DNA of 64,000 bases from Bacteroidales bacterium (GTDB lineage: Bacteria > Bacteroidota > Bacteroidia > Bacteroidales > UBA932): assembly GCA_015060395.1 (NCBI GenBank), contig SUYP01000006.1, positions 48,479 through 112,478 on the forward strand, written 5' to 3'. The translations under genes were made by a program, and so were the position numbers. The stretch's first letter is position 1; every line of letters starts with the position of its first letter. Under the pieces are notes generated by a model. It was not told where the DNA came from and made no database searches. It worked only from the letters and a program-made list of their open reading frames with translations. Shown here piece by piece: positions 1-64,000 of this stretch.

Positions 1-1
1 G

Positions 2-247
2 CGTGAGAGTGATTTCGATCAGTATTTTGAGGAGGATGATGTCGTCTATGTGCGTTTCAGTACGATGGATGAGGCTTCCTGGAGATATTGGGACGGTTTT
101 GAAGAAATCCAGTCGCTCTCCAGAAATCCTTTTTTCCCCGTTTCGAATGCGATCCGATCAAATGTGACGGGTGGCTTGGGATATTGGGCCGGCTATGGCT
201 CCACATATTACAGGCTGCCGATATCTGCGCCGGGTGAAAAAGAATAA
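2..247 (+). CDS. C-terminal part of a DUF4249-like outer-membrane-associated protein (5' truncated by window edge)
   Basis: Open frame continues to the window start; C-terminal motif NVTGGLGYWAGYGSTYY resembles DUF4249 proteins of Bacteroidota. Confidence 0.6.
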   Translation, partial: RESDFDQYFEEDDVVYVRFSTMDEASWRYWDGFEEIQSLSRNPFFPVSNAIRSNVTGGLGYWAGYGSTYYRLPISAPGEKE

Positions 248-281
248 GAGCAGACGGGATATGAACCTCTCTGCTCTTATT
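243..281. terminator. Bidirectional terminator-like hairpin between convergent genes
   Basis: AATAAGAGCAGA / TCTGCTCTTATT perfect 12-bp arms between the DUF4249 end and the asd end. Confidence 0.75.
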
Positions 282-284
282 GTC

Positions 285-1292
285 TTACTCCCTAGGGAGG
301 AATCCTTTTTCAATAAGTTTTTCCGCAATCTGGACAGCGTTTGTCGCCGCTCCCTTGCGGAGATTGTCAGCTACGCACCAGAAGTTGAGGCCGTACTTGA
401 CTGAAGGGTCCCTGCGGATGCGTCCTACGAAGACATCGTTCTTACCCCAGGCATAGAGAGGCATCGGATAGACGTTGTTTGCCGGATCGTCCTGAAGGGT
501 GACGCCAGGAGTCTCTTCCATAATCCTGCGGACATCCTCAAGAGTGAAGTCTTTTTCGAATTCGAGGTTGATGGATTCTGAATGACCACCCTGGACAGGC
601 ACGCGGACTGTAGTAGGAGATACTCCTATGCTGTCGTCTGCGAAGATCTTGTGGGTCTCGTTGACCATCTTCATCTCCTCCTTGGTATAGCCTGTCTCAA
701 GGAATGAGTCGATATGAGGCAGGATGTTCTGGTCGATCGGATGCGGATAGACTGCAGGATATTCGCCCCACTTTCCGCCTGCACGCTCAGCTGTCATCTG
801 ATCCATAGCCTTATAACCGGTACCTGTAACCGACTGATAAGTTGACACAACTATGCGCTTGATCGTATAGGCCTTGTGAAGAGGCCAGAGCGGAAGGAGC
901 ATCTGGATGGTCGAGCAGTTAGGGTTTGCGATGATCATATCATCCTTCCCGATCACATCTCCGTTGATTTCCGGAACCACAAGCTTCTTTGTCGGATCCA
1001 TACGCCAGTGCGACGAGTTGTCCACAACGCGTGTTCCCACCTCGGCGAACTTAGGTGCGAGCTCCGCAGATGTGCTTCCGCCTGCCGAGAAGAGTGCGAG
1101 GTCAGGACGTGCAGCTATCGCGTCTTCAGCACTTACTACTGTCCACTCCTTTCCCTGGAATGTGATCTTGCGTCCTACAGACTTTGCAGAAGCTACCGGA
1201 AGGAGCTCCGTTACAGGGAAGTTCCTCTCTGCGAGTACTTCCAGCATTCTGGTGCCTACCAGTCCAGTGGCACCCACTACAGCTACTTTCAT
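285..1292 (-). CDS. asd: Aspartate-semialdehyde dehydrogenase
   Basis: MKVAVVGATGLVGTRML NAD(P)-binding start, NPNCSTIQ catalytic Cys motif, full length. Confidence 0.95.
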   Translation of the reverse strand: MKVAVVGATGLVGTRMLEVLAERNFPVTELLPVASAKSVGRKITFQGKEWTVVSAEDAIAARPDLALFSAGGSTSAELAPKFAEVGTRVVDNSSHWRMDPTKKLVVPEINGDVIGKDDMIIANPNCSTIQMLLPLWPLHKAYTIKRIVVSTYQSVTGTGYKAMDQMTAERAGGKWGEYPAVYPHPIDQNILPHIDSFLETGYTKEEMKMVNETHKIFADDSIGVSPTTVRVPVQGGHSESINLEFEKDFTLEDVRRIMEETPGVTLQDDPANNVYPMPLYAWGKNDVFVGRIRRDPSVKYGLNFWCVADNLRKGAATNAVQIAEKLIEKGFLPRE

Positions 1293-1293
1293 A

Positions 1294-1492
1294 TTTTCTT
1301 ACCTTATAACTTTATTTAATATCTCTTAACTTATCACTATTTCGGAGGATGTGCATAAATATGAAAATATTTCTACGTTACCCTCCTCCTAAATCCTCCT
1401 CCTCGGGAGGAGGACTTACTATCGCTTCGCTCGAAGTTTTCTTACCTTATAACTTTAATTAATATTTCTAAACATATCACTTTTTCGGAGGT
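1294..1492. repeat. Imperfect ~55-bp direct duplication of the asd 5' leader (about 1294-1348 and 1438-1492) separated by a hairpin-containing spacer
   Basis: tttcttaccttataacttta(t/a)ttaatat(c/t)tct..tatcact.tttcggagg present twice. Confidence 0.75.
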
Positions 1493-1500
1493 GTACCTCT

Positions 1501-1539
1501 TGTCATTTCGACCGAGCGTAGCGAGTGGAGAAATCTATA
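1501..1539 (+). repeat. Left copy of REP-like inverted repeat flanking the GIY-YIG gene
   Basis: tgtcatttcga...gagaaatctata, inverse of the sequence at 1837-1867. Confidence 0.75.
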
Positions 1540-1828
1540 TGGTGATATTCTTACCTAAATCCATTAAATCTGGATTCAATGTTTTAATAAGCCATTCTTT
1601 TTTCTCCCGCCTCCATTTCTTCAGCTTCTTTTCTCGTTCAATAGCCTGATTGATATCAGAATATTCTTCGTAATATACTAGTTTGCAACAATTGTATTTC
1701 TGTGAAAATCCAGGAATCGATCCACTTTTGTGTTCTGTAACCCTTCGTTCTATGTCATTTGTCACACCAATATATAATGTTGAGTTGTTTGGACTTGACA
1801 TTATATATGTGTAGTATGTGTTGTACAT
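1535..1828 (-). CDS. Small GIY-YIG nuclease family protein
   Basis: YYTYIMSSPNNSTLYIGVTNDIERRVTEHKSG is a GIY-YIG-type start; start chosen at MYNTYY because upstream codons lie in repeat DNA. Confidence 0.85.
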   Translation of the reverse strand: MYNTYYTYIMSSPNNSTLYIGVTNDIERRVTEHKSGSIPGFSQKYNCCKLVYYEEYSDINQAIEREKKLKKWRREKKEWLIKTLNPDLMDLGKNITI

Positions 1829-1836
1829 ATTTCTTT

Positions 1837-1911
1837 TATAGATTTCTCGACTTCGCTCGAAATGACAATGTAATTCGCTCGAAATGACAATGTAATTTGC
1901 TGGAAATGACA
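1837..1911 (-). repeat. Right inverted-repeat copy plus short 22-bp tandem copies (cgctcgaaatgacaatgtaatt)
   Basis: tatagatttctcgacttcgctcgaaatgaca is the inverse of the left copy; cgctcgaaatgacaatgtaatt twice, then a diverged third copy. Confidence 0.75.
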
Positions 1912-1925
1912 ATCAATATCAGTTG

Positions 1926-3200
1926 CTACAATGCTGCGGTAAGGTCGGCGATGAGGTCATCGACATTTTCTATGCCGACGCTGAGACGAAGCATATTAGG
2001 ATAAACACCGGCGGCTACCTGCTCTTCAGGACTGAGCTGGGAGTGGGTTGTGGATGCCGGATGTACGATGAGTGATTTGGCATCTCCAACACTTCCTACG
2101 TGCAGGATGAGCTCCAGACGGGTAACCAGTGCGGCAGCTGCGTCGAAACCTCCCTTCACACGAAATGTGAGCACTCCACCGAATCCGTGACGCAGATACT
2201 TGCATCCGAGTTCGTGGTACTGATTGCTCTTGAGGCCAGGGTAGTTAACGCTCTCGACAGCCGGATGCTTCTCAAGGAATTCTGCTACTGCAAGTGCATT
2301 GTCGCAGCAACGTTCTGCCCTCAATGAAAGAGTCTCCAGACCTTGAAGCATCAGGAATGAATTGAAAGGTGAAGCGGCCGGACCGATGTTGCGGAGACCG
2401 TCCACGCGTACACGTCCGGCAAATGCTGCATCACCGAACACTTCCTTGTAAACCAGACCGTGATAACTCTCGGATGGGGCAGCCAGAAGCGGGTATTTCT
2501 CAGGTGTCCAGTCGAAGTTGCCTCCGTCAACAACCACTCCGCCGAGGGCTGTTCCGTGTCCGCAGATCCATTTGGTTGCAGAATGGATGGATACATTGGC
2601 ACCCCATTCGAACGGACGGAAAAGATATCCTCCCATACCGAAAGTGTTGTCAACCATCACGCAGATGCCCTTCCTGCGTGCCATCTCCACGATAGGCTCA
2701 TAGTCAGGGATATTGAATGCCGGATTGCCGATGTTCTCGAGGAAGATTGCCTTTGTACGTCCGTCAACAAGTGGCTCAAGGTCTGCGGCGCTGTCGCTCT
2801 TTGCAAAGCGTACCTCGATACCCATATCACGGAGGGTGATGGCGAACATCGTGAATGTACCTCCATAAAGGAAAGGCTGGGCCACGATGTTGTCGCCAGG
2901 ACCACAGATGTTGGTGATGGAGAGGAATACCGCTGACTGGCCTGAGGCTGTCGAAACGGCGGCCACACCTCCTTCGAGGGCTGCCATACGCTTTTCAAAC
3001 ACCTCGTTGGTGGTGTTGGTGATACGTGTATATATGTTGCCCGGACGCTTGAGCTCGAAAAGCTCCGCTCCGTACTGCATATCGTCGAAAGTATATGCGG
3101 TGCTCTGATATATCGGCACTGCTGTACCCTTCGATACCGGGTCTATCTCCTGTCCGGCCCTTACCTGAAGGGTCTCGAACCTGTAATTCTTCTTTTCCAT
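1926..3200 (-). CDS. metY: O-acetylhomoserine sulfhydrylase / Cys-Met metabolism PLP enzyme
   Basis: MEKKNYRFETLQVRAGQ..., SATKWICGHGTALGG PLP-Lys region, HPASTTHSQL; start placed at MEKK. Confidence 0.9.
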   Translation of the reverse strand: MEKKNYRFETLQVRAGQEIDPVSKGTAVPIYQSTAYTFDDMQYGAELFELKRPGNIYTRITNTTNEVFEKRMAALEGGVAAVSTASGQSAVFLSITNICGPGDNIVAQPFLYGGTFTMFAITLRDMGIEVRFAKSDSAADLEPLVDGRTKAIFLENIGNPAFNIPDYEPIVEMARRKGICVMVDNTFGMGGYLFRPFEWGANVSIHSATKWICGHGTALGGVVVDGGNFDWTPEKYPLLAAPSESYHGLVYKEVFGDAAFAGRVRVDGLRNIGPAASPFNSFLMLQGLETLSLRAERCCDNALAVAEFLEKHPAVESVNYPGLKSNQYHELGCKYLRHGFGGVLTFRVKGGFDAAAALVTRLELILHVGSVGDAKSLIVHPASTTHSQLSPEEQVAAGVYPNMLRLSVGIENVDDLIADLTAAL

Positions 3201-3213
3201 AATTTTGTTTTTT

Positions 3214-3324
3214 GTTCCAGTGAACTTTGATGTATTGAACTTCACTGGAACTATGGTAAAACAGTTGTTTCAGTTATTTTTCGGATGTTCTGGTGAACTG
3301 TTCGGAACGAATCTTCACTAGAAC
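3214..3324. promoter_or_regulatory. Two matched dyads, GTTCYRGTGAA-N16-TTCACYRGAAC, between thrA and metY
   Basis: 3214-3224/3241-3251 perfect 11-bp arms; 3287-3297/3314-3324 10 of 11; both with 16-nt spacers. Confidence 0.7.
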
Positions 3325-3329
3325 TGTTT

Positions 3330-5792
3330 TTAAACGATGATGTCATTGAGGACTCCAGATGCAGTCTGGTATGCGCCAGCACCTGCTCCCTGTACAACCA
3401 GTGGAGACGGGTAGAAGTCGGTCTGGATGATGGCGCAGTTGTCAGTTCCGTTGAGGCTGAACAGCGGATGTTCGTCAGAAACAGCTTCGAGACCGGTCTT
3501 TGCGCGATATCCGAGAGGGGAACTGTCGTCCTTGATCAATGATGCCACAAAACGCTGTCTCAGACCCTTGGATGCCGCCTCGTTGTAGCGTGCGGCGAAC
3601 ATTTCCTCGTTTTCTGCGAGCTTCGCGTAGAATGCATCGACATCTCCTTCGAAGAATTCTTCTCCAAGAATAGGGGATATCTGCACATCCTTCTCGTCGA
3701 GTGGAACGCCAGCCTCACGTGAAAGGATGAGGAGTTTTCTGAGAACGTCCCGTCCGCTGAGGTCAAGCCTTGGATCCGGCTCGGTATAACCGGCATCCTG
3801 CGCTCTCCTTACCACTTCGGCGAATGTACCTCCCTCACCTCCGGCGTAGTTGCTGAAGATATAGTTCAATGTTCCGCTGAGTACTGCCTCGATGCGTACG
3901 ATCTCGTCTCCGCTGTGGACACTTCTTGAGATTGATTCAAGTATAGGAAGTGCGGCTCCTACTGTTGTCTCATAACGGAGCGTTGCTCCAATCTCGATTG
4001 CCGCTTCCTTCAATGCCGCATACTGGACGTATGGCAGGGAGAATGTTATCTTGTTGCAGGCTACTACAGAATATCCTCTCTTGAAGAGGTTCATATATTT
4101 GAAAGCGATGTCGGCAGAGGCCGTGCAGTCAACAAATACGGAATTCTCAAGTGAGAGTGATGCGAGCTGGGTGAAGTATGCCTCATCTGCAGCGCTCTCG
4201 CCATTGTCGAGCTGAGCCTTTATGTCGTTGAGGTCCAGGCCGTTCTTGTTGATGATGAAGCGGCGGCTGTTGGACAGTCCGCAGATGCGGAGCCTTCTAC
4301 CTGTTCTTGCCGCAATCTTCTCGCGGTTCTTCGCTATGATATCTACAAGAGCCCTTCCCACTGTGCCGAATCCGGCGATAAAGAGGTTGATGTCCTTTCC
4401 GCTCCTGCGGTCGAAGAATTCATTGTGGATGGTGCGGATTGCAGCTTCAGCGTCGTCAGAAGAAATGATCACGGAGATGTTTCTTTCCGAAGACCCCTGT
4501 GCCGTAGCCCTGACAGGGATGCTGTTGCGTCCGAGAGCAGCAAGCATACGTCCAGTCGCTCCTGTCTGGTTGAGAACGTCGTCTCCTACAAGACACACGA
4601 TCGAATATCCCTTCTCTACCTTCAGCGGATTGAGTTTTCCGAGGGATATCTCGTATGCGAAACATCTGTCAGCTGCTTCACGGGCCTTCTCTGCATCCTT
4701 TTCAGAAACCGCGATGCACATAGTGTGCACGGATGAAGCCTGAGTGATGAGGATGATGTTGATGTCGTTCTGGCTCAGGGTCTCGAAAAGACGGCTCGAG
4801 AAACCAGGAATGCCGACCATACCGCTGCCCTCAAGGCTGAGAAGAGCGATGTTGTCGGAGTTCGATATTCCTATGACGGAGTCCTTGCTGCGAGGCGGAT
4901 GCTTTTCTATGAGCGTGCCGTGTGACTCAGGGTCGAATGTGTTCTTGACATAGATAGGAATGCCTTCGGCCACAACCGGCTGGATTGTAGGAGGATAGAT
5001 TACCTTTGCTCCGAAATGGGAGAGCTCCTGGGCGGCCTTGTATGAGATGTTGCTGATGGTGCGTGCTGTTGGCACGACCTTCGGATTCGAGGTCATCATA
5101 CCCGGAACATCTGTCCAGATCTCGAGCACGCGTGCCTTGCAGCCCACTGCGTAAAGAGAGGCAGTGTAGTCTGAGCCGCCGCGTCCGAGTGTCGTGGTGC
5201 GTCCCTGCTTGTCCGATGCGATGAAACCCGGAAGAACGAAGAGCTGGGTGATGCGGTTGCTTTCCACCATTTCGTTCACTCTGTAGTATGTCTTCTGTAC
5301 GTCCACGACATTCTTGTCACCCTTGGCTACGGTGCGGATGATCTGACGTGAATCGATCCACTTGGTGGAGATGCCGATGGATGCCAGCTTTGTAGCAAGT
5401 ATCTTCGTTGACCAGAGTTCACCGAATGACTGGATGGCATCCAGGCTTGCCGGTGAAAGTTCGCCGAGAAGAAATACTCCCTGTGTGATGCTTCTGAGAG
5501 AGTCGAAGAGAGAATCACACACTGCGAGTGACTCGTTCTGCTTCTCTCTCGGGAGCAGTTCGTTGATGATGTCGTGATGTCTTTGCTGGAGATTGTCTAT
5601 GAGAGTCTTGTAGCTTTCATCTCTTTCCGAGGCAAGCGTACCGATCTTGATGAGAGTGTCGGTGCATCCGCTTATGGCAGAGACAACCAGTATGGTCCTG
5701 TCGCGGTCCACCGCCTTGATGACGATATCGACCACCTTCGACATATTCTGTGCATCGGCTACCGATGAGCCTCCGAATTTAAGTACCTGCAT
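3330..5792 (-). CDS. thrA: Bifunctional aspartate kinase / homoserine dehydrogenase
   Basis: MQVLKFGGSSVADAQNM kinase start; FIAGFGTVGRALVDII homoserine dehydrogenase domain; 820 aa. Confidence 0.97.
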   Translation of the reverse strand: MQVLKFGGSSVADAQNMSKVVDIVIKAVDRDRTILVVSAISGCTDTLIKIGTLASERDESYKTLIDNLQQRHHDIINELLPREKQNESLAVCDSLFDSLRSITQGVFLLGELSPASLDAIQSFGELWSTKILATKLASIGISTKWIDSRQIIRTVAKGDKNVVDVQKTYYRVNEMVESNRITQLFVLPGFIASDKQGRTTTLGRGGSDYTASLYAVGCKARVLEIWTDVPGMMTSNPKVVPTARTISNISYKAAQELSHFGAKVIYPPTIQPVVAEGIPIYVKNTFDPESHGTLIEKHPPRSKDSVIGISNSDNIALLSLEGSGMVGIPGFSSRLFETLSQNDINIILITQASSVHTMCIAVSEKDAEKAREAADRCFAYEISLGKLNPLKVEKGYSIVCLVGDDVLNQTGATGRMLAALGRNSIPVRATAQGSSERNISVIISSDDAEAAIRTIHNEFFDRRSGKDINLFIAGFGTVGRALVDIIAKNREKIAARTGRRLRICGLSNSRRFIINKNGLDLNDIKAQLDNGESAADEAYFTQLASLSLENSVFVDCTASADIAFKYMNLFKRGYSVVACNKITFSLPYVQYAALKEAAIEIGATLRYETTVGAALPILESISRSVHSGDEIVRIEAVLSGTLNYIFSNYAGGEGGTFAEVVRRAQDAGYTEPDPRLDLSGRDVLRKLLILSREAGVPLDEKDVQISPILGEEFFEGDVDAFYAKLAENEEMFAARYNEAASKGLRQRFVASLIKDDSSPLGYRAKTGLEAVSDEHPLFSLNGTDNCAIIQTDFYPSPLVVQGAGAGAYQTASGVLNDIIV

Positions 5793-5797
5793 ATTTT

Positions 5798-6820
5798 TTA
5801 CGGCAATAAAGGTTCGATTATTTTGGTAAGCTGGTCATTTTCAAGGAGAAAACCGTCGTGACCGAACTTTGATGTGATTTCGTGATATACCGCTCCCGGG
5901 ATGGAAGCCGCTATGAATTTCTGTTCTTCTACAGGGAAAAGACGGTCGCTGTCGATGCCTATGACAGTGCATTCTGTCCTTATGCTGCCGAGTGCCTTTT
6001 CCACTCCTCCGCGTCCTCTGCCGACATTGTTGCTGTCCACCGAAGCGCAGAGATAGTAATATGAATAAGCGTCAAACCTGTCGGAGAGCTTCTTTCCCTG
6101 ATATCTCTGGTATGACCCCGCGCGATCTGCAAAAAGGCAGTCTTCATCCTTTTCCCACTGGGTCGCATTGTATCCCTCATAGCTTCTGTATGATATCAAA
6201 GCAATGCTTCGTGCGCATCTCAGACCGGCCTCTCCACCCCTGAGTGAAGCGCATTCGCGGAAAGTAGGGTCAGCTTCCAAAGCCATCCTCATAGATTCGT
6301 TATATGCTGTAAGCCAAGGTGTCACCCTCGCTCCGCAAGCTATATATACCGCTCTCTTGATGACTTCCGGCTGCATAATGGACCATTCGACAGACTGGAA
6401 TCCTCCGATAGAGCCTCCGACCATAAAGTCGATGTGCCTGATGCCGAGATGCTGACGGACAAGGTCGTTTGCGCGGACGATGTCCCTGACGGTGATCAGA
6501 GGGAAATCGAAGTAATATGGCGAACCGGTCTGTGGATTGATCGAAGACGGACCCGAAGAACCGTAGGCCGAACCGAGCATATTGACGCATACGATGAAAT
6601 ACTTTTCCGTATCGAAAAGCTTTCCCGGACCTGTCAGCTCCGGCCACCAGTCCTCGGCGTCGGAGTTGGCTGTCAGTGCGTGGCATATCCATATCACCTT
6701 CCTCTGGTCGTCCTTCTGCCATTCGCGTTCAGAACAATGATAAACCACCTTCAGACCGCATATACTCCCTCCTGCCTCGAACTCGAAAATATCGTTATGT
6801 ATATATTCCTTTTTAATCAT
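5798..6820 (-). CDS. metX: Homoserine O-acetyltransferase
   Basis: alpha/beta-hydrolase with GGSIGGFQSVEW nucleophile elbow, CHALTANSDA, GHDGFLLE. Confidence 0.93.
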   Translation of the reverse strand: MIKKEYIHNDIFEFEAGGSICGLKVVYHCSEREWQKDDQRKVIWICHALTANSDAEDWWPELTGPGKLFDTEKYFIVCVNMLGSAYGSSGPSSINPQTGSPYYFDFPLITVRDIVRANDLVRQHLGIRHIDFMVGGSIGGFQSVEWSIMQPEVIKRAVYIACGARVTPWLTAYNESMRMALEADPTFRECASLRGGEAGLRCARSIALISYRSYEGYNATQWEKDEDCLFADRAGSYQRYQGKKLSDRFDAYSYYYLCASVDSNNVGRGRGGVEKALGSIRTECTVIGIDSDRLFPVEEQKFIAASIPGAVYHEITSKFGHDGFLLENDQLTKIIEPLLP

Positions 6821-6856
6821 ATAATCAATCGGTTAGGGGATTACCGAAAAAACGTG

Positions 6857-6864
6857 CAAAGATA
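6857..6864 (-). promoter_or_regulatory. Bacteroidota-type -7 box (TATCTTTG) upstream of metX
   Basis: Matches TAnnTTTG on the minus strand. Confidence 0.5.
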
Positions 6865-6935
6865 ATGTTTTTCTTCCTTTATCGGGCTGCAAAGATGGTA
6901 TATTGCATTTATATATGCAATCTTTCTGAATTATT

Positions 6936-6991
6936 CGGGAAAATATTCTATTTTTGCTTAAAATTATTATAAATACAGAATAATATTCTGT
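6936..6991. promoter_or_regulatory. Two candidate Lrp/AsnC-family operators
   Basis: CAGAATATTATTCTG (minus strand, 6976-6990) fits the E. coli Lrp consensus YAGHAWATTWTDCTR at 15/15; TAGAATATTTTCCCG (minus, 6936-6950) fits 13/15. Confidence 0.55.
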
Positions 6992-7006
6992 GTAATGCCC
7001 GGTTTT

Positions 7007-7474
7007 ATGGAAATATTAGACAAGATAGATATTCTGATCCTGCGTGAACTGCAGAAGGATGCCAAGCTGACCACCAAGGAACTTGCGGCGAAGGTGAATC
7101 TCTCTCCGTCGCCTGTATTTGAAAGGCAGAAACGCCTTGAAAGGGAAGGATATATAAAGAAATATGTGGCTGTCGTGGACCCTATAAAGACAGGCAACGG
7201 GATAATGGTCCTGTGCAATGTGCGCCTCAAGCATCACAGCAAGGAATTCAGCAGACAGTTCACATCGGTGATAGCGGATATCGACGAAGTGGTGGAATGC
7301 TTCAATACTTCCGGTGATTATGACTATCAGCTGAAGATTTATGCACGGAATATGCAGGCTTACCAGGAGTTTGTTCTCGGGACACTGGGAGATATGGACT
7401 GCATAGGCTCTCTGCACAGCATATTTGTTATCGGAGAGGTTAAAAATACATTGTCTGTGCCCTTGAAGGCATAA
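7007..7474 (+). CDS. Lrp/AsnC family transcriptional regulator
   Basis: MEILDKIDILILRELQKDAKLTTKELAAKVNLSPSPVFERQKRLEREGYI HTH; GDYDYQLKI ligand domain. Confidence 0.93.
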   Translation: MEILDKIDILILRELQKDAKLTTKELAAKVNLSPSPVFERQKRLEREGYIKKYVAVVDPIKTGNGIMVLCNVRLKHHSKEFSRQFTSVIADIDEVVECFNTSGDYDYQLKIYARNMQAYQEFVLGTLGDMDCIGSLHSIFVIGEVKNTLSVPLKA

Positions 7475-7494
7475 AAGGTGTCCGTTTTAATTCG

Positions 7495-7502
7495 TAACTT
7501 TG
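7495..7502 (+). promoter_or_regulatory. -7 box TAACTTTG directly upstream of the SLC13 transporter
   Basis: TAnnTTTG 6 nt before ATG, so the message may be leaderless. Confidence 0.5.
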
Positions 7503-7508
7503 CACGAT

Positions 7509-9368
7509 ATGATAGCAACACTGATAATACTATTGATTTCAGCCATCCTGTTCGTCAGCGGCAAGGTCCGCTCCGACCTGGTGGCTCTTTGCGCTCTTCT
7601 TGCGCTTCTTCTATGTCAGATCCTGACCCCAGCAGAGGCTCTGTCGGGCTTCTCCAATACGACTGTGATAATGATGATAGGCCTTTTCATAGTCGGAGGA
7701 GGTATATTCCAGACCGGTCTTGCAAAGATGATAGGAAGCAAGGTTATGACTCTCGCAGGAAACAGCGAACTCAGACTTTTCCTTCTCGTGATGATAGTTA
7801 CGTCGGCCATCGGAATGTTTGTCAGCAACACTGGAACCGTGGCTCTGATGCTTCCGATCGTGGTGAGTATGGCTGCGGCTGCCGGAACATCTTCGCGCCG
7901 TCTTCTGATGCCTCTGGCATTCGCCAGCAGTATGGGCGGTATGATGACCCTTATCGGTACGCCACCTAACCTTATCGTCAGCGATACCCTCGCATCTGCA
8001 GGATTCGAGCCTCTCGGCTTCTTCTCCTTCCTTCCTGTAGGTCTGGTGACCCTTGTTGTAGGTATCCTCTACCTGCTTCCGGCCACCAGGATGCTTACCA
8101 GAAAAGAAAAGACCAAGGATAAGAAAAAGGGAGGGAAGTCCCTTAAGGAACTCGTCAATGAATACGGAATCTCCGATAACCTGTTCCGTGTGCACATCAA
8201 GGATCACGGATCGAAGGCCATCGGGCAGACAGTAGTAGATCTGAATATTTATAGAGAGTACAGCATCAATGTGCTTGAACTCCGACGCAGTACCGGTCAG
8301 AACCGTTTCGTGCGTACTGTAAATCAGCAGCTTGCGTCTCCTGACCTCGTGCTTAAGCAGAATGACGTGCTTTATCTTTCAGGCGATCCGGAAATGATCA
8401 CGAAGTTTGCCGAGGACTATTCGCTCAGACTTCTTGACAAGCATACGGATGAGATCGACGGAAGTTCATCAAATGCATCTCTGGATTTCTTCGATATAGG
8501 TGTTGCAGAGATCCTTATAATGCCTTCATCATCAATGGTCAACCGTACCATAGTGGATGCCGGATTCCGCAGCAAGTTCAGCGTCAATGTGCTGGGTATC
8601 AGAAGAAAGAAAGATTATATACTCAACGACCTCGGAAGTGTGAAGATGCAGGACGGTGATGTGCTTCTGGTGCAGGGAGCCTGGAAGGATATAGCCAGAA
8701 TGAAGAATGAGTCCACCAACTGGGTGGTGCTCGGCGAGCCTCTTCAGGAAGCTGCCAAGGTTACCCTCGACCATAAGGCTCCGATAGCTGCCGCGATTAT
8801 GATAGCTATGATCGTGATGATGGTGGTGGAGAGCATTCCTGTCGCTCCTGTGACATCTGTGCTTCTGGCTGCCGTACTGATGGTGATTACCGGTTGTGTA
8901 CGTAATGTGGAGGCGGCCTACAAGACCATCAACTGGCAGACCATCGTGCTTTTCGCCGCTATGCTTCCTATGTCCATAGCCCTGGAAAAGACGGGTGTTT
9001 CTGAAATGATTTCAAATGGGATCGTGACCGGTCTTGGAGGCAGCGGACCACGTCTCCTTCTTGCCGGAATCTATGCTGCGACATCGGTTATGACCATCTT
9101 CATAAGCAATACGGTTACTGCCGTCCTGATGGCTCCTATTGCTCTTCAGTGTGCGATGCAGATAGGTGTGAGCCCGGTTCCGTTTATGTTTGCGGTGACA
9201 GTGGCGGCAAGTATGTGCTTCGCCTCTCCTTTCTCCACACCACCTAATGCCCTGGTGATGTCAGCAGGACAATACACATTTATGGATTATGTCAAGGTCG
9301 GTCTCCCTCTCCAGATCCTGATGGGAGTGGTGATGGTCTTCGTACTTCCGCTCTTCTTCCCGTTCTAG
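7509..9368 (+). CDS. SLC13-family permease with two RCK_C/TrkA-C domains
   Basis: LFIVGGGIFQTGLAKMIG, two soluble RCK-like domains, multiple TM segments; 620 aa. Confidence 0.88.
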   Translation: MIATLIILLISAILFVSGKVRSDLVALCALLALLLCQILTPAEALSGFSNTTVIMMIGLFIVGGGIFQTGLAKMIGSKVMTLAGNSELRLFLLVMIVTSAIGMFVSNTGTVALMLPIVVSMAAAAGTSSRRLLMPLAFASSMGGMMTLIGTPPNLIVSDTLASAGFEPLGFFSFLPVGLVTLVVGILYLLPATRMLTRKEKTKDKKKGGKSLKELVNEYGISDNLFRVHIKDHGSKAIGQTVVDLNIYREYSINVLELRRSTGQNRFVRTVNQQLASPDLVLKQNDVLYLSGDPEMITKFAEDYSLRLLDKHTDEIDGSSSNASLDFFDIGVAEILIMPSSSMVNRTIVDAGFRSKFSVNVLGIRRKKDYILNDLGSVKMQDGDVLLVQGAWKDIARMKNESTNWVVLGEPLQEAAKVTLDHKAPIAAAIMIAMIVMMVVESIPVAPVTSVLLAAVLMVITGCVRNVEAAYKTINWQTIVLFAAMLPMSIALEKTGVSEMISNGIVTGLGGSGPRLLLAGIYAATSVMTIFISNTVTAVLMAPIALQCAMQIGVSPVPFMFAVTVAASMCFASPFSTPPNALVMSAGQYTFMDYVKVGLPLQILMGVVMVFVLPLFFPF

Positions 9369-9379
9369 ATTGAAGGCTT

Positions 9380-10468
9380 TTAATCAGTGATATAGATGCT
9401 TGACGGCATATCTTCCTCGAAACACAGGACAGATGGCGTGAGGGTTAGATGGCCGTCATCTTCTATATGGAATACCTGGATGATCCTGTCGTCACGGCAG
9501 GCAACGAAAAGCAGGCTTCCGTCCGGACTGATGCAGAAGTTCCGGGGATGTCTGCCTGTCCTTGAATATCCGATCTTTTCAATCCTTCCGTCAGGAAGTG
9601 TCTTGAATATTGCAATCCCGTCATTATCAAGCCTGTGGGATGTGTACAGGTATTTCCCGGAAGGATGCAGATGTATGTCTGCGCTGCCTCCGGCATTTAC
9701 TTCATCGGCCTGGATATGTTGGATGAGGGTGAATTCAGGATTTTCATTGCCACCTGTCGAATAGACGAGGACATTTCCGGAAAGCTCTGAAATGCAGTAC
9801 AGAGTCTTTCCATCCAGGCTGAATTCCAAATGTCTCGGACCGCTTCCCGCAGGACATACAATATCACCTTTATGTATAAGGATGCCGTCTTCGAACCTCA
9901 GAAGACGGATTCGGTCAGCACCGAGGTCGGATGCCAGTATCCAGTCCGTATCTGGGATGAGCTTCAGTTGGTGGATATGAGAGGATTCCTGCCTGCCTTC
10001 TACAGGGCCCTCGCCTTGGAATTCAAGCCTCTGGATGCAGTCTCCCAATACCCCGTCGCATAGAGGGAAAACGGTAACGGAGCCTCCGCTGTAGTCGGCA
10101 GTGAGAATCCAGTCTTCATATCTCATTATGAAGCAGGGATCCGCACCGGTCTGCCTTTTGTCGGCTGTCATTGCAGTTTCATCCCCCAGACTGAACGAGT
10201 ATGCGCCTGAGTCATTGCCTGTCTCGCTGACCGCGTAGATGTTGTCTGCATCCTTTATCGCGTATGAAGCATTTTCCGCTTCGATCTTTTCCAGAAGTGA
10301 GAACTCCAGACTTCCTGTATCGAACCCGTATCTGTAGATGTGGCTTCCGTATGTACCGGTCGTGATTTGCATAACTGTCTCGTTCTTAAGAAGATATAGC
10401 ATAATGACGCTGCTGAGGATCACAGCTGCGGCTCCGCAAAGGAGTGTTATGTTGCCTGATCTTTTCAT
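9380..10468 (-). CDS. Lactonase-family beta-propeller (6-phosphogluconolactonase-like) protein
   Basis: GPRHLEFSLDGKTLYCISELSGNVLVY and HPRNFCISPDGSLLFVACRDD repeats; N-terminal TM/signal. Confidence 0.8.
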   Translation of the reverse strand: MKRSGNITLLCGAAAVILSSVIMLYLLKNETVMQITTGTYGSHIYRYGFDTGSLEFSLLEKIEAENASYAIKDADNIYAVSETGNDSGAYSFSLGDETAMTADKRQTGADPCFIMRYEDWILTADYSGGSVTVFPLCDGVLGDCIQRLEFQGEGPVEGRQESSHIHQLKLIPDTDWILASDLGADRIRLLRFEDGILIHKGDIVCPAGSGPRHLEFSLDGKTLYCISELSGNVLVYSTGGNENPEFTLIQHIQADEVNAGGSADIHLHPSGKYLYTSHRLDNDGIAIFKTLPDGRIEKIGYSRTGRHPRNFCISPDGSLLFVACRDDRIIQVFHIEDDGHLTLTPSVLCFEEDMPSSIYITD

Positions 10469-10481
10469 TTATGTAACTTTC

Positions 10482-11768
10482 TTATTCTGTTATTCTGATC
10501 CAGTTTATCTTGGCCTGTGTGTCTTCCGTTCCGGAAATCTTGAGGGTGTGACGGCCCTTCGGCATTGTCAGGGTCACTTTATGGTTTCTCCAGGAGATAT
10601 ATGTATTCGGCAGCTGTGATACTCCGATTTCCTTGCCGTCAAGGCGGAATTCCAGATGACTGGAGGCATCGGAATTATACCGTATCTCGATTGTATAGTC
10701 TCCGTCTTCCGGAAGTTCTGTCTGATATTCCACGGCATTGCTCCTGCCGAGTCCGGATATCTGCAGCAGACCTGTGATATCGGTAGTAGGGGCAATGCTG
10801 ATGCTTCCGCTGTATCCTGTGTAATGCTCGGCAGGAATCACCTGTCCCGGCTTGTACCATAGCGTCTTGTCGAGGGTGGACATATTGACATATATCTTTC
10901 CCAGCTGGGTGAGCCCCTTTTCAGGTGCTTCCAGAAGGTTGTTATGGCAAGGCGATCCGTCACTTCTCGGGATGAACCAGGCATATCGGAATACATCTTT
11001 GTCAGACTCAAGTATATGCACAGCCTCCGTCATATATTTCATCTGATCCTTTTCCGACACATTGCCTTCCCAGCTGCAGAACTCTGTGAGCCATATAGGT
11101 TTGCCATACCTCTTGAACTCACCTATGAACCATTGCATAGCGGACGGATGGCTCATATAGCAGTGAACGGCTATGCCGTCAACATCGTCGATGCTCACGC
11201 CCGGCTGTGCGAAGAATTCATCAAGCCATTTCCAGGGTTCGCTGTATCCGGAAAGCGTTCCGTAGTTCATTGCTGGAGCTATGATCTTCATATTGAGCTC
11301 TTTCGCTGCCTTCACAAGCCTCGGCCAGTCTTTTGCGGCCGCGCTAGGGGTCATATTGGCCTGATCCTTCAGGTTGGGCTCGTTATAGGCAAGGATGTAC
11401 CTGCATTCGGGATGGGAGGCCTTGAGCTTGCGTATGGCATCCTCATCCCAGGCTGCATTCCAGGCCATAGGGCAGAAATCCATTTCGTAACGCGAGAACA
11501 GACTGAATGCCTGCTCTGTCGTGCCAGGTCCCCAATTATATGACCAGCTGCAGCCTGTACCCAGAAGCGGAATATCATTGGATGGGAAATCTCCGAGATT
11601 GAAGCTTACCCCTCTTTTCGCGCTCCTTTTCTGCAACGTCACATATTCCACCTTGTCTTCAGGCTCCCATACATATCCAGGATCTTCTTCCGGCTTGTTG
11701 CAGGAGCAGATAATCGTCAGAATTGTGGCAGACAGCAAGGCCCATTTAATATTGTCTTGTTTTTTCAC
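10482..11768 (-). CDS. Lipoprotein glycoside hydrolase (GH128/Asl1-like catalytic core) with C-terminal CBM6-like module
   Basis: Lipobox TIICSC; RGVSFNLGDF...YILAYNEPNL...IWLTEFCSWEG catalytic core; C-terminal IPAEHYTGYSG...LKISGTEDTQAKINWIRI. Confidence 0.75.
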   Translation of the reverse strand: MKKQDNIKWALLSATILTIICSCNKPEEDPGYVWEPEDKVEYVTLQKRSAKRGVSFNLGDFPSNDIPLLGTGCSWSYNWGPGTTEQAFSLFSRYEMDFCPMAWNAAWDEDAIRKLKASHPECRYILAYNEPNLKDQANMTPSAAAKDWPRLVKAAKELNMKIIAPAMNYGTLSGYSEPWKWLDEFFAQPGVSIDDVDGIAVHCYMSHPSAMQWFIGEFKRYGKPIWLTEFCSWEGNVSEKDQMKYMTEAVHILESDKDVFRYAWFIPRSDGSPCHNNLLEAPEKGLTQLGKIYVNMSTLDKTLWYKPGQVIPAEHYTGYSGSISIAPTTDITGLLQISGLGRSNAVEYQTELPEDGDYTIEIRYNSDASSHLEFRLDGKEIGVSQLPNTYISWRNHKVTLTMPKGRHTLKISGTEDTQAKINWIRITE

Positions 11769-11885
11769 AGTCGCAAAGGTTTTGTTTCCTGCAAATTTAA
11801 GAAACTTTCATAATGATTTATCAAACTTCCGCTTTGTCGCAAAATCAGAGGTTTTTATTTACCTTTGTTGAGGAAGAAAAAGATG

Positions 11886-12353
11886 ATTATGGAAACACCC
11901 GTATTGAATCAGCATAATAAGCTGGAGCACGAGCAGTCTCACAGCTGCGAACATATTCTGAATGCCACGATGGTCAGGATATTCGGATGTCCGAGGTCGA
12001 GGAATGCGCATATCGAAAGGAAAAAGTCGAAATGTGACTATATACTTGATTCTGAGCCTTCTGAGGATATGGTGTCTCAGATTGAGAATGCAGTCAATGA
12101 AGTGATAGACCGCGGACTTGACGTGACAGTCGAGTATGTCGGAAGGGAGCAGGCGGCTGCAATGGTGGATCTGAGCAAGCTGCCAGAGGATGCGTCCGAG
12201 ACGCTTAGGATCGTCAGGATAGGGGATTATGATATATGTGCCTGCATCGGGGCACACGTGGCAAACACTTCAGAGATAGGAACATTCAGAATCATCAGCC
12301 ATTCTTTCGCAGATGGGGTGTGGCGTGTAAGATGGAAAGTAACAGGAAAATAA
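11886..12353 (+). CDS. Stand-alone tRNA-synthetase editing-domain-like protein (AlaX/tRNA_SAD-like)
   Basis: HSCEH (HxxxH) and CIGAH (CxxxH) zinc-ligand pairs as in AlaRS/ThrRS second additional domains. Confidence 0.72.
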   Translation: MMETPVLNQHNKLEHEQSHSCEHILNATMVRIFGCPRSRNAHIERKKSKCDYILDSEPSEDMVSQIENAVNEVIDRGLDVTVEYVGREQAAAMVDLSKLPEDASETLRIVRIGDYDICACIGAHVANTSEIGTFRIISHSFADGVWRVRWKVTGK

Positions 12354-12355
12354 AG

Positions 12356-13390
12356 ATGAAAGCTTATACATATATCCGTAAAGGACATTTTGCGTTGACG
12401 GACAAGCCGCGTCCGCAGATTCAGGATCCCCGTGACGCTGTGGTAAAGCTGACTCTCGGAAGCATCTGCTCCAGCGATCTGCATATCAGGCACGGAAGTG
12501 TGCCTCGGGCAGTACCCGGAATCACTGTGGGACACGAAATGGTCGGAATCGTCGAAGATACAGGCGAAGCAGTAAGGAATTTCAAGCCGGGAGACAGGGT
12601 GACGGTCAATGTAGAGACCTTCTGCGGGGAATGTTTTTTCTGTCGTAACGGGTATGTGAATAATTGCACTGATCCGAACGGAGGCTGGGCCTTGGGATGC
12701 CGGATTAACGGCGGTCAGGCCGAATATGTCCGCGTACCCTACGCCGATCAGGGACTCGACAGGATACCGGACAATGTAACGGATGAGCAGGCTCTGCTGG
12801 TGGGAGATGTCCTTGCTACCGGGTTCTGGGCTGCCCGCATTTCGGAGATATCTCGGGATGACACCGTGCTGATAATCGGCGCAGGCCCTACAGGAATATG
12901 TACTCTGCTCTGCGTTATGCTCAAACAGCCTGCGCGTATCATAGTGTGTGAGCAATCTGCTGAAAGACAGGATTTTGTGCGCGATCATTATCCATCCGTC
13001 GAGGTCGTTTCCCCGTCGGAATGCCTTGATTATATAGCATCCACGTGCGAAAGGGGAGGAGCCGATGTGGTGATAGAGGTGGCAGGCGCGGATGATACCT
13101 TCGAACTTGCCTGGAGGGCTGCCCGCCCGAATGCCATTGTCACAGTGGTGGCATTATACGACAAGCCTCAGACTCTGCCTCTTCCTCAGATGTATGGAAA
13201 GAATCTCACTTTCAAGACCGGTGGAGTGGATGGCTGTGACTGTGCTGAAATCCTCTCGCTGATCGAACGCGGCCTGATCGATACCACTCCTCTGATCACG
13301 CATAGGGTGTCCTTGGAAAATATAGATGAAGGCTACCGGATATTCGAAAACCGTGAGGATGGAGTAATAAAAGTGGCCGTCACCTTCTAG
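12356..13390 (+). CDS. Zinc-dependent alcohol dehydrogenase family protein
   Basis: GHEMVGIVEDTGEAV, structural-zinc Cys cluster ETFCGECFFCRNGYVNNC, VLIIGAGPTGI; start at MKAYTYIRKG. Confidence 0.9.
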   Translation: MKAYTYIRKGHFALTDKPRPQIQDPRDAVVKLTLGSICSSDLHIRHGSVPRAVPGITVGHEMVGIVEDTGEAVRNFKPGDRVTVNVETFCGECFFCRNGYVNNCTDPNGGWALGCRINGGQAEYVRVPYADQGLDRIPDNVTDEQALLVGDVLATGFWAARISEISRDDTVLIIGAGPTGICTLLCVMLKQPARIIVCEQSAERQDFVRDHYPSVEVVSPSECLDYIASTCERGGADVVIEVAGADDTFELAWRAARPNAIVTVVALYDKPQTLPLPQMYGKNLTFKTGGVDGCDCAEILSLIERGLIDTTPLITHRVSLENIDEGYRIFENREDGVIKVAVTF

Positions 13391-13405
13391 GATGATTGAC
13401 CGGAA

Positions 13406-13446
13406 CCGACAAGCCGCGTGTCCATTCAGGGCACGCGGCTTGTCGG
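13406..13446. terminator. Bidirectional terminator-like hairpin
   Basis: CCGACAAGCCGCGTG / CACGCGGCTTGTCGG perfect 15-bp arms between convergent genes. Confidence 0.85.
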
Positions 13447-13460
13447 TATGCCTGCCGATA

Positions 13461-14168
13461 TTATTTGTCGGCCTTCTTGCAGCACTTGCAGTCGCTGCCT
13501 AGGCAGTTCCATACGACTGCGCTGAGGGCGGCACCGAGGAAAGGAGCCACGATGAAGAGCCAGAGCTGCTGGAGAGCCTGTCCGCCTGCGAAGATAGCAG
13601 GTCCGATGCTTCGTGCCGGGTTCACAGATGTTCCTGTGATAGGAATGCATACGATGTGTACGAGCACGAGGGTGAGACCGATTGCAAGGCCTGCGAAATT
13701 GCCTGCGCCCTTCTTCTCGTCTGTAGCGCCGAGCACTACGAGCACGAATACGAATGTGAAGACAACCTCAGCGATGAGGGCCTGCCACATTTCACCTGCG
13801 TCGAAAGTGTTTGCTCCTGTTGCTGTACAGCCTGCATCATTTGCACCTGTAGATGTGAGGGCGAAGAGGATAGCGGAACCGATGATGGCACCGATTACCT
13901 GGAATACCATATACATTCCGGCATCCTTGCCGCTCATACGGCCGGACATCCACACTCCGAGAGTGATCGCAGGGTTGATATGGCAACCTGAAATACCGCC
14001 GATGCAGTAAGCCATTGCCACTACTGAAAGACCGAATGCAAGAGCAACACCGAGTGTTCCGACGCCTGCACCGCAAGCTGCGGCTGCTCCGCCAGCCATC
14101 ACTGCGCTGCCGCATCCCATAAGTACGAGAACCATAGTTCCCACCATTTCTGCAAGATACTTTTTCAT
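13461..14168 (-). CDS. MIP-family aquaporin (AqpZ-like)
   Basis: Two NPA motifs (HINPAITLG, SVNPARSIGPA), six TM segments. Confidence 0.93.
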   Translation of the reverse strand: MKKYLAEMVGTMVLVLMGCGSAVMAGGAAAACGAGVGTLGVALAFGLSVVAMAYCIGGISGCHINPAITLGVWMSGRMSGKDAGMYMVFQVIGAIIGSAILFALTSTGANDAGCTATGANTFDAGEMWQALIAEVVFTFVFVLVVLGATDEKKGAGNFAGLAIGLTLVLVHIVCIPITGTSVNPARSIGPAIFAGGQALQQLWLFIVAPFLGAALSAVVWNCLGSDCKCCKKADK

Positions 14169-14231
14169 ATTCTTATAGTTTAGAAGTTAAAGATGTACAT
14201 TTATCGCCGATAAAGATAATGAAAAAATCGT

Positions 14232-14618
14232 TTAGATCATCTTTTTAAGTCTGTCAACCAGTCCTTTATCTGCCGGAAGCCATCTCACCGAATGCAATGT
14301 ATCGCGGGTGAGCCACGCAGAATCCTCGTGTTCATTCAGATGTATAGACTCGGATACAAGGGAGCATACGAAGCAATGCATCGTCAGATGGAAATCGGGA
14401 TAGTCCCACTCGATGGTTTCTATCAGCTCTCCGACCTGGATTTCGGCTTCCAGTTCCTCCCGTATTTCACGGACCAGCGCCTCCTGAGGGCATTCCCCGG
14501 CCTCGATCTTGCCTCCCGGGAACTCCCACCAGCCCTGCCACTGGCCATATCCGCGCTGGGTAGCGAACACCTTTCCGTCCCTGATTATTATTGCCGCTAC
14601 GACTCTGACTGTTTTCAT
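14232..14618 (-). CDS. NUDIX (deoxy)nucleoside triphosphate pyrophosphohydrolase (MutT-like)
   Basis: GGKIEAGECPQEALVREIREELEAEI Nudix box. Confidence 0.92.
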   Translation of the reverse strand: MKTVRVVAAIIIRDGKVFATQRGYGQWQGWWEFPGGKIEAGECPQEALVREIREELEAEIQVGELIETIEWDYPDFHLTMHCFVCSLVSESIHLNEHEDSAWLTRDTLHSVRWLPADKGLVDRLKKMI

Positions 14619-14689
14619 ATCTTGCTCTTATGAATAACTTTTACAAAAGTGGTGAAATTTATTGTAAACCGCGAATGATTCTATGCAAA

Positions 14690-14721
14690 AATCCCTCTTG
14701 GAAGAAAATCCAAGAGGGATT
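14690..14721 (-). terminator. Rho-independent terminator downstream of tRNA-Leu
   Basis: AATCCCTCTTGGA/TCCAAGAGGGATT stem followed by T-run on the minus strand. Confidence 0.85.
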
Positions 14722-14725
14722 GATG

Positions 14726-14811
14726 TGCCTCGGACGGGAATCGAACCCGTACGGCCATTGCTGGCCACGGGATTTTAAGTCCCGCGTGTCTACCTATTCC
14801 ACCACCAAGGC
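14726..14811 (-). tRNA. tRNA-Leu (anticodon UAA)
   Basis: GCCUUGG...CCGAGGCA acceptor, GGGACUUAAAAUCCC anticodon arm, long variable arm, GGUUCGAUUCC T-arm. Confidence 0.95.
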
Positions 14812-14855
14812 AATCCGGATGCAAATATAGTCTAATTTTCGGGAATTGCAAAGCG

Positions 14856-15941
14856 TTACCAGAACCAGGCCGAGCTCCATCCGGCTATGACTGTATTGGT
14901 CCAGGGACGGGTGCTGCTGAAGCAGAGGGACTCGAAATCAGCAAACACCTTGACTTTGAAGTTGCTGTCAGTGATGAGGCTCAGACCGATGCCGGCCGCA
15001 AGATCGACACCGGATTCCTTCTGGAGCCAGGCGCAGCCTGCCATAAGATGTGTCTGGAATTCAAGTATTCTGGCAAAATTGAAGTTCCAGAATCCTCCGG
15101 CCAGGGTGCTGTACATAGGTGCTGCGGATCCGGAGGCGTATGTCATAGAACTTGCCGAGATTCTTCCTGTGAGCCCGATGCCCGGTTTGATAGGGATGTC
15201 GGTGGACAGGCCGATGATGCCTCCTCTTACCGGCAGGGTCTCCATCTGTTTCAGGCCTTCCGCACCTATTATGAAGCGTTGCCCGAAGAAGAGTTCTGCG
15301 ACGTAATGCTTTGCAGATGAATCATATATGAGTGATGGGTCGGAAAAGGACGGATCCAGACCCCTGTCCTTGAATATCCTGTCGGTCAAGAAATATCCGA
15401 GATGTACGGATCCGATGCCGATGGCGGCTCCGGCCATAATATCGGTCATCCAGTGCTTCTTGTTCATTATTCTCGAGACTCCGGTGATTGCGGCAGCAGT
15501 ATATCCTCCGATGCTGAACCACGGACTTCTCCACCCGTATTCCTTATGCAGCATTGTCGCTGTCATAAAAGCGGTGGCGGTATGTCCGGAAGGGAAGGAG
15601 TTGTTGCGGCTTCCGTCAGGCCGGGGCCTCTGCACTGAATATTTCAGCCCATTGACCGCACCTGTCATAATGACTGCAGAGAATGCATCCGACACCAGCA
15701 TTCTGCCCCAGGAACTGCGGCTGTCATATCCACCTGCCTTCAGTCCTATAGTCAACGCCGCAGGAGCATATTGCAGATAATCATCGTATTTATAGTGAAA
15801 ACCCGGGATGCAGCATTCGCGTATTGAATATATGTCTGTGTCGAACGTAAATGATTCCAGCGCATATTGAGCCGAGAGACGCTGGGAACCTGCAGAAAGC
15901 AGTATGAGTCCGATGAGTATATGTAGAACAGACTTTTTCAT
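14856..15941 (-). CDS. Phosphatase PAP2 family protein with C-terminal outer-membrane-like region
   Basis: KYSVQRPRPDGS, SFPSGHTATAF and SRIMNKKHWMTDIMAG PAP2 motifs. Confidence 0.88.
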   Translation of the reverse strand: MKKSVLHILIGLILLSAGSQRLSAQYALESFTFDTDIYSIRECCIPGFHYKYDDYLQYAPAALTIGLKAGGYDSRSSWGRMLVSDAFSAVIMTGAVNGLKYSVQRPRPDGSRNNSFPSGHTATAFMTATMLHKEYGWRSPWFSIGGYTAAAITGVSRIMNKKHWMTDIMAGAAIGIGSVHLGYFLTDRIFKDRGLDPSFSDPSLIYDSSAKHYVAELFFGQRFIIGAEGLKQMETLPVRGGIIGLSTDIPIKPGIGLTGRISASSMTYASGSAAPMYSTLAGGFWNFNFARILEFQTHLMAGCAWLQKESGVDLAAGIGLSLITDSNFKVKVFADFESLCFSSTRPWTNTVIAGWSSAWFW

Positions 15942-15992
15942 AGTTGACTGAATGCAAAAATACGCTAAATTTGCAATAAATCAGCATTGCGG

Positions 15993-16223
15993 ATGAAAAA
16001 GTACAAGGATAAGAAGACAGGTACAAAGGTCGTGGAAGTAAGCGACCTGAGCTTTCTTCGTGACCGTAATCACAGATACGGCTGGTTCCGCCGCCATTAC
16101 AAGCACCATAGACTTCGTCGAGCCCTTAAGAAGGCCGGCAAGGTCATTGCGGCCGATCCCGATGTAGCGACAGATATAGTCCGTTACTATTTTGTTCCGA
16201 AGGACAAGATCACCATCAAATGA
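15993..16223 (+). CDS. Small highly basic protein of unknown function
   Basis: 76-aa ORF MKKYKDKKTG...RRHYKHHRLRRALKKAGK; TAAATTTG box about 20 nt upstream. Confidence 0.55.
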   Translation: MKKYKDKKTGTKVVEVSDLSFLRDRNHRYGWFRRHYKHHRLRRALKKAGKVIAADPDVATDIVRYYFVPKDKITIK

Positions 16224-16247
16224 TCACGCTTCAACAACTTCTCCAAG

Positions 16248-17433
16248 TTGATGCAGACTGTCAGTAGGAGATGTTTTCTGAGCGCCTTTAGGCAGTGTGT
16301 AGCTACCATATATACGAATGTAAAGGATTTTGAGGTCTTTATTCCAGAGTCTGCAACCTGGATCTCGAAAGTTGACCTCAGACAAGATCTTGCAGCGGGA
16401 AGGGTAGATGTATATGTGACTCTGACGGATAATCTTGATTCAGACTATGAGCGGAATTCCTCAATTCGAATAAACTCGGAAACTAATGAAAAGGTCTTCT
16501 GCGATATTGATATCTGTCAAAGCAACTATGATGGATATGTAGAGATTTCTGATTGGGGGGAAGTTGCCGAATTTTACAGTCCTCTAGCAAATCGATATCG
16601 GTTATGCTCGATACGTACGAATCTCCCATCTGATAAGATAAGCATTATAAGTGAGCCAGAATCTAAATGGGCCGAAATTGAAATTGACTCAGATAACAAT
16701 GTCTATATGTATTTACGTGAAAACACTGAGTCTGAGATGAGAGTTACTGAGTTTTTTGTATATCCGTCTGACTTGGATCCGATATTTACAAGTAATTTCT
16801 TTGTCTTTGATAATGGCTTTTATATCAAAAGTCGCCCAGGAAGGTGTATCCATAAAGATTGGAGATTCAAACCGTCAATACATATATTTTGATGCTGAAA
16901 ATCCTGAGCCTAAAACAGTTGGACGTCTGAACACGAATATATATGATTATTCTATTGAGATCCCTGAGGATGCAGAGTGGATTACGCAAGTGGAAATAGA
17001 TAAGAGCAATAATGATATTGTGGTTTATGCGGATTCTAATTCAGAACAGGTTGACAGAATTGCCACAGTAAAGATTGTATCCGATGCTAATCCGGACATC
17101 TATGCAGAAATCATAGTCAAACAGTATGCATTTAAGCCGTTCCTAAGTTTTGACGGATATGATTCCGTGACGTTCGATAGCGAGCCTTTTGTTGGTCATT
17201 CAATAGGAACGTTGATTACGAATGTTCCAGGCTTCGACGTTAATATCGATTATTATGGTTCTGAAAGATGGTTGGAGGTTGATATCAGGCCAAACAACGA
17301 AGTCGTAGTTTATTCAAAAACTCCTAATGAAAGCAGTGATTATAGAATTGCTTATGTGACTATTTCATTACAACAATATCCAAGTGAATCTGTGGTTATA
17401 AAAGTCGCACAATTGGGAATGACAGAAAACTAG
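16248..17433 (+). pseudogene. Truncated, frameshifted BACON-repeat protein remnant
   Basis: ORFs 16248-16892 and 16756-17433 carry consecutive BACON-like repeats (TNVKDFEVFIPESATWI, TNIYDYSIEIPEDAEWI, TNVPGFDVNI..RWLEV); removing one A from AAAA at 16827-16830 joins the frames; no signal peptide. Confidence 0.65.
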
Positions 17434-17527
17434 CAGTTGCACTCCCTTGTACATCTCCAAATTTTATTGATAGGAACGAAATTTACCCGCTGTGTTTACG
17501 GAAATGCTGTTTTCAGTGGACTGAAAC

Positions 17528-18460
17528 TTATGGAAACAGTTCCTCCAGGATTGACAGGTTGAGCCGCAGCATTCTTCTGAGCTGCTGATTGGAGGCGTTG
17601 TAGCTGAAATGCATCTGGCGGGCGGTGTCGATCTTTTGCTGAGCGTTGAGCTGTGCGGGCGTCTTGACAGAGTATTCTTTGCTGATGTGCGAGCATATCA
17701 CTGAGTAGAGTTCCTCGTCGGTGAGGAAGATGGTGTCTTTGAGTCGGGATGCTATCTGACTGAATGCTTCTGCATTGCGTGTGAGTGAATTGAAGTAGCT
17801 TCGTGCATCCCTGAACATACTTTCTCCGAGTTTGATGTCGCAGAAAGAGGGGATGAAGGGTATTGAGTTGATTACTTTTAAATCCTTGAATGGTGCTATT
17901 ATCTTTGTATGTAGCATAGCCCGTTGGGTCAGGATCGGTAAGTCCCCTAATGCTGTGGTTGTCAGGTGTTTCAGCCAGTGGCAAAAATATGCACAGCCTC
18001 CGCCCCAAGGGTATGAGTCTGGCGTATATGCCGGATTGGCGACGAATGCATTTCGATTGGCGTAGATAATTTCGTTGCGTAGTGCCTGGAGGCTTTCAAT
18101 ATGAAGGATGTCCATTTTAAACTTACTCCAGTCGATGGCGCGTTGTCTCTTTGGGAACGCCTGTCTGAGTCTCGCTGCAAACAGATCAAATGCTTTAATG
18201 CAATCCTCCCGTTGCCCGGCTACGATAAGGTGGGCGTGATTGCCCATCAATTCAAATGTAAGCGCCCGTACTTTTTTGCTCAAATGCAATGAGGCTGCAA
18301 GAGCCCACATCCCGGTTGCGAAGTCTTCCTCACAGCAGAAGATGTTCTGCATCATTGTGCCGTCAGTATACATATGCCAATACGGACCGTTAGCGATAAA
18401 TATGCTTTCGCAAACTCTTTCCTTCTCTGAAAAACTCAGAGCACTATAATCCTTCTTCAT
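17528..18460 (-). mobile_element. REP-associated tyrosine transposase-like (HUH/Y1, RAYT family) protein
   Basis: ALTFELMGNHAHLIVAG (HxH) plus downstream RNEIIYANRNAFV Tyr region; 310 aa. Confidence 0.78.
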
Positions 18461-18499
18461 AAATACCTATATTTTAATCATCCTTAAATCCTATTGGTT

Positions 18500-18652
18500 G
18501 GCCAGAATAATGGCCCTTTTCTTGGCCGCGGGCCTGTTTCAACCCTCGCCGGCCAGAAAACAGCCCGAATTTCTGGCCGCCATACAGACTCAGCCCTCGA
18601 TGGCCAGAAATAAGACCGATTTCCTGGCCAGTTCTCGATTGCGAGATTGGAG
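18500..18652. repeat. Three 51-bp tandem repeats, each with an internal GGCCAGAA-N12-TTCTGGCC-type palindrome
   Basis: Units begin at 18500, 18551 and 18602; last unit is diverged at its 3' end. Confidence 0.8.
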
Positions 18653-18782
18653 ACATATCCAGCGAGTCCACGCGGCTGGCAAATATGCCGGCCAGCCGCT
18701 CAACGCAAACTGCCCGAGCTAGGCCGAAGGGCTAGCGCAGCCTGCTTTGTGCCCCGAGCCAAATCTCGGCACACTATCTGGT

Positions 18783-19550
18783 TTATCCCTCTCCCACAAA
18801 CCCTAGCGTGGCCACGCTGATCCTCACGTCAGGCGGGAAGACCGTCCGCAGAGCCGTGAAGCAGGCCATCAAAGTAGAACCGGTAGTGAAGACATCGTCA
18901 ATGAGGACAATCCGGCGTATGTCGGGTCTTTCCTTCATCAATTCTGCTGCTGTTTCAGTCACTTCGAATGCGCCAGCTACATTCTTTGCCTTTCCTTCTA
19001 TGTCCAGCTTTGTCTGAGTAATGGTCCGCCGTCTTCTTGTCAGCAGGTCGGTGCGTATGGGTATATTCATAGTTGCAGCTATGGACCCGGCTATGATCTC
19101 GGCCTGATTATAACCTCGCTTCCATTTTCGTGTCCAATGCAGAGGGACTGGTATTATGAGATTACAGTCGTTCCATATATTGCTGGCAGCCAGCCTCTTG
19201 CCCAGCATTCTTCCGAAATGTTCCGCGGCACGGATTCCTCCCTGGTATTTGATGAAATATGGGATTTTCCGGTATTGGCTTTCTCTCTTGTAAAAGAAGA
19301 GGGCAGCGGCGCGGGCATAGATTTCTCTCTTTTCGGGAGCAGAATCAAGGTCTTTCTGTATAACTTCGTTGAAACGGTCGCTCATCGGGTTGACCGGCAT
19401 ATTCCAGAAATACGTCAGAGGCATATCCATCCTGCAGTTCAGGCAGATATGTCTTTCATTCAGCAGAAGCTTCCTTCCGCAGACTATGCATACGGACGGA
19501 AGCAATATGTTCCAGGCCGCAGCAAGCATTTTTCTTATTCCTTCAATCAT
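18783..19550 (-). CDS. comF: ComF family protein / phosphoribosyltransferase
   Basis: N-terminal Cys cluster CIVCGRK..CLNC; PRPP motif RIVLIDDVFTTGSTL. Confidence 0.88.
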   Translation of the reverse strand: MIEGIRKMLAAAWNILLPSVCIVCGRKLLLNERHICLNCRMDMPLTYFWNMPVNPMSDRFNEVIQKDLDSAPEKREIYARAAALFFYKRESQYRKIPYFIKYQGGIRAAEHFGRMLGKRLAASNIWNDCNLIIPVPLHWTRKWKRGYNQAEIIAGSIAATMNIPIRTDLLTRRRRTITQTKLDIEGKAKNVAGAFEVTETAAELMKERPDIRRIVLIDDVFTTGSTLMACFTALRTVFPPDVRISVATLGFVGEG

Positions 19551-19713
19551 TCAGGCAAGAAAGCCATTCTTTTTGAACAAGGGCATAAGAAAAAGAAAAA
19601 CCGTACTTAAGAAAAGTTGAAAATACATAAGAAAAAGAAAAATGTTCCGAAAAACATAGGTCTTCCGGAACATCGGGTTTAGGTTTTATGCAAATACGAT
19701 GATTGTCTTTCTG

Positions 19714-20460
19714 TCAGCAGTTCATTCCTCCGCAGCAGTTGATTACCTGTCCTGTTACGTATGCAGACAGGTCGCTGGCAAGGAAAAGGGCTACTTTCGC
19801 CACGTCTTCAGGACGGCCTCCACGTCTGAGAGGAATCTGCTTTTCCCATTCCTGACGTATGTTTTCCGGAAGAGCTCCGGTCATATCGGTGGCGATGAAG
19901 CCAGGAGCAATGCAGTTGGCGCGTATGCCCCTCGGTCCCATCTCCTTGGCTATGGATTTGGAAAGGCCTATGAGGCCAGCCTTTGAAGCCGAGTAGTTGC
20001 ATTGTCCGGCATTGCCTGATACTCCCACCACGGACGACATACTGATGATGCTTCCGCCTCTCTGTCTTGCCATAACCGGAGTGCAGGCGTGAATGAAGTT
20101 GAAGGCAGATTTGAGGTTGGTGTCGATCACTGCATCCCACTGCGCCTCGTCCATCCTCATCATAAGGCCGTCCTTAGTTATGCCGGCATTGTTGACCAAT
20201 ATGTCTATGCGGCCGAAAGTCGCCTTGACATCCTCCACGACTTTATGTGCGTCATCAAAGGATGAAGCATCCGATGTATAGGCTTTTGCGCGTACCCCCA
20301 TACCTTCGATTTCTGCCTTGAGTGATTCGGCAGCCTCGTGCTGCGACCTGTATGTGAATGCTATGTCAGCTCCTTCGGATGCGAACATCAATGCCGTCGC
20401 TCTTCCGATGCCTCTTGTCGCTCCTGTTATCAGAGCGGTCTTTCCAGTCAGTAGTCCCAT
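19714..20460 (-). CDS. fabG: 3-oxoacyl-ACP reductase
   Basis: TGATRGIG cofactor motif, NNAG, YSASKAG; start at MGLLTGKTA. Confidence 0.93.
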   Translation of the reverse strand: MGLLTGKTALITGATRGIGRATALMFASEGADIAFTYRSQHEAAESLKAEIEGMGVRAKAYTSDASSFDDAHKVVEDVKATFGRIDILVNNAGITKDGLMMRMDEAQWDAVIDTNLKSAFNFIHACTPVMARQRGGSIISMSSVVGVSGNAGQCNYSASKAGLIGLSKSIAKEMGPRGIRANCIAPGFIATDMTGALPENIRQEWEKQIPLRRGGRPEDVAKVALFLASDLSAYVTGQVINCCGGMNC

Positions 20461-20582
20461 AGTTGAAAAGTAATCTTCTGCAAAAATATGCAACTCATTT
20501 CAAACGGCAAAGTAAAAGTCCTGTCATTCAGGCAAATCGGTGCCATTGTGGTCAAAATCGGCTTTTTGTGGCCAAAAATATA

Positions 20583-20590
20583 TATCTTTG
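20583..20590 (+). promoter_or_regulatory. -7 box TATCTTTG upstream of ahcY
   Basis: TAnnTTTG match about 30 nt before the ATG. Confidence 0.5.
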
Positions 20591-20620
20591 CGGGATCAAT
20601 GACATAAAATCATACATTAT

Positions 20621-21874
20621 ATGGCAAGCGAAATAAGAAATCCGCAGCTCTGGCAGGACGGCAGGCTGAAAATAGATTGGGTAAGACATCATATGCCTCT
20701 TTTGAACGGGCTTGAGGAAGAGTTCCGCCAGACCCTTCCTTTCAAGGGTAAGAAGGTGGCGCTTTCGGTTCATCTCGAAGCAAAGACTGCATATCTGTGT
20801 GAGGTGCTCGCAGCGGGTGGTGCGGAGATGTATGTGACCGGCAGCAACCCGCTCTCGACCCAGGACGATGTGGCGGCAGCTCTTGTTGAGGCCGGTCTTA
20901 ATGTGTTCGCCTGGTATGATGCCACTCCTGAGGAATATGAGGCCCATATAAGAAGGGTTCTTGAAGTGGGACCGAACATAATCATCGATGACGGCGGTGA
21001 CCTTGTCAATCTTATGCATACGGAATATGCGGACCTCATTCCTGGCGTGATCGGAGGATGCGAGGAGACCACTACAGGTATCCTCAGGCTCATCCAGCTC
21101 AACAATGCCAAGGCTTTGCGTTTCCCGATGATGCTCGTAAACAATGCTGACTGCAAGCATCTTTTCGACAACCGTTATGGCACGGGACAGTCGGTATGGG
21201 ATGGAATCAACCGTACCACGAATCTCATTGTTGCAGGCAAGAATGTGGTCGTAGCAGGTTATGGCTGGTGCGGAAAGGGTGTTGCAATGAGAGCCAAGGG
21301 CCTCGGAGCGGAGGTTATAGTGACCGAAGTGGATCCTATCAAGGCGATGGAAGCGGTAATGGATGGCTTCAAGGTGATGAAGATGGACCAGGCTGCACCG
21401 CTCGGTGATATATTCGTGACGGTGACGGGCTGCGACGCAGTCATTGTAAAGGAGCATTTCCTTAAGATGAAGGATGGAGCAATCTGCTGCAATGCAGGCC
21501 ATTTTGACTGCGAGGTGGATGTCGCGGGGCTCCGTGAGATTGCAAAAGACGTAAGGCCGGCGAGAAAGAATATAACCGGATATACACTGGAGAACGGCAA
21601 TAAGATCTATATCATAGCAGAAGGCCGCCTGGTAAATCTGGCTGCAGGTGACGGACATCCTGCCGAGATTATGGATATGTCATTCGCGATCCAGGCCCTC
21701 AGTGCAAAATATCTGGCCGAGAATGCAGAAACAATCTGCCGTGAGCCGGGCCGTATGGTTAACGATGTGCCTCTTGAAATCGATCAGGAAGTAGCCCGCC
21801 GCAAGCTGGCTTACTGGGGATGCGAAATCGATACCCTCACCCCAGAGCAGCACCGCTATCTGTTTGGAGAATAG
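20621..21874 (+). CDS. ahcY: Adenosylhomocysteinase
   Basis: VALSVHLEAKTA, VAGYGWCGKGVA NAD-binding motif, NAGHFDCEVDV. Confidence 0.96.
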   Translation: MASEIRNPQLWQDGRLKIDWVRHHMPLLNGLEEEFRQTLPFKGKKVALSVHLEAKTAYLCEVLAAGGAEMYVTGSNPLSTQDDVAAALVEAGLNVFAWYDATPEEYEAHIRRVLEVGPNIIIDDGGDLVNLMHTEYADLIPGVIGGCEETTTGILRLIQLNNAKALRFPMMLVNNADCKHLFDNRYGTGQSVWDGINRTTNLIVAGKNVVVAGYGWCGKGVAMRAKGLGAEVIVTEVDPIKAMEAVMDGFKVMKMDQAAPLGDIFVTVTGCDAVIVKEHFLKMKDGAICCNAGHFDCEVDVAGLREIAKDVRPARKNITGYTLENGNKIYIIAEGRLVNLAAGDGHPAEIMDMSFAIQALSAKYLAENAETICREPGRMVNDVPLEIDQEVARRKLAYWGCEIDTLTPEQHRYLFGE

Positions 21875-21889
21875 TACTGTAATTTGATT

Positions 21890-21996
21890 TACGGCATACA
21901 GCCATCTTGAAAACCGTGCTACCCCTCTGGCCGCAGAGGGAAGGGCCCGCTCCGTAGGAGTGGGAGGGTTTGTTTTCAAGATGGCTGTATGCCGTA
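21890..21996. repeat. Large palindromic element with 25-bp perfect arms and two internal hairpins
   Basis: TACGGCATACAGCCATCTTGAAAAC / GTTTTCAAGATGGCTGTATGCCGTA around a 57-nt centre. Confidence 0.85.
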
Positions 21997-22004
21997 GATA
22001 AAGG

Positions 22005-23534
22005 TTAGAAATATTTCTTCTCGTTGCGGTCCAATGCAATGAAGATGAACAACAGGGCGGTGAAACCCCAGAGGGACGAACCTCCGTAGCTGACGAACGG
22101 AAGCGGGATACCGATCACCGGCATCAGTCCTATTGTCATACCTATGTTGATGAAGAGATGCATAAATATGCAGCAGGCCACGCAGTAGCCGTATATTCGC
22201 GTAAATGCCTCCCTGCTCCTTTCGGCGTTGCTGATTATCCTCCATATAAGGAATACGTATAGAAGGATCACGAAGGTGGATCCGAAGAAGCCCCATTCCT
22301 CACCGATGGTGCAGAAGATGAAGTCGGTACTCTGTTCCGGAACGAAGCCGTATGTGGTCTGCGTACCGTTCAGATATCCCTTGCCGAATACGCCTCCTGA
22401 GCCGATGGCGATCATAGACTGATTTACGTTATATCCGACTCCGGTCGGGTCCTCCTTCATTCCAAGAAGCACTTCGATACGTTTTCTCTGGTGATCCTGC
22501 AGGACTTCGTTGAATATGAAATCTGCTGAGAATACGAGGGCGATGCCGGCAATCATAGATATCACGGTCAGATGCGAGAACACGTTCCTTTCGCGATAGG
22601 CTGTGAATACTACCAGAGGCAGCGACAGCCCTGCTGCTCCAAGCAATATGTAGAGCGGGTTTATCTTGTTGGACAACGGTTCCCTCAGTCCTGCAGCCTC
22701 ATAGTCTCCTTCTGCCGCTGTCAATGCCGCCAGACCTTCTTCTCCGAGTATGTTGTTCGTGCAGAGGTCCAGTATGGACGGGAGGGCAGCGAAGAGTGCG
22801 ATGAGCGGGATACCTATCATAAGCCACCACTTGAAGCGTCCGGAGTAGAGACAGATGCACAGAGATGCCACTGATATCACCACCAGAATCGCGACGTATG
22901 GTGATGCCGTCAGGGTCAGGATAAAAGAAAGTATGGCCATACCGACAAGGAATATGAGCCATCCGGAAAGCCCCTCCCTGTACAGCATAAAGATGAAGCC
23001 GACATATACCAGAGCCGATCCTGTCTCGCTCTGCAGGACGATGATCATCATAGGAAGAAGGATGATCAATGCCGTGATTATGAAGTCTTTGGCTCTTCCG
23101 ATCTTATAGCCTTGCTGGCTCATTATGGTGGCCAGCAGAAGAGATGTGGATATCTTGGATATTTCCGCCGGCTGGAATCTTATGGGACCGAATGCAAACC
23201 AGGAACGCGAGCCTTTCACCTCGATGCCGAGGAATATTACAGCGATCAGAAGCGCTAGTACGAAGAGGTATATCGGCACGGACAGGCCTTCATAGACCCT
23301 CGGGCTCAGGACGAACAGGATTATGGATGCTATGCAAAGTGCTGTTATGATCCAAACGAACTGCTTTCCGCTCCTGCAGCCGAAGTCGAAGATGGATGCT
23401 GGCTCTGAGGAGTGCACGGATGCATAGATGTTGGCCCAGCCTATCAGCACCAGAAGCAGATAACATATTACCAGTTTCCAGTCGATAGTCTTGGCGAGTC
23501 CTCTTCCTTTATGTCCTCCTGTATCTCTCATCAT
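22005..23534 (-). CDS. rodA: Rod shape-determining protein RodA
   Basis: FtsW/RodA/SpoVE family polytopic protein; PLPFVSYGGSS motif; adjacent to PBP2. Confidence 0.93.
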   Translation of the reverse strand: MMRDTGGHKGRGLAKTIDWKLVICYLLLVLIGWANIYASVHSSEPASIFDFGCRSGKQFVWIITALCIASIILFVLSPRVYEGLSVPIYLFVLALLIAVIFLGIEVKGSRSWFAFGPIRFQPAEISKISTSLLLATIMSQQGYKIGRAKDFIITALIILLPMMIIVLQSETGSALVYVGFIFMLYREGLSGWLIFLVGMAILSFILTLTASPYVAILVVISVASLCICLYSGRFKWWLMIGIPLIALFAALPSILDLCTNNILGEEGLAALTAAEGDYEAAGLREPLSNKINPLYILLGAAGLSLPLVVFTAYRERNVFSHLTVISMIAGIALVFSADFIFNEVLQDHQRKRIEVLLGMKEDPTGVGYNVNQSMIAIGSGGVFGKGYLNGTQTTYGFVPEQSTDFIFCTIGEEWGFFGSTFVILLYVFLIWRIISNAERSREAFTRIYGYCVACCIFMHLFINIGMTIGLMPVIGIPLPFVSYGGSSLWGFTALLFIFIALDRNEKKYF

Positions 23535-25375
23535 TTCCTTACTTTAACCCTGTCCATAAGATTGCCCTGCAGGATTCTGTCTTCAAGCGACTTCCTGCTT
23601 TCGCTGATTTCTCCTGTAAGATACATTTCTGTCAGGAGAGAGGCGATAGGAGCCGCCCAGGTTGCACCGAAGCCTCCGTTTTCTACGTATGCAGCCACAG
23701 CGATCTTCGGATTGTCTCTTGGCGCAAAGCAGATGAACACTGAATGGTCGTGTCCGTGCGGGTTCTGCGCCGTACCCGTTTTTCCGCAGATGTCCAGTCC
23801 TTCCACGGCTGCGATGCTTGCTGTACCTCCGGAGCCGAAACCGCTGTTCACGGCTCGGTACATACCGCCCACTACCTTAGGGAAATGAGTGGTATCGACC
23901 ATAGTATAGTGCCTTTCCTTGTATTTAGGGTCGATCTCAACGTGTTCTGAATCCTTTATGATGTGTGGCGTGTAATAGAATCCTCTGTTGGCGATGGTGG
24001 CACAAAGATTCGCCAGATGAAGAGGAGTGCATCCGATCTCTCCCTGGCCGATAGAAAGGGAAATGACTGTGGTTGCCTTCCATCCGCCTTTACGGTAGTA
24101 TCTGTTATAGTACTTTGAATCAGGAATGAAGCCTCCGAGCTCTGACGGGAAATCCGAACCGAGCTTCTGTCCGAAGCCGAAACTCATCACATACTCCCTC
24201 CATTTGTCCATAGCCTCGTCTATCTCCTTGTATTTCGGGTTTTCCAGAAGGTCGCGGAGGATGTAGCAGTAATATGCATTGCAGGACATCATTATGGACT
24301 CCTCGAAATTGATAGGCGATTTGTGTGCGTGGCATCCGAGCTTGCTGCGTCCGAAATGATAACCCATACTGCACGGATACAGGGTGTTCGGTGTAAGGAC
24401 CCCTTCCTGAAGGCCTATGAGGCCGTTCACGAGCTTGAATACGGAGCCTGGAGGATATGATGCCTGCACGGCCCTGTTGAACATCGGTTTGTATGGATTG
24501 GTCGATATGTCCTTATAGTGCTGTCCGATGTCTGCGAGCATATCCACGTCTATTCCGGGGCTGGATACCATCGTAAGGATCTCTCCGGTAGCGGGTTCTA
24601 TGGCTACTAGACTGCCCACCTTGTTGGCCATAAGCATCTGGCCGTAATGCTGGAGCTCGGCGTCGATGGTGGTCGTGATGTCCTTTCCCGGAACGGCCTC
24701 CTTGTCCAGCTCTCCGTCCTTGTATCTCGACTCGATCCTGTTCCTGGAGTTCCTGAGCCATATATTGTAACCCTTTTCTCCGCGAAGCTCTTCTTCTCTG
24801 GCCGCCTCTATTCCAGTCTTTCCGGCATAGTCTCCGGATTTGTATTCGTCAGGATGCTTGGCCAGAAAGGCTGCGTCAACTTCGGAAACATAACCGAGAA
24901 GGTTTCCTCCGGCATTGAAAGGATATTCACGTATGCTTCGAGCCTGTCCTCTGAATCCCGGAAACTTATATGCGACTTCGGCGAACTTCATATAGGTTTC
25001 AGGAGGCAGCTGCTTGAGCATCACCACTGACTGATATCCGATGCGTCTTCTGTTATTATAGAATTCCTGCATCTTCTCGCGGACGAATTCCGGTTCCACT
25101 CCCAGCACTTCACAGAAAGCAAGCGTATCGAATTCCGCCACTTCCTTTGGGGTGACCAGAAGATCGTATGCGACCTTGTTGCCGACGAGGATGTTTCCGT
25201 CCCTGTCGTGGATGATGCCACGTGTAGGATATATGGTGGAATATACCATAGAGTTGTTCGCAGCGTCCGTCTTGTATTTGTCATCGATTATCTGGATGCT
25301 GAAAAGCTTGGCTATGAGTATGGCTGCTGCAGTGCAGAGACCGATTATCAGTCTGTTTTCCCTGTTAAGTTTCAT
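23531..25375 (-). CDS. mrdA: Penicillin-binding protein 2
   Basis: SxxK-type PPGSVFKLV, GKTGTAQNPHG; overlaps rodA by 4 bp. Confidence 0.93.
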   Translation of the reverse strand: MKLNRENRLIIGLCTAAAILIAKLFSIQIIDDKYKTDAANNSMVYSTIYPTRGIIHDRDGNILVGNKVAYDLLVTPKEVAEFDTLAFCEVLGVEPEFVREKMQEFYNNRRRIGYQSVVMLKQLPPETYMKFAEVAYKFPGFRGQARSIREYPFNAGGNLLGYVSEVDAAFLAKHPDEYKSGDYAGKTGIEAAREEELRGEKGYNIWLRNSRNRIESRYKDGELDKEAVPGKDITTTIDAELQHYGQMLMANKVGSLVAIEPATGEILTMVSSPGIDVDMLADIGQHYKDISTNPYKPMFNRAVQASYPPGSVFKLVNGLIGLQEGVLTPNTLYPCSMGYHFGRSKLGCHAHKSPINFEESIMMSCNAYYCYILRDLLENPKYKEIDEAMDKWREYVMSFGFGQKLGSDFPSELGGFIPDSKYYNRYYRKGGWKATTVISLSIGQGEIGCTPLHLANLCATIANRGFYYTPHIIKDSEHVEIDPKYKERHYTMVDTTHFPKVVGGMYRAVNSGFGSGGTASIAAVEGLDICGKTGTAQNPHGHDHSVFICFAPRDNPKIAVAAYVENGGFGATWAAPIASLLTEMYLTGEISESRKSLEDRILQGNLMDRVKVRK

Positions 25376-25384
25376 CTATGCCTC

Positions 25385-25900
25385 CTATTTCCTGTCGTCC
25401 GGTGTAAGAAGATTCGCTACAATGAGGCAGATAAGCCAGTTGGAAATGAGAGATGCGCCGAAATATACTGCATTGAACCAGAGGGGACGTGTCCCTGCTC
25501 CGTCAAGCATTATGTATATACCGAGGAATACAGCTATGGATGTCAGTATGGCGGCGGAAACCTTGGCTATTCCGTATTTGTTGAAGGAGAAGCTGTCGCT
25601 TCTTGTTATGAGGTCTTCTCCGAAGAATACCCTTATGATAGTCTTGCGCGCCAGGGCTACCGGTACCAGCGAAGCCGCATTGATTCCGATCAGGCCTTCA
25701 GACAGCCAATCGACTGCCAGACCGCTTCCGAAAGCGATGAGCATACATCCTATGGTGCTTATCTTCAGCGGGATACAAAGCACCATAGCAGGCAGTATAG
25801 ACAGCATAATGTACGGCCCGAGTGGCGAATAGTTGCAGAGCACTATCTGACATATAAGCAGAAGGAAGTATAAAATCCCGAAATGTTGGTTCATTCTCAT
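25385..25900 (-). CDS. mreD: Rod shape-determining protein MreD
   Basis: Small multi-TM protein between mreC and mrdA. Confidence 0.85.
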   Translation of the reverse strand: MRMNQHFGILYFLLLICQIVLCNYSPLGPYIMLSILPAMVLCIPLKISTIGCMLIAFGSGLAVDWLSEGLIGINAASLVPVALARKTIIRVFFGEDLITRSDSFSFNKYGIAKVSAAILTSIAVFLGIYIMLDGAGTRPLWFNAVYFGASLISNWLICLIVANLLTPDDRK

Positions 25901-26709
25901 AGGCTTTCCTCCAGCTTTTTGATTTCCTCCTCGCCGATGTTCTCGACGATGGTCACATATCTCAATGCCCCGAAATCCTCAAACAAAGATATCTCGATGT
26001 CGTATGTGGCTCCGTTCACGATCTTGGCCTCTCCCGTTGTTCCGAGCGGAATGTCAGGAGGGAAGATGGATGAATAACCGCTGGTATAGACAGTGTCGCC
26101 TTTCTCGAATTCAACGTGAAGAGGAATTTCCCTGAGGATAGCCCCGTCGCTGCTGAGGCCGTCCCAGCTCATCGGGCCTACCGCTCCTTCTTCTCCGAGC
26201 CTTGCACTGATGTTCATCTCGTGATTCTTGAAGGATCTGGCGTATGAGAAGTTGCGGCTGACAGCATCTATCACACCTACAGCTCCCTGTCCTGTCACCA
26301 CGCCGGCACCCTTGCTTACTCCATCCTCGCTTCCTTTCCCGATTATCATATAGTTATGCAGGGTATTGTTGCTTATCTTCACGATAGTTGCAGGAATATA
26401 TCTGAAGCCTCCGGCAATTCCGTCTTCCGGATAAGCCTGAGTCTTTCCTGTCTGAGCTTCTATCTCGGCGAGCCTCACCCTGAGCCTGTGATTCTCTTCA
26501 GCAAGGACATCATTCCTTTTCTTCAGCGAGAAATAGTGCCTGATGTTCTGTGTGCTGCCCCATACCGTACCGCTGACCGCCTGTATGCCCTTTGAGAACC
26601 ATACGTTCTGCAGGGTTCCGTTGTTGCGGAGCATATTCAACGCAGCTACCTCCAACAGGATGAAGATAGCTGCATTGATCAGATGATATATTACATTGCT
26701 TCTACGCAA
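25897..26709 (-). CDS. mreC: Rod shape-determining protein MreC
   Basis: N-terminal TM and coiled coil, NYMIIGKGSEDGVSKGAGVVTGQGAVGVI. Confidence 0.92.
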   Translation of the reverse strand: MRRSNVIYHLINAAIFILLEVAALNMLRNNGTLQNVWFSKGIQAVSGTVWGSTQNIRHYFSLKKRNDVLAEENHRLRVRLAEIEAQTGKTQAYPEDGIAGGFRYIPATIVKISNNTLHNYMIIGKGSEDGVSKGAGVVTGQGAVGVIDAVSRNFSYARSFKNHEMNISARLGEEGAVGPMSWDGLSSDGAILREIPLHVEFEKGDTVYTSGYSSIFPPDIPLGTTGEAKIVNGATYDIEISLFEDFGALRYVTIVENIGEEEIKKLEESL

Positions 26710-26713
26710 GGCC

Positions 26714-27736
26714 TTATCTCATAAGGAATGTGTAATTGTCGGTATTCTTGAGTGCGAGGCAGGTACCGCGTGCCACAGCCCTGAGCGGATCCTGCGCTAC
26801 GTGGAACGGAATGTTGATCTTCTCTGTGAGTCTGTTTGCAAGTCCTCTGAGGAGGGATCCTCCACCTGCGAGGTGGATACCGTTCTCCACGATGTCCGAA
26901 TACAGCTCAGGCGGAGTCTGCTCGAGGACGTGGATGATTCCGCTTTCGATACGTGCCACTGACTTGTCAAGGCAGTGTGCGATCTCCTGATGGGTGATGG
27001 TCGCGTGTACCGGATGCGCGGTCATAAGGTTAGGACCTGTGATTGCGTATGGCTCCGGTTCTTCCTCAAGGTTAGGGATAACGGCGCCGATCGCGATCTT
27101 GATCTTTTCGGCTGTGATCTGACCTACTCTGATGTTGTGCTGCTGACGCAGATACATCTGGATGTCATTTGTGAATACGTCACCTGCGACCTTGATGGAA
27201 TCCTGTACTACGATACCTCCGAGAGAGATGACGGCGATTTCGGTCGTACCACCTCCGATGTCCACGACCATATTTCCCTTAGGAGCCTCGACGTCGAGAC
27301 CGATACCGAGGGCTGAAGCCATCGGCTCATAAATCAGATATACGTCGCGTCCTCCGGCGTGCTCTGTGGAGTCACGTACGGCACGGATCTCCACTTCGGT
27401 ACTTCCCGAAGGGATGCCGACCACAATCTTGAGGTTCGGCGTGAAGAGTGACCTGCGCTTGTTGTTCACCTGCTTGATGAATCCACGGATCATCATCTCC
27501 GCAGCGTTGAAGTCTGCGATGACTCCATCCTTGAGAGGACGTACGGTCTTTATGCCCGGGTTCTCCCTCTCCTGCATCAGCTTGGCTTTCTGTCCTAGCG
27601 CGAGAGCCTTGCCGGTGCTGTTGTCAATAGCCACGATACTAGGCTCGTCAAGCACTATCTGGTCATTTTGGAAGATGACCGTATTGGCTGTACCGAGGTC
27701 AATCGCGAGCTCTTGTGTAAGAAAATTGAATCCCAT
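26714..27736 (-). CDS. mreB: Rod shape-determining protein MreB
   Basis: IDLGTANTVIFQND, VVDIGGGTTEIAVISLGG, LAGGGSLLRGL. Confidence 0.97.
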   Translation of the reverse strand: MGFNFLTQELAIDLGTANTVIFQNDQIVLDEPSIVAIDNSTGKALALGQKAKLMQERENPGIKTVRPLKDGVIADFNAAEMMIRGFIKQVNNKRRSLFTPNLKIVVGIPSGSTEVEIRAVRDSTEHAGGRDVYLIYEPMASALGIGLDVEAPKGNMVVDIGGGTTEIAVISLGGIVVQDSIKVAGDVFTNDIQMYLRQQHNIRVGQITAEKIKIAIGAVIPNLEEEPEPYAITGPNLMTAHPVHATITHQEIAHCLDKSVARIESGIIHVLEQTPPELYSDIVENGIHLAGGGSLLRGLANRLTEKINIPFHVAQDPLRAVARGTCLALKNTDNYTFLMR

Positions 27737-27849
27737 ATCTTATGTCTCTTTTTTCAGATTTGTGAATTAGGGCGTAAAATTACAAAAAAACTCTCAATTA
27801 GAGAGGATTATTTTTCGGAAACTCTTATTATTTTTGCGAAAATGATGAA

Positions 27850-28560
27850 ATGCTTATGCAAAGGAAGAATTTTGTTGTGATAATGGCGGCGGGAAGCGGA
27901 TCCAGGATGGGAGCTTCCAGGCCGAAGCAGTTTCTTGATCTCGGCGGCAGGATGATCCTTCAGAGGACTATAGAGATATTTATGGAGGCCTGCCCGGACA
28001 TTACTGTCGTGACTGTTCTTCCTCCGGATTTCATTGATTTCTGGCGCGGGCATTGCCTCGAGCAGAATTTCATCTGTCCGCAGATTACGGTGCCAGGTGG
28101 CATCACAAGGTTTCATTCTGTAAGGAATGCCTTGCAGAAAGTGCCTGACGGGGCGGTCGTGGCAGTCCACGACGGAGTGCGTCCTCTTGTCTCTGTAGAA
28201 CTTGTCCGGGATATGTTCCGGAAAGCCGTTGATATACCTGCTCTGATTCCGGTTCTTCCTTGCATAGATACGATGAAGGTCCTCAAAAATGAAGATGGCC
28301 GTCTCTGTACCGTTGAGGGAGCTGTGGCCGACAGGTCGGTGCTCTATGCCGCCCAGACTCCGCAGATATTTCATTCGGAGGTGCTCAAATCGGCATATTC
28401 TCTTCCATACGACACCTCGTTCACTGACGATGCCTCTGTGGTGCAGAAATATGGAAAAAGCCTCTCCTACACAATGGGGGAGAGGCTTAATGTCAAGATA
28501 ACCACCCAGGAAGACCTGCTTCTTGCCGAGGCGGTGATATCGTTGAGGGACAAAGCTTAG
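27850..28560 (+). CDS. ispD: 2-C-methyl-D-erythritol 4-phosphate cytidylyltransferase
   Basis: IMAAGSGSRMGASRPKQFLDLGG, VHDGVRPLVS, FTDDASVV. Confidence 0.94.
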   Translation: MLMQRKNFVVIMAAGSGSRMGASRPKQFLDLGGRMILQRTIEIFMEACPDITVVTVLPPDFIDFWRGHCLEQNFICPQITVPGGITRFHSVRNALQKVPDGAVVAVHDGVRPLVSVELVRDMFRKAVDIPALIPVLPCIDTMKVLKNEDGRLCTVEGAVADRSVLYAAQTPQIFHSEVLKSAYSLPYDTSFTDDASVVQKYGKSLSYTMGERLNVKITTQEDLLLAEAVISLRDKA

Positions 28561-29078
28561 TCCTTGTTCTCTTTTCTGCTTTTTCTGACGCTTGCCGAGA
28601 AGCTCGTGTTCTTATATTCTCTTACCCATACCTGTCTCTCGATGGCCTGGTCAAGGGATATCTGGGTCTCAGTCTGCTGCACGTAAGGGATCTTCTGGAT
28701 AGTGTTCAGAAGAATCTGCATAAGGTGGTCGTGGTCGAAGCAGAAGAGCTTGATGAGAAGGGCGTGCTTTCCGGTTACGAAATGACACTCTACAATTTCG
28801 GAAATCTTCTTGAATGACTCGATTACTTCCGGATATTTGTTAGCTTCTGAAAGTGATACGCTGACGAAGGCACAGACGTTGAGTCCGAGTGCCTGAGGCT
28901 TTACGAGAAGTCTTGATCCGGTGATTACTCCGTTGGTCTCCAATCTCTTGACTCTCTGATGGATAGCGGCTCCTGAGACTCCGCACTCACGTGCTATCTC
29001 CAGGAATGGCATTCTCGCATTCTTCACGAGGAATGAAAGGATCTTCTGATCGATCTGGTCAATCTGATAGTTTGACAT
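28557..29078 (-). CDS. Lrp/AsnC family transcriptional regulator
   Basis: QIDQKILSFLVKNARMPFLEIARECGVSGAAIHQRVKRLE HTH. Confidence 0.93.
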   Translation of the reverse strand: MSNYQIDQIDQKILSFLVKNARMPFLEIARECGVSGAAIHQRVKRLETNGVITGSRLLVKPQALGLNVCAFVSVSLSEANKYPEVIESFKKISEIVECHFVTGKHALLIKLFCFDHDHLMQILLNTIQKIPYVQQTETQISLDQAIERQVWVREYKNTSFSASVRKSRKENKD

Positions 29079-29170
29079 ATTGTAACAGTTTATAACAATT
29101 TCCGACCGCTAATTTAGTGACAAAAATGAAAATGTCAAAAAATAGGGTCGGAAATTTAAAATCTATAAAA

Positions 29171-31483
29171 TTATTTGCGTCTTTTCTTACGTCCCGTAGG
29201 CTCGGAGCTCGCTATGATCTCCTTGCATTTATCTTCTGTAAGCGTTGCCGGATCTGTTCCCTTAGGCAGTTTGTAGTTGCTGCCGGCGTGCTTGATATAA
29301 GGACCGTAAGCTCCGTCAATGACCTGGATGTCGCTGTCTTTGTACTCGGAGATGATGCCGCCGGTTTTCTTTGATGCACTCTCTTCGACAAGCTTGATGC
29401 AGGTTTCGAGATCGACCTTGAGAGGGTCGGTGCCTCTTGGCAGAGATATGTTCTTGTCTCCGTATTTGATATATGGACCGAACCTTCCCTTTGTGCAGAT
29501 GATGTCGATGCCTTCATATTGTCCCACGGTGCGCGGAAGTTCGAAAAGCTTCAGTGCCTCTTCGAGGGTTATGCTTTCAATGAGCTGACCAGGTGCAAGA
29601 CTGGCATACTGCCTGTTGTCTCCGTCTCCTTTCTGTACGAACGGACCATATTGTCCGAAACGTGCGGTAAGCATAAGTCCGTCTTTCGGATCTGTGCCGA
29701 GTTCTCTGCTGACGTGGTTGTACTCCCTGTTGCTGAGCGTTTCCTGAACCTTGGTGTGGAAAGGGTCGTAGAATTCGCTGATGACACTGTTCCAGACCTG
29801 ATTCCCTTCTGCTATCTGGTCAAAATCCTTCTCGACGTTTGCTGTAAATCCATAGTCGAGGATGGTCTCGAAATTCTTTACGAGATAGTCGGTTACGATC
29901 ATTCCGATGTCCTGAGGAAGAAGCCTTCCCTTTTCTGCTCCGATGGTCTCGTTCTTGACAGAAGTCTTGATGACGCCGTTCTTCAGAGTTAGGTTGGTCA
30001 CTTCGCGCTTCTCTCCCGGCTTGTCACCCTTTACAATGTAGCCGCGTCCCTTTGTGAGAGTGGATATGGTCGGAGCGTATGTCGATGGACGTCCTATGCC
30101 GAGCTCCTCGAGCTTCTTGACGAGGGTCGCCTCTGAATATCTTGAAGGGGCGGCAGTGAACTTGCATTCGGCTGTGATTCCCTTCTCGAACATCTCAGCT
30201 CCTATGCTCATTTCCGGAAGGATGGTCATTTCCTCATCCTGTGCACCGTCTTCGGTGCTTTCTATGTAGAGCTTGAGGAAGCCGTCGAAAAGGACCTGAC
30301 TGGCCTGGACGTTGAATTTCTCTTCTCCCTTGTCGGATGAGACCTTGATGTCTGTCCTTAATATGCGGGCATCGGCCATCTGCGATGCGACAGTACGTTT
30401 CCAGATCAGTTCATAGAGCTTCTTCTCCTGAGGAGTTCCCTCGATGGTGGTGTTCTCTATGTATGTAGGGCGGATGGCTTCGTGGGCTTCCTGAGCTCCC
30501 TTCGACTTGGTCTTGTACTGCCTTACTTTTGAATATTCTTCACCGAAATTGTTGCAGATGAATGCCTTGGCGGTGTTGATGGCAAGTGACGACAGGTTGG
30601 TGGAGTCGGTACGCATATAGGTTATGAATCCGTGCTCGTAAAGTCTCTGTGCTATGCTCATCGTCTGGCTGACCGACAGTCTGAGCTTTCTTGCCGCTTC
30701 CTGCTGGAGGGTGGAAGTGGTGAAAGGCGCAGCAGGAGTCCTTGTGCCTTCCTTCTTGTCGATGCTTCCGATGGTGAACTTCGCTCCTATGCTTCTTGTG
30801 AGGAACTCCTCTGCAGATCCGAGGTCAGGGAATCTTCTGTCCAGAGTGGCCTTTACCGTGGTCTTGTCCGGGGTTCCTTCAGGGTGGAATACTGCGTCAA
30901 CCTTATAATAAGCCTCATTGCTGAATGCAAGGATTTCTCTTTCCCTGTCAACTACAAGTCTCAGAGCCACTGACTGCACACGACCTGCGGAAAGCTTAGG
31001 CTGGATCTTTCTCCAGAGCACCGGTGAAAGTTCGAATCCTACCAGACGGTCAAGCACGCGTCGTGCCTGCTGGGCATTGACCAGACACATATCTATATCT
31101 CTCGGATTCTGTATCGCATTAAGGATCGCATTCTTCGTAATCTCGTGGAATACAATTCTTTTCGTGTTTTCTGCCTTCAGGCCGAGAGTCTCGAAAAGAT
31201 GCCACGAAATGGCTTCTCCTTCTCGGTCTTCATCGGATGCCAGCCATACTGTCTCGGCTGCCTTTGCTGCCTTCTTCAGTTCAGACACAACCTTCTTCTT
31301 GTCAGCTGGAATGACATATTCCGGCTTGAAGCCGTTCTTTACATCAATGCTGAGTTCGTTGTCCTGCAGGTCGCGTATATGCCCGAAACTTGATTTTACG
31401 ATGAAATCGTTTCCAAGAAACTTCTGTATGGTCCCCGCTTTGGCCGGAGACTCGACGATTACCAGGTTTTTTCCGTCCGTCAT
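29171..31483 (-). CDS. topA: DNA topoisomerase I
   Basis: MTDGKNLVIVESPAKAGTIQKFLG Toprim start, GFITYMRTDSTNLS active site; start trimmed from the ORF track. Confidence 0.96.
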   Translation of the reverse strand: MTDGKNLVIVESPAKAGTIQKFLGNDFIVKSSFGHIRDLQDNELSIDVKNGFKPEYVIPADKKKVVSELKKAAKAAETVWLASDEDREGEAISWHLFETLGLKAENTKRIVFHEITKNAILNAIQNPRDIDMCLVNAQQARRVLDRLVGFELSPVLWRKIQPKLSAGRVQSVALRLVVDREREILAFSNEAYYKVDAVFHPEGTPDKTTVKATLDRRFPDLGSAEEFLTRSIGAKFTIGSIDKKEGTRTPAAPFTTSTLQQEAARKLRLSVSQTMSIAQRLYEHGFITYMRTDSTNLSSLAINTAKAFICNNFGEEYSKVRQYKTKSKGAQEAHEAIRPTYIENTTIEGTPQEKKLYELIWKRTVASQMADARILRTDIKVSSDKGEEKFNVQASQVLFDGFLKLYIESTEDGAQDEEMTILPEMSIGAEMFEKGITAECKFTAAPSRYSEATLVKKLEELGIGRPSTYAPTISTLTKGRGYIVKGDKPGEKREVTNLTLKNGVIKTSVKNETIGAEKGRLLPQDIGMIVTDYLVKNFETILDYGFTANVEKDFDQIAEGNQVWNSVISEFYDPFHTKVQETLSNREYNHVSRELGTDPKDGLMLTARFGQYGPFVQKGDGDNRQYASLAPGQLIESITLEEALKLFELPRTVGQYEGIDIICTKGRFGPYIKYGDKNISLPRGTDPLKVDLETCIKLVEESASKKTGGIISEYKDSDIQVIDGAYGPYIKHAGSNYKLPKGTDPATLTEDKCKEIIASSEPTGRKKRRK

Positions 31484-31663
31484 TCTCAAATCCTCCACAT
31501 TAAACATTGCCGGAACTGCAGATCCATCCTCATCCTCGCGATGTTGAAAAACCAGACAGTTTCTGACATTTTTCAAAAAGAAACTGCAAAGTAAGGTACA
31601 AATCAGGCAATTTTCCAAATTTTGTTGTTAATTTTGTCGTCTTGTACCCTGGCCTTTCGGGGT

Positions 31664-31679
31664 GTCACCTTTAGGTGAC
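31664..31679. repeat. Short REP-like palindrome GTCACC-TTTA-GGTGAC
   Basis: Perfect 6-bp arms in the intergenic region between topA and the PBP1A-type gene. Confidence 0.5.
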
Positions 31680-31713
31680 CTTTATATATGTAGTGTTGAA
31701 GAAATTTTGATAT

Positions 31714-34068
31714 ATGAAAGATACGACAAAGAAGAAGATCGTGAAATGGTTCTGGATCATATTCGGAGCCGGAGTAGTCAGTGTTGTCCTTCTGCTTGCG
31801 GCAGTCTGGGCTTTCGCGGACATCCCTTCGTTCGAGGAACTTGAGAATCCGGACAGCAAGCTGGCCACTCAGGTGATATCCTCGGATGGTGAGGTACTTA
31901 CCACATTTCACATAGAAAACAGATCCTTCGTCAGCTATGAGGAACTGTCTCCAAACATCGTCAATGCGGCGGTGGCCACAGAGGACGAGCGTTTCTACAG
32001 GCATTCGGGAATAGACTTCGAGAGTCTTGCCAGGGTGCTTGTCAAGACAGTCCTGAGCAGCGATTCAAGCCAGGGCGGAGGAAGTACCATAACCCAGCAG
32101 CTTGCCAAGACCCTCTATCCGCGTGAGGATGTCAGCAGCAAGATACCGGGAGTATCGACCCTCAAGATGGTGTGGATCAAGCTCAAGGAGTGGATTACAG
32201 CTGTCAAGCTTGAGCGCAATTACACCAAGGACGAGATTATGACTATGTATATGAATCAGATCTTCTTCGGAAGCAATGCATACGGAATCAAGGCCGCGGC
32301 TCAGACTTTCTTCGGCAAGAATCCGATAGATCTGACTGTGGAAGAGGCGGCCACCCTTGTCGGAATGGTCAACAAGCCGACAAGATACAATCCGGCCCTG
32401 AATCCGGACAAGTCTCTTGCACGAAGGAATCTCGTCATATCGCGTATGGAGAAGAACGGATTCCTTACAGAAGAACAGCGTGATTCGATACAGCAGATCC
32501 CTATCACTCTCTCCTACCAGATCCAGGATCATAATGCCGGCGTAGGTCCTTATTTCAGGGATATGCTCCGCCGTACTATGAATGCTAAGAAACCGAAGAA
32601 ATCATCTTACAGTCAGTATGAGGACTATGTTGTTGATTCTCTCCTTTGGGCGGACGACCAGCTCTACGGATGGCTCAACAAGAACAAGAAGGCTGACGGA
32701 ACGGAGTATAACCTTGACAAGGATGGACTGAGGATATATACGACCATAGATTCGCGTATGCAGAAATACGCGGAGGAGGCAGTTGCCGAGCATCTTGGCA
32801 AGGATCTGCAGAAGAGCTTCTGGAGGGACCTTAAATGGAAGACCAACAAGCCTTTCTCAAATGATGTCGATCAGCAGACCATAGACCAGCTTATGAAGCA
32901 GGCCAGGCGTTGGAGCGACCGCTACCGTATTATGAAGAATAACGGTGCTTCAGAATCGGAAATACGCAAGAGTTTTGACGAACCTGTCAAGATGAGGGTC
33001 TTCTCGTGGAATAGAAAGGGATATATCGACACTGTGATGACTCCTAACGATTCCATAAAATATTACAAGTCACATCTTCGCGCTGCCTTTATGGCCATAG
33101 AGCCTGAGACGGGACATATCAAGGCATACGTCGGAGGACCTAACTACCGTTATTTCAAATATGACAATGTCCGTCAGGGCAAGCGTCAGGTGGGATCTAC
33201 CATCAAGCCTTTCCTTTATACCCTTGCAATGCAGGAGGGAATGAGTCCTTGTGACAAGGTGGTGAATGTGCCTCAGACCTTCATCGTGAATGAGGATGAG
33301 ACCTGGACACCGGCAAGTACGGACAAGGATGAATGGATCGGTCAGACCGTTACCCTCAAGTGGGGCCTGACAAAGAGTTCCAATAATATTTCCGCATATC
33401 TGATGAAGCAGTACGGACCGGAAGCAATGGTGGAAATGATGCGCAAGATGGGCATCGGATGTTTCCTCGATCCGGTCAACTCGCTCTGTGTGGGCGCAGC
33501 GGATATTACTGTATATGAGATGGTTGCGGCATATAACACCTTCCCTTCACGAGGAGTTTACGTCTCTCCGATGTTCGTGACAAGAATCGAGGACAGTATG
33601 GGCAATGTGCTCGGCGAGTTTACAAACAAGAAGCGTGAGGCGATCAGCGACTATACCGCATTCCTGATGGCGAACCTTATGCAGGGAGTCGTGAACAGCG
33701 GTACAGGTGCGAGATTGCGTTCAAAGTACGGTCTGAAGGGTGAGATTGCTGGAAAGACAGGAACAACCAATGACCAGTCTGACGGATGGTTCATCGGATA
33801 TACACCTTCTCTGACAGCTGGAGTATGGGTCGGAGCAGAAGACAGACAGGTACATTTCGAGTCTCTCGCCCTTGGTGGAGGATCGAATATGGCTCTTCCT
33901 ATCTGGGGACTCTTTATGCAGAAATGCCGTAAGGATCAGTCCCTCAAGATGGATGAGAACGAAACGTTTATGGCTCCTCCGGGCATTACCCTCAATCTCA
34001 ATTGCGACGGAAGTGATGCAGATGCCTCTGTAAAGGCAGAGGAAAGTACAGATTATTTCTTTGAATAG
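31714..34068 (+). CDS. Penicillin-binding protein 1A (transglycosylase/transpeptidase)
   Basis: EDERFYRHSGID..GGSTITQQLAK GT51; GSTIKPFLY and GKTGTTNDQSDGWF transpeptidase. Confidence 0.95.
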   Translation: MKDTTKKKIVKWFWIIFGAGVVSVVLLLAAVWAFADIPSFEELENPDSKLATQVISSDGEVLTTFHIENRSFVSYEELSPNIVNAAVATEDERFYRHSGIDFESLARVLVKTVLSSDSSQGGGSTITQQLAKTLYPREDVSSKIPGVSTLKMVWIKLKEWITAVKLERNYTKDEIMTMYMNQIFFGSNAYGIKAAAQTFFGKNPIDLTVEEAATLVGMVNKPTRYNPALNPDKSLARRNLVISRMEKNGFLTEEQRDSIQQIPITLSYQIQDHNAGVGPYFRDMLRRTMNAKKPKKSSYSQYEDYVVDSLLWADDQLYGWLNKNKKADGTEYNLDKDGLRIYTTIDSRMQKYAEEAVAEHLGKDLQKSFWRDLKWKTNKPFSNDVDQQTIDQLMKQARRWSDRYRIMKNNGASESEIRKSFDEPVKMRVFSWNRKGYIDTVMTPNDSIKYYKSHLRAAFMAIEPETGHIKAYVGGPNYRYFKYDNVRQGKRQVGSTIKPFLYTLAMQEGMSPCDKVVNVPQTFIVNEDETWTPASTDKDEWIGQTVTLKWGLTKSSNNISAYLMKQYGPEAMVEMMRKMGIGCFLDPVNSLCVGAADITVYEMVAAYNTFPSRGVYVSPMFVTRIEDSMGNVLGEFTNKKREAISDYTAFLMANLMQGVVNSGTGARLRSKYGLKGEIAGKTGTTNDQSDGWFIGYTPSLTAGVWVGAEDRQVHFESLALGGGSNMALPIWGLFMQKCRKDQSLKMDENETFMAPPGITLNLNCDGSDADASVKAEESTDYFFE

Positions 34069-34072
34069 GACA

Positions 34073-35080
34073 ATGAAGAATATTGCAGTAATATATGGCA
34101 GTGATTCCTCCGAGTGGGAGGTGTCTGTGCGAAGCGGTGAATTCACTGCTTCGCAGATTGACGGAACAAGGTATAATGTATATGAGGTCTTTGCAAGATA
34201 CGGCAGATGGACTCTGAGGGCATATAGAAAGGCCGGAGAAGCCAGAGTCACTGTTACAGAAGGATCGGTTCCAGTGGACAAGAATGACTTCTCGGTAAAT
34301 GTCGCTGGAGAAAAGATAAAGTTTGACTATGCATATATAATGCAGCACGGAACACCTGGCGAGAACGGCCTGATGCAGGGCTATCTCGAGATGCTCGGTA
34401 TTCCCCACAGCGGCTGCAATGCCTTCGTATCGGCCATAACTTTCGATAAATTCTCGTGCAAGAGCTATCTCAAGGATGTTGATTTCGTGAAGTGTGCCGA
34501 TGATATATTCCTTCGCAAGGGAGAACCTGTCGAAGGACTGGCTCAGAAGGCGGTGGAAAAGCTCGGGCTCCCGATGTTCGTCAAGCCTACAGATGGCGGA
34601 AGCAGCTTCGGAGTGACCAAGGTCAAGACCGTAGAGGACTTCGATAAGGCCGTAGAGTATGCCTTTTCAGAGGGCAATATGCTTATTGCGGAGGCTGCTG
34701 TCACTGGGCGTGAGCTTACTTGCGCAGTGTATTATGACGGAAAGGATTATGTTGCTCTTCCTGTCATAGAAATCCTTACTGACAATGAATTCTTCGATTA
34801 TGAGGCCAAATATAACGGCCACAGCAAGGAAGTCTGTCCGGCTCAGATTCCTGAAAGCCTGAAGGAAGAGATACAGGATACATCGAAGAAGATTTATGCG
34901 CATCTCGGATGTAGCGGCCTGGTAAGAGTCGATTACATAGCTTCGGAGGAGGGTCTTTACTTCCTTGAAGTCAACACTATACCGGGAATGACAGCTGCTT
35001 CTCTTGTGCCTCAGATGGTCCGTGCAGCCGGCCTTTCTATGACGGACTTCTTGTCCAGCATCATTGAGAATTCACTCTGA
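34073..35080 (+). CDS. ddl: D-alanine--D-alanine ligase
   Basis: MFVKPTDGGSSFGVTKV, EVNTIPGMTAASLVPQM ATP-grasp motifs; start at MKNIAVIY. Confidence 0.93.
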   Translation: MKNIAVIYGSDSSEWEVSVRSGEFTASQIDGTRYNVYEVFARYGRWTLRAYRKAGEARVTVTEGSVPVDKNDFSVNVAGEKIKFDYAYIMQHGTPGENGLMQGYLEMLGIPHSGCNAFVSAITFDKFSCKSYLKDVDFVKCADDIFLRKGEPVEGLAQKAVEKLGLPMFVKPTDGGSSFGVTKVKTVEDFDKAVEYAFSEGNMLIAEAAVTGRELTCAVYYDGKDYVALPVIEILTDNEFFDYEAKYNGHSKEVCPAQIPESLKEEIQDTSKKIYAHLGCSGLVRVDYIASEEGLYFLEVNTIPGMTAASLVPQMVRAAGLSMTDFLSSIIENSL

Positions 35081-35982
35081 TGACCCTGAAGGAAGTCATA
35101 AAAGAAGGTATATCCGGACTCTCTGCGCTTTATCCCGAGCGGGAGGCGCGGGAGATGGTCCATATCTTTCTGGAACATTTTCTCGGCATATCGCGTCACA
35201 CTCATATCATAGAACCATATTACGAGGTGTCTGATGAGGACGCCGAGGCGATCCGTGATGCCTTCAGAAGGATGGCATCAGGTGAGCCTCTGCAATATGT
35301 TACAGGCAAGGCATATTTCTATGGCCGCGAATTCAATGTATCTCCTGATGTTCTGATTCCTCGTCCGGAGACTGAAATTCTTTGCAGGACTGTTCTTGAT
35401 GTGGCTGACAAGGAATTTAATACGCCAAGAATTCTGGATCTGTGTACGGGCAGCGGCTGTATAGCCTGGACGCTGGCACTGGAGATGCCTGGAGCACGGG
35501 TCACAGCATTGGATATTTCGGATGGAGCTCTTGCAATAGCTTCATCTCAGGATTTTGCTGATGAAATGTCCTGTACAGGCGCTCAGGCCCCGGATTTCAT
35601 CAAAGCTGATGTGCTTTCCTCTTATCCCGGCCTGGCCGTTGCTCCTGAGCAGAACGATGGCACTTCCTCTTCACAGTTTGATATCATAGTAAGCAATCCT
35701 CCATACGTAATGGAGTCCGAAAAGGCTCTGATGCGGCCGAATGTTCTGGAACACGAGCCTCATCTTGCACTCTTTGTTCCCGATGACGATCCGCTGCTAT
35801 TCTATCGTGCGGTTGCAGAATGGGCACTCCGATCTCTGAAACCCGGAGGTTTCGGTATCGTCGAAATCAACGAGGCTCTTGCCTTCGGCACAGAAGAAAT
35901 ATTCCGTAACCTGAGCTTCTCGGACGTCCATACCATAAAGGATCTCAATGACAGAGACCGCTTTGTCTTTTTCCGTAATTGA
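35080..35982 (+). CDS. prmC: Peptide chain release factor N5-glutamine methyltransferase
   Basis: YVTGKAYFYGREFNVSPDVLIPRPETE, DLCTGSGCIA, SNPPYV. Confidence 0.95.
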   Translation: MTLKEVIKEGISGLSALYPEREAREMVHIFLEHFLGISRHTHIIEPYYEVSDEDAEAIRDAFRRMASGEPLQYVTGKAYFYGREFNVSPDVLIPRPETEILCRTVLDVADKEFNTPRILDLCTGSGCIAWTLALEMPGARVTALDISDGALAIASSQDFADEMSCTGAQAPDFIKADVLSSYPGLAVAPEQNDGTSSSQFDIIVSNPPYVMESEKALMRPNVLEHEPHLALFVPDDDPLLFYRAVAEWALRSLKPGGFGIVEINEALAFGTEEIFRNLSFSDVHTIKDLNDRDRFVFFRN

Positions 35983-35994
35983 TGTTCCACATAC

Positions 35995-36114
35995 CCGTGG
36001 AACAATTTGTCAGCTTTTTTCGATTTTTCGGACGAGTTTTTATGCCTTAATCGGCCTTTCACATTGGTGAGGGGCCGATTTTTTAAGATAGCCGAATACT
36101 TTTTGAGTAAACGG
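35995..36114 (+). repeat. Direct repeat copy 1 (terminator plus promoter-like module) flanking the Rpn-type nuclease
   Basis: ~120 bp, about 89% identical by eye to 37083-37202; contains ATCGGCC...GGCCGATTTTTT hairpin/T-run. Confidence 0.85.
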
Positions 36115-36153
36115 ATCATCCTTTTGAACTTTGTCTCCGTTTAATTGTTATGA

Positions 36154-37050
36154 TTGATTATGGAGAATAATGCAAACGAGAATGTGGCTCAGCGGTATGT
36201 CGATATCCTGACCAATGCCGGTTTCAAGGCTCTTTTCGGCGATGAGGCGAACAAGGATGTGGTTATGTCTGTCATAAATGAATTTCTGCCGGAGCATCGT
36301 CAGGTGAGGACGATAGAATATCTTCCTACGGAACAGCAGGGACCGGTCATTTCTGTAAGTAAGGAATATCATTATGACTTTATGTGTCGTGATCGTTCCG
36401 GTTCTGTTTTCATCGTAGAGATGCAATGCTACAGCGAGCTTGGATGGTTTCAGCGTTGCGTCAGTTATGCCAGCCGTGCATACGACCGCCAGGTGAGAAG
36501 GGGAGATGGATATGATATAGCCCCGGTATATCTTATCGGTCTGATGGGAGTTCCGATTGAACATCATAATGCTGAATATTGGAGGAACCGATATATCTCT
36601 GAATATACATTTCGTGAAAAGTCTTGTGGTGAATTGCTGGCAGAAACAATATTTATTATATTTGCGGAGTTGGCAGGTTTTGATAAGCGACGTGAGGAAT
36701 GTCAGACCGAGCAGGACAGGATGCTTTACCTTCTGAAGAATGTCGGTCGCTTGAATGAACGTCCTCAGTGGCTTCAGAATGAGGTCTATGAGCGTTTCTT
36801 CCGCGCTTGTGAAATCTGTGCTTTCAATGAGGATAAACGTATTGAATACGAGAAAGATATGAATGATGAAAGACGTTTGAACGGAATGCTTCGCGCCAGT
36901 CGTGAGGAGGGACTTGAGGAAGGGCAGTTACAGGGTAAGGCAGAATTGCTTCTTAAGATGTATTCTAAGGGAATGAGTGAAGATGAAATTTCCTCTCTTT
37001 TGGATATGCCTCTCGAGATGGTGAAGAAATTGCTGGCGTCAGACGTATAG
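36154..37050 (+). CDS. Rpn/PD-(D/E)XK nuclease family transposase-like protein
   Basis: NAGFKALFGDEANKDVVMSVINEFL...YDFMCRDRSGSVFIVEMQCYSE (D..ExQ nuclease core); C-terminal EEGLEEGQLQGKAELLLKMYSKGMS. Confidence 0.88.
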   Translation: MIMENNANENVAQRYVDILTNAGFKALFGDEANKDVVMSVINEFLPEHRQVRTIEYLPTEQQGPVISVSKEYHYDFMCRDRSGSVFIVEMQCYSELGWFQRCVSYASRAYDRQVRRGDGYDIAPVYLIGLMGVPIEHHNAEYWRNRYISEYTFREKSCGELLAETIFIIFAELAGFDKRREECQTEQDRMLYLLKNVGRLNERPQWLQNEVYERFFRACEICAFNEDKRIEYEKDMNDERRLNGMLRASREEGLEEGQLQGKAELLLKMYSKGMSEDEISSLLDMPLEMVKKLLASDV

Positions 37051-37082
37051 TTATGACAGTTCGATAGTAGTCCGTAGAACCT

Positions 37083-37202
37083 CCGTGGAACAATTTATCT
37101 GTTTTTTTCGATTTTTCGAACGAATTTTTATGCTTAAATCGGCCTTTCACATTGGTGAGGGGCCGATTTTTTAAGATATCCGTATTTTATTTGAGTACAC
37201 GG
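37083..37202 (+). repeat. Direct repeat copy 2 downstream of the Rpn-type nuclease
   Basis: See copy 1; followed by GAACTTTG box and the next lipoprotein gene. Confidence 0.85.
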
Positions 37203-37243
37203 CTATTTGTCCGGAACTTTGCATCGGATTAAAAGATGAAGAT

Positions 37244-38449
37244 ATGAAGACTTGTGTGAATGTCATTATGAATGCAGTTGCGACTGCCTTTCTGATGCTG
37301 TCCTGTGAGACGGTTCAGGTTGATGATGGGAGAGATGTCCGGGCAGATGCGGTCCGCTTGGAAGAGGTAGCGGAGATCCTTTCATTGCTGCCTTTGGAAA
37401 CGGCTCAGCTGAATGAGGTCTATGAAGCGGTGACCTCTTCTTCGGGCAATGGATATGATGAGGAATATACGATGAAGGATCTGTTTCAGAGGCCTGGTGC
37501 CGGGGTAGGAGACATTGATGTCAAGAGTTCTGAGAGTTATCAGGAACCATTGAGAGACTTGATCGAAGATTATCTCTATTCTATGCAGAATGTGAAATCC
37601 TCTTCTTCGGAAAAGGATCCGGAAGAGTTTCTGACTGCATTGATGGAGTCAGATGTACAGATATATTGGCCGTTTTCGGAAGAATGGGATGGAGAGACGA
37701 TGCCGGTCATCACATACGACCCTGAGGATGGCTCTGAAGTTAATGTGGGTTACAGATTGTGTGTTGATGACGATGGTTTCCGCCGTGTCGAGGAGGTGAT
37801 CGTGGATGAGGCGATGGCTGATGAGGTGCCGGTGTGGGTGGTGAACAGGAATTCAGACGCAGGCTTTACTAGTCTTGAGATGTTGAGAAGGGAAGATCCG
37901 GAGTGGGGAGAAGGCGGCGGAAACATTATCGTCAGGCCTCAGATAAATCCTGAAGTTAAGTCTGGAGAGTCTTATAAGGTTCTGGTACTTAGGGATTTCA
38001 AGGTGAACCGTAATTATGACACCTGGTTCGCCGGAGCATCAGAGTTTTTCGTGAAGATCGGCTATCTGGAGGATTTTACAGCTATGACTGAAGCGGAGAT
38101 GCGTCTTTACAATCCGATGATCACGGACTTTATGATCGTGGTCAGGCGCAGCCAAGTCGGTGTTCCGCAGAATTTCAATGCAGTCCTGATGACAGACTGG
38201 TCAGAGGATATAGAATGGTGTGCATTCCAGATAACGGAAGATGACGGAGGGACAAAGACGGAATGGTCCACCAAGGCAAAGGTCTTTGTTGAAGGTAAGA
38301 GCTATGGGTTTGAAATAAACATACCTCTCAATTCGAGGGATGATATAGTGTGGAGGGGACGTCTGGACTATAAATGGTTCGACCAGCTGAGCGGGGCCCC
38401 CGGTTCCTTCGGGGATGTGGAACTGGTTTTTGAAGTTCTGGAGTATTGA
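37244..38449 (+). CDS. Hypothetical lipoprotein
   Basis: Signal peptide with LMLSC lipobox; no recognised domain. Confidence 0.7.
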   Translation: MKTCVNVIMNAVATAFLMLSCETVQVDDGRDVRADAVRLEEVAEILSLLPLETAQLNEVYEAVTSSSGNGYDEEYTMKDLFQRPGAGVGDIDVKSSESYQEPLRDLIEDYLYSMQNVKSSSSEKDPEEFLTALMESDVQIYWPFSEEWDGETMPVITYDPEDGSEVNVGYRLCVDDDGFRRVEEVIVDEAMADEVPVWVVNRNSDAGFTSLEMLRREDPEWGEGGGNIIVRPQINPEVKSGESYKVLVLRDFKVNRNYDTWFAGASEFFVKIGYLEDFTAMTEAEMRLYNPMITDFMIVVRRSQVGVPQNFNAVLMTDWSEDIEWCAFQITEDDGGTKTEWSTKAKVFVEGKSYGFEINIPLNSRDDIVWRGRLDYKWFDQLSGAPGSFGDVELVFEVLEY

Positions 38450-38458
38450 AACAGGTTT

Positions 38459-40327
38459 TCAGGCCTCTGTCACCGTCATTTCGCAGGCCTTGCAGTCGAA
38501 ATGAAGAGCGAATCTCTGCCCGTTGTTCAGAAGGAATAGAGGCTTGGAAACCTTTGCCCCCTGATGTACCGGACACAGGCCGAGCTCATATCTGATGCAG
38601 TATCTGGTCCTCATCAGTTCGGCTGACCTGATCGGGTCGATTTCGTAGGCCTTGCCGATTTCCACGGCTCCGGCCTCTTGATAGATCCGATGCGAGATGT
38701 GATTGGAAATGTTGAATTTGTATGTGATGTCTTTCTGAGGAAGCGGTTTTGTTACTTTTCCCTGTTTTCTCAGAAGGATGTCCTTTTTGCCGCAAGGCTC
38801 ATTGTCGAGCATCTGGGCGAGGTCTCTTCTTATTCCGTTAAGAGATGCCGCACTCATAAACGGAAGCTGTCCCGGGTCATCTATAGAGATTTCAGTGAAT
38901 CGGTAGAGTGATGTCGATTTGCATATCTGCCTGCATATCATATCCCTCATCCTTTCGTAGTTTTCTGCAGTCTGACTGCCTGCATCGAAGGTGATGGAAA
39001 CAGCCCTTCCGTCTTCACTGGAAGCTGATGCTGTGCCCTTCCATCCATCTTCCTGCATCGTGAAAGATATGACTGCCTTCACTCTGATCTCCCTTGTGCA
39101 GTTCTTGCGCTCTATTTCTTTTTCAAAGGCTGCGTTGATGTTCCTGTATATCTTCGCGCCGATGAAGAGTGACGGAGTGCTTTTGCATCTGATGGTCTTG
39201 CCTTGGCATACGTCACCGCGGAATCCGGCTACCTTTCCGTCTTTTGTGACGAATGAAAAGCCGTCGCCGTTGTTCAGCATAATGTCTTTGCTTGTGAATT
39301 TCAAGCCGATTTCGGACTTGTCCCTGTTGAGGCTTGCTATACTGCCTATCTCTTCTCCCATTGACTTCGCGGCATCCATAGAGGCCCATCTGCCCCTTCT
39401 GCCGTCGATGAAAAGCTCTGTGTAGCCTCTGTTGAATGTCTTGGACGTGTCCGGAGTGAAGCCTCCGCTGACAGAACCGAAAGATCCTCTTTCGTAGTCG
39501 GACGGCCGTCTTGAAACTATCTCGTCGAGAGCGAGGGAATAGTCCCTTACTACATTTCTGACGTATGATTCGTTTTTCAGTCTTCCTTCGATCTTGAATG
39601 AAGTTATGCCGGCATCTGCCAGCTCCTCAATCCTGTCCCGCAGGTTGTAATCCTTTAATGAAAGCAGGGCCTTATCCTTGACCAGCACTTTCCCGTCCTG
39701 GTCAACAAGGTCATATCTTGACCTGCAGGCCTGGATGCAGGCACCTCTGTTTGCGCTCCTTCCGGCAATCTTTTCCGATAGGTAGCATTGGCCGCTATAG
39801 CATACGCAGAGGGCTCCGTGGACGAAGAACTCGAGTTCGCAGCTTGTTGCGGACCGGATGGCCTTTATCTGTTCCAGTGAAAGCTCTCTTTCGAGAATCA
39901 GTCTTGAAAAACCGAGGCTTTCCAGAAATGAGGCCTGTTCGGGTGTGCGGATAGCGCACTGTGTCGATGCGTGAAGAGGTATGTGGAAGTCGGCCTTCAT
40001 ATCACCCAGACCTTCCTGGGCCATCTTCAGCACTGCCATATCCTGGATGATCAGTGCATCGGCTCCGGCGTCCTGAACTGCAAGCATCTGCCTGTATGCA
40101 GCCTCAAGTTCGTCGTCATACAGGATGGTGTTGAGCGCGACAAAAATCCTGGCACCGAATTTATGGGCATAGCTGCACAGATTCCTTATATCCTCAATGG
40201 TGTTGCCTGCCGCCTGACGTGCTCCGAACTGCGGTCCGGCTATATACACAGCATCGGCACCGCAGTCGATTGCTGCGATGCCGATCTGTGCGTCTCTTGC
40301 CGGAGCAAGCAGTTCAAGCTGCCTCAT
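38459..40327 (-). CDS. Peptidase U32 family protein
   Basis: MRQLELLAPARDAQIGIAAIDCGADAVYIAGPQFGAR; ELEFFVHGALCVCYSGQCYLSEKIAGRSANRGACIQACR. Confidence 0.93.
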   Translation of the reverse strand: MRQLELLAPARDAQIGIAAIDCGADAVYIAGPQFGARQAAGNTIEDIRNLCSYAHKFGARIFVALNTILYDDELEAAYRQMLAVQDAGADALIIQDMAVLKMAQEGLGDMKADFHIPLHASTQCAIRTPEQASFLESLGFSRLILERELSLEQIKAIRSATSCELEFFVHGALCVCYSGQCYLSEKIAGRSANRGACIQACRSRYDLVDQDGKVLVKDKALLSLKDYNLRDRIEELADAGITSFKIEGRLKNESYVRNVVRDYSLALDEIVSRRPSDYERGSFGSVSGGFTPDTSKTFNRGYTELFIDGRRGRWASMDAAKSMGEEIGSIASLNRDKSEIGLKFTSKDIMLNNGDGFSFVTKDGKVAGFRGDVCQGKTIRCKSTPSLFIGAKIYRNINAAFEKEIERKNCTREIRVKAVISFTMQEDGWKGTASASSEDGRAVSITFDAGSQTAENYERMRDMICRQICKSTSLYRFTEISIDDPGQLPFMSAASLNGIRRDLAQMLDNEPCGKKDILLRKQGKVTKPLPQKDITYKFNISNHISHRIYQEAGAVEIGKAYEIDPIRSAELMRTRYCIRYELGLCPVHQGAKVSKPLFLLNNGQRFALHFDCKACEMTVTEA

Positions 40328-40330
40328 CTG

Positions 40331-41272
40331 TTAGAGGGTCTTGAGCTGCTCCTGAGCTGTAGCACCGAACTGAGGATCGTTCACGATCTTCTCATAGTAC
40401 TCCTTAGCCTTTGCCTTGTTGCCTGCCTGCTGATAGAGAACAGCGATTGTGCAGATGATTCCGCCGGCATCCTTAGCATTAGGGGTTACCTCAAGATACT
40501 TCTCGTATGCAGCGATGCACTCGTCGTTCTTTCCGAGCTTCTGAAGTGCGCTTGCAGCAAGCTTGTATGCGTTGCCGTTCTCGAGAGCCTCGTTTGACTT
40601 GGCAGCGAAGTCGATCACTTCCTGATACTTCTTAGCCTTGCTTGAAGCCTGAGCCTTCTTGAGATAGATGTTTGAAAGAAGCTTTGCAGCATTCTCCTCT
40701 TCACCGTTAGCCTTTGCAGTCTCGAGTGCTGCGATAGACTCGTCAAGCTGACCTGCTCTCATATAAGCCTGTCCGAGCTGGATAGCTACTCCACCGTTTG
40801 CCGGATCCATTTCGAGAACTTTCGAGAAGTTTGCGATAGCTGTAGGATAATCCTTAGCCTTCATAGCTTCCTTACCTGCTGTGTTGTACTTGAGCATTTC
40901 GGTCTGGCCGATAAGTTCGCCTGCCTCGGCAGCGATCTCTGCCTCACCATAACCTTCAGCTACTTCCTTAGCCTGCTGGAATGCTGTCACAGCGCCGTCG
41001 AAATCCTTTGCGTTGTAGAGATCCTTGGCCATACTGAGGTATGCAGAACTGATCGCCTTCTTGCAGTTTGCAACAAGATCTGCACCTTCGTCTCCAAGAG
41101 CCTCACCCATTGTCAGAGCTGTCTTGAAATTTTCTACAGCTGCTGCATTGTTGCCCATCTGGAGCTCCATAGCACCATTGTTGTAAGCTTCAGTTGCCTG
41201 ATTGATGTCCTGAGCTGACATCACTCCAGCTGTCATTGCGACTGCTGCAAAAAAGAGGATAATTTTCTTCAT
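40331..41272 (-). CDS. Secreted tetratricopeptide-repeat protein
   Basis: Signal peptide MKKIILFFAAVAMTAGVMSAQ and repeated TPR-like helices. Confidence 0.85.
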   Translation of the reverse strand: MKKIILFFAAVAMTAGVMSAQDINQATEAYNNGAMELQMGNNAAAVENFKTALTMGEALGDEGADLVANCKKAISSAYLSMAKDLYNAKDFDGAVTAFQQAKEVAEGYGEAEIAAEAGELIGQTEMLKYNTAGKEAMKAKDYPTAIANFSKVLEMDPANGGVAIQLGQAYMRAGQLDESIAALETAKANGEEENAAKLLSNIYLKKAQASSKAKKYQEVIDFAAKSNEALENGNAYKLAASALQKLGKNDECIAAYEKYLEVTPNAKDAGGIICTIAVLYQQAGNKAKAKEYYEKIVNDPQFGATAQEQLKTL

Positions 41273-41373
41273 ACTTTTATTCAATTTGTTTGACGTTAAT
41301 ATTCATAATTCCACGTAAGATGCAAAAATAGGAATTTTTTATCGTATTTTTGCAATCTGCAACATTAAATATT

Positions 41374-43938
41374 ATGAAATCGGGTTTGAGACAGATATTT
41401 GCATTCGTGCCGGCCATATTGTTTTCAATAATTGTGCCAGCACAGGAACTCCCTGTAATGCCGGATGACCCAGCCGTAGTTGCCGGAACTCTTCCCAACG
41501 GAATGTCGTATTATATAGCGCAGAACGCATCAGACAAGGGAAGGGCTGATTTCGCGCTTGTGCAGAAGACCGGTAGGAAGAATGTTGCGGATTCTGCAGC
41601 TGTGGCGGACAAGGCTGTAGCGGTAGCTCGTGAGGCTCTGATCAGTCTGCCCCGTCTTGGCTCTGCTTCGCCTTTGAAGTTCTTTACCAGCCACGGCTCA
41701 GCCCCGGATGAGGACGGGTATGTGAAAGTCACGGATGATGCTACGGTATTCCGTTTCAATGATGTGCGCATCAGTGACGGAAGGACAGTCATCGACTCCG
41801 TGCTGCTGGTCCTGCTGGACCTGACAGACAGGGTAAGCCGTTCGGAAGATAAATTTGTAAGAAAATGGTATTCGCCGGCAGATCAGGCTGTGATGATAGC
41901 CGGAGATATAGATCCTGAGGCCGTGGTTACCAGGCTGGAGGCAATGTCCTATATGACTCCGGCGGTTCCGTCGTCCGGGCGTATGGCTTTGAAGTCAGAC
42001 AAGAACAGCGGACCTATAGTTACTGATGAATCCGGACTGTCCCCGCTGAAAGCGATAGAGATGGAATGGATATCCCAGAGGCCTCCGCGGGAGTATATGC
42101 ATACGGTACAGCCGGTGATCTTCGATATGTCGCTGGATATCCTCGGAAAATCTGCGGTGAGAAGGATCAAGGAGGCTCTGGAAAATTCCGCGATCCCGTA
42201 TGCAGAAGTTTCATACAGACATTTGTCAAGCTCGTTCACTCCATACGATGACAGTTTTTCAGTGCGTACGGTGGTGTCTGACGCTGATGCTGACAAGGCA
42301 ATGGGAATAATCGCAAAAGTAATGTCCGGCCTTGATGCGGAAGGCGTGTCTAAGGATGAATATCTTCTGGCTGAGCGCGAATTCGTTTCTGGCCTTGAGA
42401 CGGATATTTATGCGCCTCTGCGCCGGAACAGCGATTATATTGACAGATGTATTTCGTCATTTCTGTATAATTCCTCATCTGCTTCACCAAAGCAGGTACT
42501 GGCCTTCCATAAGTCACGGAATCTTCCTGACTCTATGCGCTGCAGGCTGTTCAACGACTTTGCTGCGGCACTGATCTACCCGATAGGGGATCCTGTTGTC
42601 GAGGCCGATGTCCCTGAGACCGGCAGACAGCAGGCGGATACTTTGGGATTTCCGGGGGCGGGGCCTAAGCTGAAGATAAAATCCTCTAAGAAGGATCATC
42701 TTTCCGGCGGTGTGGTGTGGACTTTTTCGAATGGATTCAGAGTGGTGTATAAGAATATGCCGTCTTCCGGTGAATTGTATTATACTCTTGCTCTGAACGG
42801 AGGATACAGCAGCATCCAGGGGCTGGCCGAAGGAGAGGGAGCCTTTGTCTCCGATATCTTCAGGCTCAGCAGGATAGCCGGAATCCCGGGAGAAGAATTC
42901 AAGAATCTCCTGCAGAAGGATGGTATATCTATGCAGACCCGGGTTACGATGTCCAACACTTTGGTCGAGGGACGTCTGCCGAAGGACAGGTTGAGAATGC
43001 TGATGAGGTCGCTCCTTGCTCTTGCCAACAGCCGTGAAGGTATTGAGGATGCTTTCCCTTACTATGCTGAATGCGAGGAACTTGCGCTGGATTATACCCA
43101 CGACAGATATGCGTCGAGAATGACGGCCATAGACAGCATTATGTGTCCGGGATACAGATATTCGCCATATAAATCCAAGGGCGCCCTGAGCGGATCGTTC
43201 TATACCAAGGCCGACAGCTTCCTTGCTTCTCAATTGGAGAAGATGAATGACGGTGTCTTTGTCATTGTCGGAGATATCGGGGAGGAACCTCTCAAGAAGA
43301 TCCTGCTGGAGTATGTGGGTGGGTTCAGGACGAAGGAAACTGCATTCAGAAGGCCGGTGGTGAGATATCAGCCTGTTTCCGGATGGTCAACATATACGGT
43401 AAAGGGCGACAGGAATGCGGTGGATGTCGCATTGTCGGCGCGTATGCCTCTTACTTCGGCGAATCATCTTGCTGCGGAGATTGCGGTTATGGTCCTGGAG
43501 CGTGACCTGACGGAGGCATTGGCGGGCTCAGGAATGACATTCCGTCTGTCGCATAATTTCAGGATATACCCGGAAGAGAGATTGAATATCCTGATTTCGG
43601 CATTTGAAGCCGATGGCGACGGAATGCCTGCAGGAATCGAGGCCGAGACCCCTATCGATGTCCTCGGAAAGTTAAGGGAAGTGCTCTCCGATATGGTGTC
43701 CAAGGATATAGGAGACAATGAACTCAAGGATTGCAAGGCATATCTTAAGAATGCTATGGCTGCCCGTATGAAAGATCCGATGTATTGGCAGAATGCAATA
43801 ACGGTCAGATACCTTGATGGAAAGGACCTTACCACCGGGTATGCCGCCACTATAGATGCCGTGACGAAAGACAAGGTAAGGAATATCCTATCCCTTCTTG
43901 ATCAAGGCTGCAAGGTTGAATATGTAACAACACGATGA
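41374..43938 (+). CDS. M16 (insulinase)-family protein lacking a visible HXXEH motif
   Basis: LPNGMSYYIAQNASDKGRADFALVQKTG and SNGFRVVYKNMPSSG domain starts, signal peptide. Confidence 0.82.
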   Translation: MKSGLRQIFAFVPAILFSIIVPAQELPVMPDDPAVVAGTLPNGMSYYIAQNASDKGRADFALVQKTGRKNVADSAAVADKAVAVAREALISLPRLGSASPLKFFTSHGSAPDEDGYVKVTDDATVFRFNDVRISDGRTVIDSVLLVLLDLTDRVSRSEDKFVRKWYSPADQAVMIAGDIDPEAVVTRLEAMSYMTPAVPSSGRMALKSDKNSGPIVTDESGLSPLKAIEMEWISQRPPREYMHTVQPVIFDMSLDILGKSAVRRIKEALENSAIPYAEVSYRHLSSSFTPYDDSFSVRTVVSDADADKAMGIIAKVMSGLDAEGVSKDEYLLAEREFVSGLETDIYAPLRRNSDYIDRCISSFLYNSSSASPKQVLAFHKSRNLPDSMRCRLFNDFAAALIYPIGDPVVEADVPETGRQQADTLGFPGAGPKLKIKSSKKDHLSGGVVWTFSNGFRVVYKNMPSSGELYYTLALNGGYSSIQGLAEGEGAFVSDIFRLSRIAGIPGEEFKNLLQKDGISMQTRVTMSNTLVEGRLPKDRLRMLMRSLLALANSREGIEDAFPYYAECEELALDYTHDRYASRMTAIDSIMCPGYRYSPYKSKGALSGSFYTKADSFLASQLEKMNDGVFVIVGDIGEEPLKKILLEYVGGFRTKETAFRRPVVRYQPVSGWSTYTVKGDRNAVDVALSARMPLTSANHLAAEIAVMVLERDLTEALAGSGMTFRLSHNFRIYPEERLNILISAFEADGDGMPAGIEAETPIDVLGKLREVLSDMVSKDIGDNELKDCKAYLKNAMAARMKDPMYWQNAITVRYLDGKDLTTGYAATIDAVTKDKVRNILSLLDQGCKVEYVTTR

Positions 43939-43939
43939 T

Positions 43940-44536
43940 ATGTACCACGGAACAATAATTCAGATCGATGATTGTCTGGTCTCGGAGGAGATACTGACAG
44001 AATATTTTGCCTGTGATTATGAGAAATGCAAGGGCTGCTGCTGTGTGATCGGTGACAGCGGTGCTCCTATGGAAGAATGCGAGGCAGAGGCGATAGAGAA
44101 GAACTATCATATATTTTCCCCAATAATGTCAGAGGAAGGACGTGAAGCCGTCGCTTCGAAAGGATTTTTTGAAATCGACCGTGACGGAGATATGGTCACC
44201 CCTCTGGTGCCCGGAAGTGAAGAATGTGCCTACACCCTTTTTGATGAAGACGGCAACTGCTTCTGCTCTATGGAAAGATGCTGGTTCCAGGGAAAGGGGG
44301 ATTTCCGTAAGCCGATCTCCTGCTGGCTCTATCCTATCCGTATCACACAGCTGAGCAACGGTACCAGGGCGCTCAACCTGCACAGATGGCATATCTGCCA
44401 GGATGCATTCGCAAAGGGTAAAAAAGAAAAGGTCCGCGTATATGAATTTCTACGCGAACCTATAGAGCGCTATTTCGGCGAGGAATTCTACTCGGCCTTG
44501 TCGGAAGCGGCCAAGATGCTCAATGCAGAGTCATAA
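43940..44536 (+). CDS. DUF3109 family protein
   Basis: CDYEKCKGCCCVIGDSGAP, CWFQGKGDFRKPISCWLYPIR Cys-rich pattern. Confidence 0.85.
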   Translation: MYHGTIIQIDDCLVSEEILTEYFACDYEKCKGCCCVIGDSGAPMEECEAEAIEKNYHIFSPIMSEEGREAVASKGFFEIDRDGDMVTPLVPGSEECAYTLFDEDGNCFCSMERCWFQGKGDFRKPISCWLYPIRITQLSNGTRALNLHRWHICQDAFAKGKKEKVRVYEFLREPIERYFGEEFYSALSEAAKMLNAES

Positions 44537-44706
44537 TCTTCTGCATTGACTTTCAGCTCGATGTCCTGCTCCGCTACATTGAATGAAGGGTATGAGGACA
44601 CCTCTCCAAAGATTTCCGCTCTGATCCCGTTGGATTCGAGCAGGCCTTGACTGATGCTTGCCAGCATCGGGTCGGCAAATTTTGCTACTGTCTTCAACTC
44701 ACTCAT
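44488..44706 (-). CDS. DUF2007-like small protein
   Basis: FADPMLASISQGLLESNGIRAEIFGE...DIELKVNAEDYDSALSIL. Confidence 0.78.
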   Translation of the reverse strand: MSELKTVAKFADPMLASISQGLLESNGIRAEIFGEVSSYPSFNVAEQDIELKVNAEDYDSALSILAASDKAE

Positions 44707-44738
44707 AAAGCGTTGAATTTAAGGATTATTATATTGCC

Positions 44739-45209
44739 TTATTCCTCATTCAGAGGGTTCAGGCGATGTTCCAGTCCTGCAGTGAGCCTCATTACGTCTT
44801 TCCTGAGCCCTTCCATCTCGAAGCATTCCGGAGTGCACGTCAGGGTCAGCCTGTCTTCATACATCTTGGAGATCCTGGATGCTATGTCCTTGCAGCGGAA
44901 TGTGACCGTAGTCCCGTTTTCGGATTCGAGTACGTATCTGCGGTCATTCATATAGCTGATGACATCATTCCTGACCTCACTCCAGTCCTTTCCGACGTGG
45001 ATCTCGCGCCTGATGAATCCCACTTTAGGATATCCGGCTGCTACCAATGCAAAAAATATGGCAATCTTCCACAATGCACTGTATCCGCCCTCAAAAATGG
45101 AATTTATATCACCCTCTACGGCTCCGATCAGCACCAGGACGAGGACAATGGCAGTCGTGAGGAAAGCGAAATAGAAGAAGTATTTGACTGATCTGATAAA
45201 ATATTTCAT
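44739..45209 (-). CDS. Hypothetical membrane protein
   Basis: Two hydrophobic helices then soluble C-terminus; start placed at MKYFIRSVK. Confidence 0.65.
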   Translation of the reverse strand: MKYFIRSVKYFFYFAFLTTAIVLVLVLIGAVEGDINSIFEGGYSALWKIAIFFALVAAGYPKVGFIRREIHVGKDWSEVRNDVISYMNDRRYVLESENGTTVTFRCKDIASRISKMYEDRLTLTCTPECFEMEGLRKDVMRLTAGLEHRLNPLNEE

Positions 45210-45277
45210 AGCATCATTATTGCAGGGTTGATAATCTAACATCCATACAAATATATACGAAAAATCCGATATTTTGC

Positions 45278-45285
45278 TATCTTTG
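45278..45285 (+). promoter_or_regulatory. -7 box TATCTTTG upstream of the coiled-coil membrane protein
   Basis: TAnnTTTG match 40 nt before ATG. Confidence 0.5.
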
Positions 45286-45325
45286 CGCATATATTGGGAA
45301 TAATAACCATCCAAAACAGACAGAA

Positions 45326-46189
45326 ATGGAAGAGCAGAGCTTGAAAAAAGTGATGTATGCCCTGATTGCGGTAGCCGTGCTTCTGGCCGGTGCACTTGCA
45401 TACATCTGGTACCAGAAATCATCTTTGGTGAAGGACCTTACCATTGAAAAAGAGGAACTGACGGAGCAGATGATCGCCCTTCAGAACGATTATGCCACAT
45501 TGTCGTCAGATTATGATGATATCAACCTCCAGCTGGATTCATCCCGTCTCGAGGTACAGATGCTCATTGAGAAGATAACCAAGACAGAGGCTACAAACCG
45601 TAGCAAGATCCGTCAGTACGAGAAAGAACTCGGAACGCTTCGAAGCATTATGAGGAACTATATCGTCCAGATCGACTCCCTCAATACTCTCAACAAGCAG
45701 CTTACAGCTGATGCGGCTGCGGCGCGTCGAGAGGCTGCGGAGAGCAGAAGAAGGCAGCAGGAACTCAGCAAGACAGTCGAGGATCTTTCCGGACAGGTTG
45801 CTGCAGGTTCCGTAATCAAGGCTCGCGGCATCAGGATAGAAGCCTATAATGCTTCCGACAAGGTTACAGACCGCAGCAGCCGTGTCGTGAGACTTCTCAC
45901 TACATTGAGCCTTGTGGAGAATGACCTGGCTCCGAAGGGACCGGTAAGGGTATATATCAGAGTAAAGGGACCGGACGGAATCCTTCTTACAAACGACAGC
46001 CAGAGGACATTCGAGGTGAACGGCGAGCCGATGATCTGCTCGGCTTCACGTGAGGTTGACTATCAGGGCAAGGAGGTCGAGCTCAGCATCTACCTCAATG
46101 ACATCACCGGATATGTCAAGGGTATCTACACTGTCGAGGCATATACCGAGCAGACACGCCTCGGGTCGGCAGAGCTGATGCTCCGATAG
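45326..46189 (+). CDS. Membrane-anchored coiled-coil protein of unknown function
   Basis: N-terminal TM, long coiled coil, C-terminal beta-rich domain. Confidence 0.75.
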   Translation: MEEQSLKKVMYALIAVAVLLAGALAYIWYQKSSLVKDLTIEKEELTEQMIALQNDYATLSSDYDDINLQLDSSRLEVQMLIEKITKTEATNRSKIRQYEKELGTLRSIMRNYIVQIDSLNTLNKQLTADAAAARREAAESRRRQQELSKTVEDLSGQVAAGSVIKARGIRIEAYNASDKVTDRSSRVVRLLTTLSLVENDLAPKGPVRVYIRVKGPDGILLTNDSQRTFEVNGEPMICSASREVDYQGKEVELSIYLNDITGYVKGIYTVEAYTEQTRLGSAELMLR

Positions 46190-46191
46190 CC

Positions 46192-47343
46192 GTGATATAT
46201 GTCCACATCCCTTTCTGCAGGAGTTTCTGCACATATTGCGACTTCTATTCGGAGGTCGCAGCGAAGTGCCGCAATGCTGAAGACGCCGTAAGGCAGGAAG
46301 AGCTTTTCAGGCAGTTTGCCGAGTCGCTGGCAGCTGAGGCAGGGATGCGTGGACAGGAAATGACGGATGAAGTCAATACTTTATATATAGGCGGCGGCAC
46401 CCCATCGGTGCTGCCCCTTTCTGTATTCGAGCGTCTGATGAAGGCGCTGAAAGATTCCGGACACGGAGGGCCTTTCGATGAATTTACCGTCGAGGTCAAT
46501 CCAGAGGATATAGCGGAGAAAGGCGAGGCCTATGTGGAAGGCCTTCTAGATCTGGGCGTCAACCGCATCAGTATGGGCGTGCAGTCGTTTGATGACGGAA
46601 TCCTGCGCTTTATGAACCGTCGTCACGATTCTTCTGTTGCGAAAAAGGCATATTCGGTACTTGAAAATGCAGGTGTCAGGAATATAAGCATAGACCTTAT
46701 CTTCGGACTTCCGCAGCTTTCTGACCAGCAGTGGAAAGAAACGCTGGAACGGGCTCTGGACATATCGGAGCGCGGTATGCTTCCTCATCATATATCTTCA
46801 TATCAGCTGTCTGTCGAACCGGGAAGTATGCTGGCCAGACTTGTGGAGAAGGGGAGATTTGAAGAAGCCTCTGAAGAATTATGCGAGAGACAGTATGCTG
46901 TCCTATGCGAGACTCTTGCCACGGCCGGTTACAGGCATTATGAGATATCCAATTTCGCCCGTCCCGGCTATGAGGCACGACACAATTCTGCATATTGGAA
47001 GCACCTGCCTTATGTGGGACTTGGGCCTGGAGCCCACAGCTTTGATTCTGCCTCTCTGCGGCGTCAGTGGAACAAGGATGACCTGGCTGCGTATATTGCC
47101 GATCCTTCAGGCTGCATTGGCTATGAGGAACTGGATGAGGAACAGATTGTGCTGGAAAAGATAATGCTTGGACTCAGGACGGCGGATGGAATCGATGAAG
47201 GCTGGCTTGCCGGGCATTGTGAAAAGGAGACTTTGGCCAGAGCACTGGCGGGGGGAAGCCTGATAAGGTCTGGGGATGGCCGGGTGAGGATTCCGGAAGA
47301 CAGGTTCTTTGTCTCTGATGCTATAATAGCTGAGCTGGTCTGA
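46192..47343 (+). CDS. hemW: Radical SAM heme chaperone HemW
   Basis: HIPFCRSFCTYCDFYS CX3CX2C, GGGTPSVLP, HNSAYWKHLPYVGLGPGAHSF; GTG start. Confidence 0.92.
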   Translation: MIYVHIPFCRSFCTYCDFYSEVAAKCRNAEDAVRQEELFRQFAESLAAEAGMRGQEMTDEVNTLYIGGGTPSVLPLSVFERLMKALKDSGHGGPFDEFTVEVNPEDIAEKGEAYVEGLLDLGVNRISMGVQSFDDGILRFMNRRHDSSVAKKAYSVLENAGVRNISIDLIFGLPQLSDQQWKETLERALDISERGMLPHHISSYQLSVEPGSMLARLVEKGRFEEASEELCERQYAVLCETLATAGYRHYEISNFARPGYEARHNSAYWKHLPYVGLGPGAHSFDSASLRRQWNKDDLAAYIADPSGCIGYEELDEEQIVLEKIMLGLRTADGIDEGWLAGHCEKETLARALAGGSLIRSGDGRVRIPEDRFFVSDAIIAELV

Positions 47344-47361
47344 CGTGTATGTGTCTGTCAG

Positions 47362-47422
47362 TCAGTGAGATACGCATTGTGCCTGCTGTTCCGATGCAGC
47401 AGGCGTTTGGGGTAAGTGGTTG
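47362..47422 (+). repeat. Dispersed 61-nt element with TGCCTGC/GCAGGC hairpin, copy 1
   Basis: About 72% identical by eye, ungapped, to 55686-55746. Confidence 0.6.
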
Positions 47423-47461
47423 TGACTCAGGGTATTGCGGGTCACGTGAAATATAAGGATT

Positions 47462-49279
47462 ATGGAAAATATTTATTCTGAAAGGATCGAGGCTCTCAGG
47501 TCTCTTATGTCGGATAATGGTTGGGATGCTGTGGTGATTACAGGTTCTGACCCTCACAGCAGTGAATACCCTGCTCCGAGGTGGAAGCAGGTGGAATGGC
47601 TGACCGGCTTTACAGGTGAGGCCGGTGATGTGGTGGTGACAGCAGATCACGCCGGTCTGTGGACGGATTCGAGATATTTCATCCAGGCTCTGGACCAGCT
47701 GGAAGGAACCGGAGTGGAACTTCACAAGACCCGTGTTCCGGATGCGGTATCCATACCGGACTGGCTGTCCGGCAAGGCGCGGGTGGTGGCTGTGGACGGA
47801 CTCTGCCAGAGCGTAAGTGCCGTGCAGGAGCTGGAGGTGGCTCTCGGAGAGGGATGCCTGGTGGTGGATGTGCCGGATATGCTTCAGGAACTTTGGGATG
47901 ACAGACCTCAGATTCCGGTGACTCCTGTCACTACTCTGGATGTGGAGTGCTTCGGTGGCATCCCGAGAATGGAGAAGATATCCTGGCTGAGGAAATGGAT
48001 GCTTATAGAAGGCTATGATAAGGTCCTCCTTTCTTCTCTGGATGAAGTGGCGTGGATGCTCAATGTAAGGGGTAGCGATATCGAATATAATCCATTGGTT
48101 ATCTCATATCTGCTTGTGTCTCAGGATTATGTGAAATGGTTTGTCAAGAAGACGGTTACAGATTCCGAACTTGATCCGGATACGCTGGACAGCTTTGCCG
48201 AGCTCAGGATGGATGGTGTGGATGTCGAGGATTATGACGCGGTCTTCTTTGCTCTGTCCGATTTCGGAAGTGATGAGGGCTCCGGAGTTATATTCATTGA
48301 TCCTTCGACACTGAATTCGAATGTATATAAATATATAAGCGTCTGTTTCCCAGCTGATTCCATAGTCTGTGGGACATCTCCGGTGATTCTGGAGAAATCC
48401 GTCAAGACCCCTTCAGAAATAGAGAATCTAAGGCAGACATATATAGATGACGGTGTGGCGATGGAGCGTTTCCTTCATTGGCTTGAAACCGAAGTTGCCT
48501 CGGGCAGGAGGGTGGATGAATGGGAGGCTTCCGAACGTCTTACCGCATTCCGCAGCGAGATTCCGGGATATAGGGGCAACAGCTTTGAAAACATATCCGC
48601 ATACGGCCCAGGGGCTGCTCTGCCTCATTATTCTACCCCTTGCGAGGGCTCGGCGGTGATCCATCCCCGCGGGCTTTATCTGGTGGATTCCGGAGGACAG
48701 TATCTTACCGGCACTACAGATATTACCAGGACGGTACCTATGGGGGAGTGCACGGATCTGGAGAAGGAAGATTACACACTTGTTCTTAAGGGAATGATCG
48801 ACCTTTCGATGGCTGTTTTCCCTCGCGGAACTGCCGGATGCCAGATCGATGCTCTCGCACGTATGCCTTTGTGGAAGGCAAAAAGGAATTTCGGACACGG
48901 TACCGGCCACGGAATAGGATATTATCTTTGTGTCCACGAAGGCCCGCAGTCAATCCGTTATCAGTATAATCCTCAGCCTCTTCTGCCGGGTATGGTCACA
49001 TCCAACGAGCCTGGACTTTATAGGGAAGGAATGCACGGCATCAGGCACGAGAATATAGTCCTCTGCAAGGAGGCCGGCACAAGTGAGTTCGGCGACTGGC
49101 TTGAGTTCGAGACCCTTACCAGCTGCCATATAGACACTTCTGCTGTGGTGAAGGATATCCTCGGTCCGGAGGCGACTGCCTGGCTGAATGCATACAACGA
49201 GCGCGTATATCGTACTCTGGCACCGCTTCTGCCTCCTGAGACTTCGGCGTGGCTGCGTTATAAGACCCTTCCTGTATAG
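47462..49279 (+). CDS. Aminopeptidase P family (M24) protein
   Basis: LVDSGGQYLTGTTDITRTV, FGHGTGHGIGYYLCVHEGPQ, NEPGLYREGMHGIRHEN metal-ligand motifs. Confidence 0.94.
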   Translation: MENIYSERIEALRSLMSDNGWDAVVITGSDPHSSEYPAPRWKQVEWLTGFTGEAGDVVVTADHAGLWTDSRYFIQALDQLEGTGVELHKTRVPDAVSIPDWLSGKARVVAVDGLCQSVSAVQELEVALGEGCLVVDVPDMLQELWDDRPQIPVTPVTTLDVECFGGIPRMEKISWLRKWMLIEGYDKVLLSSLDEVAWMLNVRGSDIEYNPLVISYLLVSQDYVKWFVKKTVTDSELDPDTLDSFAELRMDGVDVEDYDAVFFALSDFGSDEGSGVIFIDPSTLNSNVYKYISVCFPADSIVCGTSPVILEKSVKTPSEIENLRQTYIDDGVAMERFLHWLETEVASGRRVDEWEASERLTAFRSEIPGYRGNSFENISAYGPGAALPHYSTPCEGSAVIHPRGLYLVDSGGQYLTGTTDITRTVPMGECTDLEKEDYTLVLKGMIDLSMAVFPRGTAGCQIDALARMPLWKAKRNFGHGTGHGIGYYLCVHEGPQSIRYQYNPQPLLPGMVTSNEPGLYREGMHGIRHENIVLCKEAGTSEFGDWLEFETLTSCHIDTSAVVKDILGPEATAWLNAYNERVYRTLAPLLPPETSAWLRYKTLPV

Positions 49280-49361
49280 CAGCGGTAAAAGAAAAATATA
49301 CCTCTGTCTGAACAACGAAAAGTTTTTTTTCATAACTTAGGCTCTTTATTCGCTAAAACTT

Positions 49362-51236
49362 ATGGAAACGAACTATGCTGCGCTGATTCAGGCCAGTGCC
49401 GATGAATTATTTCAGAAGATGTCCTCGAAGGAGGATGAGCAGGATATTGCCCGCCTTAGAGCTGCATTTGAATTTGCCCGTGAGGCTCATAGCCCTCAGA
49501 AAAGAAAGTCCGGTGAACCGTATATCATTCACCCTGTGAGTGTTGCGAGGATCGTGGCTGAAGAACTTGAACTCGGCGCCGATCCCGTGATAGCAGCATT
49601 CCTGCACGATGTCGTAGAGGATACTCCCTATACGATAGAGGATATCCGTGACCGTTTTGGCGATGAGGTAGCCTTCCTTGTGGGAGTGCTTACAAAGAAG
49701 AAGCAGGACAAATATGTCCATTCGAAGCAGGTGGACAATTTCCGTCAGATCCTTGCGTCGATGCAGTACGATGTCCGTGCCCTTCTCATCAAGCTTGCCG
49801 ACCGTCTGCATAATATGAGGACCCTCAGCAGTATGAAGCCTGACAAGCAGATGAAGATCGCCGGCGAAACCGACTATTTCTATGCTCCGCTTGCGAACCG
49901 TCTGGGATTGTACCACGTCAAGACCGAGCTGGAAAATCTCTCTTTCCGTTATCGCTGCCCGCGTGAATATGCGCTTCTGGAGAAGCTGCTGGCTGAGGAG
50001 TTTGAAGCGGAATATCTTCATATCAAGGCATTTACATCAAAGATAGAAAGTCTCCTTGCAGAGAAAGGGATCACGGCATATACAGAGGTGCGTTACCGCA
50101 AGCCATATAGTATATGGATGAAGATGCACGCCAAGGGCTGCGATTTTGCTCACGTGGATACCAAATATTATGTAAGGGTGATATATCGTAATGAAGAGCC
50201 TTGGTCGGAGAAGGATACCAGCCTGCGTATATATTCGGTGCTGACGGATGTGTTCAAGGAACGTCCGGGAAGTGTTTCCAATTATATAGATGCTCCTAAG
50301 GAGAACGGCTATCAGAGCTTCCAGGTCAAGCTTCTCAATGACAAGGGAAAATGGGAGGAGCTTCATATATCTTCGGAAAGGATGGTCCGCAACGGACGTC
50401 TTGGCTGCGCGGCTGAGAGAACGGACGAAAACATCCAGGCCTGGCTCAACAAGTTCAATGATATCCTCAAGGAAGTGGCCGATCAGGAAGAAGGCCTTGA
50501 CTTTATGGATGGAGTGACATCCTCTTTCTACTATGACGATATAATGGTATTCACCCCGAAAGGGCGTGGAATCATCTTGCCGAAGGGCGCCACTGCACTA
50601 GATTTCGCCTTTGAAATACACAGCAGGATCGGTGAGCACGCCCATTATGCCCGCATCAACGGCAAATTGTGCTCAGTCAAGACCGTCCTTCATAGAGGTG
50701 ACTGCGTCGAGATAGGAACAGACGAGAATACGGAGCCTCAGCCGGACTGGCTGGATCACGTATTGACCTACAAGGCACGCAAGTTCATCAGCTCCCACCT
50801 ATCCCATAGGACGGTGTCGGTCTATATGAGGTGCCCGAATTGTCATCCTCTGCCGGGAGATGAAGTCATCGGCTTCAAGAATGCGGACGGGTCGATACAG
50901 GTGCATAAGAGGAATTGCCAGACAGCGATACGCCTTGCTTCTCAGGCTGGTGATTCTATTGTAGCAGTCTCTTTTGACGAGAATCCGACCTGCTTCTATC
51001 CTGTGCGTATAAGTGTCAGAGCGATAGACCGTTATCACCTTCTCAGCGACCTTGTGGACTGCATCACCGAGAAGCTTAAGCTCTCGATGATCGGCCTCAA
51101 AACCGAAACTGCAGATAATATCGGCATCTGCACCATCGATTTCGCCGTTCACTCGATGAACGAGCTCCAGACCGCAATGGACAGCATCGGCGCCATTCCG
51201 GGCGTGGATGAGGTGCAGAGGATTGATATAGAATGA
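49362..51236 (+). CDS. RelA/SpoT homolog; intact-looking HD hydrolase, divergent synthetase region
   Basis: GEPYIIHPVSVARI...AFLHDVVEDT...LIKLADRLHNMRTL HD domain; TGS (DDIMVFTPKGRGIILPKGATALDFAFEIH) and C-terminal ACT domain. Confidence 0.92.
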   Translation: METNYAALIQASADELFQKMSSKEDEQDIARLRAAFEFAREAHSPQKRKSGEPYIIHPVSVARIVAEELELGADPVIAAFLHDVVEDTPYTIEDIRDRFGDEVAFLVGVLTKKKQDKYVHSKQVDNFRQILASMQYDVRALLIKLADRLHNMRTLSSMKPDKQMKIAGETDYFYAPLANRLGLYHVKTELENLSFRYRCPREYALLEKLLAEEFEAEYLHIKAFTSKIESLLAEKGITAYTEVRYRKPYSIWMKMHAKGCDFAHVDTKYYVRVIYRNEEPWSEKDTSLRIYSVLTDVFKERPGSVSNYIDAPKENGYQSFQVKLLNDKGKWEELHISSERMVRNGRLGCAAERTDENIQAWLNKFNDILKEVADQEEGLDFMDGVTSSFYYDDIMVFTPKGRGIILPKGATALDFAFEIHSRIGEHAHYARINGKLCSVKTVLHRGDCVEIGTDENTEPQPDWLDHVLTYKARKFISSHLSHRTVSVYMRCPNCHPLPGDEVIGFKNADGSIQVHKRNCQTAIRLASQAGDSIVAVSFDENPTCFYPVRISVRAIDRYHLLSDLVDCITEKLKLSMIGLKTETADNIGICTIDFAVHSMNELQTAMDSIGAIPGVDEVQRIDIE

Positions 51237-51268
51237 TTATCGTTCCGGGCTTTCCTGGAGGGATGATA

Positions 51269-51312
51269 TGAAAAAACGGCTGACCGGTTTGTGTACGATC
51301 AGCCGTTTTTTA
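51269..51312. terminator. Terminator hairpin between convergent rsh and sdhC
   Basis: AAAAAACGGCTGA ... TCAGCCGTTTTTT. Confidence 0.88.
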
Positions 51313-51325
51313 TGTCTCTATCGGA

Positions 51326-52006
51326 TTAGCAGCAGCAGTTTGCCTGGCAGAATGCGTTGATTGCAGTTGCTGTGAAGCCGAGAACGATGATTGCAGCGAA
51401 TACATATCCGATGCACATAAGTCTCTTTTCCCAAACCTTGTTGCTCATTCCGATGCTCTGGAATGCGCTCCAGAAGCCGTGGCAGAGGTGAAGTCCGAGA
51501 GCGATGAACCATACGATGTAAATCGCTACCATCCACCAGTTCTTGAATGTTGCGTTGAGGAGGTCGTATGGGTTGGCTGCGTGGTGACCCTGCCACTCTG
51601 CGAGCTGCATATCAGCCCAGAAGTGAGTGAGGTGGAATGCTACGATACCGAGAACGATCACTCCGAGAACGAGCATATTCTTCGCTGCCCAAGATTCTGC
51701 CTTTGTCTTGTTTGCCACTGCATAACGCTCTGTTCCACGTGCCTTGTAGTTACCGTATGAAAGAATGAATGCATAGACAATGTGTACGAGGAAGCCGAGA
51801 GCGAGGACAGGGACCATAATTGTGATGATAGGAAGAGCCATAAAATCACATCCTGCCTGGAAAAGTCCCTCTGCTGTTCCGTAGTTTCCTGTGAAAGAAT
51901 CAATCACAGAGAAGAAGTTGATCGTCATATGAAGAAGAAGGAAGACGATCAGGAAAAGGCCGCTTATACTCATTATAAGCTTCTTGGTAATTGAAGAAAG
52001 TGCCAT
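51326..52006 (-). CDS. Succinate dehydrogenase/fumarate reductase cytochrome b subunit (b558 type)
   Basis: MALSSITKKLIMSISGLFLIVFLLLHMTINFF; HLTHFWADMQL; GLHLCHGFWSAFQSIG. Confidence 0.92.
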   Translation of the reverse strand: MALSSITKKLIMSISGLFLIVFLLLHMTINFFSVIDSFTGNYGTAEGLFQAGCDFMALPIITIMVPVLALGFLVHIVYAFILSYGNYKARGTERYAVANKTKAESWAAKNMLVLGVIVLGIVAFHLTHFWADMQLAEWQGHHAANPYDLLNATFKNWWMVAIYIVWFIALGLHLCHGFWSAFQSIGMSNKVWEKRLMCIGYVFAAIIVLGFTATAINAFCQANCCC

Positions 52007-52139
52007 AACAGTTATAATCTTTTGTTGTTAATAATCGGTCTGAATATGCTTATATGTTGTGCAAAGATATATTCTTTCTTGGAAGTTTCATAATAATTCG
52101 ATACTTTTGTTTGCTTGAATTTTAGAAAACAATAAGGAT

Positions 52140-52850
52140 ATGGATGCATATAGACGCGTTCTTTTGAAGTTGAGCGGAGAGAGCCTTGGAGGCCCTTCCG
52201 GCAAAGGTATTGACGAGAACTGGCTTGCCGCGTATGCGGAGGAAGTCGCAGAGGCTGTGAAGAACGGCCTTCAGGTAGCGATCGTTATCGGCGGAGGTAA
52301 TATTTTCCGTGGTCTTCAGGGCGTTGGTAAAGGTTTTGACAGAGTGAACGGTGACAAGATGGGAATGCTTGCCACGGTGATCAATTCTCTTGGATTGGCT
52401 ATGGCCATCCGCTCTGCAGGAGTTGAGGCTGAGGTGTTCACTGCGACTCCTATGATGCCTGTCGCAAGGTATTATATGAGGGATGACGCTGTGGCTGTGA
52501 TGGAACGTGGTGGAGTGGCTCTTATAGCCGGAGGCACTGGAAATCCTTACTTCACGACTGATTCCGGTGCTGCTCTAAGAGCCCTTGAGATCGGAGCCGA
52601 TGCTCTCCTGAAGGGTACGCGCGTTGACGGAGTCTATACTGCCGATCCGGAGAAGGATCCGTCGGCTGTGAAATATGACGAACTCACATTCGACAAGGCC
52701 ATTGAGGACAGGCTGAAGGTTATGGATCAGACTGCTTTTGCTCTCTGCCGCGAGGGCAATATGCCGATAATCGTATTTGATATGAATCAGAAAGGCAACC
52801 TCACCAAGCTCGTCAAGGGTGAGAAGGTCGGAACGCTGGTACACGTATAA
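52140..52850 (+). CDS. pyrH: UMP kinase
   Basis: YRRVLLKLSGESLGG, IGGGNIFRG, DKMGMLATVINSL. Confidence 0.97.
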   Translation: MDAYRRVLLKLSGESLGGPSGKGIDENWLAAYAEEVAEAVKNGLQVAIVIGGGNIFRGLQGVGKGFDRVNGDKMGMLATVINSLGLAMAIRSAGVEAEVFTATPMMPVARYYMRDDAVAVMERGGVALIAGGTGNPYFTTDSGAALRALEIGADALLKGTRVDGVYTADPEKDPSAVKYDELTFDKAIEDRLKVMDQTAFALCREGNMPIIVFDMNQKGNLTKLVKGEKVGTLVHV

Positions 52851-52869
52851 ATTATAAAACCACAATACT

Positions 52870-53433
52870 ATGATTACAAAAGCTAAAGAAATTCTGGCGG
52901 CTGCCAAAGGCAAGATGTCCAACGCTGTCAATCACCTCGATGAGGAACTCAAGACATATCGCGTCGGTAAGGCAAACCCATTGGTTTTCAATAATGTAAT
53001 GGTTGACTACTATGGAAGCCCTACTCCTATCCCTCAGGTTGCTTCTGTAACAACTCCTGATGCCAAGACTCTTATGCTTCAGCCTTGGGAGAAGAAGATG
53101 ATATCTGCAATCGAGAAGGCCATCCTTGATGCAAACATCGGCCTTACTCCTTCAAACAACGGCGAGTGTATCCGCTGTACAGTTCCGCCTCTCACAGAGG
53201 AGCGTCGTAAGGATCTCATCAAGAAGGCAAAGGGTGCCGGTGAGAATGCGAAGGTAAGCGTACGCAACGCACGTCGCGATGCTATCGAGGCTCTCAAGAA
53301 GGCGAACAAGGACGGTATGCCTGAGGACCTCCAGAAGGAGTACGAGCAGCTTGTGCAGAAGGAGACTGACGCTTTCGCAAAGAAGGTTGACGAACTCGTT
53401 GCTGCGAAGGAAAAGGATATGATGACAGTATAA
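52870..53433 (+). CDS. frr: Ribosome recycling factor
   Basis: VGKANPLVFNNVMVDYYGSPTPIPQVASV, NDGECIR-like region, RRDAIEALKKA. Confidence 0.96.
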   Translation: MITKAKEILAAAKGKMSNAVNHLDEELKTYRVGKANPLVFNNVMVDYYGSPTPIPQVASVTTPDAKTLMLQPWEKKMISAIEKAILDANIGLTPSNNGECIRCTVPPLTEERRKDLIKKAKGAGENAKVSVRNARRDAIEALKKANKDGMPEDLQKEYEQLVQKETDAFAKKVDELVAAKEKDMMTV

Positions 53434-53467
53434 TTCGTCAACATAAGCGAAACAAAAGATTTTTTAC

Positions 53468-53475
53468 TATATTTG
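53468..53475 (+). promoter_or_regulatory. -7 box TATATTTG of the aromatic operon leader
   Basis: TAnnTTTG match 8 nt upstream of the leader-peptide ATG. Confidence 0.6.
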
Positions 53476-53483
53476 TAACCGTT

Positions 53484-53546
53484 ATGGGAACTTATCGATT
53501 TAACAGCTTCGGTTTTTACTTTTTCTATTTCCAGAAAAGGGGATAG
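53484..53546 (+). CDS. Phe/Tyr-rich leader peptide MGTYRFNSFGFYFFYFQKRG
   Basis: 20 codons plus TAG; 6 Phe and 3 Tyr including FYFFYF; upstream of pheA; below ORF-track length cutoff. Confidence 0.8.
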   Translation: MGTYRFNSFGFYFFYFQKRG

Positions 53547-53618
53547 ACCGGATGCTGTATGTCGAAAATATAGAATTGATATCGAGCTGTCCGGTTTTGA
53601 TCGGGCAGCTTTTTATTT
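53503..53618 (+). promoter_or_regulatory. Transcription attenuator of the aromatic amino acid operon
   Basis: Segment 1 53503-53513, segment 2 53547-53558, segment 3 53585-53595, segment 4 53602-53610 can form alternative 1:2, 2:3 and 3:4 pairings; TTTTATTTA after 3:4. Confidence 0.75.
53585..53618 (+). terminator. Intrinsic terminator (3:4 stem) of the attenuator
   Basis: AGCTGTCCG / CGGGCAGCT stem (one GU) followed by TTTTATTT, upstream of pheA. Confidence 0.8.
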
Positions 53619-53671
53619 AGAGAGCTGGTGCATTTTGACCTAAAAGTGCTGCAGGTCTGAATGAGAAAGTT

Positions 53672-54502
53672 ATGAAACGGATCGCAATACAGGGAATAAA
53701 GGGTTGCTTCCACGAACAGGCTGCACGTCTGTTCTATGAGGATAACGGGCATATTGTGCCGGAGATAGTGGAATGCGCTACATTCGAAGGCCTGTACAGG
53801 TCGATGGACTCGGGAGCAGCTGATGCTGCCGTTATGGCTATAGAAAATACAGTATCAGGAGGATTGCTGCCTAATTTCGAACTCTTGCGTAAATATGACC
53901 GTAAGATAAAGGGTGAAGTGTTTCTGCGCATCCAGCAGAATCTGATGGCCCTTCCCGGTCAGAGGATAGAGGATATCAAGGAGGTCAGGACACACTATAT
54001 GGCCATAAACCAGACCCGTGAGTTTTTCAAGGATTATCCTTGGATAAGGCTTGTGGAAAGCGAGGATACGGCTAAAAGTGCCGCTGATGTCGCTGAGCAG
54101 GGGCTTGTCGGAGTCGGTGCGGTGGCCTCGGAACTTGCCGCCGAACTTTATGGCCTGGAGGTACTTGCCGGCAGCATCGAGACATATAAGCAGAATTTCA
54201 CGAGATTCCTTGTGTTTGATGATGCCTTTGAAGTGGACCGTCAGCGGATAAACAAGGCCTCGATGTGCTTTACGCTTCCGCATACTCCCGGTTCTCTGGC
54301 CCACGTTCTGACCATTCTTTCCTTCTATGATATGAATCTTACCAGAATACAGTCCCTGCCTATTCCGGGACAGGAATGGCAGTATTTCTTCTATGTGGAT
54401 ATAAAGTTTGAAGATTATCTCCGTTATGAGCAGGCTCTTGCGGCAGTGCGCCCGTTGATGGAGGATTTGGACATATTAGGTGAATATATAGCGGCGATAT
54501 GA
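53672..54502 (+). CDS. pheA: Prephenate dehydratase
   Basis: IAIQGIKGCFHEQAARLF, AIENTVSGGLLPN, ACT domain. Confidence 0.94.
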   Translation: MKRIAIQGIKGCFHEQAARLFYEDNGHIVPEIVECATFEGLYRSMDSGAADAAVMAIENTVSGGLLPNFELLRKYDRKIKGEVFLRIQQNLMALPGQRIEDIKEVRTHYMAINQTREFFKDYPWIRLVESEDTAKSAADVAEQGLVGVGAVASELAAELYGLEVLAGSIETYKQNFTRFLVFDDAFEVDRQRINKASMCFTLPHTPGSLAHVLTILSFYDMNLTRIQSLPIPGQEWQYFFYVDIKFEDYLRYEQALAAVRPLMEDLDILGEYIAAI

Positions 54503-55674
54503 TTATAAAGGCAGCGAAAAGGACGGAAAGTGTAAGCGAATACTACTTTTCGAGGAAGCTCAGGGAAATAGCGGAGATGAATGTCCGGCGTGTCGCAAGT
54601 TGCGAGGAGCCGGTGATAAATCTGGGTATCGGTTCTCCGGACGGTATGCCGCCGGTTGAGGCGGTCGAGGCATTGTGCGAAGGTGCGGTGCAACCCGGGA
54701 ATCACGCATATCAGAGCTATGTGGGACTTCCTGAGCTGAGGAAGGCCTTTGCGGATTGGTACAGCCGCTGGTATGGTGTGGAACTGGACCCCAAGACTGA
54801 AATACAGCCGCTGGTGGGATCGAAGGAAGCGATCCTGCTGATTTCTCTTGCTTTTCTTGACAAGGGGGACAAGGTTCTGGTACCGGATCCGGGATATCCG
54901 ACATATACATCGGCTTCGCGGCTTGTCGAGGCGGAGATTGTCCCATACGATCTGTGCGAAGAAAAGGGTTGGTGGCCGGATTTCGAGGCTCTTGAGCAGA
55001 TGGATATGGAGGGAGTGAAGATAATGTGGACCAATTATCCAAATATGCCGACCGGAGCTTCTGCATCTGAAGAACTGTATGACCGTCTGGTGGATTTCGG
55101 ACGTCGCCACGGCATTCTGATATGCAATGACAACCCTTACAGCTTCATACTGAATGACAGACCGCTGTCTGTATTGTCGCGTCCGGGGGCGAAGGAATGT
55201 TGTCTGGAGCTGAATTCCCTCAGCAAGGCTCATAATATGGCCGGATGGAGGATCGGTATGGTTGCGGCGGAACGTGATGTCATTTCTGAGATTCTCAAAG
55301 TCAAGAGCCAGATGGATTCGGGAATGTTCAAGCCTCTTCAGCTGGCGGCGGTCCAGGCATTGTCCCGGGGACCGGAGTGGTTTGCACGTCTGAATGAGGA
55401 ATATCGCCGTCGTCGTGTCCTTGCCGGAGAAATTTTCGATCTTGTCGGAGCGGAATATGATCCAGAAAGCACGGGAATGTTCCTCTGGGGCAAGGTGAAC
55501 GGGAAAGGTGTCGATATCTCGGACAGATTGCTTTATGAGGCAGGGGTGTTCATAACGCCTGGATTCATTTTCGGAAAGAACGGTGAGAATCATATACGTA
55601 TATCTCTTTGCGCCAAGCCGGAGGTGCTGAAGGCAGCGGCAGAACGTATCGCTGCGACTCTGGCTGTCGGGTAA
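54499..55674 (+). CDS. Class I/II PLP-dependent aminotransferase (aromatic operon)
   Basis: NSLSKAHNMAGWRIGMV PLP Lys, NDNPYSFI; ATGA overlap with pheA. Confidence 0.92.
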   Translation: MIIKAAKRTESVSEYYFSRKLREIAEMNVRRVASCEEPVINLGIGSPDGMPPVEAVEALCEGAVQPGNHAYQSYVGLPELRKAFADWYSRWYGVELDPKTEIQPLVGSKEAILLISLAFLDKGDKVLVPDPGYPTYTSASRLVEAEIVPYDLCEEKGWWPDFEALEQMDMEGVKIMWTNYPNMPTGASASEELYDRLVDFGRRHGILICNDNPYSFILNDRPLSVLSRPGAKECCLELNSLSKAHNMAGWRIGMVAAERDVISEILKVKSQMDSGMFKPLQLAAVQALSRGPEWFARLNEEYRRRRVLAGEIFDLVGAEYDPESTGMFLWGKVNGKGVDISDRLLYEAGVFITPGFIFGKNGENHIRISLCAKPEVLKAAAERIAATLAVG

Positions 55675-55685
55675 AAGCCTGATAC

Positions 55686-55746
55686 TCAGTGATATATGTT
55701 TTATGCCTGCCGCATACATACAGCAGGCATCTGATGTAAGAGATTG
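55686..55746 (+). repeat. Dispersed 61-nt element with ATGCCTGC/GCAGGCAT hairpin, copy 2
   Basis: Ungapped alignment with 47362-47422. Confidence 0.6.
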
Positions 55747-55773
55747 ATAGTTAGCGGTTTAAATGACAGTGGT

Positions 55774-56628
55774 ATGAAGGTAGGAATAATAGGACTTGGA
55801 CTTATAGGAGGCTCTATGGCAGTCGATCTGAAACGTAAAGGCTTTGCGGACGAGGTCATAGGTGTCGAGGCGGAACCTGTAAATGCGGCTGCTGCTGAAA
55901 AGATAGGGCTTGTCGATCGTATGGCTGGTTTGGATCAGTGTATAGGGGAGAGCGATCTTATAGTGCTTGCAGTACCTGTGGGAGCTGCGGTAAAGATGCT
56001 GCCTGAGGTACTTGACCGTTTTGCAGAAGCGGGAGACGAGGGAAAGATCGTCATAGATGTGTGCTCTACAAAGGAGCATCTGGCACGAAGCGTCAGATAT
56101 CATCCTCAGCGCCGGCAGTATGTGGCATCCCATCCTATGGCCGGAACGGAATATAGCGGCCCTTGGGCTGCGATGCCGGGGCTTTTCGATGGCCACGCCT
56201 GCATAATCTGCGATGCTGAAGAATCATATCCGAAAGCGGTCAGGACGGTGGAGAGCCTCTATGAGGCCTTGAATATGAGGACTATATATATGAATTCTTC
56301 CAACCACGATGTGCATACGGCGTATGTGTCCCATATTTCCCACGTGACATCATTCGCGCTGGCTCTTACTGTTCTGGACAAGGAAAGGGATGAGAAGCAT
56401 ATCTTCGATCTGGCTTCGGGAGGATTCTCTTCTACAGTCCGCCTGGCCAAGAGCAGTCCGGATATGTGGACTCCGATACTTTCGCAGAACAGGGACAATC
56501 TCCTCCACGTGATGGATACTTATATAGAGAAGATGCAGGCTTTCAGAAAGGCTATAGATGAGGGGGATGAGGCGGCTGTCAGGAGCCTGATAGAGGAGGC
56601 AAACAAGATAAGAAGGATAATCAGATAA
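55774..56628 (+). CDS. tyrA: Prephenate dehydrogenase
   Basis: MKVGIIGLGLIGGSMAVDLKRKGF, SHPMAGTEYSGP. Confidence 0.94.
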   Translation: MKVGIIGLGLIGGSMAVDLKRKGFADEVIGVEAEPVNAAAAEKIGLVDRMAGLDQCIGESDLIVLAVPVGAAVKMLPEVLDRFAEAGDEGKIVIDVCSTKEHLARSVRYHPQRRQYVASHPMAGTEYSGPWAAMPGLFDGHACIICDAEESYPKAVRTVESLYEALNMRTIYMNSSNHDVHTAYVSHISHVTSFALALTVLDKERDEKHIFDLASGGFSSTVRLAKSSPDMWTPILSQNRDNLLHVMDTYIEKMQAFRKAIDEGDEAAVRSLIEEANKIRRIIR

Positions 56629-56639
56629 ATTTAAATATT

Positions 56640-57740
56640 ATGTCAGACAAGAATCTGGAAATCATCCCTATGTGTGAATGGGGAATGTTTACTGACCCGA
56701 GGCCGTGTGTGGTGGCCGGGCCTTGCAGTGCAGAATCGGAAGAGCAGGTTATGGAGACCGCAAAAGGCCTCAGAGAGATGGGAATCAATGTGTTCCGTGC
56801 CGGAATATGGAAGCCGAGGACACATCCGGGATGTTTCGAAGGTGTCGGTGCACAGGGCTTGAAGTGGCTGCAGAAGGTGCAGCAGGAATATGGGCTTAAG
56901 GTGGCGACGGAGGTAGCTGGTGAAAAGCACGTTGCCGAGTGTCTGAAGCACGGTGTCGATATGGTATGGCTCGGTGCGAGGACTACAGCCAATCCTTTCC
57001 TCGTGCAGGAGATCGCTGACGCTCTCAAAGGTACCGATATTCCTGTGCTGGTAAAGAATCCGGTCAATGCCGATCTGGACCTGTGGATAGGTGCACTGGA
57101 GCGTCTGAGCAGGGCTGGAATCAAGAAGCTCGGAGTCATTCATAGAGGATTCTCCACATTTGATAAGATCAAATACCGTAATGACCCTCAGTGGCAGGTG
57201 GCGATCGAATTGAGAAGCCGCTATCCTGAACTGCCGTTCTTTGTAGATCCAAGCCATCTCGGCGGCAGCAGGGATTACATCAGGGAAATCAGCCAGAGGT
57301 CTCTGGATCTTGGTTTTGAGGGTCTTATGATCGAATCCCATTGCAATCCTTCTGTGGCATTGAGCGATGCCAGGCAGCAGCTCACTCCGGCTCAGCTCCG
57401 CGATCTTCTTTATGATCAGATCGTTGTGAGGGAGAAGGATTCAGACTCTCCGGAATGGAAGGAGAATATAGACCTCCTCAGAACAAAGATCGATGTGATC
57501 GATGAGAATATCCTCTATGCCCTGGGATCACGAATGAGGATCAGCCGAATGATCGGAGAGTACAAGAAGGAGAACAACATAGCCATAATCCAGGCGGCAA
57601 GATGGGACTATCTCCTCGGAAAAGTTCTGGAGAAGGGAAAGGAGTACGGCCTGACTGAAAAGTTCCTGAACGACGTGTTCAATGCCATCCACGAAGCATC
57701 CGTGGAGATACAGAACGACATTATTTCAGGAAAGAAGTAA
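56640..57740 (+). CDS. Bifunctional 3-deoxy-7-phosphoheptulonate synthase / chorismate mutase type II
   Basis: VVAGPCSAESEEQV, VHRGFSTFDK-type region, FFVDPSHLGGSRDYI; C-terminal LRTKIDVIDENILYALGSRM chorismate mutase. Confidence 0.95.
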   Translation: MSDKNLEIIPMCEWGMFTDPRPCVVAGPCSAESEEQVMETAKGLREMGINVFRAGIWKPRTHPGCFEGVGAQGLKWLQKVQQEYGLKVATEVAGEKHVAECLKHGVDMVWLGARTTANPFLVQEIADALKGTDIPVLVKNPVNADLDLWIGALERLSRAGIKKLGVIHRGFSTFDKIKYRNDPQWQVAIELRSRYPELPFFVDPSHLGGSRDYIREISQRSLDLGFEGLMIESHCNPSVALSDARQQLTPAQLRDLLYDQIVVREKDSDSPEWKENIDLLRTKIDVIDENILYALGSRMRISRMIGEYKKENNIAIIQAARWDYLLGKVLEKGKEYGLTEKFLNDVFNAIHEASVEIQNDIISGKK

Positions 57741-58851
57741 GCAGAGATCTGAAGATGTTCCTGTCCTTGTCAGTAAGGAATCCGACCTTGATGGGGATAT
57801 GGAACATCCTGTCTTTCAGACTTCCGGGTACGAACCGGCAGTCCCTGACCCTCTGGCAGTCCTTTTCGGTGGTCATAATTACCGATGTCGGATAAGCGTC
57901 AGATGCATTTCTTATCGAGTAGATGTCGGAACGTGTGAAGTTGTGGTGATCCGGGAAGTTGAAATGCTTCACGATCTTATAGTTGCCGCACAGATAGTTG
58001 CGGAGCGGAGTGTCGTTGGCGATTCCTGAGAAGAGTATGAGCCTCTTGGCGTACAGATATCTCGGGTCGCCTTCGTTATATACGGCCAGCGGAGTGTCGT
58101 ATGCTATCGAGGTGAAGAATATATGCTGTTTCCTTCCATTTCTTCTGGTGCCCTCGCAGGTCTCCGGATTGAAATCCTTTATTCCGAGTTCCGAAGCCCA
58201 TCTGGTCCTCTGTTCGTCATCAATATATGTCGGACATTTGGTCACGATGAGGATGTCGGCTGCACCAAGTCGTGACGGAAGGTCGCGGAGACGTCCTATA
58301 GGCATAAGATGATCCTTGAAAACAGGTCTGCTGTAGTCAACCAGGACAACGGAAACATCGGGTTTCAGAGCCCTGTGCTGGAATGCGTCGTCAAGGACTA
58401 TTATGTCCGCTTTCGGCATATCCTTGTATATGCATCTGCGTCCTTTCTTTGATGTCTGGAGGAGGTCGGGATTACAAAGGAACGCACATCCTCTTTTTCT
58501 GGATTTATCGACCGCAACTGTAACCTGCGGGAATTTTCTCTTGATCTGGAGCGGCTCGTCGCCGAAATCCTCGGCTGTTCCATCAACGGTGACCTGCTGG
58601 AATCCCTTGCTCTTTCTTTTGTACCCTCTTGAAAGTACGGCTATGTTCTTGTCCTGCCACTTTTCATCCTCCAGCAGCATTCTGAGTATCATTTCCGTGT
58701 GCGGAGTCTTTCCTGTACCGCCGACGGTTATGTTGCCGACGCAGATGGTCGGAACCTCGGCTTTATGGGACTTGAAGAGTCCGATGTTATAAAATGCGTG
58801 TCTGCACGCGAGAGTAAGGGTATATGGAAATAGAAGTATCTTGTCAATCAT
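57721..58851 (-). CDS. lpxK: Tetraacyldisaccharide 4'-kinase
   Basis: CVGNITVGGTGKTPHTEMI Walker A, LLDDAFQHR-type VLDDAFQHRAL. Confidence 0.95.
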   Translation of the reverse strand: MIDKILLFPYTLTLACRHAFYNIGLFKSHKAEVPTICVGNITVGGTGKTPHTEMILRMLLEDEKWQDKNIAVLSRGYKRKSKGFQQVTVDGTAEDFGDEPLQIKRKFPQVTVAVDKSRKRGCAFLCNPDLLQTSKKGRRCIYKDMPKADIIVLDDAFQHRALKPDVSVVLVDYSRPVFKDHLMPIGRLRDLPSRLGAADILIVTKCPTYIDDEQRTRWASELGIKDFNPETCEGTRRNGRKQHIFFTSIAYDTPLAVYNEGDPRYLYAKRLILFSGIANDTPLRNYLCGNYKIVKHFNFPDHHNFTRSDIYSIRNASDAYPTSVIMTTEKDCQRVRDCRFVPGSLKDRMFHIPIKVGFLTDKDRNIFRSLLTSFLK

Positions 58852-58886
58852 AGTCGTTTCTACACTAAAGCCTGCAAATATAGCAA

Positions 58887-59918
58887 TTATAATCCATAAA
58901 TGCTTCGTATTTCAGGCGCTTCTTCGCCCCATTTTTCAGCTATGAAGTCCAATGTCCCGAACAGTTCCTGCGGGTCGTTGATGGTCACAAGTTTCAGACG
59001 TGTTTCCTTGAAGTCAGGCAGTCCTTTGAAGTAGCAGGACAGATGGCGGCGCATCTCCAGTATTCCTACGCGGTCTCCCTTGATTTCCAAGGACTTGGCA
59101 AGATGCCTCTTTGCCAATGCCACTCTGTCTGCCACGCTCATCGGCGGAAGCAGCTCTCCGGTCCGGAGGTAATGCTTTATCTCCCGGAATATCCAAGGAT
59201 GGCCATAGGTCGCGCGTCCTATCATAATTCCATCCACTCCGTATCGTTCGAAATATTCCTTTGCCTTCTGAGGAGAATTGATGTCACCGTTTCCGATGAC
59301 AGGGATGTGCATACGCGGGTTTTCCTTTATCTTTCCTATGAGAGTCCAGTCTGCCTCTCCCTTGTACATCTGGCATCTGGTCCTTCCGTGCACCGTAAGA
59401 GCCTGTATGCCGACATCCTGAAGCCTTTCAGCCAGTTCCACGATTATCTTGGAATCCTCGTCCCATCCCAGGCGGGTCTTTACTGTAACCGGCAGCTTCA
59501 CGGCATCCACCACCTGCCTGGTGATCTCCACCATCTTGTCCGGTTCGCGCATCATTCCCGATCCGGCTCCTCTTCGTGCAATCTTGTTCACCGGACAGCC
59601 GAAATTGATGTCGATCAGGTCGGCTCCGTGCCCTCCGGCAATCTCTGCAGCCTGCTCGGCCATCTTTGCCGCATCTACCATCGCTTCCGGGATATTGCCG
59701 TATATCTGGATCCCTATCGGGGTTTCATAATCGTATGTCACGAGTTTTTCTAGAGATTTGCGTGCATCACGGATCAGCCCGTCGGATGATATGAATTCGG
59801 TGTACATCATATCCGCACCGAACTCCTTGCAGATGAATCTGAAGGATGCGTCGGTCACATCCTCCATCGGCGCCAGAAACAGCGGCCTTTCTCCCAGATC
59901 TATGTTTCCTATTTTCAT
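58887..59918 (-). CDS. dusB: tRNA-dihydrouridine synthase
   Basis: LAPMEDVTDASFRFICKEFGADMMYTEF, DINFGCPVNKIARRGAGSGMM, HGRTRCQMYKG. Confidence 0.93.
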   Translation of the reverse strand: MKIGNIDLGERPLFLAPMEDVTDASFRFICKEFGADMMYTEFISSDGLIRDARKSLEKLVTYDYETPIGIQIYGNIPEAMVDAAKMAEQAAEIAGGHGADLIDINFGCPVNKIARRGAGSGMMREPDKMVEITRQVVDAVKLPVTVKTRLGWDEDSKIIVELAERLQDVGIQALTVHGRTRCQMYKGEADWTLIGKIKENPRMHIPVIGNGDINSPQKAKEYFERYGVDGIMIGRATYGHPWIFREIKHYLRTGELLPPMSVADRVALAKRHLAKSLEIKGDRVGILEMRRHLSCYFKGLPDFKETRLKLVTINDPQELFGTLDFIAEKWGEEAPEIRSIYGL

Positions 59919-60148
59919 ACAGCCTGCAAAGATAGAAATATTCTATGAATACGCCGCCCGAAATCATCGCCTCCTTCGGCCTGCAGAGGCTATCCCCCTG
60001 ACAGCAAGGCAGATATACACTCCACGTGCTCCCCTTTTACCCGCACGCAGGATCAGTAACTTGCTGCGGGTGAGCGGGTTACCCTCTGATTGGCGTAGGG
60101 AGGCAAAAGGATGCCTTGCCACGGGTTGTGTAAACGGGTTGTTTTTTG

Positions 60149-60156
60149 TACTTTTG
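60149..60156 (+). promoter_or_regulatory. -7 box TACTTTTG upstream of pfkA
   Basis: TAnnTTTG match 25 nt before ATG. Confidence 0.5.
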
Positions 60157-60180
60157 CGCTTGTTATAAATGTTGTATGAT

Positions 60181-61167
60181 ATGGCAAAAATAAATACTAT
60201 AGGCGTTCTTACCTCGGGAGGTGATGCGCCGGGAATGAATGCGGCAATCAGAGCCGTGACAAGGGCTGCAATCTATAACGGCTGGAAGGTCAAGGGAATA
60301 TATAGGGGCTGGGAAGGCCTTATCAACAATGAGATCAAGGATTTCACCTCAGAAAGCGTCAGCGGCACGATCAACCGCGGAGGAACTATCCTCAGGACAG
60401 CCCGAAGCAAAGGATTTATGGGTGAGGAAGGCCGTGCAAAGGCATACGAGAACCTCAAGGCTCACGGGATAGATGCTCTTATAGTTATAGGAGGAAACGG
60501 CTCTCTGGCAGGTGCTCAGGTGATTGCCTCCGAATATGATATCCCTTGTGTCGGTCTGCCGGGAACCATCGACAACGACCTGTATGGTACGGATACCACC
60601 ATCGGTTATGATACTGCCCTCAATACAATTATGGAGTGTGTCGATAAGATCCGTGATACGGCAAATTCCCACAACCGCATCTTCTTCGTGGAGGTTATGG
60701 GACGTGATGCAGGTTTTCTGGCTCAGAACGCCGCAATCGCAACGGGAGCCGAGGCTGCGATCATACCGGAGGACAAGACCGATGTCGATCAGCTGGCCAC
60801 ATTTATCGGACGCGGAGTGCGCAAGAGTAAGAACAGCTCCATCGTTCTCGTGTCGGAAAGCAAGAAGGACGGCACCGGCGGCGCTCAGTATTATGCCGAC
60901 CGTCTTATTCACGAATATCCTGAATATGAAGCACGTGTGACCATACTGGGACACCTCCAGCGTGGCGGCGTACCTACTGCAAACGACCGTATTCTAGCAA
61001 GCCGTCTCGGCGTGGCTGCAATCGAGGCCCTCAAGGACGGACAGCGCAATATAATGGTGGGAGTAAAGAACGACCAGATCGTCTATGTGCCTTTCAACAA
61101 GGCCATCCGCATCGATAAGCCGATCGACAGGGAGCTTATCAATGTGCTGAATGTATTGTCAATCTGA
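60181..61167 (+). CDS. pfkA: ATP-dependent 6-phosphofructokinase
   Basis: [48 protein letters not shown]. Confidence 0.97.
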
Positions 61168-61180
61168 TATAACCGATACT

Positions 61181-63394
61181 ATGAAAAAATTCGTCAATGT
61201 GATTACCTGTCTGCTGGCTTTGCTGGCAGGCAGTTGTTTTATGTCCGCCCAGACGTACCAATATCCGTTTCAGGATATATCCCTTCCGGCTGAGGAAAGG
61301 ATAGATAATCTCTTGTCGCTGATGACCTTGGAGGAAAAGATCGCAACCTTTTCCGGTCAGGGCGTGCCCCGTCTGGGAGTACCATCTCCGGGCAGTTCCG
61401 AGGCTATCCACGGTCTTGTACGTGGTGGTGCAACGGATCTGGAAGGCTTTGTAAGGATGTCCAAGCTTGCCGAAACGGAACTCCGTCCTGAAGAAAAGCG
61501 TCCTGATCTGGTCCATAGCACTGCATTTCCGCAAGGATATGGACTGGGCGAGACCTGGGACCGTGAGATCTTGCGGATGGTGGGTGAGGCTATGTCGGTA
61601 GAGGCCAGGTATCATTCCTGGAAGAACGGACGCAATGTGCTCTGCCTGTGGGCTCCGAATGCCGATCTGGGCAGAGATCCTCGCTGGGGAAGAACAGAGG
61701 AGTGCTTCGGAGAAGATCCTTTCCTTGTAGGAGAGCTGGTGGCTGCCGAAGTGAGGGGTATTCAGGGAGATGATCCGCAATATTGGAGGTCTGCTGCCGT
61801 TATGAAGCATTTCCTTGCCAACAGTAACGAGGACGGAAGGTGCTTCACATCATCTGACTTCGACGAAGCTCTGTTCAGAGATTATTATTCATACGGTTTC
61901 TGGAAAGGAGTCAGGGACGGAGGAGCACGTTCCCTGATGTGTGCGTATAATAAATATAATGGGGTGCCTTGTTCGGTTTCTGATTTCATACAGGAGATCC
62001 TGGTGGATGAGTGGGGTATGGACGGCCAGATTCTCAATGACGGCGGTGCCCTCAAGCAGCTTGTCACTATGCATCATTATGCTGATGATGTCAAGCAGGC
62101 TGTGAAGATGAGTGTCGATGCCGGAATTACCAGGATCCTTGATCAGGTTTCGGAAGAAATGGCTCAGGCTGTGGCTGAAGGCCTCCTTTCGGAAGAAATC
62201 ATAGACAGAAATGTCCGTTTCAATATACGTACGATGCTCCGCCTCGGTCTGATGGACAGCTCCGAGAGGAATCCTTATAGGGATATGGGATTTACCGATG
62301 TTGCGCCGTGGGCGACAGCGGAACACAAGGATCTTGCCCGCCAGGTAACCAGGAAGTCCGTTGTCCTTCTGAAGAATGAAGGAGAGCTTCTGCCTCTGGA
62401 TAAAAAGGAGGTAAGGAAAATCGCTGTCATTGGAAACAGGGCTGAATCTGTCCTGAAAGACTGGTATGGTGCATTGCCGGCGTATTCGGTGTCTGCTCTG
62501 GAAGGAATCAAGGCGGCTGTGGAAGACGAAGATGTCGAGGTGCGTTTCCAGGCTTGGGATTCTGACGGCAAGGCTCAGGAACTGGCTGCCTGGGCGGATG
62601 TCGCAATCGTATGTGTGGGCAATCATCCGATGACAAGTCCTGACTGGAAATGGGAGAAGATACAGGCTCCGTGGGGTGAGGGTACTGTAGCTGGCGACGG
62701 ACGTGAGGCTGTGGACCGCAGGTCTCTTGAGCTTGAATCCGAAGATCTTATAAAAATGGTCTGGAAGGCTAACCCTAATACAATAGTGGCGCTGATAAGC
62801 AGCTTCCCATATACGATAGACTGGACCCAGGAGCACGTACCGTCCATCCTTCACGTTTCGCAGTGCAGCCAGGAGCTGGGCAATGCGTTGGCAGACGTCA
62901 TATTCGGTGACTATAATCCTGCAGGCAGGACAACCCAGACGTGGGTGAAAGACATTCTGGATCTTCCGGGTATGTTGGATTATGATATAAGGAACGGACG
63001 TACCTATATGTATTTCAAGGGAGAGCCTCTTTATCCATTCGGATACGGTCTCAGCTATACATCTTTTGAATATTCCCGCCTGAAGGTGCGTTGTCAGAAG
63101 GACTCCGTACGTCTGTCTTTCGATCTGAGCAATACCGGAGGCCGGGACGGAGAAGAGGTAGTGCAGCTATACGTCAGATTCCCGGGTGATGATGCGGCTA
63201 TGCGCCTGCGCGGTTTTGAAAGGGTTCCTGTATCGGAAGGAGAAACCGTCCGTATCGATCTCGTTGTCCCGTTTGAGGATCTCAAGCTCTGGGATACCGA
63301 GGCAGGAGCATTCGGTCTTGCAGGAGGGCGATATGAATTCCTTATAGGTGCCTCGTCTGAAGATATAAGGCTCTCAGATAGTGTTGCTTTGTGA
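61181..63394 (+). CDS. Glycoside hydrolase family 3 protein (secreted)
   Basis: Signal peptide; YGLGETWDREILRMVGEAMSVEAR; LMCAYNKYNGVPCS; DGQILNDGGAL nucleophile region; C-terminal FnIII-like domain. Confidence 0.92.
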   Translation: MKKFVNVITCLLALLAGSCFMSAQTYQYPFQDISLPAEERIDNLLSLMTLEEKIATFSGQGVPRLGVPSPGSSEAIHGLVRGGATDLEGFVRMSKLAETELRPEEKRPDLVHSTAFPQGYGLGETWDREILRMVGEAMSVEARYHSWKNGRNVLCLWAPNADLGRDPRWGRTEECFGEDPFLVGELVAAEVRGIQGDDPQYWRSAAVMKHFLANSNEDGRCFTSSDFDEALFRDYYSYGFWKGVRDGGARSLMCAYNKYNGVPCSVSDFIQEILVDEWGMDGQILNDGGALKQLVTMHHYADDVKQAVKMSVDAGITRILDQVSEEMAQAVAEGLLSEEIIDRNVRFNIRTMLRLGLMDSSERNPYRDMGFTDVAPWATAEHKDLARQVTRKSVVLLKNEGELLPLDKKEVRKIAVIGNRAESVLKDWYGALPAYSVSALEGIKAAVEDEDVEVRFQAWDSDGKAQELAAWADVAIVCVGNHPMTSPDWKWEKIQAPWGEGTVAGDGREAVDRRSLELESEDLIKMVWKANPNTIVALISSFPYTIDWTQEHVPSILHVSQCSQELGNALADVIFGDYNPAGRTTQTWVKDILDLPGMLDYDIRNGRTYMYFKGEPLYPFGYGLSYTSFEYSRLKVRCQKDSVRLSFDLSNTGGRDGEEVVQLYVRFPGDDAAMRLRGFERVPVSEGETVRIDLVVPFEDLKLWDTEAGAFGLAGGRYEFLIGASSEDIRLSDSVAL

Positions 63395-63430
63395 ATCTGA
63401 GGAAAATTTGGCCAAACAAAAAATTATTTC

Positions 63431-63438
63431 TATCTTTG
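63431..63438 (+). promoter_or_regulatory. -7 box TATCTTTG upstream of rplM
   Basis: TAnnTTTG match; ~70-nt 5' UTR follows. Confidence 0.6.
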
Positions 63439-63511
63439 CACCCCCTATGTAGTGTAGGGATCGCAATTTTAAGTATTAAATTATTAAGTATTAACCATTT
63501 AAAAGTACAAG

Positions 63512-63964
63512 ATGGACACACAGAGCTACAAAACGGTATCCCTCAAGGCAGGTGATATCAAGAAGGAGTGGGTTGTGATCGATGCTACCGACTTGGTGGT
63601 AGGCCGTCTTGCTGCCAGACTTGCCCTCGTTCTTCGTGGTAAGAACAAGGCATCTTTCACTCCGCATATGGACTGCGGTGACAATGTCATCGTTCTCAAT
63701 GCGGACAAGGTAAGATTCACTGGTAAGAAGATGACCGACAAGGTGTACGTTCGCCACACTGGCTATCCAGGTGGACAGCGTTTCACTACTCCAAAGGAGG
63801 TTATGGCAAAGAAGCCTACTGAAGTCTTAAGGATGGCAGTAAAGGGTATGCTTCCTAAGAACCGTCTCGGTGCGAAGCTCATCAACAACCTGTATCTTTA
63901 CGCAGGTAACGAGCACCCACACCAGGCACAGAACCCTAGAACAATCACTTTAAACGAAATTTAA
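63512..63964 (+). CDS. rplM: 50S ribosomal protein L13
   Basis: WVVIDATDLVVGRLAARLALVLRGKNKASFTPHMDCGDNVIV, HTGYPGG. Confidence 0.98.
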   Translation: MDTQSYKTVSLKAGDIKKEWVVIDATDLVVGRLAARLALVLRGKNKASFTPHMDCGDNVIVLNADKVRFTGKKMTDKVYVRHTGYPGGQRFTTPKEVMAKKPTEVLRMAVKGMLPKNRLGAKLINNLYLYAGNEHPHQAQNPRTITLNEI

Positions 63965-63971
63965 GCAGAGC

Positions 63972-64000
63972 ATGAAAGTAGTAAACGCCCTTGGAAGACG
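63972..64000 (+). CDS. rpsI: 30S ribosomal protein S9, N-terminal fragment (truncated by window edge)
   Basis: MKVVNALGRR start immediately downstream of rplM. Confidence 0.85.

Follow-up and report, generated by a model that had tools for sequence, protein, structure and literature searches.

The gut bacterium that supplied the 64,000-nucleotide stretch analysed here (hereafter the window), a member of Candidatus Cryptobacteroides (Bacteroidales), carries a well-supported attenuator with an aromatic leader ahead of its genes for phenylalanine and tyrosine biosynthesis. We consider it very likely that the element is a ribosome-mediated transcription attenuator, in which charged tRNA-Phe and tRNA-Tyr would set the expression of the Phe/Tyr genes. 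The closest pheA relatives of the window's genome were found in Candidatus Cryptobacteroides and Bacteroidales, many of them of ruminant or bird gut origin.

Upstream of the leader ORF stands a TAnnTTTG box, a predicted promoter element, and downstream follow pheA and the genes for an aminotransferase, tyrA and a DAHP synthase/chorismate mutase, with all features encoded on the forward (+) strand. The box (TATATTTG, 53468–53475), a putative -7 box of the Bacteroidetes type, lies 8 nt before the leader ATG, as had been predicted. The leader ORF itself (MGTYRFNSFGFYFFYFQKRG, 53484–53546) comprises 20 codons, nine of which specify Phe or Tyr, and has orthologous aromatic leaders in the genus; its coordinates in the original prediction, including the FYFFYF run, proved correct to the base. 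Within the ORF, the codons Arg CGA and Phe TTT (CGATTT, 53496–53501) precede segment 1 (ACAGCTTCGGT, 53503–53513), which sits directly 5' of the control codons Phe-Tyr-Phe-Phe-Tyr-Phe (53514–53531). At its apex the 1:2 hairpin has a stem (CTATTTCC / GGGGATAG, 53525–53546) that overlaps the last codons and the stop, and segment 2 (ACCGGATGCTGT, 53547–53558), which can pair with segment 1 or segment 3, begins directly after the TAG. Segment 3 (GAGCTGTCCGGT, 53584–53595) is both the 5' arm of the terminator and the antiterminator partner of segment 2, while segment 4 (ATCGGGCAGCTT, 53600–53611) and the following U-rich tract TTTTTATTTA make up the 3' half (53600–53619) of an intrinsic terminator that spans 53584–53619 and precedes the first structural gene. 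All four segments were found where they had been predicted, in the classical attenuator layout. The mechanism requires segment 2 to adjoin the stop codon and the control codons to adjoin segment 1, and both are so placed.

The downstream genes also carry the functions first assigned to them: pheA (prephenate dehydratase, 53672–54502) is the first structural gene and is followed by a class I/II aminotransferase (54499–55674), tyrA (prephenate dehydrogenase, 55744–56628; the listed ORF starts at an upstream TTG, an internal ATG being the likelier start) and a DAHP synthase fused to chorismate mutase (56640–57740). Between the terminator and pheA, positions 53620–53671 of the window contain an extra hairpin (GAGCTGGTGCATTTTGACC...); a hairpin of different sequence is present at this site in loci L031 and L034, and many relatives lack one.

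The RNA covering 53470–53680 (211 nt) folds at −72 kcal/mol, compared with −47.3 for shuffled sequences (z −5.6). Scanning the whole window for a short residue-biased ORF followed by a terminator and a long ORF returned the pheA leader locus and one unconvincing Arg-rich match, and the same scan found nothing comparable around the window's thrA-like aspartokinase gene. When a covariance model was built for the element, it gave a single strong match in the window's genome, at the pheA locus (next best E 0.08), and in the genus sample strong matches (E < 1e-6) occurred one per genome, many of the sampled genomes being metagenome assemblies.

In the mechanism that we propose, RNA polymerase would start just upstream of the leader ORF and a ribosome would follow. 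When Phe or Tyr is scarce, the ribosome would stall in FYFFYF and cover segment 1, so that segments 2 and 3 could pair before segment 4 is made and transcription would continue into pheA. When Phe and Tyr are both plentiful, it would reach the stop codon and cover segment 2, allowing 3:4 to form and transcription to terminate at the U tract near 53619. If no ribosome were present, 1:2 would form and 3:4 would terminate transcription by default.

Folding calculations, in which the masking ribosome was assumed to extend 11 nt past the first base of the A-site codon, revealed that the pairing depends on the position of the ribosome. For window RNA whose 3' end lies just after segment 3, the probability of 1:2 was 0.81 when no ribosome was present, and the ribosome-free window RNA gave a P(1:2) of 0.81–0.87 and a P(3:4) of 0.97. 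Placing the A site at Phe11, Tyr12 or Phe16 gave P(2:3) = 0.96 for the RNA ending after segment 3, while a ribosome at the stop codon reduced P(2:3) to 0.00, with P(3:4) = 0.97 in the completed RNA. Mean pairing of segment 3 was 0.86–0.92 at aromatic codons and 0.56 at the stop for 70 leaders of the genus, and 0.96–0.97 and 0.23, respectively, for 61 leaders of the order. At equilibrium, the full-length window RNA still preferred 3:4 with the ribosome at Phe11 (P 0.93), and antitermination must therefore be kinetic, i.e. a race, as is likewise the case for classical attenuators.

An aromatic leader with a terminator upstream of pheA was detected in 71 of 94 distinct loci of the genus; in each of these, the leader is followed by a hairpin and T run (U tract in the RNA) resembling a terminator. 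CGA-TTT is kept in 70/70 codon-aligned leaders, and aromatic residues dominate the next ~10 positions, the control codons being aromatic in nearly all relatives. Changes at the aromatic positions are mostly Phe/Tyr exchanges, several positions exchanging the two residues freely (e.g. 35 F / 24 Y, 36 Y / 23 F, 40 F / 19 Y), and each leader retains at least two Tyr and at least one Phe. This free interchange of Phe and Tyr codons suggests a sensor of both end products. As third codon positions of the genus leaders vary less than second positions, synonymous change alone is no proof that the leader is translated. The CGATTT motif recurs, in some cases out of frame, in 12 of 61 leaders from other families, where codon shuffling would lead one to expect 3, and no pairing accounts for its invariance.

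Six loci of the genus (L016, L035, L038, L045, L046 and L060) keep the terminator between frr and pheA and lack the leader together with segments 1 and 2; in L038 and L016 the TAnnTTTG box immediately adjoins the terminator. These loci look like natural deletions of the sensing half. In other loci, pheA begins only a few bases after frr.

Covariation within the genus was assessed in an alignment of 69 leaders, with shuffles and slid partners as controls. Pairing 1:2 showed 65 double-changed cells against 20.7 after shuffling, which does not remove relatedness, and 80% of cells paired, compared with 31–44% when the partner was slid; the corresponding values for 3:4 were 52 against 6.1 and 95.1% against 35–49%. 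In the apical stem of the 1:2 hairpin, 93.5% of cells were paired, with 42 double-changed cells against 19.5 in the shuffles. Pairing 2:3 was 93% paired in the genus, with both strands nearly invariant and little covariation (p 0.07), and such near-invariance is expected of a strand obliged to pair with two others. A lineage with MTRNDFRF-type leaders carries segment 1 nearer to the ORF start (ACGATTTCCGA), where it still pairs with segment 2 (TCCGGAGGTCGT). In addition, a swap test compared the locus's own strands with those of other species at 61 of 68 loci from other Bacteroidales families, retained by a stricter cut; own pairs beat swapped pairs in 56/61 loci for 1:2, 60/61 for 2:3 and 61/61 for 3:4, a comparison that removes relatedness only partly. 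Overall, the attenuator reading of the original prediction is supported, since the aromatic run and the pairings are kept in relatives, with 1:2 and 3:4 covarying within the genus and 2:3 across the order.

Conservation extends well past the genus, most of the sampled members of the class having an equivalent device ahead of pheA. Several other genera of the same family have aromatic leaders whose segment sequences are unrelated, 64 of 68 pheA loci from other Bacteroidales families combine an aromatic leader with a terminator, and phylum-wide an aromatic leader, judged by leader density, occurs in 28 of 29 loci, with a GC-rich hairpin and T run visible downstream (seen by eye, unscored). As a control, 1500 stretches of 450 nt were drawn at random from the window; 31 contained an aromatic short ORF and 4 (~0.3%) also a terminator, the thresholds for F/Y density and terminators being the analyst's choice. 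The strongest argument for function is that, at this phylogenetic depth, every segment has changed in sequence and the pairings are nevertheless intact. Leaders of other families display further peculiarities: [GA]CATAT is present in 32 of 61 of them (L151–L218), compared with 7.4 expected from codon shuffling, and by eye can pair with sequences resembling AUAUG[CU] downstream of segment 2; it may therefore be segment 1 in those leaders. At two loci of one family (L153 and L154), the aromatic leader of pheA extends to 41 codons, roughly double what is usual.

Alternative explanations were weighed against this body of evidence. A nascent-chain arrest peptide, in which the conserved Arg-Phe, the aromatic run and a free ligand hold the ribosome and the same RNA switch operates downstream, would fit the invariance of CGA-TTT in the genus and its recurrence elsewhere. 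However, most leaders outside the genus have no Arg-Phe, the aromatic run tolerates free Phe/Tyr exchange, and we know of no arrest peptide that tolerates such exchange of residues. Stalling, and with it antitermination, at plentiful amino acid would also regulate a biosynthetic operon in the wrong direction, and we consider an arrest peptide very unlikely. The invariant CGATTT, having no obvious pairing partner, could also be taken as part of a leader whose terminator is controlled by a ligand or protein (T-box, riboswitch or RNA-binding regulator) independently of translation, and PyrR (E 0.28) is among the best of the Rfam matches that fall below the cut-off. However, none of the Rfam families passes its own cut-off, and the primary sequence turns over between families, unlike that of aptamers, while the constant feature is an in-frame aromatic ORF; control of this kind appears highly improbable.

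The hairpin might also serve only to terminate frr, the gene upstream, with the aromatic ORF being incidental, given that 62 of the 71 genus loci with a leader have frr upstream and that terminator-only loci exist. Yet the hairpin is separated from frr by the predicted promoter box and the leader, pairings 1:2 and 2:3 have been kept along with the terminator, and aromatic leader and terminator remain with pheA in other families and orders; by chance, the combination occurs in about 4 of 1500 stretches. We assign this explanation a minimal probability and retain ribosome-mediated attenuation as the preferred reading.

The short distance between promoter box and leader deserves separate consideration. 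Of the 71 genus leaders, 33 have the TAnnTTTG box at a distance of exactly 8 nt from the ATG and 41 at no more than 12 nt, the remaining leaders having distances of 16–24 nt or more. With the box centred at -7, transcription is predicted to start ~4–5 nt upstream of the leader ATG, corresponding to a predicted 5' UTR of 4–5 nt. In passages of a study on Bacteroides thetaiotaomicron, promoters are described as being of the -7/-33 type, only ~3.7% of 5' UTRs as shorter than 10 nt, and Bacteroidetes mRNAs as having no Shine-Dalgarno sequences (PMC7366714). Within the window, 3 of 16 ORFs with a box within 80 nt have at most 12 nt between box and start, a rough comparison in which the first ATG was taken as the start. 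Of what the original prediction had put forward as an unusual twist, the close spacing itself is genuine and part of the genus has kept it; the case for calling it exceptional is weakened, and the mechanism does not need it. Because a few window ORFs are similarly spaced and relatives outside these lineages have longer box-to-ATG distances, the nearly leaderless start is not essential; it is a trait of a sub-lineage and probably secondary.

The broader proposal, namely Bacteroidia-wide joint sensing of Phe and Tyr for the pheA/tyrA operon combined with a nearly leaderless leader and ribosome loading at the 5' end in Cryptobacteroides, has in our estimation about an even chance of being correct. 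If so, the ribosome would load at the very 5' end and stay coupled to the polymerase for ~130 nt. If the attenuator works as proposed, transcription and translation would have to be closely coupled in these bacteria, at least at leaders, which could be tested in a genetically tractable relative.

Genes hisG and ilvD and the N-terminal domain of trpE were not found in the window's genome (89.7% complete), so that these operons offered no second attenuator for comparison. The gene content suggests a probable auxotrophy of the organism for His, Trp and branched-chain amino acids, with the Phe/Tyr branch kept. For a phylum in which little amino-acid operon regulation has been described, the element would represent a well-defined and conserved case of ribosome-mediated attenuation, and its family, absent from Rfam, is rich in natural variants, some loci even being without the sensing half.

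With respect to known systems, Rfam at the gathering threshold yielded only a tRNA match over the whole window, and no T-box, riboswitch or Bacteroid-trp; at a relaxed threshold, only weak PyrR and Phe_leader matches appeared, both below cut-off. The Phe_leader model (RF01859) scored the element at 18.9 bits (E 0.64), below its cut-off of 55. Attenuation of pheA is textbook knowledge in enterobacteria, where the pheL attenuator of E. coli and its relatives consists of an aromatic leader peptide, a four-segment RNA and an intrinsic terminator before pheA. The element described here shares with it the target gene, the aromatic leader, the four segments and the terminator ahead of pheA; in contrast to pheL, its leader mixes Tyr with Phe and is predicted to start nearly at the 5' end, and its operon contains tyrA in addition to pheA. 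Bacteroid-trp RNA (RF01692) is associated with trp operons and belongs to a different operon. It was proposed as a cis-regulatory RNA of Bacteroidetes by Weinberg 2010 (PMC2864571).

Closer in phylogeny, leader-peptide attenuation upstream of amino-acid biosynthesis operons is proposed from transcriptomes in passages on Flavobacterium psychrophilum (PMC9723704), and for sORFs in long 5' UTRs in passages on B. thetaiotaomicron (PMC7366714). Both concern the same phylum and the same proposed mechanism, but the passages in question mention neither a pheA leader nor a model with four segments, nor covariation across the class. Literature searches, in which Vitreschak 2004 and Lopatovskaya 2010 figured as reference entries, retrieved no paper naming the element. 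The comparative-genomics attenuator predictions of these two studies reportedly include some Bacteroidetes operons, and the pheA attenuator may already be listed there. We conclude that the device is real and old but that its mechanism is very probably textbook attenuation, on which joint sensing of Phe and Tyr and the nearly leaderless start may be variations.
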